25,818 bases of DNA from a virus. The notes beneath the pieces were generated by a model. That model had not been told where the DNA came from and did not search any database. It saw only the letters and a program-made list of their open reading frames with translations. Where the stretch lies: IMG/VR virus record IMGVR_UViG_3300030118_000594, positions 1-25,818 of that record; one strand, 5' to 3'. This document shows positions 1 to 25,818 of this stretch, in pieces (the first letter of the stretch is position 1; every line of letters begins with the position of its first letter). A program made the translations under genes and the position numbers.

Positions 1-330
1 GACCCCCAGAAAATATCACACCAACAAGAAGAATTAGGGATGATATTTGCGGATTTAGATACCGCTTGTGAACTTATGAAAAAAGAAGAAAAAATGATAA
101 TAGCGGAACTAACGCTTCAATTTTCACGGCAAAAAATGTATAAGAATATGAAAGAGTTAGATGGTTTAATTTATAACCACGACAAGTTTAGGGATTTCAC
201 TAATAGATATAGTGAAACCTTAAAGAAAAGGAATAGAGCCAAAATAAGGTTCGAATCCTTTAAAGCGTTTAGAGATGACCTAAGAACTAAGGTGGTCAAT
301 GAACGAGAACTGGCGAAACACAACTTATAG
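1..330 (+). CDS. Hypothetical helical phage protein, 5' end outside the window
   Basis: The reading frame is open to the left edge with no stop, and the first ATG (40) has no convincing ribosome binding site, so the gene probably begins upstream. About 109 codons are visible. The product is highly charged (many K, E, R) with no cysteines and looks wholly alpha-helical, with a likely coiled coil over its second half, where R/K and E alternate. Short helical proteins with this layout often sit just upstream of phage recombination nucleases, and an exonuclease gene lies 470 bp downstream. No catalytic motif is visible. A role in recombination or single-strand DNA handling is only suggested by position. 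It ends 13 bp before the next start. Confidence 0.7.
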   Translation, partial: DPQKISHQQEELGMIFADLDTACELMKKEEKMIIAELTLQFSRQKMYKNMKELDGLIYNHDKFRDFTNRYSETLKKRNRAKIRFESFKAFRDDLRTKVVNERELAKHNL

Positions 331-343
331 AAAGGAGTTTGAA

Positions 344-559
344 ATGCCAAAATCACAAAAGGAAAATATCCTAGAGTACCTTCAAATAGGTAACAAAATA
401 ACCCCATTGGAAGCTTTATATCAATTTGGTTCTTTTAGATTAAGTGCCATCATCTTTGAATTAAGGCAAGAGGGTTACAACATAATCACTCACAATAAAA
501 CTGTGGATGGAAAAACCTTTGCGGAATATGAACTTTTGAAGGGTACAAATAATGGTTGA
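344..559 (+). CDS. Small winged helix-turn-helix protein (HTH_39-like)
   Basis: This 71-aa protein is one compact winged-helix domain. The segment ITPLEALYQFGSFRLSAII (residues 19-37) followed by FELRQEGYNI has the features of the phage Helix-turn-helix family HTH_39: 'TPLEAL..FG..RL...I..LR..GY.I', then a short basic wing. The ATG at 344 is chosen because AAAGGAG (331-337) lies six bases upstream; a frame extension to an ATG at 299 would overlap the preceding gene and lacks such a site. Proteins of this type are short DNA-binding accessory proteins in phage early regions. Its target is unknown; it may regulate the early operon or assist the neighbouring nuclease. It overlaps the next gene by 8 bp. 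Confidence 0.8.
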   Translation: MPKSQKENILEYLQIGNKITPLEALYQFGSFRLSAIIFELRQEGYNIITHNKTVDGKTFAEYELLKGTNNG

Positions 560-800
560 TTATGATAATTCAAAAAGTTTCCTAGAGTGGGAAATGGACA
601 AAGCTATTGACCAAAAAAAAGAACACGCTTTAGCCAAACATTCAAGTGAAATAAGGGTAATGGATAGGCTTATAAATGCTATTGATGAGTATTTAATTCG
701 ATTTGGCAGGGAAAGTAATGTGCATGACCAATGCTTTGAGTTGAAAAAACAAATTGAAGAAAACAAAAAGCACACTCAAGAATACATGGATAAGATATGA
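552..800 (+). CDS. Hypothetical charged helical protein
   Basis: This 82-aa protein is rich in K, E, D and H, with no membrane segment, no signal peptide and a single cysteine near residue 60. I do not recognise a family. Residues 15-80 look like two long amphipathic helices, suggesting a small oligomeric or partner-binding protein. The gene starts inside the end of the winged-helix gene (8-bp overlap) and its last 4 bp overlap the exonuclease start (ATGA), so it is translationally coupled on both sides and likely belongs to the same functional block. Confidence 0.7.
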   Translation: MVDYDNSKSFLEWEMDKAIDQKKEHALAKHSSEIRVMDRLINAIDEYLIRFGRESNVHDQCFELKKQIEENKKHTQEYMDKI

Positions 801-1573
801 GAGAGCATTTTGAAAAATTTGATTTGTTGCCTTTGTCCTTCAGCCACCTCAATGAGTTTGCTTTTTATCGTGAACGGTGGGCATTAAGACGAATATTCGG
901 GTACGAGTTTCCAACAAGTGCATCAGCCGTCAGAGGGCAGTCTGTGGAGAGTGGCATCAATATGTTTCTCAATGGAATACCTATAGAAGAAGCTGCAGAA
1001 AAGATGATTGCTGAATTTGATGCAAACTGTTCAAGAATAAATGACCCTAAAGTAGAGGATGAACGAAATAACTTAGTGCCACTCTTAAATCTAGGTACTA
1101 AGGAGTTTCAGAAGTATGCTTACTCATGGAATCTATTGACCTATCAAAAAAAGGTTGAATTAGAAATAGATACCATACCTTTTGTGGGATACACCGATTT
1201 TCATTTTGAGGACAAAAAGACAAAAGAGGATTTTTATATAGACTTGAAAACGTCTAAAAGCCTACCACAAAGGATTAGTATTTCACATTCTATGCAACAA
1301 TCCATATATCAGTCAGCGACAAATGCCAAGCAAATCTTGTGGTATCTGAAGAACCCTACCAAAACAAAGGATGCTGAATTTATTGCTATGTCGTTAGATG
1401 ATTACGCACAGCCTATGCGGATATGTAAGCACATTCTAAAGGTCATGGGTAATTACCTAAAAACTGTTGATAACCCAGATGACGTTAGAAACTCTTTAGT
1501 GCCGAATCCTGACAACTGGATATGGAAAGAACCTACTGTTTTCCAAGCTAGAAAGGACGTTTGGGGATATTAA
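797..1573 (+). CDS. PD-(D/E)XK exonuclease, RecB/Cas4-like
   Basis: This 258-aa protein shows the full motif order of the RecB/Cas4/AddB-type nuclease fold (PDDEXK_1). An N-terminal LSFSHLNEFAFYRERWALRR (residues 13-32) matches the 'S.S.L..f..Cp..f' entry motif. RGQSVESG (46-53) supplies the acidic residue E51 in place of the more usual His. GYTDF (131-135) supplies the metal ligand D134, and IDLKTSK (148-154) gives D149 and K151. QQSIY (167-171) is the Q..xxY motif. Such phage enzymes resect double-stranded ends for recombination or degrade host DNA. No cysteines are placed as a Cas4 iron-sulphur cluster would need, so it is not Cas4 itself. The gene is ATGA-coupled to the preceding one and is followed by a hairpin. 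Confidence 0.87.
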   Translation: MREHFEKFDLLPLSFSHLNEFAFYRERWALRRIFGYEFPTSASAVRGQSVESGINMFLNGIPIEEAAEKMIAEFDANCSRINDPKVEDERNNLVPLLNLGTKEFQKYAYSWNLLTYQKKVELEIDTIPFVGYTDFHFEDKKTKEDFYIDLKTSKSLPQRISISHSMQQSIYQSATNAKQILWYLKNPTKTKDAEFIAMSLDDYAQPMRICKHILKVMGNYLKTVDNPDDVRNSLVPNPDNWIWKEPTVFQARKDVWGY

Positions 1574-1580
1574 ACCAAAA

Positions 1581-1610
1581 AACCCCTTTAGGTTTTCATC
1601 TAGAGGGGTT
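1581..1610. terminator. Hairpin after the exonuclease gene; T-tract only on the minus strand
   Basis: AACCCCTTTA (1581-1590) pairs with TAGAGGGGTT (1601-1610) as a 10-bp stem with one G-T wobble and a 10-nt loop. On the + strand it is followed by ACAATAAACT, with no T-run, so it is not a classic intrinsic terminator for the upstream genes. Read on the minus strand, the stem is followed by six T's, which is the proper arrangement, yet no minus-strand gene is seen nearby. It may be a minus-strand terminator blocking antisense transcription, or an RNA stability or processing hairpin between two + strand operon segments. Confidence 0.5.
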
Positions 1611-1639
1611 ACAATAAACTAAGATTGGAGTTCGAAAAA

Positions 1640-2506
1640 ATGATTATTCACGAAAATTCAAAACCAACGCAGAAAATGAAAGCGTGGTATCTATTCACAG
1701 AAGACTTTATCGCAGGTACGCAACATCTTTCAGCACAATCACTAGGCATATATATAAGGCTATTATGTTTTAACTGGAACAAGCGTTGTGCAGGTATACC
1801 AAAAGATAAGGAAACACAGTACAGAATTGCCAGTTGTTTCACTAATTCTGAATGTAGTAGCTGTGATAACGTCATAAAAGAATTTTTTGTTCTTGTTAAT
1901 GACCACTATCAAAATGAAAGACAACTACAGGAATATCTTTATATTTCAAGGAGAATGGAAGCATCTAAGGAAAATGGAAAGCTTGGTGGTAGACCAAAAA
2001 AACCTAGCACAGAACCTAAAGGTAACCTAGATAAAACCCCCCTACCCCTAACCCCTACCCCTAGTCCTAAACAAACCAAAGTAAGTTATGCACCCTTATT
2101 TTTGAAATTTTGGGAAAAGGTAGCGAATAAAGTATCCAAAGGTACAGCCGAAAAGAACTACATGAAGCTAGAAGACGAATGGATAGAAAAGCCAGAAGAA
2201 CTAGCAGAAATGTATAATAAGTACTACAAATCTGTAGAGGACAAAAAGTTTGCTAAACAACCTGCATATTGGCTTTCAGCGAAAAAGTATGAAGATGAAA
2301 AACCCAAAGCACCCAGTACAGAAAAGGTTGATTTGTATGCTTTAAGACTCAAAGACTACAAAAAGGTCGTAGAAGAAAAAAGGTCTAGGAATTATGTTTC
2401 TCAACAAGCTTTACAACATATTGAAGAAGTGCAGAGAGCTATAAAAGATGGTGAGTTTTCTAAAGAACAAGCCGAAACATATTTAGATTTAAGAGGGTGG
2501 TTATAG
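1640..2506 (+). CDS. DUF1376/YdaU-like phage replication protein
   Basis: The N-terminal 110 residues match the DUF1376 (YdaU) pattern: KAWYLFTEDFIAGTQHLSA, then IYIRLLCFNWN, IPKD and a basic segment NGKLGGRPKK (about residues 112-121). Proteins of this class sit where phage replication initiators (lambda O-like) sit. The middle is a proline-rich linker (about 132-144) coded by an unusual C-run repeat. The C-terminal 140 residues (FWEKVANKVSKGTAEKNYMKL..WI, PAYWLSAKKYEDE) resemble the C-terminal part of phage replication proteins. ATG 1640 is preferred over TTG 1625 because GGAG at 1627-1630 lies nine bases before 1640 and would be inside a longer form. The gene opens a new transcript segment after the hairpin. 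Confidence 0.72.
   Translation: MIIHENSKPTQKMKAWYLFTEDFIAGTQHLSAQSLGIYIRLLCFNWNKRCAGIPKDKETQYRIASCFTNSECSSCDNVIKEFFVLVNDHYQNERQLQEYLYISRRMEASKENGKLGGRPKKPSTEPKGNLDKTPLPLTPTPSPKQTKVSYAPLFLKFWEKVANKVSKGTAEKNYMKLEDEWIEKPEELAEMYNKYYKSVEDKKFAKQPAYWLSAKKYEDEKPKAPSTEKVDLYALRLKDYKKVVEEKRSRNYVSQQALQHIEEVQRAIKDGEFSKEQAETYLDLRGWL
2037..2061. repeat. Four C-runs with 2-3 nt spacers (G-quadruplex motif on the minus strand)
   Basis: C-runs at 2037-2042, 2045-2048, 2052-2055 and 2058-2061 are separated by TA, TAA and TA. The minus strand therefore carries four runs of at least four G's with loops of 2, 3 and 2 nt, which meets the usual G-quadruplex rule. The + strand could form an i-motif. It lies in the coding sequence of the replication protein and encodes its Pro/Leu/Thr linker, using CCC codons otherwise rare in this A+T-rich window. 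Confidence 0.85.
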
Positions 2507-2706
2507 TGCTTGAGATTATAACCTTTACAATGTATCTCATCACTATCACAGATATAGAAACGGCTAATGTGGAAGTTCACCGCCTTGTATTTGACAATCA
2601 TACTGAATGTATAGCGTTAGCCACAGCCATCAACCAAGTTCGTGACCCTATTTCTACAAAAAAGAATTGTAGAAGGGTCATCAACTATTATTGGGATTTG
2701 CCATGA
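2506..2706 (+). CDS. Small protein with N-terminal hydrophobic segment and two cysteines
   Basis: GTG at 2506 overlaps the upstream TAG by one base and has a GAGGG sequence (2493-2497) about eight bases before it. The alternative ATG at 2530 has no binding site. The 66-aa product begins with a short hydrophobic run (residues 2-15, ITFTMYLITIT) that could be a weak signal or anchor. It continues with a C-x3-A-x2-I-N motif and a second cysteine 20 residues after the first, followed by basic residues. The small protein at 23260 has the same layout. I do not recognise a named family. It is coupled by ATGA to the methyltransferase gene. Confidence 0.6.
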   Translation: MLEIITFTMYLITITDIETANVEVHRLVFDNHTECIALATAINQVRDPISTKKNCRRVINYYWDLP

Positions 2707-3242
2707 GTAAAGCACAAAAGATAATAGGCTTTGGTGACAATAGGGAAAAAAATGATTTCTATGCAACACCAGAAGAGTCAACAGAAAGCCTGTTGAGGGT
2801 TGCAAGTTTCAGAGGTGATATCTATGAACCCTGTTGTGGGCAAGGGCATATATCCAAAGTTCTTATAAAACATGGCTTCAATGTGTTTTCTAGTGACTTG
2901 GTAGATAGAGGATATGGAACACCACGCATAGACTTTCTCATGGAAACCCAGGAGCACGACAACATTATTACAAACCCACCATTTAAGAACGCATTAGAGT
3001 TTGCTGAAAAGGCTGTAGAACTAGCTAGATATAAAGTGGCTTTACTTCTCAAACTAAGCTTTCTGGAAGGTGTAGCAAGGCGAGATTTCTTCAAGAGTTA
3101 CCCACCAGAAAAAGTATGGGTATTTAGTCAAAGACAGGCACTAATGAAGAATGGCCAAGCTTATAGTGGTGGTATGTTAGCACTAGCATGGTTCATTTGG
3201 TCAAAAGGTAATATTGAATCACCAACAATAGGATGGATATAA
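2703..3242 (+). CDS. Small DNA methyltransferase (N6-adenine or N4-cytosine type)
   Basis: This 179-aa Rossmann methyltransferase has the AdoMet-binding motif EPCCGQG (residues 42-48), an acidic residue D65 at the end of the second strand, and the catalytic NPPF (91-94) typical of amino-methylating DNA enzymes. DFYATPEE (18-25) upstream resembles the motif that holds the cofactor. It lacks any room for a separate target-recognition domain, so specificity must be built into the small core or be relaxed. ATG 2703 overlaps the preceding stop (ATGA); an in-frame TTG at 2691 is less likely. With no restriction enzyme beside it, it is probably an orphan phage enzyme, perhaps protecting phage DNA from host restriction. 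Confidence 0.85.
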   Translation: MSKAQKIIGFGDNREKNDFYATPEESTESLLRVASFRGDIYEPCCGQGHISKVLIKHGFNVFSSDLVDRGYGTPRIDFLMETQEHDNIITNPPFKNALEFAEKAVELARYKVALLLKLSFLEGVARRDFFKSYPPEKVWVFSQRQALMKNGQAYSGGMLALAWFIWSKGNIESPTIGWI

Positions 3243-3391
3243 TGGATAAAGATTTCGAAAAAATATTTGCACTCAAGCCTATAGTTCCAGACACAGGACA
3301 AAGGAATACAAGAGTGTTTAAAAAGAAAACAGTAGAGATAATGAAAAAACTTGCCAACAAACAAAGAAAAGAAAATAAGAAAAAACTTTGA
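3242..3391 (+). CDS. Short basic hypothetical protein
   Basis: ATG 3242 shares its A with the methyltransferase stop (TAATG). The 49-aa product is rich in lysine, especially in its last 15 residues (KKLANKQRKENKKKL), with no cysteine and no membrane segment. It is the last gene before a 105-bp gap that separates the early block from the packaging block. I do not recognise it. Translation coupling and an intact frame are the only evidence that it is real. Confidence 0.55.
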   Translation: MDKDFEKIFALKPIVPDTGQRNTRVFKKKTVEIMKKLANKQRKENKKKL

Positions 3392-3496
3392 AAATTTATT
3401 ATTTATTGATAAATATTTGAAGTGGCATGGAGTGGGTATAACTAGAGGGTTATTATCTTTGTGCCACACCAGACCTAACTATGGGGTATAAATAGG
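3392..3496 (+). promoter_or_regulatory. Gap between early block and terminase; possible late promoter region
   Basis: This is the longest stretch without a gene in the window. It starts very A+T-rich (3392-3420). A small inverted repeat, ATAAC (3438-3442) with GTTAT (3449-3453), has a 6-nt loop. A wider one, GTGGCA (3422-3427) with TGCCAC (3462-3467), encloses it. Together they could form a stacked hairpin upstream of the terminase genes. TATAAC (3437-3442) and TATAAA (3487-3492) are possible -10 elements, but no well-spaced -35 box is seen. Its position makes it the natural place for control of the head genes. The site itself is not proven. Confidence 0.3.
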
Positions 3497-3802
3497 ATGG
3501 CTAGACCAAAGAAGTACAACATAGATACAAAACAACTACAAAAACTTGCATCATTCGGTTGTACTAATATAGAAATGGCTGATTTCTTTGGCTGTTCACC
3601 AGACCTTCTTGAAAAGAGTTATTCGGAATTTCTGACAAAAGGGCGTTCAGAAATGAAAATGCGTCTTAGGCAACTACAATGGAAGTCAGCGGAAAAGGGT
3701 AATGTGACCATGCAAATATTTTTAGGTAAGAATATTTTAGGTCAGCAAGACAAGATAGAACAAAGTGAATTAGATGAACCGCTAGTGTGGTCGGCTGATT
3801 AA
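3497..3802 (+). CDS. terS: Terminase small subunit
   Basis: This 101-aa protein starts with MARPKKYNID, then has a helix-turn-helix of the type seen in phage small terminases (LQKLASFGCTNIEMADFFGCSPDLLEK, about residues 14-40). A helical middle (RSEMKMRLRQLQWKSAEKG) and MQIFLGKNILGQQDK (76-90) follow, with the 'ml.wlgKn.LGw.D' pattern of the family. It recognises the phage packaging site and presents DNA to the large subunit as an oligomeric ring. It overlaps terL by one base (TAATG), and its length is typical. Confidence 0.88.
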   Translation: MARPKKYNIDTKQLQKLASFGCTNIEMADFFGCSPDLLEKSYSEFLTKGRSEMKMRLRQLQWKSAEKGNVTMQIFLGKNILGQQDKIEQSELDEPLVWSAD

Positions 3803-5019
3803 TGCCACTAACATCACCACAAAAGAAAGTAATTAAAGATGACTCACGATTTAGAGTGCTTATTACAGGGCGTAGGTTCGGTAAAACATATTTAGCTATA
3901 AATGAGTTAGCTAAGTTTGCAAGTCAGCCTAATAAAAAGGTTTGGTATGTTGCACCAAGTTACAGACAGGCAAAGGCTATCTGTTGGGGTGTTCTCAAGG
4001 AAAAGATGTTACAACACAAGTGGGTAAAGAGCATCAACCATAGCGATTTAACTATTACACTCAAGAATAACAGCCAGATAACACTAAGGGGAAGCGATAA
4101 CGAAAATTCACTAAGAGGCGTAGGTCTTCATTTCCTTGTGATGGACGAGTTTGCAGATACAAGCAAAGAAACATGGTATGAGGTGCTTAGACCTACATTG
4201 TCAGACACAAAAGGTTATGCGTTATTCTGTGGTAGTCCTAGAGGGTTCGGGAACTGGTCTTATGAGTTATACAAGATGGGCGAAACTAATAAGGACTGGA
4301 AAAGCTTTCAATATACTACACTGGAGGGCGAACAAGTAAGTGAAGACGAGATTGAACAAGCAAAGCAAGACTTAGACCTTAGAACATTTCAACAAGAATA
4401 CGAAGCAACATTCGTCAACTATTCTGGAATGATTTATTACAACTTCAGTAGAGATAAAAACATAGTAGAGCAGCACAAGAAGAATAGTGGCATATTACAC
4501 ATAGGTTTAGACTTCAACGTAGACCCTATGAGTGCTGTTGTCTGTGTTATAGAAAATGATAGAATTTATGTGATAGATGAGATACAAATATATAGCAGTA
4601 ATACGAATGAAATGTGTGATGAAATCAAAACCAGATACAAAGGGAAGCAAATAGTGGTTTATCCAGACCCCAGTGCTAGACAAAGAAAAACAAGTGCAGG
4701 TGGAATAACCGATTTAGCTATATTGAAAAATAATGGTTTTGATGTAAGATGTAAGAATACAGCACCTTTAGTAAGGGATAGGATAAACGCAGTAAATAGC
4801 AAGTTAAAGAACGTAAATGGTAAAAGTAGTTTATTTATTGTTAAGTCCTGTAAAAATGCGATCAAAAGCATAGAACGACAGATTTACAAGGAAGGTACGC
4901 ATATTCCAGACAAAGATAGTGGATATGACCATATGAATGATGCTCTAGGGTACTTAGTAGAGTATAATTTTCCACTAAAAAGGAATTTTGCACCAAGCCA
5001 TCCTAAAAGGTGGAGTTAA
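3802..5019 (+). CDS. terL: Terminase large subunit (ATPase and nuclease)
   Basis: This 405-aa packaging motor has both domains intact. The ATPase part has Walker A GRRFGKT (residues 23-29), Walker B FLVMDEF with D115 and E116, and the coupling motif GSPRG near residue 145. The RNase H-like nuclease has GLDFNVDP with D237, YPDPSAR with D289, and DHMNDALGY with D376 and D380. It docks on the portal, pumps DNA into the prohead using ATP and cuts the concatemer. The length is usual for compact marine-phage terminases. It sits between terS and portal with single-base overlaps on both sides. Confidence 0.97.
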   Translation: MPLTSPQKKVIKDDSRFRVLITGRRFGKTYLAINELAKFASQPNKKVWYVAPSYRQAKAICWGVLKEKMLQHKWVKSINHSDLTITLKNNSQITLRGSDNENSLRGVGLHFLVMDEFADTSKETWYEVLRPTLSDTKGYALFCGSPRGFGNWSYELYKMGETNKDWKSFQYTTLEGEQVSEDEIEQAKQDLDLRTFQQEYEATFVNYSGMIYYNFSRDKNIVEQHKKNSGILHIGLDFNVDPMSAVVCVIENDRIYVIDEIQIYSSNTNEMCDEIKTRYKGKQIVVYPDPSARQRKTSAGGITDLAILKNNGFDVRCKNTAPLVRDRINAVNSKLKNVNGKSSLFIVKSCKNAIKSIERQIYKEGTHIPDKDSGYDHMNDALGYLVEYNFPLKRNFAPSHPKRWS

Positions 5020-6434
5020 TGGATAGAGAAACACTTACAAGCAAACACGACTTATGGAACGCTAATATTTCTAATTGGGAGTTCTATATCCGCAGTTATT
5101 TAGGTGGCAACGATTACAAAAATGGCTATTACTTGCACCGATATGTTTTAGAGTCACCAGAAGAATATGACGCAAGAATAAGACACACACCAGTAGACAA
5201 CCATTGTAAGAATGTCGTTCAGATATACACAAGCTTTTTATGGCGTGTTCCCCCAACAAGGGATTATGGGTCGTTAGATGGTGACGAACAATTAAGGTCA
5301 TTTCTCATGGACGCTGACTTAGATGGTCGCTCATTCAACACAGTTATGCGTGAAGTGCAAATGAACGCTAGTATTTATGGAAACTGTTGGGTGATAGTCG
5401 ATAAGCCACAGTCAAACGCCAATACAAGAGCAGAAGAACTAGCACAGGATATCAGACCTTATATCAGTATCTACACCCCAGAAAATGTTGTGAACTGGAA
5501 TTACAGGCGTTCAGCTAGTGGTAGGTTCTATCTTGATATGTTGATGGTAGTTGAGGATATAAACTCAGATAGGGCAATAATTAAAGTATTCACAGAAGAA
5601 ACAATAAGCACCTATGAAGTTGAAGAGTATCAAGAAGAATACACGGAAGGGGATGCAAAGCTATTAGAAGAAGTACTTAACCCATTAGGAAAGATACCTG
5701 CCGTCAATGTCTATAATCTAAGGGGTGCTAAAAGACCAATAGGCATAAGTGACCTTGCGGATGTAGCCTATTTGCAACAATCTATTTACAACGACTATTC
5801 AGAGAAAGAACAGTTAATCAGACTGGCTAACCACCCAAGTCTTGTGAAAACACCTAATGTAGAAGCTAGTGCAGGTGCAGGGTCTATAATAGAGATACCA
5901 GAAGACCTTGAAGCAAGTCTAAAGCCTTACATAATACAGCCAAGCGGTCAGAACCTAGATGGAATAATGAAGTGTATTCAAAACAAAGTAGACGCTATTG
6001 ACAGGATAACGCACATGGGTTCAGTAAGGGCAACAGGCACACAAATAGCTAGTGGTATAGCTCTGCAAACAGAATTTCAGTTATTGAACGCACGATTATC
6101 AGAAAAAGCAGATTATCTTGAAAATGCAGAAGAACAGATTTGGGGTTTGTTTGCTATGTGGCAAGATAAGCAGTTTGATGGTTCGGTAAACTACCCAGAT
6201 ACGTTTGATATCAGAGATTGGGCGAATGACCTTCAATATCTTCAGATGGCTAAAGCTAGTGGTATTAAGTCCGAAACATTTAACAAGGAACTAGATAAGC
6301 AGATAGCACAGGCAGTCATTGACGATAGCGAAATGATAAAATCTATAAATGAAGAAATAGACTCTGCTAGAACAGTTAGAGGGCAGTTCCAAACCACAGA
6401 AGTAGAAGGACAGACAGTTGAAGAAGAAGCGTAA
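5019..6434 (+). CDS. Portal protein
   Basis: This 471-aa protein follows terL, the usual place of the portal. Recognisable portal features are the N-terminal WEFYIRSYLGG..Y segment, the HCKNVVQIYTSFLWRVPP region (about residues 61-80), the NPLGKIPAVNVYN stretch (about 225-237) found in DUF4055-like portals, and the helical LADVAYLQQSIYNDYSEKEQLIRL. The acidic C-terminus (VEGQTVEEEA) is typical. Twelve copies would form the DNA channel at one capsid vertex. ATG 5019 overlaps the terL stop and has AAGG eight bases upstream. The final 17 bp overlap the next gene. Confidence 0.92.
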   Translation: MDRETLTSKHDLWNANISNWEFYIRSYLGGNDYKNGYYLHRYVLESPEEYDARIRHTPVDNHCKNVVQIYTSFLWRVPPTRDYGSLDGDEQLRSFLMDADLDGRSFNTVMREVQMNASIYGNCWVIVDKPQSNANTRAEELAQDIRPYISIYTPENVVNWNYRRSASGRFYLDMLMVVEDINSDRAIIKVFTEETISTYEVEEYQEEYTEGDAKLLEEVLNPLGKIPAVNVYNLRGAKRPIGISDLADVAYLQQSIYNDYSEKEQLIRLANHPSLVKTPNVEASAGAGSIIEIPEDLEASLKPYIIQPSGQNLDGIMKCIQNKVDAIDRITHMGSVRATGTQIASGIALQTEFQLLNARLSEKADYLENAEEQIWGLFAMWQDKQFDGSVNYPDTFDIRDWANDLQYLQMAKASGIKSETFNKELDKQIAQAVIDDSEMIKSINEEIDSARTVRGQFQTTEVEGQTVEEEA

Positions 6435-6606
6435 ACGTAGGCTAGTTCCCAAAGATAAAAGAACTGGTATTCCTAAAAAATATCTATCTGGTCTAAAAGG
6501 GGCAAAAAGAAGTGCTAGAGCAAGTTTATTAAAACAAGTAAGTGCCTTATACAAAGCAGGTGCAAGAATACCACGCTCATTACTTAGAAGAAGGAACAGG
6601 ACATAA
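6418..6606 (+). CDS. Very basic small protein 1 after the portal
   Basis: This 62-aa protein, about a third K plus R, begins at TTG 6418 with a strong site AGAAGGA (6404-6410) seven bases upstream; no ATG is available. Its core IPKKYLSGLKGAKRSARASLL resembles a group of short basic proteins found near head genes of T4-like cyanophages and in large DNA viruses (DUF5824-like, from memory). It has no cysteine and no membrane segment. The charge and the position between portal and minor head protein suggest DNA or nucleic-acid contact inside the head, which is an inference. It overlaps portal by 17 bp and the next gene by one base. Confidence 0.72.
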   Translation: MKKKRKRRLVPKDKRTGIPKKYLSGLKGAKRSARASLLKQVSALYKAGARIPRSLLRRRNRT

Positions 6607-6869
6607 TGGTGGTTAGAAGAAAACCTTTATCAGCAAAGACACTAGCAACATTAAGAGCAAAAGCAAAGAAATCTAAATTGTTTAGTCTTGGTGACCTCAA
6701 AGCTTCTTTTCGTAGGGGGCAAGGTGCATTTCTTTCCGCAGGGTCAAGGCCTAGAATGTCTATGAACCAATGGGCAATGGCTAGAGTCAACAAGCTAATA
6801 AGCAGGGGTCGGTCTGGTACATTCGACAAAGATATTATCAAAAGAGCAACAAAAAGAAAAAAGAAATAG
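6606..6869 (+). CDS. Very basic small protein 2, W-A-ARVN type
   Basis: This 87-aa protein is rich in K, R and S. The segment LGDLKASFRRGQGAFLSAGSRPRMSMNQWAMARVNKLISRG (about residues 28-68) follows the pattern 'L..v..RG..A...GHRP..s..QWamaRVN.fi.gG', known in small proteins beside head genes of many marine phages. Unlike that pattern it has S-R-P where G-H-R-P is usual. Its function is unknown; a capsid-internal or DNA-binding role is guessed from charge and position. ATG 6606 overlaps the upstream stop by one base. A 42-bp gap with the ATCCCAGGG motif follows. Confidence 0.72.
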   Translation: MVVRRKPLSAKTLATLRAKAKKSKLFSLGDLKASFRRGQGAFLSAGSRPRMSMNQWAMARVNKLISRGRSGTFDKDIIKRATKRKKK

Positions 6870-6874
6870 CTGCA

Positions 6875-6883
6875 ATCCCAGGG
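6875..6883 (+). promoter_or_regulatory. Partial copy of the ATCCCAGG element before the third basic gene
   Basis: The 42-bp gap between 6869 and 6912 contains ATCCCAGGG, the same 3' end as the two long direct repeats at 15095 and 24767. Downstream, AATAAAATC (6892-6900) also matches part of the 15095 copy. The TTGATTTTA half is absent. The start at 6912 has its own AAGGA site (6901-6905), so the motif is not needed as a ribosome site here. It may be chance or a degenerate regulatory element. Confidence 0.3.
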
Positions 6884-6911
6884 AAAAAGGCAATAAAATC
6901 AAGGACTTAGC

Positions 6912-7199
6912 ATGGCAAAATACAGGGGAAAAGACGTAAAGCTAAACAAGCCATTTAGATTATCTACAGCCGAATCAAAGCGAAAAAAGTTTGGTGTATA
7001 TGTAAAAAACAAATCTACTGGTAAGATAAACAAAGTTACATTTGGTGCTAGGGGAATGTCTATCAAGAAGAACATACCTGCACGACAGAAATCATTCTTA
7101 GCTAGAATGGGTGGTGTTCTGAAAGAGGTCAAAGGGCAGAAATCTTTATCACCTGCTTTCTGGTCAATTAAAGCTTGGAAAAAAGACTTTCCCCTATAA
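6912..7199 (+). CDS. Very basic small protein 3, DUF6321-like, zinc ligands lost
   Basis: This 95-aa protein matches the short phage family (DUF6321-like, from memory) with the layout 'KLNKP.R......KF.VYV.n..G...KV.FG...M.I......r.kSF.AR......gyWSC..W'. Here one sees KDVKLNKPFR (8-17), KKFGVYVKNKSTGKINKVTFG (25-45), MSIKKNIPARQKSFLARMG (49-67) and FWSIKAWKK near the end. Relatives carry H-x-C and a W-S-C cysteine that probably bind zinc. In this copy they read R-M-G and W-S-I, and the protein has no cysteine at all. A head or DNA-binding role is an inference. It is joined to the minor head gene by TAATG. Confidence 0.78.
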   Translation: MAKYRGKDVKLNKPFRLSTAESKRKKFGVYVKNKSTGKINKVTFGARGMSIKKNIPARQKSFLARMGGVLKEVKGQKSLSPAFWSIKAWKKDFPL

Positions 7200-8101
7200 T
7201 GTCAAAAATATTAGATAAATTAGCTGACCAACACGAACAGCGTATTATTGATGTACTTTATAGGCTAGAAGAAGACGTAATCAGAGAAGTTACAAGAGCC
7301 ACAGGGGGTAAGCTTGTTTCACAAAGATTAGCGATACAACTACAACCTGCAATTAGAAACCTAGTGGAAACCACATTCCTAGACGAAGCGGATACCATCA
7401 TAAATGAAGAATATAACAAGATTGCAAAAGAGGTCTTAGATACTTTTGGAGAGATGCCCATACCCAAGAAGTTTAAAAGCCTAACCAAAGTGGACTTAGC
7501 CACCTTAAATGCTCTCAAAACACAATCATTTAGTGGATTTGAAGATATAGCAGAAAGATTTTTGAAAGTTATCAATGATGAAGTATACCAAAGCACCATA
7601 GCAGGTAGGCCATTTGATGACATGGTGGCTAATATTCGTTCCCATATCAACGGAGTCTATAAGCAATCAAATGTTGCTGAAATAAATGAACTGGTAGACT
7701 TTATAAACGAAAACAAATTCGATAATGCTAAGAAAGCAGAGATAGAGGAAGCGGTCAGAAAGTTACATACACAATACGCTAGTGACAGAGCAGGGAATAA
7801 TCTTAGACGTTACGCAAGTCAGATAGCACATGACTCAGTGATGCAGTTTCATGGACAGTTTACAGTTGCTAAAGCTAAAGACGCAGGGTTGACCCATTAC
7901 AGGTATACAGGCACATTAGTAAGAGATAGTAGACCTTTCTGTAGAGATATGTTAAATAAAACATTAACCGAAAATGAAATTCGGGATATTTGGAATAATC
8001 AAGGGTGGCAAGGCAAGTCCACAGGTGACCCATTCATTGTTCGTGGTGGTTATCGTTGTCGGCACACTTGGATTCCAACTAACCCAGATTGGGATATATA
8101 G
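7199..8101 (+). CDS. Minor head / head morphogenesis protein (Mu gpF / SPP1 gp7-like)
   Basis: ATG 7199 overlaps the previous stop, giving 300 aa; the longer TTG form would run into that gene. The N-terminal two thirds are helical. The C-terminal part has the Phage_Mu_F pattern: LRRYASQIAHDSVMQFHGQF, then YRYTGTLVRDSRPFCRDML (D and C near residues 245-249), then a final GGYRCRHTWIP. These cysteine and histidine residues are the family signature and may bind metal. Such proteins enter the capsid with portal and aid DNA ejection or head assembly. It lies between portal and scaffold, as gp7 does in SPP1. Confidence 0.85.
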   Translation: MSKILDKLADQHEQRIIDVLYRLEEDVIREVTRATGGKLVSQRLAIQLQPAIRNLVETTFLDEADTIINEEYNKIAKEVLDTFGEMPIPKKFKSLTKVDLATLNALKTQSFSGFEDIAERFLKVINDEVYQSTIAGRPFDDMVANIRSHINGVYKQSNVAEINELVDFINENKFDNAKKAEIEEAVRKLHTQYASDRAGNNLRRYASQIAHDSVMQFHGQFTVAKAKDAGLTHYRYTGTLVRDSRPFCRDMLNKTLTENEIRDIWNNQGWQGKSTGDPFIVRGGYRCRHTWIPTNPDWDI

Positions 8102-8110
8102 GAGTTATAA

Positions 8111-8818
8111 ATGGAAGAGAACCAAGTAGACCAGACTACAGAAACAAAAGAAGAAGAAACACCACAAGTAGAAGAAACATCTAGTGAGGTAATGTTTACA
8201 GAAGATGAAATGAATGAAATTGTTAAAAAGCGATTAGGCAAAGAAAGAGGTATATGGTATAAAAAGCTTGGTGTTGAGGACTTTGATACAATTCAAAAAG
8301 CTGTAAAGTCACAAAAGGATGCAGAAGAAAAGCAACGTATTCAAAAGGGTGAGTTTGAGGAAATACTCAAAACAAGAACGCAAGAGTTCAACAAAGAAAA
8401 AGAAAACTTAGAAAGTCAGCTAAGAGATATCAAGATAAACAAGTCGTTATTATCTTCAGCTTCAAAGAATAAAGCTATCAATCCAGACCAAGTAGTTGAG
8501 TTGTTAAAAACTAATATTCAACTTAATGAAAGTGGTAACGTAGAAATTCTTGATAAAAACGGAATAGCACGTTATAGTAAATCGGGTGAACTTTTGACCA
8601 CAGACGAATTAGTGCAAGAGTTTCTTACACAGAACCCTCACTTTGTCAGTGCAACCCCTAGTGGTTCTGGCACAGTGTCAAATGTGGATAGGCAAGAACT
8701 CAACAAGCCTTTAAATCTGAGTGATTTAGACATGAATAACGCAAAAGACAGGGAAGCTTATAGAAAATATAGGAAAGAAAAAATGTCTCAGCCTTTTGTA
8801 ATTAATTCGAAAATATAA
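8111..8818 (+). CDS. Capsid scaffolding protein
   Basis: This 235-aa highly charged protein lies directly upstream of the major capsid gene. An acidic, disordered N-terminus (residues 1-30, rich in E, T, Q) is followed by FTEDEMNEIVKKRLGKERG and a long coiled coil (about 60-110, KDAEEKQRIQKGEFEEIL and onward). A central segment, NPDQVVELLKTNIQLNESGNVEILDKNG, is seen in DUF4355-like/GP20-type scaffolds, and the basic tail AYRKYRKEKM is the usual capsid-binding end. It should line the inside of the prohead and leave before packaging. GGAG at 8101-8104 sets the start. No protease gene is seen, so scaffold exit may not need cleavage. Confidence 0.87.
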   Translation: MEENQVDQTTETKEEETPQVEETSSEVMFTEDEMNEIVKKRLGKERGIWYKKLGVEDFDTIQKAVKSQKDAEEKQRIQKGEFEEILKTRTQEFNKEKENLESQLRDIKINKSLLSSASKNKAINPDQVVELLKTNIQLNESGNVEILDKNGIARYSKSGELLTTDELVQEFLTQNPHFVSATPSGSGTVSNVDRQELNKPLNLSDLDMNNAKDREAYRKYRKEKMSQPFVINSKI

Positions 8819-8843
8819 ATTGTTTTATTTAAAGGAGTAAAAA

Positions 8844-9686
8844 ATGGCAAATGAAACAACCAGTAGTACCATTTCGGAACTCTACACCGAAATTGTAGCC
8901 GAAGCTATGTTCACAGCTAGTGAGCAATCAATCATGAAGGGTCTAGTAAGAAACTACACAATCGCAGGTGGTGGTAAGTCTGTTGAAGTGCCGATTTATC
9001 CAACAGTATCAGCAGCAGCGGTAAGTGAAGCATCTGACCTTTCGAACACAGCTATTAACCCAAGTTCTGTAACTATCACAGCATCAGAAGTTGGTATTAT
9101 GACAACCTTAACTGATTTAGCTAGAAATTCAGCATCAAGAAATGTGGCGCAAGATATTGGGCGAGTTTTCGGAGAAGCTATAGCCAGAAAGATTGATTTA
9201 GACCTAACAGCATTATTTGATGGGTTTTCAACTTCAGTTGGTGGGCAAGATGCAGCACTTTCAGCAGATACAGTTGCACAGGCACACGCTAATTTAAGAA
9301 ATAACTCTGTACCTATGAATGACTTAGCATTAGTTGTTCACCCAATGGTTGCTCATGACCTAAAGAGAGGTATGACAAACACCTATGCAGGTTTAGATAC
9401 TGATATTTCTAATGAAGCGTTGCGAACTGGTTTTATAGGCACTTTGTTTGGTGTTCCAGTATTTGAAACAGCGAATATGGCCAACACAGGAACAACAGGT
9501 GACTATAAGGGTGCAATGTTCCACAGAGATGCTTTAGGATTAGCAATGATGCAAGACCTTAAAATTGAGGTTCAGAGGGATGCTAGTTTGAGAGCAGATG
9601 AGATTGTAGCAACAGCAGTTTATGGTGTTGGAGAGCTACAAGACAGCTATGGAATTGAAATACTAGCCGATTCATCAATCCAGTAA
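8844..9686 (+). CDS. Major capsid protein (HK97 fold)
   Basis: This 280-aa protein has the best ribosome binding site of the head block (AAAGGAG, 8831-8837) and is followed by a strong terminator, as suits the most abundant virion protein. The sequence fits HK97-fold capsids of the P22/N4 gp56-like kind: SVEVPIYPTVSAAAVSEASDL (E-loop region, about 45-65), TITASEVGIMTTLTDLA, then RKIDLDLTALFDGF and the A-domain segment ALVVHPMVAHDLKRG..GFIGTLFGVPVFET (about 160-215). No N-terminal delta domain is present, matching the separate scaffold gene and absent protease. Confidence 0.93.
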   Translation: MANETTSSTISELYTEIVAEAMFTASEQSIMKGLVRNYTIAGGGKSVEVPIYPTVSAAAVSEASDLSNTAINPSSVTITASEVGIMTTLTDLARNSASRNVAQDIGRVFGEAIARKIDLDLTALFDGFSTSVGGQDAALSADTVAQAHANLRNNSVPMNDLALVVHPMVAHDLKRGMTNTYAGLDTDISNEALRTGFIGTLFGVPVFETANMANTGTTGDYKGAMFHRDALGLAMMQDLKIEVQRDASLRADEIVATAVYGVGELQDSYGIEILADSSIQ

Positions 9687-9700
9687 TTTATTTCACTATG

Positions 9701-9722
9701 GGGGTGGGCAACCACCCCTTTT
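9701..9722 (+). terminator. Intrinsic terminator after the capsid gene
   Basis: GGGGTGG (9701-9707) pairs perfectly with CCACCCC (9712-9718) around a GCAA tetraloop of the stable GNRA class, followed by TTTT (9719-9722). Fourteen bases separate it from the capsid stop. It is the only canonical + strand intrinsic terminator I see. It would separate abundant capsid transcripts from the tail genes, probably with partial read-through. Confidence 0.88.
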
Positions 9723-9738
9723 ACTATAGGACTATTTT

Positions 9739-9921
9739 ATGGACACAATTAAATTAGAAAGAAATGGTAGAGTAGTTGTAAGGTCAAAAGCTAACTATGA
9801 AATGAATAAATCAAATTTTGATTTAAGGGGTTTTAAAGAAGCATCTTCAAAGCCTAAACCACAGCCTAAAGTTGACACTCCAAAAGAAGAGAAGAAACCA
9901 GAAACAAAAAAGGCTGAATAA
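9739..9921 (+). CDS. Short protein between capsid and adaptor genes
   Basis: This 60-aa protein starts at ATG 9739 with AGGA (9728-9731) seven bases upstream. The N-terminal half (IKLERNGRVVVRS..NYEMNKSNFDLRGFKE) looks like a small folded domain. The second half (from residue 35) is a disordered K/P/E tail. The short gene at 11307 has a similar plan: small N-terminal domain ending in a G-Y/F-K segment, then a K/E/P tail. Proteins of this size in this position can be head-decoration or connector accessory proteins, but I cannot assign it. It is joined to the next gene by TAATG. Confidence 0.65.
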   Translation: MDTIKLERNGRVVVRSKANYEMNKSNFDLRGFKEASSKPKPQPKVDTPKEEKKPETKKAE

Positions 9922-10397
9922 TGGCTACAACTGAATTTGCCGTTGCAAACGCTGATTTGCAGAAAATCCAACCAGATATTTTAGGTTTTGGAATAACGGA
10001 TTTTGGTGACCAATTACAACTAGCAGAAAATGATGTTCTAAGGCGTGTAAGAGAAGAATGGTGGGAAAGATACAGGCATCAAGTCAGATACAAGGACATT
10101 ACAAAAATAACCACAGTTGAAATGACAAACAGTAAGCTGACCAACTCACAATGGACGCAATCAGTTGTTTATTTGACCTTATGGAAATACGTTTATCCTA
10201 TTTTGACTAAATGGCGTGACCCAGACACAGGAGAGGGCAAAGACACCTTCCAAGTGCAGATTGACTTCTACAGGGATAGATATGAAGAGGAGTTTCAAGC
10301 TGTGTTAAGGGATGGCGTGGAATATGATGAAGATGGTGGTGGTACAGTAAGCGATAGTGAAAAAGAACCACTACATTATTTGAGATTAGTCCGATAA
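9921..10397 (+). CDS. Head-tail adaptor (gp6/gp15-like connector)
   Basis: This 158-aa protein directly follows the capsid region and precedes the neck protein, the position of the head-tail adaptor that docks under the portal. The N-terminus (DLQKIQPDILGFGITDFGDQLQLAENDVLRRVREEW) has the 'DL...yp.i..fg....d...qi..A...v...l' shape of small helical connectors such as SPP1 gp15 and HK97 gp6. An aromatic-rich helical middle (VVYLTLWKYVYPILTKW, about 85-101) and an acidic Gly-rich loop (YDEDGGGTVSDSEKE) follow. The assignment rests on order and overall shape more than on a diagnostic motif. Confidence 0.68.
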   Translation: MATTEFAVANADLQKIQPDILGFGITDFGDQLQLAENDVLRRVREEWWERYRHQVRYKDITKITTVEMTNSKLTNSQWTQSVVYLTLWKYVYPILTKWRDPDTGEGKDTFQVQIDFYRDRYEEEFQAVLRDGVEYDEDGGGTVSDSEKEPLHYLRLVR

Positions 10398-10867
10398 TGG
10401 CAGTTGACGTAAAAGTTGACGTAAATGCTATAGCCGTCACAAACCTATTGAAGAACATAGGTAGGAAACAAAAAGCGGTAATACAGAAATCATTGAACAG
10501 GGTTTCTAATATGGCGGTTCTTATGATTACTAAGCGTACACAGTCTGGTAAGCTACCAGATGGTGGTCAGATGAGGGCATACGCTAAAGGCACAGTAAGA
10601 AGCCGTAAAAAGAGGGGTAGACAGACAGGCTTTGTAGACCTAACAGACACAGGAAAGATGTTTCGTAGCTTAGATTTCAAAACAGGTGGTTTAAAAAGCA
10701 CATTATTCTTCTCAAACATGGAAAGAGCAAAGATAGCAAGTTACCACGATACATTTGGGGTAGGCAAAAGGCGTATTACAAGACCATTCTTTTCTATAGG
10801 CAATAAAGAAGAAGATAAGCTAAAAAAAGAGTTTGCGAGTTTTTATTTCAAAGAAATGCGATTATGA
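10397..10867 (+). CDS. Neck / tail-completion protein (Mu gpG / HK97 gp10-like)
   Basis: This 156-aa basic protein has the hallmark of phage virion-morphogenesis or neck proteins: a central GTVRSRKKRGRQTGFVDLTDTGKMFRSLDF (about residues 66-95) with the L-x-D/x-TG-x-M-x-x-S-L motif. It ends in ITRPFFSIG and a helical tail, as in HK97 gp10-like proteins (the 'R.RPFl' motif). It probably seals or stabilises the join between head connector and tail. It is coupled by TAATG to the adaptor and by ATGA to the tail terminator. Confidence 0.8.
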   Translation: MAVDVKVDVNAIAVTNLLKNIGRKQKAVIQKSLNRVSNMAVLMITKRTQSGKLPDGGQMRAYAKGTVRSRKKRGRQTGFVDLTDTGKMFRSLDFKTGGLKSTLFFSNMERAKIASYHDTFGVGKRRITRPFFSIGNKEEDKLKKEFASFYFKEMRL

Positions 10868-11307
10868 GCAAAAGAGAAAATATAGCAGGTGACATAATTA
10901 CAAAGCTTGATGCGGTGACAAGTCCTATTGAGTTTAAAAAGATTACGAGAGAACCTTTTGAAGTAGAAGAACTTAGTGACGCTCAATTCCCTGCAATGTT
11001 CATTCAATCTGGGGATGAAACAAGGGAAGTATCAAGCATAGGAGATACAGGTGCAGGAACATATAGAGGAACGATAGACTTTCTCATTGTGGCTTTTGGT
11101 AAGGGTACAGATTCAAATATAGACACAGTTCGGAATCAAATTATAGAAGTTGTTGAAGAAACTTTAGATAATGATATAACTAGAAATGGTAATGCTATTG
11201 ATACTCAAATAATCGAAGCATCTACTGATGAGGGTACAATATATCCTTATGGTGGTGTACGAATAACAGCAAGGGTGATATATGAATTTACTAGAGGGAG
11301 TGCATAA
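10864..11307 (+). CDS. Tail terminator protein
   Basis: This 147-aa protein has an alpha/beta layout like tail terminators (lambda gpU, SPP1 gp17): ENIAGDIITKLDAV, then a strand segment with PAMFIQSGDE, GTIDFLIVAFGKG, a helix NIDTVRNQIIEVVEETLDND, and a closing strand YGGVRITARVIYEF. It lies between the neck protein and tail tube genes, as expected for the ring that stops tail-tube growth and joins tail to head. No enzyme motifs are present. Confidence 0.8.
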   Translation: MSKRENIAGDIITKLDAVTSPIEFKKITREPFEVEELSDAQFPAMFIQSGDETREVSSIGDTGAGTYRGTIDFLIVAFGKGTDSNIDTVRNQIIEVVEETLDNDITRNGNAIDTQIIEASTDEGTIYPYGGVRITARVIYEFTRGSA

Positions 11308-11456
11308 TGGCTAAAAATGTGACTATGAAAAAAGGCGAAAGTATTATAAAATGCGTTGAAGACCATGTGGAACATTTTGAAAAAAATGGCTACAAGGTAC
11401 ATGACGAAAAGGCGGTTTCTAAAAAAGTCGAAAAACCTAAAGAAGAAAAGGAGTAA
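11307..11456 (+). CDS. Short K/E-tailed protein before the tail tube
   Basis: ATG 11307 overlaps the tail-terminator stop (TAATG), giving 49 aa. The N-terminal 34 residues (VTMKKGESIIKCVEDHVEHF..NGYKV) form a small domain with a V/I-rich strand and a short helix ending in NGYKV. The last 15 residues are a K/E/P tail. It resembles the 9739 product in plan. Short proteins with an 'N-G-Y/W-K/x-V' ending occur beside neck and tail genes of many phages. The function is unknown. The AAAAGGAG at its end (11446-11453) also serves as the ribosome site for the tail tube gene. Confidence 0.65.
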   Translation: MAKNVTMKKGESIIKCVEDHVEHFEKNGYKVHDEKAVSKKVEKPKEEKE

Positions 11457-11461
11457 ATTAA

Positions 11462-11848
11462 ATGGCTACACATCACGGAAAAGAAGGGGTTGTTCATGTT
11501 GGGGGTACTGCGATTGGTAACGCAACAGGCTTCACCATAGACACTACACATGATGTAGTTGAGGACACAGCGTTAGGTGCTTCAATGAAATCATACTTAG
11601 TCGGTAGGGGTACATTCACTGCAACTATAGATATGAACTTTGATGAAACGGATTCTGGTCAAACAACATTAGTTCAAGGTGCTAGTGCTAGTTTTGAGTT
11701 CATGCCAGAAGGAAGTGCATCTGGAGATAGAAAGTTTTCTGGAACTGGTATCGTAACTGGAATGTCTGTAGGTGTTACATTAGATGGTGTAACAACTAGA
11801 ACTGTTTCTTTACAAGGTAATGGTGGGTTGACCATAGGAACAGTCTAA
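11462..11848 (+). CDS. Major tail (tube) protein
   Basis: This 128-aa beta-rich protein has strong ribosome signals and sits just before the G/G-T chaperone pair and the tape measure, the fixed place of the tail tube gene. The sequence (GKEGVVHVGGTAIGNATGFTIDTTHDVVEDTALGASMKSYLVG, then FTATIDMNFDETDSGQTTL and VTLDGVTTRTVSLQGNGGL) has alternating short strands, as in tube proteins with an IgG-free single domain. Many copies stack as hexameric rings around the tape measure. Confidence 0.88.
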   Translation: MATHHGKEGVVHVGGTAIGNATGFTIDTTHDVVEDTALGASMKSYLVGRGTFTATIDMNFDETDSGQTTLVQGASASFEFMPEGSASGDRKFSGTGIVTGMSVGVTLDGVTTRTVSLQGNGGLTIGTV

Positions 11849-11849
11849 A

Positions 11850-12203
11850 ATGTCAGACCAATCAATTGACTACTTTGATGGTATTCGTGACCATTTTAGT
11901 CAGCTAGACACACAGATAATCGAAGTTCCAGAGTGGGGTTTGACTGGCGATAAAGCTATTTATACCAAACCTTTCAATATGCTTGAGAAACAAAAGATAT
12001 TCAAGGGTGCTACGAATACTGATTTGCTTGTACTCATTGACGTTATCATTGAAAAAGCGTTAACGAAAGATGGCGATAAGATGTTTAACGCAAAGCATAT
12101 TTTGGCCTTCAAAACAAAAGCTGACACAAATGTAATCGCAGACGTTGCCACAAAGATAATGGGAACAGGAAATGAAAATATTGAGGATTATAAAAAAAAC
12201 TAA
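11850..12203 (+). CDS. Tail assembly chaperone, short form (G-like)
   Basis: This is the 117-aa unshifted product, ending at TAA 12201-12203 directly after the slippery sequence. It starts MSDQSIDYFDGIRDHF and is mainly helical from residue 45 (LEKQKIFKGATNTDLLVLIDVIIEKALTKDGDKMF), with an acidic ending NENIEDYKKN. G-type chaperones bind tape-measure and tube subunits during tail assembly and are not kept in the virion. The evidence is its place between tube and tape measure, its size, and the frameshift described in the next entry. Confidence 0.85.
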   Translation: MSDQSIDYFDGIRDHFSQLDTQIIEVPEWGLTGDKAIYTKPFNMLEKQKIFKGATNTDLLVLIDVIIEKALTKDGDKMFNAKHILAFKTKADTNVIADVATKIMGTGNENIEDYKKN

Positions 12204-12373
12204 AGAATGACGCAGAGCTGCATAATATCTTTGGTTTAGCCGAAAAACTACACAAGACAGTTTCCGAAATCTTGCAAATGTCAGTTGAAGAATTTAATAT
12301 GTGGATTGCTTTCTTTCAAATCCAACATGAAGAACGAGAACGACAAGAACGACTAGCAAAGGCAAGTAGATAA
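11850..12373 (+). CDS. Tail assembly chaperone, -1 frameshifted long form (G-T-like)
   Basis: After decoding through AAC at 12198-12200, a -1 slip makes reading continue CTA AAG AAT from 12200 to a TAA at 12371-12373. This adds 57 residues for a total of 174 aa. The extension (NDAELHNIFGLAEKLHKTVSEIL...VEEFNMWIAFFQIQHEE) is clearly coding: helical, with the aromatic 'eW.a.f.i' motif usual in T-domains of tail chaperones. It has no start codon or ribosome site of its own. The T part contacts the tape measure, and the ratio of the two forms matters in lambda. The tape-measure gene starts at the next base. Confidence 0.88.
12194..12200 (+). promoter_or_regulatory. Slippery heptamer A AAA AAC for -1 frameshifting
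   Basis: In the zero frame the codons are AAA (12195-12197) and AAC (12198-12200), preceded by A 12194, an exact X XXY YYZ heptamer inside a run of eight A's (12192-12199). The zero-frame stop TAA comes next. GAGG at 12183-12186 lies eight bases upstream of the heptamer and could act as an internal Shine-Dalgarno stimulator. Confidence 0.85.
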
Positions 12374-14485
12374 GTGGCAACAAAACAAGTAAATATAGAC
12401 ATCATAGCGAAGGACAAGACCAGACAGGCTATGAAGTCAGCGTCAACAGGTCTTAACAACTTAAAAAAATCTGTTTTCAATTTACAAACTGCCCTTATAG
12501 GAATAGGTGGCTCATTAGTCGCTAAAAGTTTTCTTGATACAGCAAGAGAAACGGAAAGACTACAAGTACGATTTAAGTTTCTATTTGATGATGTAAGAGA
12601 GGGCGAAAAAGCCTTTAGAGGTCTTACAGAATTTGCAAGTAAAGTACCTTTCAGCCTAGAGGAAATACAAAGGGGTGCAGGTAATCTAGCTGTCGTTTCT
12701 CAAAGTGCTGAAGAAATGAATAGATTACTGGCTATTACTGGCGATTTAGCTGTAGCAGGTGGTTTAGACTTTCAAACAACAGCAGAACAATTACAAAGAG
12801 TATTCTCAAGTGGTATTGCGTCAGCAGAACTTTTTAGAGAAAGAGGTGTTAGCGAAATGCTTGGGTTTCAATCTGGTGTTTCGGTAAATGCAGAGAAATC
12901 CAAAAAACACATTATAGATATTTTTGAAGAGGGCAGTAAATCCTTTGTTGGTGGCAGTCAAGTGATGGCAACAACCTTTGATGGGGTTGTGTCTATGATT
13001 GGCGATAAAGTAAGAACATTCAAACAAAGTGTAATGGATGCAGGGCCATTTGAAGCCTTAAAAGGCTCTGCACAACTGTTAGATGAGGCATTAACAAAAA
13101 ACTTTGGTAGTATCGAAAAATCAGCCGAACTTGTAGGAGATGCCATTGTAGGAACAACTGTTAGAACGCTTTTATTTGCATCAGAAGTTCTTGATACCTT
13201 TAGACCAATTTTTAAATTTTTAGGTGATGGGGTAGCAAATCTAGTAAATTTTGTTAGAGCATTGCCACCACCAATAGACTCTTTGGGTGTTATTGGCTTC
13301 TTAATGCTTGGGAAAAAAGGCAAATTAGCAGTTGGTGTTATAGCAACTCAAATTGATAAAATAAGAGGAATGATTGCATCTCTTATTGATGCAGAAATTA
13401 AAGTTCAAGAAACAATGGGCAACCTCATTCCAGACTTTATGAAAACTGATGCTGACATCAAAGCTATGGATGATAGGCTAAAAGCTCTTAAAAAAAGAGC
13501 AGAGGAGTTAAGGCAACCTTTTGGAAAAGTGAATGAAATAGTTGAAGAAACTGGTCAAACAGGAAAAGTCGTTTTTGAAAATTTAGGTGTAGAAATTGAC
13601 AGAGCAAGAGTAAGAGAAGAGGGATTTACTGGTGCGTTTTTTGAACAACTTGAAGCTTTAGAAAAAATCCTACAAAAAAATAAAGAAAGAAAAAAAGTTG
13701 CAACTGAAACGTCAAATGCAACTGTAACAGGTTTAGGAAACGAAAAAAAAGCACTGATGTCACTAGCAGAAGCACAAAAAGAAGCTACCAAAGCTGTTCA
13801 AGATGCGTTATCAGCTTCAGCACTGCCAACTATGGACACAGGCTTATTCTCAAACTTTTCTAAGGGTTTCAAGGAGGTTGCGGAATCACAAAAGGCAATT
13901 TTTACACAAATGCGTGATATAGGTGCATCAACATTTGATAGGTTAAAATCATCACTCACAGATTTTGTAATGACAGGCAAATTAAGTTTCGCTGATTTAG
14001 GCACTTTTGTAGTTCGGTCAATGGTTGAAATGCTTATAGGTGAAGCCATAAAGAATGCAATGAAAGGGTCGTTAGCAATGTTTAAAGCACAATCCATTAA
14101 GAAGGCCTTTATAAGCCTTTACGAGGGTGCTATGAAGACTTTTGCTTCCATACCCTTCCCCTTTAATATCGGTGCTGTAGGCGGTGCTTTGGCTTTTGGA
14201 GCAAGTATAATAAATAAGATAAAAGGTTTTGAAAAGGGGGGTAGACCGCCAGTGGGACAACCAAGCATTGTTGGGGAAAAAGGTGCAGAACTCTTTGTAC
14301 CAGACCAAGCGGGAACAGTCGTACCAAATGACAAGCTAGGCATGGGTAAAGAGGTCACAGTAAACTTCAACATAAGCACAGTAGATGCTAGAGGTTTCAA
14401 CGAATTATTGGTTAATAGTAGAGGTGTAATTGTAAACCTTATTAATAGTGCGGTAAACGAAAAGGGAAGAATGGCAGTCATATGA
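12374..14485 (+). CDS. Tape measure protein
   Basis: This 703-aa protein starts at GTG immediately after the chaperone stop, with AAAGG (12358-12362) upstream. The N-terminus (VNIDIIAKDKTRQAMKSASTGLNNLKKS) is the usual tape-measure opening, followed by FASKVPFSLEEIQRGAGNLAV and LAITGDLAVAGGLDFQTTAEQLQR, typical of the conserved core. Long helices run through 330-480, and a hydrophobic segment (FNIGAVGGALAFGASIINKI, about 597-616) precedes the common Gly-rich ending FEKGGRPPVGQPSIVGEKGAELFVPD. At the known ratio of about 0.15 nm per residue, the tail would be near 100 nm. It carries no peptidase or lysozyme motif. It fixes tail length and is ejected with DNA. Confidence 0.94.
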   Translation: MATKQVNIDIIAKDKTRQAMKSASTGLNNLKKSVFNLQTALIGIGGSLVAKSFLDTARETERLQVRFKFLFDDVREGEKAFRGLTEFASKVPFSLEEIQRGAGNLAVVSQSAEEMNRLLAITGDLAVAGGLDFQTTAEQLQRVFSSGIASAELFRERGVSEMLGFQSGVSVNAEKSKKHIIDIFEEGSKSFVGGSQVMATTFDGVVSMIGDKVRTFKQSVMDAGPFEALKGSAQLLDEALTKNFGSIEKSAELVGDAIVGTTVRTLLFASEVLDTFRPIFKFLGDGVANLVNFVRALPPPIDSLGVIGFLMLGKKGKLAVGVIATQIDKIRGMIASLIDAEIKVQETMGNLIPDFMKTDADIKAMDDRLKALKKRAEELRQPFGKVNEIVEETGQTGKVVFENLGVEIDRARVREEGFTGAFFEQLEALEKILQKNKERKKVATETSNATVTGLGNEKKALMSLAEAQKEATKAVQDALSASALPTMDTGLFSNFSKGFKEVAESQKAIFTQMRDIGASTFDRLKSSLTDFVMTGKLSFADLGTFVVRSMVEMLIGEAIKNAMKGSLAMFKAQSIKKAFISLYEGAMKTFASIPFPFNIGAVGGALAFGASIINKIKGFEKGGRPPVGQPSIVGEKGAELFVPDQAGTVVPNDKLGMGKEVTVNFNISTVDARGFNELLVNSRGVIVNLINSAVNEKGRMAVI

Positions 14486-15090
14486 GTGGAGCATTACCAT
14501 TAACAAACTTTACTGCTATAAATATCAAGAGTAATCAAAAAACTCTTGTTAGCGATACCGACAGCGGAAAGACATTTAGACGACAGGTGCAAGGCCAACG
14601 CTTTAGTTTTACTCTTTCATATCCTCCCATGACTAGAGCAGACTTTGCACCACTTATGGCTTTTATAATGAAACAGAGAAACAGAAAAGAAGATTTTACA
14701 GTCACATTCTCAAACTATCTAAATGCACAGGGAAACGAAACAGGCACTTTGTTAGTAAATGGGTCACATTCGGTTGCCGATACGACTATAGCTATTGATG
14801 GCTTTGCAGGGGATGGTGCAGGTAGATTAAAAGCAGGTGATTTTATAAAGTTCGCACACTCTAAAGTGTATATGGTTGTTGAAGATGTAACCAGTTCAAG
14901 TAATGCGTCTACAGTCACTATAGAACCACCATTAAGAGAAGCTTTAGGAGATGATAGTGCTGTTACTTATGATTCAATACCTTTTACAGTTCACCTTACA
15001 AGTGATGTTCAAGAGTTCGCAACAGGACAAAATGACAAGGATGGAAACTTATTATTTAACTATGAGTTTGATGTAATAGAGAGTTTGTAA
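14482..15090 (+). CDS. Distal tail / tail-tip protein
   Basis: This 202-aa protein overlaps the tape measure by 4 bp (ATGA). It carries features of a tail protein family widespread in marine and proteobacterial phages: SDSGKTFRRQVQGQRFSFTLSYPPMTRADFAPLMAFIMKQRN (about residues 25-66). A beta-rich middle with LKAGDFIKFAHSKVYMVVEDV follows, then TIEPPLREAL and VTYDSIPFTVHLTSDVQEF. By position it acts as the distal tail ring that starts tube assembly and joins the tip complex. The exact homology to Dit proteins is an inference. A 45-bp gap holding a direct repeat follows. Confidence 0.8.
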   Translation: MSGALPLTNFTAINIKSNQKTLVSDTDSGKTFRRQVQGQRFSFTLSYPPMTRADFAPLMAFIMKQRNRKEDFTVTFSNYLNAQGNETGTLLVNGSHSVADTTIAIDGFAGDGAGRLKAGDFIKFAHSKVYMVVEDVTSSSNASTVTIEPPLREALGDDSAVTYDSIPFTVHLTSDVQEFATGQNDKDGNLLFNYEFDVIESL

Positions 15091-15094
15091 GATG

Positions 15095-15129
15095 TGTAAG
15101 TTATTGATTTTACTGAATAAAATCCCAGG
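15095..15129 (+). repeat. 35-bp direct repeat, copy 1 (before the tail-tip gene at 15136)
   Basis: The sequence aligns with 24767-24800 at 32 of 35 columns: two substitutions (15102, 15113) and one extra A (15119-15122 run). Conserved blocks are TGTAAGT, ATTGATTTTA, TGAATAAA and TCCCAGG. It fills the gap between two tail genes. AGGA at its end lies five bases before ATG 15136 and can serve as the ribosome site, but the other 28 conserved bases need another explanation: a promoter, a 5' leader or a recombination joint. Confidence 0.85.
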
Positions 15130-15135
15130 ATAAAC

Positions 15136-15702
15136 ATGGCTAGAGGTTTAACAAGTGCGGTAAAAACAGAACTAGCTACAGGTAATATAAACCCAGTATT
15201 ATTAATCGAAATAGAGTTCTCAACACCAGTATATTTAACTAATGCAAGTTTTGACATTACATCTAGTGTTTCTGGTACATCAAGAACCTACGCATCAAAC
15301 GGACATTTTAGAGGTATAACAGGCGTAAGCGAAACAAATAAGCCTACTAAAAACTCATTAGCACTTACGTTATCTGGTGTTGACCAAACATATATTGCTC
15401 TTGCACTTAGCGAAAACATAATAAATAAAGAGGTGTATGTTTACAGGGGGTTTTTAGACGCAAACCAAGCAATAATAGCTGACCCATTTTTATTATTTTT
15501 CGGAACTATTGATGAATTTAGAATAAAAGACACTACAACAAAAGCTACTTTAGTCTTAAATATCACATCACATTGGGGAAACTTTAGCAAAACAAGTGGG
15601 CGAACAACTACTGACAACTCACAAAAAAGATTTTTTACTGGTGATAAGGGCATGGAATTTTCTGCTTTATCTGTTAGAGATATCAAATGGGGTAGAGAAT
15701 GA
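15136..15702 (+). CDS. Tail-tip (baseplate-type) protein, DUF2163-like
   Basis: This 188-aa protein matches the type of marine-phage tail protein that lies between the distal tail protein and the J-like tip. The opening ARGLTSAVKTELATGNINPVLLIEIEF is followed by a beta domain with SLALTLSGVDQTYIALALSE and VYVYRGFLDANQAIIADPFLLFFGTIDEF (about 95-135), then ITSHWGNFSKTSGR, and it ends in an RDIKWGRE segment. The FxG-x-I/x-xF and SHWG.F features recall DUF2163. It is probably a lambda gpL-like hub component. It begins a new translational unit after the repeat and overlaps the GNAT-like gene by 4 bp. Confidence 0.75.
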   Translation: MARGLTSAVKTELATGNINPVLLIEIEFSTPVYLTNASFDITSSVSGTSRTYASNGHFRGITGVSETNKPTKNSLALTLSGVDQTYIALALSENIINKEVYVYRGFLDANQAIIADPFLLFFGTIDEFRIKDTTTKATLVLNITSHWGNFSKTSGRTTTDNSQKRFFTGDKGMEFSALSVRDIKWGRE

Positions 15703-16142
15703 CGAGCGTTCATTTATATCAAGCAGAACAAAAAGACTTTCAAAATGTTTATGATTTGCTCATTGAGTTCAAAGAATTTGACCTAAAAGATGCACGACTA
15801 CCAGACATAGATGAAACTAAGTTAACAAATTGTATCAATGTAATTCTAAAAAAAGGTAAGATAATATTAGCGAAAGATTTGGATAAAAAAGAGCTTATGG
15901 GGTTGTGTATGTTTCACAAGTCAGAATATTGGTTTAGTAAAGAGCAACTAATGAATATTCATGTTCTTTATATCCGAAAAAGTTTTAGAAATTTTAAGTT
16001 AGTAAAAACAATTATCGATTCGGTCAAAAACGTATCGGAGGGTTTGCCAATAAGTCTTTCTGTAACGTCTGGATTGCATATAGACCCAGTATTTGAAAAG
16101 TTAGGATTTGAAAATATGGGTAGTAATTGGAGATTGCTTTAA
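15699..16142 (+). CDS. GNAT-like acetyltransferase fold protein in the tail-tip module
   Basis: This 147-aa protein has the order of a GNAT domain: an N-terminal beta-helix unit (VHLYQAEQKDFQNVYDLL), KGKIILAKDLDKKELMGLCMFHKSEYWF (strands 3-4), MNIHVLYIRKSFRNFKLVKTIIDSVKNV (motif A region, about 87-114), and ISLSVTSGL...FEKLGFENMGSNW (strand 5 and the GF.x motif). The acetyl-CoA loop, normally R/Q-x-x-G-x-G/A, reads R-N-F-K-L here, without glycine, so enzyme activity is doubtful. GNAT-like genes recur between tail-tip genes in phages, perhaps modifying or assembling the tip. ATGA overlap links it to the gene before. Confidence 0.72.
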   Translation: MTSVHLYQAEQKDFQNVYDLLIEFKEFDLKDARLPDIDETKLTNCINVILKKGKIILAKDLDKKELMGLCMFHKSEYWFSKEQLMNIHVLYIRKSFRNFKLVKTIIDSVKNVSEGLPISLSVTSGLHIDPVFEKLGFENMGSNWRLL

Positions 16143-19079
16143 ATGTGTGATTTAAGAGATATAGAACGTGGTATAGGCGATTTTGTTAGCGACGTTGTTG
16201 GTTTCGTTGAAGACGTTGTAGACGTTTTTGTAGACGTAATTCAAGAGGTTATTGGGTGGATTGTTCCCCAACCAGAAATTCCAGATTTTGGTGACCAAGA
16301 TGTGGAACAGAACGCAAAAGGGGTTCTTGTAAACAAGTTTAGTGCCAATGCTCATATTCCTGTTGTATATGGAACAAGAAAAGTCGGTGGTAATGTGGTG
16401 TTTTTGGAAACTTCTGGTGCTGATAATCAATATTTGTATATGGCTTTAATTCTAAGTGAGGGGGAAATAGATAGTGTACAAAGTCTATTTGTAAATGACC
16501 AACAAGTTACTTTATCAGGTGCTTTAACTGATGGAACACGTAGAACAGTGTCAGCTAGTGACTCTAATTTTTATGATACTGAAAATTCAAATAGTTTGAT
16601 AACAGTAGAAGCGTTTTTAGGAACAGACACGCAAACAGCGTCTTCTTTATTAGATCAAAGACAGTCATGGACAACAAACCACAGGCTTAGAGGGTTAGCA
16701 TATCTTGCCCTTAGATTTGAATGGAACGCTGATAAATTTGGTTCTGTACCCAACGTCCAAGCTATAATAAAAGGAAAAAAGGTCTACAACCCTAATTTAG
16801 ACACAACAGTTACAGGTGGTAGTGGTAGCCACAGAAAAGACACAAGTTCCACTTGGGCATATTCTGATAACCCAATATTACAAATGCTAGACTATCTCAG
16901 AAACGATAGATTCGGCATGGGTATAACAAACAGCTATTTCGATAGTAATTTTGCCGATTGGCAAACAGCAAGTGATGTATGCGATACCAATATAACCCCT
17001 TTTAGTGGTGCAAGTCAGATAGACTTGATGGATAGCCACATGGTTGTCGATACATCAAAGAAAGCCATTGATAACGTAAAAGAATTTGTAAAGGGTTCAC
17101 GCTCTTATCTTAACTTTTCTGGTGGTAAGTATAACGTCTTAGTGGAAACAACAGGCACAGCATCTATAAGCCTTACAGAGGACAATATTATAGGTGGTAT
17201 TCAGATAAGCAGCAAAAATAAAAACTCACGTTATAACAGGGTAATTGTAAACTTTATAAATCCAGATAAAAACTATCAAGCTGACTCAGCACAATTTCCC
17301 CCAGTAGATGAAACAGGTTTAGCTACAGCCGATACTTTTGATGAAATGAAAACAGAAGATGGTGGAATACTACTTGAAGGACGTTTTGACTTTCCAATGT
17401 TAACAAATGTGCATCAAGCACAGGAAATGGCGGAAATAATACTTAGACGCTCAAGAACTAGCCTAGATGTTTCACTAAAAGCAGATGCAACAGGCTTAGA
17501 TTTATCCATAGGTGACTTGGTTAATATAACTCATGCAACCCCTGCTTTTTCTGCAAAAGCCTTTAGAGTTCAAGGATTAAGCATAGGCACAGACCATACA
17601 GTAAGTCTACAATGTTCAGAGCATCAAGATAGCTTTTATGCGTTTGGTCTACAGTTAGCACCGCCAGATATACCAGATACAACTTTACCAAACCCTTTTA
17701 GTGTTCAAGCACCTGTTATAACAGTGACGGATGAACTTAGAGTTCTAAACGAAGAAGCGATAAGTGTTTTGGTGGTTGAAGCAACAACCGCAGATTTATT
17801 TGCTACCGATTTTGAAGTACAAGCGAAAAAAAGCACAGATACGAATTTTATCAACTTAGGAAAAGCAAGTGGACGTAGATTTGAACTAATAAATGTTGAA
17901 GATGATGCGATTTACAATGTAAGGGCAAGAACAGTATCCTCAATTAGCCGTTCTGTATTCACTACCACTACACACCAGATTATAGGTAAAACCGCACCAC
18001 CAGAAACAGTAACAAATTTTTCCATAAATATAATTCAAACAGAAGCACATTTATCTTGGACACCAGTAGGCGATTTAGACTTATCACACTATAGAATAAG
18101 ACATTCAAGAGATACAACAGCAAGTGCAACCTATGCAAACTCAGTTGACTTGATTGCCAAAGTTTCAAGACCTGCTAATACGGCTGTAGTACCTGCTATG
18201 ACAGGCACATATTTTATAAAGGCAGTAGATAAACTAGAAAATGAGTCACTTGACGCAACATCTTCTGTAGCGATTATACAAAATATCAAAGACCTCAATG
18301 CGGTGGCTACATCAACACAAAGTCCAACATTTTCTGGAACAAAAACAACTACTGTTGTGGTGGGTAATGAACTTAGACTAGGAACAAGCATTTTATTTGA
18401 TAGCGGTGCAGGTAATTTTGATACCACAGGGGGTTTATTTGATGGTGGTGGTGGTAAAGTGGCATCTAGTGGCACTTACGACTTTGATAATGTAGTAGAC
18501 CTAAGTGCGGTTTTTACAAGTCGAGTGACAGCAAATATAACCATGACAAGGGTAGATTTTGGATTAAATTTTAATGATGCAACAGGCAACTTTGACGATA
18601 GAGAAGGTTTATTTGATGGGGATGCAAATGAGTTCGGTGATACAAATTGCGAACTACAAATAGCGACCACAGAAGATGACCCCTCTAGTGGAAGTGCAAC
18701 ATTTACAGCCTTTCGCAAGTTTTTTGTCGGTGACTATAAAGCAAGGGGTTTTAAATTTAGGGCATTGCTTACGTCTTCAGATTCCGAAGCTACTCCTAGC
18801 GTTAGTGCGTTGTCTGTAACTATAGATATGCCAGATAGAATAGTAGCAGAAAACGACATAGCTAGTGGCACAGGTACAAAAGCTATTACATTTAGTCCTG
18901 CATTTAAATCACTACAAGGGGTAGGAATTTCAGCACAGAACTTGGCTAGTGGAGATTTCTATGCTATAACAAGTAAAAGTGCTACTGGTTTCACGATACA
19001 ATTTTTCAATAGTGGAGGTTCCGGAATAAATAGAACTTTCGATTATGTAGCAAAAGGGTTCGGTGAATTAGTAACATAA
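16143..19079 (+). CDS. Tail tip attachment protein (lambda J-like), with FN3 domains
   Basis: This 978-aa protein is the largest in the window. It opens with an amphipathic hydrophobic helix (DFVSDVVGFVEDVVDVF, about 13-29), as in many tip proteins, then GVLVNKFSANAHIPVVYGTRKVGG and the J-like core (DNPILQMLDYLRNDRFGMG, about 243-261; RRSRTSLDVSLKADATGLDLSIGDLVNI, about 434-461). Two FN3-type domains follow (about 525-615 and 617-712, the latter with AHLSWTPVGDLDLSHYRIRH). The last 260 residues are beta-rich and include two similar 'FDxxxGxFD..xGLFDG' segments near 755-770 and 815-830. It should close the tail tube, hold the fibres and trigger DNA release. Confidence 0.9.
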   Translation: MCDLRDIERGIGDFVSDVVGFVEDVVDVFVDVIQEVIGWIVPQPEIPDFGDQDVEQNAKGVLVNKFSANAHIPVVYGTRKVGGNVVFLETSGADNQYLYMALILSEGEIDSVQSLFVNDQQVTLSGALTDGTRRTVSASDSNFYDTENSNSLITVEAFLGTDTQTASSLLDQRQSWTTNHRLRGLAYLALRFEWNADKFGSVPNVQAIIKGKKVYNPNLDTTVTGGSGSHRKDTSSTWAYSDNPILQMLDYLRNDRFGMGITNSYFDSNFADWQTASDVCDTNITPFSGASQIDLMDSHMVVDTSKKAIDNVKEFVKGSRSYLNFSGGKYNVLVETTGTASISLTEDNIIGGIQISSKNKNSRYNRVIVNFINPDKNYQADSAQFPPVDETGLATADTFDEMKTEDGGILLEGRFDFPMLTNVHQAQEMAEIILRRSRTSLDVSLKADATGLDLSIGDLVNITHATPAFSAKAFRVQGLSIGTDHTVSLQCSEHQDSFYAFGLQLAPPDIPDTTLPNPFSVQAPVITVTDELRVLNEEAISVLVVEATTADLFATDFEVQAKKSTDTNFINLGKASGRRFELINVEDDAIYNVRARTVSSISRSVFTTTTHQIIGKTAPPETVTNFSINIIQTEAHLSWTPVGDLDLSHYRIRHSRDTTASATYANSVDLIAKVSRPANTAVVPAMTGTYFIKAVDKLENESLDATSSVAIIQNIKDLNAVATSTQSPTFSGTKTTTVVVGNELRLGTSILFDSGAGNFDTTGGLFDGGGGKVASSGTYDFDNVVDLSAVFTSRVTANITMTRVDFGLNFNDATGNFDDREGLFDGDANEFGDTNCELQIATTEDDPSSGSATFTAFRKFFVGDYKARGFKFRALLTSSDSEATPSVSALSVTIDMPDRIVAENDIASGTGTKAITFSPAFKSLQGVGISAQNLASGDFYAITSKSATGFTIQFFNSGGSGINRTFDYVAKGFGELVT

Positions 19080-19089
19080 AGGAGAAAAG

Positions 19090-19536
19090 ATGGCACAACA
19101 CGACTACATTATAGACAACCAAACATTTCCCGCCACAAGGACAGACATAAATAATGTTTTACAAGCGATTGTTTCGGTAAATAGTGGGTCTTCAGCACCT
19201 AGCACAACTTATGCTTATCAACTATGGTACGACACAAGCAACAATATTTTAAAAATCAGAAACGCTGATAATGATGCTTTTATAAATTTATTTACCTTCA
19301 ATCAAACAGCCGATACAGCTGAAGTTTCCGCAGGGGGTGGAGCAGGGTTTTTTCAAGGTGACAACGGCAATCAAGGTGACACAACGAATGGGAAAAAAGA
19401 CATATTTAGAACCCATGAACAGGAACTAAACACAAATACAACAATAGCGTCTGGAGATAACACAGGCTGTTTTCATAGCCTTTCAATAGCTTCTGGCATA
19501 ACATTAACAGTTAGTGGAAATCTGGTGATAGCATGA
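19090..19536 (+). CDS. Fibre-associated tail protein
   Basis: This 148-aa protein begins AQHDYIIDNQTFPATRTDINNVLQAIVSVNSG, then TTYAYQLWYDTSNNILKIRNADNDAFINLF. This N-terminal module (about 1-70) is common in marine phages at the start of fibre operons or as the stem of fibre proteins. The second half is Gly/Asp/Thr-rich (GGGAGFFQGDNGNQGDTTNGKK) and ends in a strand run (LSIASGITLTVSGNLVIA) that resembles fibre ends. It is likely a short fibre or fibre adaptor. AAAGGAG sets the start, and ATGA overlap leads to the next fibre gene. Confidence 0.7.
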   Translation: MAQHDYIIDNQTFPATRTDINNVLQAIVSVNSGSSAPSTTYAYQLWYDTSNNILKIRNADNDAFINLFTFNQTADTAEVSAGGGAGFFQGDNGNQGDTTNGKKDIFRTHEQELNTNTTIASGDNTGCFHSLSIASGITLTVSGNLVIA

Positions 19537-20213
19537 GTTCAACAATAAAAGTCAATAATATACAAAATCTAGCAGGTGATGATTCTGGTATAGACCTTTC
19601 CACCAATGACCAAATAATTTTAAAAACTGCTAACACTACAGCAATAACAGTAGATAGCTCACAGAATACAAAAATTGCATCAAATCTTGATGTTGGAACT
19701 ATTAGGGCAACAAATGGCACTTCTGCAATGACTATAAATAGTAGTGGCCTTATTCTACCAAGAATACCTATTCTATCACTCAACGCAACTAACACAGACC
19801 AAGCTATAAGTGCAGGTACTACAACAAAAGTGGAATGGGAAACTGTGCAAGTAGACACGCTTAGTGGTTGGGATAGTACTAATAATAGATATACCCCAAC
19901 AGTAGCAGGATTTTATTTAGTTGGTGGGGTAATAAGAGTGCAGATGGTTATTGTTGAAACTATAGTCATGAGAATTAAGAAAAACGGTGCAACTGACTCT
20001 GAGGATATAGAAAATTCACTTGTACATCAATTTAATGGCCCGAATTCTGACATATTCGATAATGGAAGCTATCCAATCCCAACAGGGCTTATGCAAATGA
20101 ATGGAAGTAGTGACTATCTGGAGGTGTTTTTTTCATCTGAGGAAGCTTGTACAATCCATGATTCTCCAACTTTTAAATCTCATTTCTTTGCACAACTCGT
20201 ACATGCTACATAG
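19533..20213 (+). CDS. Tail fibre with C1q/TNF-like jelly-roll head
   Basis: This 226-aa protein opens with STIKVNNIQNLAGDDSGIDLSTNDQIIL, a stem module shared with the next gene. A repetitive beta stem runs to about residue 80. Residues 80-226 look like a trimeric C1q-like head: TKVEWETVQVDTLSGWDSTNNRYTPTVAGFYLVGGVIRV is the usual 'w....fDt.g.y....n.rytp..aG.Y.v...v' pattern, followed by strands YLEVFFSS and FFAQLVHA at the end. Such heads bind host surface glycans or proteins. The specificity is unknown. Confidence 0.78.
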   Translation: MSSTIKVNNIQNLAGDDSGIDLSTNDQIILKTANTTAITVDSSQNTKIASNLDVGTIRATNGTSAMTINSSGLILPRIPILSLNATNTDQAISAGTTTKVEWETVQVDTLSGWDSTNNRYTPTVAGFYLVGGVIRVQMVIVETIVMRIKKNGATDSEDIENSLVHQFNGPNSDIFDNGSYPIPTGLMQMNGSSDYLEVFFSSEEACTIHDSPTFKSHFFAQLVHAT

Positions 20214-20222
20214 GAGAAAATA

Positions 20223-21233
20223 ATGTCAGAAATAAAAGTAAACAGCGTTGTTAACTCTACAGGCGATAATGACAGTGGTTTAGATTTAGCTACTAATGAC
20301 CAAGTAAAAGTAAAGATTGCCAACGCAGAGGACTTCATATTCAAAGCAAATAGTTTAGAGGTACAAACAGGCTCTAATATAGATATGAATGGCACAGAGC
20401 TAATTCTTGATGCTGATGGGGATACGAGTATTGAAGCTAGTACAGATGATACTATTGTTATTGATACTGGTGGCTCAGAAGCCATGAGGATAACGGCAGA
20501 CAGAGATGTCTTAATAGCAAAAACAGCAGAGGGCGTAGGCACAGCAGGTTTTGAGGTTCAAAATACTGGTAAAGCACTCATAACTGTAGATGGTGCTAGA
20601 TGTCTTGATTTGAATAGGCTCACAGATGTTGGTCAGGTTTTTGTAGTAAAAACTGGAGGCAATCAAAGAATAGCTTTAGGTGGCGACGGAGGTGCAGGAT
20701 TTATTGATGGTGCATCTGGTGACACAGGCTTAAAATTTGAAGGTTTGCACATTAGACCTCGTGACAATGGTGCTGACGTTGATAACTCTGTTGATTTAGG
20801 AAATTCATCATTTCGTTTTGATGACATCTTTGCCACAAACTCCACAATCAATACATCTGACCAAAATGAAAAGCAAGATATAGCAAGTGCCACAGCTAAA
20901 GAACTAAACGTGGCTAAAAAGCTATCTGCGTTATTCAAAACATTCAGATGGAAAGATAAAGTTCAAGAAAAAGGTGACAAGGCTAGAACGCACACAGGGA
21001 TAGTAGCACAAGAGATACAATCAGCATTTAGTGCAGAGGGATTAGATGCGTCTAATTATGCATTATTTACATCAGACACATGGTACGAAAAAGATAACGA
21101 AATTTATGAAACAAAAGAAGAAGCACCCAAAGACGCAACTGAAAAGACAAGACTAGGGGTGCGATATCCAGAGTTATTTTCTTTTATTTTTTCATCTATA
21201 GAAACAAGACTAACAGCATTGGAGAGCAAATAA
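20223..21233 (+). CDS. Tail fibre with C-terminal S74 self-cleaving chaperone
   Basis: This 336-aa fibre starts with the same stem module as the preceding gene (SEIKVNSVVNSTGDNDSGLDLATND). A beta stem follows, with the standard 'DGDTSIEASTDDTIVIDTGGSEAMRI' segment (about 70-97) seen in many marine-phage fibres. The C-terminus is a Peptidase_S74 intramolecular chaperone: NTSDQNEKQDI has S212 and K217 in the Ser-x4-Lys spacing of the catalytic dyad. LFKTFRWKDK, HTGIVAQEIQSAF (about 256-268) and a final coiled coil (FIFSSIETRLTALESK) follow. It should trimerise the fibre and cut itself off before Ser212. Confidence 0.88.
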   Translation: MSEIKVNSVVNSTGDNDSGLDLATNDQVKVKIANAEDFIFKANSLEVQTGSNIDMNGTELILDADGDTSIEASTDDTIVIDTGGSEAMRITADRDVLIAKTAEGVGTAGFEVQNTGKALITVDGARCLDLNRLTDVGQVFVVKTGGNQRIALGGDGGAGFIDGASGDTGLKFEGLHIRPRDNGADVDNSVDLGNSSFRFDDIFATNSTINTSDQNEKQDIASATAKELNVAKKLSALFKTFRWKDKVQEKGDKARTHTGIVAQEIQSAFSAEGLDASNYALFTSDTWYEKDNEIYETKEEAPKDATEKTRLGVRYPELFSFIFSSIETRLTALESK

Positions 21234-21893
21234 ATGAGTACACTAACAGTAGGAACAATAGCAGAAAAAGTCACTGATGCAGGGGTTGCGGTTGATGGTG
21301 TAACACTAAAAGATGGGGGTGCAACTTTTACAAGTGCGGTGGGTGTAACAGGCAACACAACGATTACAAGCGGTAATTTAGTTATTGGAACATCTGGAAA
21401 TGGTATAGATTTTTCAGCTTCAGGTGATAGTTCGTTAGCAACACAGGTTCAGAATGAACTTTTAGACGAATATGAGCAAGGATTTTTTACTCCAATATAT
21501 AAAGGGGCAGATAGCAACCCAACAATTACTTATGATGGTACTGTGGGAAACGAAGGATATTATGTAAGAATAGGTCGAATGTGTTTTATTCAAATAAACA
21601 TAAGAACAGATGCAGTTTCTGGTGGTAGTGGAAATCTTAAAATAGGGGGTTTGCCCTTTACTACTCCAAACAAAACGTCGCAAGGTGGTAAAGGAAGTTT
21701 TGCTGTAGGTGGTGCTTTTTTGTGGGGGGGTGATTCTCCTTGTGGTGCTACCATTGACGAGGGTTCAAGTAATATTCAACTTAATCATAGAACGTCTGCA
21801 AATGCAAATATGTCGCTCACACAAGTCAGCGATTTGGGGACTGGTGCAAATGACAATCAAATACATTTAAGTGGGTGTTATTATGTTGAGTAA
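21234..21893 (+). CDS. Tail fibre / receptor-binding protein
   Basis: This 219-aa protein begins one base after the S74 fibre stop. Its N-terminus (STLTVGTIAEKVTDAGVAVDGVTLKDGGATF) is a stem seen in fibre proteins, followed by GNLVIGTSGNGIDFSASGDSS. From about 80 on, the sequence LLDEYEQGFFTPIYKGADSN, then TYDGTVGNEGYYVRIGRMCFIQINI and GNLKIGGLPFTTPN, matches a common C-terminal receptor-binding domain of marine-phage fibres ('LDdYEeGtftP....y....G.Y..iG..v.......'). It ends in a beta segment HLSGCYYVE. It is probably the last fibre of the set. Confidence 0.8.
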   Translation: MSTLTVGTIAEKVTDAGVAVDGVTLKDGGATFTSAVGVTGNTTITSGNLVIGTSGNGIDFSASGDSSLATQVQNELLDEYEQGFFTPIYKGADSNPTITYDGTVGNEGYYVRIGRMCFIQINIRTDAVSGGSGNLKIGGLPFTTPNKTSQGGKGSFAVGGAFLWGGDSPCGATIDEGSSNIQLNHRTSANANMSLTQVSDLGTGANDNQIHLSGCYYVE

Positions 21894-21923
21894 GTTTATA
21901 AAATTTATAAAGGTGAGGAAAAA

Positions 21924-22172
21924 ATGGCAATAACAAAAGAAACAATTCAAGATAAATTAGAAATAGTGAGTGACTTTAAACACATACACGTTAGGACAGC
22001 TACAATTATAAAAGAAGATGGCAAAGAAATATCACGCTCTTATCACCGCCACGTTGTTTCCCCAGATAGCGATAGTTCAAAAGAAAGTGCAGATGTAAAA
22101 GCAATGGTGAAACAATTCCACACAGACGAAGTAAAAAAAGCTTATGCAGCTCACTTGGAGAGTAATAAGTAA
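21924..22172 (+). CDS. Small conserved phage protein following the fibres
   Basis: This 82-aa protein contains EIVSDFKHIHVRTATIIKEDGKEISRSYHRHVVSPDSD (about 13-50), a pattern I recognise from small proteins that follow fibre genes in many marine phages; no function is known. The first half is beta-like, and the second (ADVKAMVKQFHTDEVKKAYAAHL) is helical. There are several histidines but no cysteine. The start has AGGTGAGG upstream. The short gap before it contains a tandem TTTATAAA (21895-21902 and 21904-21911), A+T-rich enough to be part of a promoter. Confidence 0.72.
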   Translation: MAITKETIQDKLEIVSDFKHIHVRTATIIKEDGKEISRSYHRHVVSPDSDSSKESADVKAMVKQFHTDEVKKAYAAHLESNK

Positions 22173-22174
22173 AA

Positions 22175-22354
22175 ATGACCAAAGCAGATATAAACGCAAT
22201 ACTCATGGAACTGAGCGTACTTAAAAACGATATGTACCACTTTAGACAGGACATGGAACGCAGGGTTTCACGACTAGAAAGAATAGTTATTTCTATAACC
22301 GCCTTTTATGTAATAAGTTCATTTGGGGTAATCTTCAACACTATAGTGCTATAA
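22175..22354 (+). CDS. XhlA-like membrane protein (lysis accessory)
   Basis: ATG 22175 begins two bases after the previous stop and gives 59 aa. Residues 5-37 are an amphipathic helix with MELSVLKNDMYHFRQDMERRVSRLER, and residues 38-59 are one transmembrane helix (VISITAFYVISSFGVIFNTIVL). This N-in, coiled-coil plus C-terminal TM plan fits XhlA/haemolysin-type holin partners. It opens the lysis block. Other explanations, such as a membrane anchor of unrelated function, remain possible, as the sequence is short. Confidence 0.66.
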   Translation: MTKADINAILMELSVLKNDMYHFRQDMERRVSRLERIVISITAFYVISSFGVIFNTIVL

Positions 22355-22377
22355 ATTGACTACAGGGGGGTTGTTAA

Positions 22378-22881
22378 ATGTTTGACCCTGTTAGTATAAG
22401 TGCAAGTCTAGCGGTCGCTAGTACGGCTTTTAACGGCATTAAAAAGGCATTTCATGCAGGTCGTGAGCTTGAATCTATGTCGCAAGACCTATCTAGGTGG
22501 ATGGGTGCTGTTTCTGATATTGATAACGCACACAAGTCAGCCAAAAACCCCTCATTACTAAAAAAGGTTATGAATGGCAAAACTATTGAACAAGAAGCCA
22601 TTGAAGCATTTAGTGCTAAACAGGCGTTAGAACAACAAAGGAATGATTTACGCACCTATATCCAATACAGCTATGGACAGTCAAAATGGAACGAATTAAT
22701 CCGCATGGAGGGGGAAATCCGTAATAGAAGAAAAAAGGAGGTTTACGATAAACAGCAATTTAGAGAAAAGGTTATAACGTATGTCGCTTTGGCAGTGGTT
22801 TTGGTTGTTGGTGTTGGTGCTTTGGTGCTTTTTAGTTTTACCCTTATGGGCGTTGACAGAGGGTGGTGGCTATCAAACTAG
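22378..22881 (+). CDS. Membrane-anchored conserved marine-phage protein
   Basis: This 167-aa protein begins FDPVSISASLAVASTAFNGIKKAFHAGRELESM, then SRWMGAVSDIDNAHKSAKNP and YGQSKWNELIRMEGEIRNRRKK. I recognise this family in many cyanophage- and SAR11-phage-like genomes; no function is established. The middle is helical and basic. A single TM helix (YVALAVVLVVGVGALVLFSF, about 134-153) lies near the end. The TM part is encoded by the same DNA, in another frame, as the hydrophobic start of the next gene (22781). A spanin-like or lysis-timing role is possible by position. Confidence 0.8.
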   Translation: MFDPVSISASLAVASTAFNGIKKAFHAGRELESMSQDLSRWMGAVSDIDNAHKSAKNPSLLKKVMNGKTIEQEAIEAFSAKQALEQQRNDLRTYIQYSYGQSKWNELIRMEGEIRNRRKKEVYDKQQFREKVITYVALAVVLVVGVGALVLFSFTLMGVDRGWWLSN

Positions 22882-23263
22882 AGATAAATGCGTCAGAAAA
22901 GAAGGTGGACAAGAAACCTTTGAGTGGGTTTGTACCAATGGATATGTGATATATTTAGCACAGTCGGACAATATAAAGAACTGTTTTACCTGTTTTCTCA
23001 AAAAATTTAGTGACTGGACATGGGAACAAGAAATCAGAAAAGGAATGAGAGAAGACCCAAAATATATAACCTGTAGGAGATATAAAAGAGTGAAAGCAAA
23101 GAATGGTCAACAAGTCTGTTTATATAAAGGTGCAAACGATACATATACGCTAGTGGTTGAAGGGAGTTGCCCAGTGCAGTATTCTTGTCGTTATGACCCA
23201 CATGGTAAACCACCCAATATTGACCAAGTTGTAGACTCACTAAATGATAGTTTTAAAAAATGA
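22781..23263 (+). CDS. Cysteine-rich exported or membrane-anchored protein, start nested in the previous gene
   Basis: ATG 22781 lies inside the end of the preceding gene (101-bp overlap, +1 frame) with AAAAGG (22766-22771) upstream. The 160-aa product starts with a strongly hydrophobic segment (SLWQWFWLLVLVLWCFLVLPLWA), lacking a basic n-region, which could be a signal sequence with cleavage after A24 or an anchor. The rest is polar with about nine cysteines in pairs (NCFTC, ITC, QVC, SCPVQYSC), as in disulphide-bonded periplasmic proteins. No lipobox is convincing. Function unknown; the lysis neighbourhood suggests the periplasm or envelope as the site of action. Confidence 0.77.
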   Translation: MSLWQWFWLLVLVLWCFLVLPLWALTEGGGYQTRDKCVRKEGGQETFEWVCTNGYVIYLAQSDNIKNCFTCFLKKFSDWTWEQEIRKGMREDPKYITCRRYKRVKAKNGQQVCLYKGANDTYTLVVEGSCPVQYSCRYDPHGKPPNIDQVVDSLNDSFKK

Positions 23264-23442
23264 CATTGTTATTCGTGCTTGTTATTCTCGAAGGAACACA
23301 AATATATGACGAGTCTATAGAATATGGTAGTATTGATAAGTGCAACTGGTATGCAGAAAAGATTAATTTCTATAATGAAAGACAAACAAGGAATACGTTT
23401 TCAGCATATTGCAAACCAAAAGTAGTAACGAGAAAAGAATGA
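23260..23442 (+). CDS. Small exported two-cysteine protein
   Basis: This 60-aa protein overlaps the preceding stop (ATGA). It opens with a short hydrophobic run (TLLFVLVILEG, 2-12) and has a C-x3-A-x2-I-N motif (CNWYAEKIN) with a second cysteine further on, followed by K-P-K-V. The 2506 product has the same plan, so both may belong to one family of small phage proteins exported to the periplasm. Such proteins are common near lysis or early genes in marine phages, and none has a known function. Confidence 0.65.
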   Translation: MTLLFVLVILEGTQIYDESIEYGSIDKCNWYAEKINFYNERQTRNTFSAYCKPKVVTRKE

Positions 23443-23768
23443 CACAGAAGAAACTAGAAAAAGATTCAAAATATAACGAAATGGACGCTAACAGGGATGG
23501 TGTTATTTCCGATATTGAAATTGATAGTTGGCAACAGACCGAAGAAGTCAAAAGAATAAACAGAAAGCAAAAACACCAGAGAAACATGGCGTGGGTTTCT
23601 CTAGGGTCTATGTTGGTATTCACAATAATAATGTTTACGCCCTTAATACCAGACTCACGAATAAAATTACTCACAGACCTATCAAACCTATTTTATCTGG
23701 CACAAGCAGGGATAGTTGGTGCTTTTATGGGGTTTTCGGTCTTAGATAGAACAGGGATGAAGAAATGA
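23439..23768 (+). CDS. EF-hand protein with two membrane helices (holin candidate)
   Basis: ATG 23439 overlaps the upstream stop (ATGA); the product is 109 aa. Residues 16-27, DANRDGVISDIE, form a complete EF-hand calcium loop: D16, N18, D20 and S24 at positions 1, 3, 5 and 9, glycine at 6, isoleucine at 8 and glutamate at 12. A basic linker (37-48) leads to two TM helices (about 50-67 and 82-102). I recognise relatives in other marine phages. Two TM helices in a lysis block suggest a holin or antiholin, and the EF-hand could make it respond to calcium. That function is an inference. Confidence 0.78.
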   Translation: MTQKKLEKDSKYNEMDANRDGVISDIEIDSWQQTEEVKRINRKQKHQRNMAWVSLGSMLVFTIIMFTPLIPDSRIKLLTDLSNLFYLAQAGIVGAFMGFSVLDRTGMKK

Positions 23769-24226
23769 TAACATTACTTGGTAGCCTATTAGGATTTGGC
23801 ACAAGCTTTCTACCAGAAGTCCTAAATTATTTCAAAAGAGGACAGGAACAAAAGCACGAATTGCAAAGAATGAAAATGGAAATAGAACTAATGGCTAAAA
23901 GGTCAGAGTTCAAAATTCAAGAACTGGACAAAGAAGCTGAAATAAAAGAAGCAGAGGGGTTATATAAACATGATAGCGTGGATGCAGGGGGTTTTATCAA
24001 CGCATTACGAGGTAGTGTGCGTCCTGTTATCACTTATGCTTTTTTTGGCTTATTCGTTGCCATCAAAGTGACTGCTTTGATTAGCCTTATGAGTTTACCA
24101 GAAATGCAACTAAACATGGCTCTTAGTATGATTTGGGATGACCAGACCGCAGGTTTATTTTCGGCTATTATGGCATTTTGGTTTGGAAATAGGGCAGTTA
24201 GCAAGTATTATAGAGCAAAAGGGTGA
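23765..24226 (+). CDS. Holin of the three-TM (GTA-type) family
   Basis: This 153-aa protein has an N-terminal hydrophobic segment (ITLLGSLLGFGTSFLPEVLNYF, 2-23), a long charged coiled coil (about 28-68, EQKHELQRMKMEIELMAKRSEF), then the family-like GFINALRGSVRPVITYAFFGLFVAIKV and a last helix near IMAFWFGNRAVSKYY. This order fits the 3TM holin family used for gene-transfer-agent and phage release. It would open the inner membrane to let the endolysin out. It follows the EF-hand protein with an ATGA overlap and precedes the endolysin by 94 bp. Confidence 0.82.
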   Translation: MITLLGSLLGFGTSFLPEVLNYFKRGQEQKHELQRMKMEIELMAKRSEFKIQELDKEAEIKEAEGLYKHDSVDAGGFINALRGSVRPVITYAFFGLFVAIKVTALISLMSLPEMQLNMALSMIWDDQTAGLFSAIMAFWFGNRAVSKYYRAKG

Positions 24227-24229
24227 ACA

Positions 24230-24307
24230 TTGAACACAGAAGCAATAATAACCCATATATGTGTAGTTTTTGTTGGAGTGGTGTTAGTATATTTTTTTAT
24301 ATTTTAA
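24230..24307 (+). CDS. 25-aa single-TM peptide in the lysis block
   Basis: TTG 24230 is preceded by AAAGGG (24218-24223), six bases upstream, and starts four bases after the holin stop. The product (NTEAIITHICVVFVGVVLVYFFIF after the start) is a single membrane helix with a short polar N-terminus. It is too short for function prediction. It could be a pinholin-like or antiholin peptide, or the coding may be fortuitous. The clear ribosome site and its fit between holin and endolysin favour a real gene. Confidence 0.5.
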   Translation: MNTEAIITHICVVFVGVVLVYFFIF

Positions 24308-24320
24308 GAAAGGGTAAACA

Positions 24321-24779
24321 ATGGCTTTCACATTATCACAAAGAAGTTTAGGACGATTAGACGGAGTAAATAATAAATTACACTCAGTAGTTACTACAGC
24401 TATAGGTCTTTCAAATGTCGATTTCGGGGTCACTTGTGGACTCAGAACTGAAAAAGAGCAAGAGGATTTAGTGGCAAGAGGTGCGTCACAAACTATGAAA
24501 AGCAAACACCTTACAGGAGATGCGGTAGACGTTGTGGCGTATATTGGCTCACGCATTTCTTGGGAACTAAACCTGTATGACGATATTGCGGATGCGTTCA
24601 AAGAAGCATCAGTAAGAGAAGGAGTCGGAATAAGATGGGGTGCTTCATGGCATATCCCAGACTTAAGAGATTGGGAGGGTACGGCTGAAGAAGCAATGAA
24701 CTCTTATATAGACCTAAGACGTTCTCAATCGCGTAGAGCGTTCATTGATGCCCCTCATTTTGAGCTTGTAAGTGATTGA
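24321..24779 (+). CDS. Endolysin, M15-type peptidase (VanY / L-Ala-D-Glu peptidase-like)
   Basis: This 152-aa enzyme has the M15 zinc-peptidase layout: DFGVTCGLRTEKEQEDLVARG (about 34-54), SKHLTGDAVDVV (61-72) giving the ligands H63 and D70 in the SxHxxGxAxD motif, and a terminal APHFEL with the third ligand H146. A glutamate for catalysis would be expected just before that; the region GIRWGASWHIPD and RRSQSRRAFIDAPHFE is available. It lacks a signal peptide, so it needs a holin to cross the inner membrane. It has no separate wall-binding domain, which is typical for Gram-negative hosts. The last codons overlap the start of the second 35-bp repeat. Confidence 0.9.
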   Translation: MAFTLSQRSLGRLDGVNNKLHSVVTTAIGLSNVDFGVTCGLRTEKEQEDLVARGASQTMKSKHLTGDAVDVVAYIGSRISWELNLYDDIADAFKEASVREGVGIRWGASWHIPDLRDWEGTAEEAMNSYIDLRRSQSRRAFIDAPHFELVSD

Positions 24780-24800
24780 TTTTATTGAATAAATCCCAGG
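24767..24800 (+). repeat. 35-bp direct repeat, copy 2 (endolysin end to tiny-gene cluster)
   Basis: This copy matches 15095-15129 at 32 of 35 aligned columns, 9.7 kb away. Its first 13 bases encode the last residues and stop of the endolysin (VSD*), whereas copy 1 is wholly non-coding. AGGGA (24798-24802) lies eight bases before ATG 24811 and can serve as its ribosome site. The palindromic TTTATT-G-AATAAA (24781-24793) is perfect here and has one mismatch in copy 1. Probable role: promoter, leader or recombination joint. Confidence 0.85.
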
Positions 24801-24810
24801 GAACAAAGAC

Positions 24811-24984
24811 ATGAAAAAAATATACATGAAGCTTTATGATTTCTTCTCAAGCATAGCGAGTTATTTTTTAAAAAAATCATTGAACCAAAAAACCAAAGGG
24901 GGGTATCATGGCACTAACACCAAAGCAAAAAAAACTACCAAAAGGACTACAGGAAGCAATTCTAAAAAGTCAAAAAAAAGGTAA
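24811..24984 (+). CDS. Tiny basic protein A
   Basis: ATG 24811 follows the second repeat with AGGGA at good spacing; the product is 57 aa. The first 25 residues (MKLYDFFSSIASYFLKKSL) form an amphipathic, aromatic helix. The rest (from 27) is K/T/S-rich with repeated KTTK-like units and ends KKSKKR, as in disordered nucleic-acid-binding tails. A second frame starting at 24908 is open under its 3' half. It may be real up to the tail, or it may be the leader for the second frame. Unrecognised. Confidence 0.5.
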   Translation: MKKIYMKLYDFFSSIASYFLKKSLNQKTKGGYHGTNTKAKKTTKRTTGSNSKKSKKR

Positions 24985-25006
24985 AAAGAAGAAAGGGAAA
25001 AAATAA
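24908..25006 (+). CDS. Tiny lysine-rich protein B, nested out of frame
   Basis: ATG 24908 has AAAGGGG (24897-24903) four to eight bases upstream. The 32-aa product begins ALTPKQKKLPKGLQEAILKSQ and ends in a K/G run. The 'LTxxQKxLPxxLqxAIlkxQ' pattern is one I recognise from minimal proteins of marine phages, which is the reason to prefer this frame over the longer one it overlaps (24811-24984) by 77 bp. TAATG joins it to the next tiny gene. Function unknown. Confidence 0.58.
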   Translation: MALTPKQKKLPKGLQEAILKSQKKGKKKKGKK

Positions 25007-25095
25007 TGCCATATCATTATGGAAAAGGGTCACATTCATCACCCATGAAAAAGAAAAAGAAAAAAACCAAAAAAATGAAAAGAAAAAAGCGTTAA
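25006..25095 (+). CDS. Tiny lysine-rich protein C
   Basis: ATG 25006 overlaps the previous stop by one base. The 29-aa product starts PYHYGKGSHSSPM and ends in about 14 K, R, T and M residues. An aromatic/histidine start with a poly-lysine end recalls other minimal phage proteins of the MPYxYG...KKK kind. The next gene begins directly after its stop. Codons AAA and AAG alternate, so this is not a simple A-run artefact. Function unknown; DNA or RNA binding by charge only. Confidence 0.5.
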   Translation: MPYHYGKGSHSSPMKKKKKKTKKMKRKKR

Positions 25096-25278
25096 ATGGT
25101 TTTAGTCAAATCTATTAAGAAGTTCACAGCGAAACTCAATAAAACACAACAAAAAGCTATGAACCGCCACGCAAGACATCATTCATTGAAACACATGAAA
25201 GAAATGGCTAAAGACCTAGAGTCGGGTAGAACTTTCGCACAAGCACATACAAGAGCAATGCGGAAAGTCGGGAAATGA
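25096..25278 (+). CDS. Small basic conserved protein D (histidine-rich helix type)
   Basis: This 60-aa protein has LNKTQQKAMNRHARHHSLKHMKEMAKDLESGRTFAQAHTRAMRKVGK (about 14-60). The 'lt.kQ...m..H..hHs..HM..M...m..G..F..AH..AMk.vGk' pattern is one I recognise from many marine phage genomes. It forms two helices with regularly spaced histidines (about seven), so metal or nucleic-acid binding is possible but untested. It is the best supported of the tiny-gene cluster and ATGA-coupled to the next. Confidence 0.75.
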   Translation: MVLVKSIKKFTAKLNKTQQKAMNRHARHHSLKHMKEMAKDLESGRTFAQAHTRAMRKVGK

Positions 25279-25430
25279 TAGGTTTTACAACCACAGCTAC
25301 TATTTCTGAACTCATAGACAAAAGACCTATAGGACGTAAACGAAAACGTACCAGAAAGAACAAAATGCCCTTCAAAGGCAATTTAAAGGCCGTACAGCGT
25401 CTATTACCGATAAAAAGGGTAAAGTATTAA
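25275..25430 (+). CDS. Small arginine/lysine-rich protein E
   Basis: ATG 25275 overlaps the preceding stop (ATGA); the product is 51 aa. The first 15 residues (IGFTTTATISELID) are hydrophobic/polar. From 16 on it is very basic (KRPIGRKRKRTRKNK, then FKGNLKAVQRLLPIKRVK). The pattern fits a short nucleic-acid-binding peptide. It ends nine bases before the stop of the opposite-strand nuclease gene, so transcripts converge here. No family recognised. Confidence 0.58.
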   Translation: MIGFTTTATISELIDKRPIGRKRKRTRKNKMPFKGNLKAVQRLLPIKRVKY

Positions 25431-25439
25431 GTAAAATAT

Positions 25440-25802
25440 TTAAGACCTTACAGGCACGTTTATTTCGATTATCTCTTTCACTTGGTCAAGACATTCAGTA
25501 ACCCCACCTTTAACAATAAAATGAGGTGTACCCATTGCTTTTGATTGTACCGCCCAAAGCTTTTGAGCATCAGACAGCCTACCTTTTTGTGTTTTCAACT
25601 CAATATAAAGCACCCTGCCCTCTGGATACTCAATAATAATATCTGGACAACCAGACTTCAAACCCATCTTTTTCATCTTTAAATGATAGCCAATAGACTT
25701 TTGACCTTCATTCGGTACATGGAAATGCCTGAAGTGATAGTATTTGCACAAGTAATTTAGGTAGTCATTGCAAGATATTTGTATGTCTGATTCTTTCGTC
25801 AT
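25440..25802 (-). CDS. VRR-NUC domain nuclease
   Basis: This 120-aa (or longer) protein is the only minus-strand gene. It shows the VRR-NUC order: KESDIQ with E4, HVPNEGQ (28-34), KMKKMGLKSGCPDIIIEYPEG with D54, YIELKTQKGRLSDAQ with E68, K70 and Q80, then MGTPHFIVKGG. D54, E68 and K70 form the PD-(D/E)XK site. Stand-alone VRR-NUC proteins cut branched or mismatched DNA. The frame has no stop upstream to the window edge and the ATG lacks a ribosome site, so the true start may lie beyond 25818. Orientation suggests early transcription, converging with the late genes. Confidence 0.87.
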   Translation of the reverse strand: MTKESDIQISCNDYLNYLCKYYHFRHFHVPNEGQKSIGYHLKMKKMGLKSGCPDIIIEYPEGRVLYIELKTQKGRLSDAQKLWAVQSKAMGTPHFIVKGGVTECLDQVKEIIEINVPVRS

Positions 25803-25818
25803 GGGGGTAAAGTCTAAG

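Follow-up and report, generated by a model that had tools for sequence, protein, structure and literature searches.

The timing of phage lysis is known to respond to holin accumulation, to membrane energisation and, in T4, to superinfecting DNA. EF-hands also occur in phage lysis proteins, namely in endolysins such as the LysK-like enzymes, EFm1 and others. Among lysis membrane proteins, class II holins of the S21 type from phage phi21 have two transmembrane (TM) helices and an N-in, C-in topology, and in holin/antiholin pairs such as T/RI of T4 the time of lysis is governed by a signal from outside (PMC9636201). For T4-like pelagimyophages and methylophages it has been proposed that a curli pore serves as the lysis hole, and the authors describing phage Melnitz suggested that the CsgGF pore is a pinholin-like device; their paper mentions neither an EF-hand nor calcium (PMC9004378). 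The small protein considered here, EF-2TM, resembles class II holins in size, in its two helices, in a predicted N-in/C-in topology and in its place in lysis cassettes, but differs in carrying an EF-hand and in frequently having a separate 3TM holin alongside; no sequence relationship to them was found, and holin activity of EF-2TM is only putative. The likeness to T/RI is one of function only, in that hole formation would be modulated by the sensor domain of a membrane protein, whereas the proposed signal for EF-2TM is calcium and its sensor would be cytoplasmic. The endolysins likewise bear a calcium-binding loop in a phage lysis protein, but theirs sits in a soluble enzyme and that of EF-2TM in a membrane protein. 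Literature searches combining EF-hand with pelagiphage, marine phage lysis or holin found no description of an EF-2TM protein; the authors of the TP-84 study screened for EF-hands and found none.

The window, that is, the whole stretch of 25,818 nucleotides that was analysed, is a 25.8-kb virus contig with a GC content of 37%. Its terminase shares 56-58% identity with those of the pelagiphages HTVC111P, HTVC202P, HTVC026P and HTVC112P, so the host is likely a SAR11-type or similar marine bacterium. The EF-2TM gene occupies positions 23439-23768 (+), from its ATG to the end of the stop codon, and encodes 109 residues with the layout MTQKKLEKDSKYNEM-DANRDGVISDIE-IDSWQQTEEVKRINRKQKHQRN-TM1-PDSR-TM2-DRTGMKK, in which an N-terminal EF-hand loop is followed by a long helix running into TM1, a short turn, TM2 and a basic C tail. 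A 60-residue ORF without a family match lies directly upstream (23260-23442, +) and overlaps the EF-2TM start in an ATGA; another ATGA joins the EF-2TM stop to the start of a 3TM-holin-like ORF (23765-24226, +), which matches phrog_6637 at E 8.7e-27 and PF11351 at a sub-threshold E of 0.013. BLASTP of this 3TM protein against the holins of locus L144 and of CRP-810 gave no convincing match, so its holin label rests on the sub-threshold PF11351 hit and on gene place. An M15 peptidase endolysin follows (24321-24779, +; phrog_465 at E 2.1e-50, PF13539 above the cut-off), which bears out the lysis-region position claimed in the earlier note. Further upstream lies a phrog_32327-type protein with a C-terminal membrane helix (22378-22881, +), whose relatives are found near EF-2TM in 27 loci, including CRP-1 (gp58) and DC31 (00113). 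At 22781-23263 (+), a Cys-rich ORF with an N-terminal hydrophobic segment is conserved among the close relatives of the window, has no family match and looks like a secreted or periplasmic product. At the contig end a VRR-NUC domain nuclease is encoded on the opposite strand (25440-25802, -).

Relatives were collected in two IMG/VR scans, which supplied 63 loci and the top-ranked 80 among at least 587 candidates, the latter recognised by the TM2 pattern alone; the family thus counts at least 587 IMG/VR candidates, and the 96 distinct sequences used correspond to about 19 effective ones at 70% identity. Each of the 23 records searched holds exactly one copy. Carriers include many marine phages and some from freshwater and soil. 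Seventeen of 20 sampled members match phrog_27150, a PHROGs entry of unknown function that records neither an EF-hand nor a lysis role; gene 165 of phiM12 matches it end to end, and the window member only from residue 25 onward.

The loop DANRDGVISDIE, residues 16-27 (23484-23519, +), has every canonical EF-hand position filled (D1, N3, D5, G6, I8, S9, E12), as had been claimed, with D16 and E27 correctly numbered. Taken alone, the window protein scores sub-threshold against Pfam EF-hand_5 (14.3 bits, cut-off 25.9). A profile built from 60 members and run on PDB sequences, by comparison, matches calmodulin-type EF-hand proteins over residues 10-35, with a best E of 2.4e-5. The earlier note had asked whether the loop is conserved and had taken degeneracy as a refutation; it is not degenerate, an intact 12-residue loop being present in 95 of 96 distinct members (62 different loop sequences, L063 the sole exception), a count somewhat favoured by a query that carried the loop and by the ranking of matches by similarity to it. 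Less biased evidence comes from GenBank matches that start past the loop: it is present in CRP-1 (query residues 36-100) and CRP-345 (35-100), and absent from DLP6, DC33 and Manatee Spring phage. The PROSITE pattern PS00018 matches 94 of 96 members; among 1208 further ORFs from these loci it occurs once, and when N-termini are shuffled it turns up in 0.06%.

Constraint falls on the ligands themselves. In the family protein alignment, loop positions 1, 5, 6 and 12 rank with the columns that vary least, and pN/pS at the ligand codons (1, 3, 5, 6, 12) is 0.000 in the close and 0.085 in the wide set of sequences, compared with 0.47 and 0.55 at the remaining loop codons and 0.14 and 0.43 in the TM region; overall, codons outside the ligands give 0.14-0.65 versus 0.00-0.09 for the ligands. 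Such strong, position-specific constraint across very diverged relatives makes it likely that the loop is a real divalent-ion site. A lone EF-hand may be structural or bind magnesium, and E at position 12 is typical of calcium-selective loops. In weighted sequences E fills that position in 90% and D in 10% (D in two of 21 cluster representatives, L055 and L057), and the E of most members favours calcium over magnesium as the predicted ion.

Hydropathy supports the two membrane helices proposed earlier, TM1 at residues 50-70 (23586-23648, +), behind a K/R-rich segment, and TM2 at residues 78-102 (23670-23744, +), in which alignment reveals a conserved small-residue motif, FYxxxAG(I/V)VGA(F/Y)MG. 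Across the family, K+R counts average 4.0 in the 15 residues before TM1, 1.6 in the inter-helix loop and 2.4 in the C tail; by the positive-inside rule an N-in/C-in topology is therefore predicted, which would put the EF-hand in the cytoplasm. Two AlphaFold models (pLDDT 66 and 70) consist of a short helix, the loop, a long helix over residues 25-66 or 25-62 through TM1, and TM2; the EF-hand flanks, a short helix at 11-13 or 11-15 and the long helix from 25, are modelled at a pLDDT of only about 60-70. Foldseek searches with these low-confidence models against viral and PDB structures returned nothing at E up to 0.001.

In the window and its near relatives EF-2TM is followed by the 3TM-holin-like protein and the M15 endolysin, and other carriers present variations on this arrangement. 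In CRP-810 the gene precedes a holin-family protein and a GH108 endolysin; at L144, a PF11351 holin (E 1.2e-19) and a GH24 lysozyme; in CRP-9 and CRP-1, an M15 endolysin and a spanin-like lipoprotein; and in DC31, an Rz-like protein and then M15. At about 13 loci an Rz-like i-spanin (phrog_739) and an o-spanin (phrog_812) lie directly downstream. Altogether, a lysis gene was found within 2.5 kb of EF-2TM at 46 of the 84 loci without T4-type neighbours, a count for which the lysis-gene seeds were drawn from these same neighbourhoods. Family scans confirmed the seeds for M15, GH24, PF11351 and, at L097, the spanins, while GH108 has the backing of its GenBank annotation. Annotation or a reading of the sequence is what supports the remaining spanin seeds, the lysozyme and holin-like seeds of L118 and the amidase of L111. 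A tie of EF-2TM to lysis in many non-T4 carriers is well supported, its basis being the gene neighbourhood. The lysis role put forward in the earlier note is partly supported, in that the gene recurs in cassettes alongside 3TM holins, spanins and a range of endolysins, among them isolates where a search for other holin families found none; against a purely lytic reading stands its place between gp51 and a tape-measure gene in the T4-like carriers.

A second line of evidence is provided by loop-less 2TM proteins (MDRWKNRRRMAW...VVGAYIGF) that align to the EF-2TM core with an hhalign probability of 98.3 (E 1.2e-14). These phrog_22774-like proteins of unknown function share the homologous core and the same cassette place, but they have no EF-hand and a shorter inter-helix turn. 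M15, GH108 or spanin-type neighbours accompany 26 of the 36 inspected, usually in the order 2TM, Rz-like, endolysin. Since these cousins occupy the same place in lysis modules, the 2TM part is, by homology, a core whose tie to lysis does not depend on the EF-bearing set, and the EF-hand an addition to a lysis-cassette membrane protein. Mapped on a tree of the core, loop state requires about 3 changes, versus 18.8 with shuffled labels. In many of the loop-less cassettes a one-TM coiled-coil protein precedes the 2TM gene (L069, 4720-4986; L070, 4784-5017) and is a candidate further lysis protein. One of these records, Limnohabitans phage DC33 (L069, PQ492659.1), is a 39-kb circular genome with an endolysin and an Rz-like gene that GenBank taxonomy files under Inoviridae, a placement that looks wrong.

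Whether EF-2TM may be a holin depends on the carrier. Comparison with the holin families of Pfam, PHROGs and NCBIfam gave no convincing match. The class II arrangement, beside an endolysin in a lysis cassette, was found in CRP-9, CRP-1, DC31, CRP-810, the window and L144, and not in the T4-like carriers. A family scan for the PF11351 holin, positive for CRP-810 in the same run, found none in CRP-1, CRP-9, CRP-345, CRP-207 or DC31, and in CRP-1 EF-2TM (gp56) and the spanin-like gp54 are the only short proteins with two strong helices. The T4 holin family PF11031 was not detected in HTVC008M, Melnitz, phiM12, DLP6 or G001 (L038) in a scan with T4 as positive control; an earlier PF11031 run on 12 genomes had no positive control. 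As EF-2TM precedes a distinct 3TM holin or holin-like gene in the window, CRP-810 and L144 and none was found in CRP-1, one role as "the holin" does not fit all carriers; a holin in some and a co-holin or antiholin in others would fit.

The T4-like phages place the gene elsewhere. At about 30 loci the tail operon runs tube-like (gp19-like), gp26 (PF12322), gp51 (phrog_634), EF-2TM and tape-measure-like, an order shared by HTVC008M, Melnitz, phiM12 and DLP6 (the DLP6 protein being loop-less), and no lysis genes were found near EF-2TM in these roughly 30 loci. The Melnitz gene (locus tag 108) is annotated as hypothetical. T4 gp28, encoded at the comparable place before gp29, was considered as a counterpart and rejected, with no phmmer match at E up to 100 and no predicted TM helix. 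HTVC008M and Melnitz also encode an adenylate/guanylate cyclase on the other strand, a short way past EF-2TM and the tape-measure gene (L155, 7505-9340; L156, 7952-10003). A third group, L039-L054, carries EF-2TM away from both tail and lysis genes. Members in T4-like context share 76-83% identity with the window protein, from which it follows that the gene has moved between genomic contexts; in the core tree, which is weak and built from few columns, contexts are intermixed and supported branches force at least three context changes.

The loop, the ligand-level constraint, the 2TM core and the recurrent lysis neighbourhood are supported by the sequences. Combining them, it may be tentatively proposed, at somewhat less than an even chance, that EF-2TM belongs to phage lysis modules as a small membrane protein with two helices, whose functional cytoplasmic EF-hand serves as an added divalent-ion switch; calcium rather than magnesium as the ion, the topology, the pairing, the switching and the effect on lysis timing are the parts that we infer. 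Late in infection EF-2TM would collect in the inner membrane with its EF-hand empty, cytoplasmic calcium being low. The first membrane leak would admit calcium, which would fill the loop, and the single EF-hand of one chain could then pair with that of a neighbouring chain. The helices might rearrange through the small-residue TM2 motif and the 2TM assembly switch, releasing or promoting hole formation. The hole would be made by EF-2TM itself where no further holin is known, as in CRP-1, or alternatively, in the window, CRP-810 and L144, by the 3TM holin next to it. The earlier argument that calcium in seawater makes such sensing plausible holds insofar as high external calcium would help; it is not required, as freshwater Limnohabitans phage DC31 and Sinorhizobium phage phiM12 also keep an intact loop. 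It is conceivable, though less likely than not, that calcium-gated lysis regulators of this kind are widespread, with the first calcium leak acting through the EF-hand of a 2TM protein as a switch-like trigger of hole formation in Roseobacter phage CRP-1, T4-like pelagimyophages and methylophages alike.

The same lysis neighbourhoods and conservation data would also fit a lysis-cassette membrane protein whose EF-hand is structural, either always filled with calcium or magnesium or pinning the N-terminal helix or a partner, with no calcium sensing. The loop-less cousins do without the loop, so that the 2TM core works alone, and the D at position 12 in two of the 21 representatives tolerates magnesium. 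The prevailing E at that position, on the other hand, speaks for calcium selectivity, and near-absolute constraint on the ligands amid fast divergence is easier to understand in a functional switch, yet compatible with a structural site; a purely structural EF-hand is judged somewhat unlikely.

The conserved tail-operon order, together with the close identity of the window protein to members from T4-like context and the intermixing of both sites on the tree, would instead suit a tail, baseplate-hub or infection membrane protein, either an assembly factor or a virion protein entering the host membrane, for which the lysis adjacency is incidental. This is unlikely given that non-T4 members repeatedly keep company with several endolysin types, spanins and 3TM holins, as the loop-less cousins do, and that gp28 at the comparable place in T4 is unrelated and lacks a predicted TM helix. 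T4 lysis genes are scattered across the genome, so a missing lysis neighbour in T4-like carriers says little. Small 2TM proteins of some phages, T4 Imm for example, act on the host membrane in other ways, and the loci near neither tail nor lysis genes would accommodate such an action, be it superinfection exclusion or late calcium buffering or signalling; that endolysin, holin and spanin genes repeatedly lie beside EF-2TM renders it improbable.

EF-2TM is a candidate membrane lysis protein for those phages of SAR11, OM43 and Roseobacter that gave no match to the holin families searched here. Both burst size and the rate at which phages turn over marine bacteria depend on when lysis occurs, and a calcium input, of which no mention was found in the searchable literature, would, if true, represent a new kind of lysis-timing signal.
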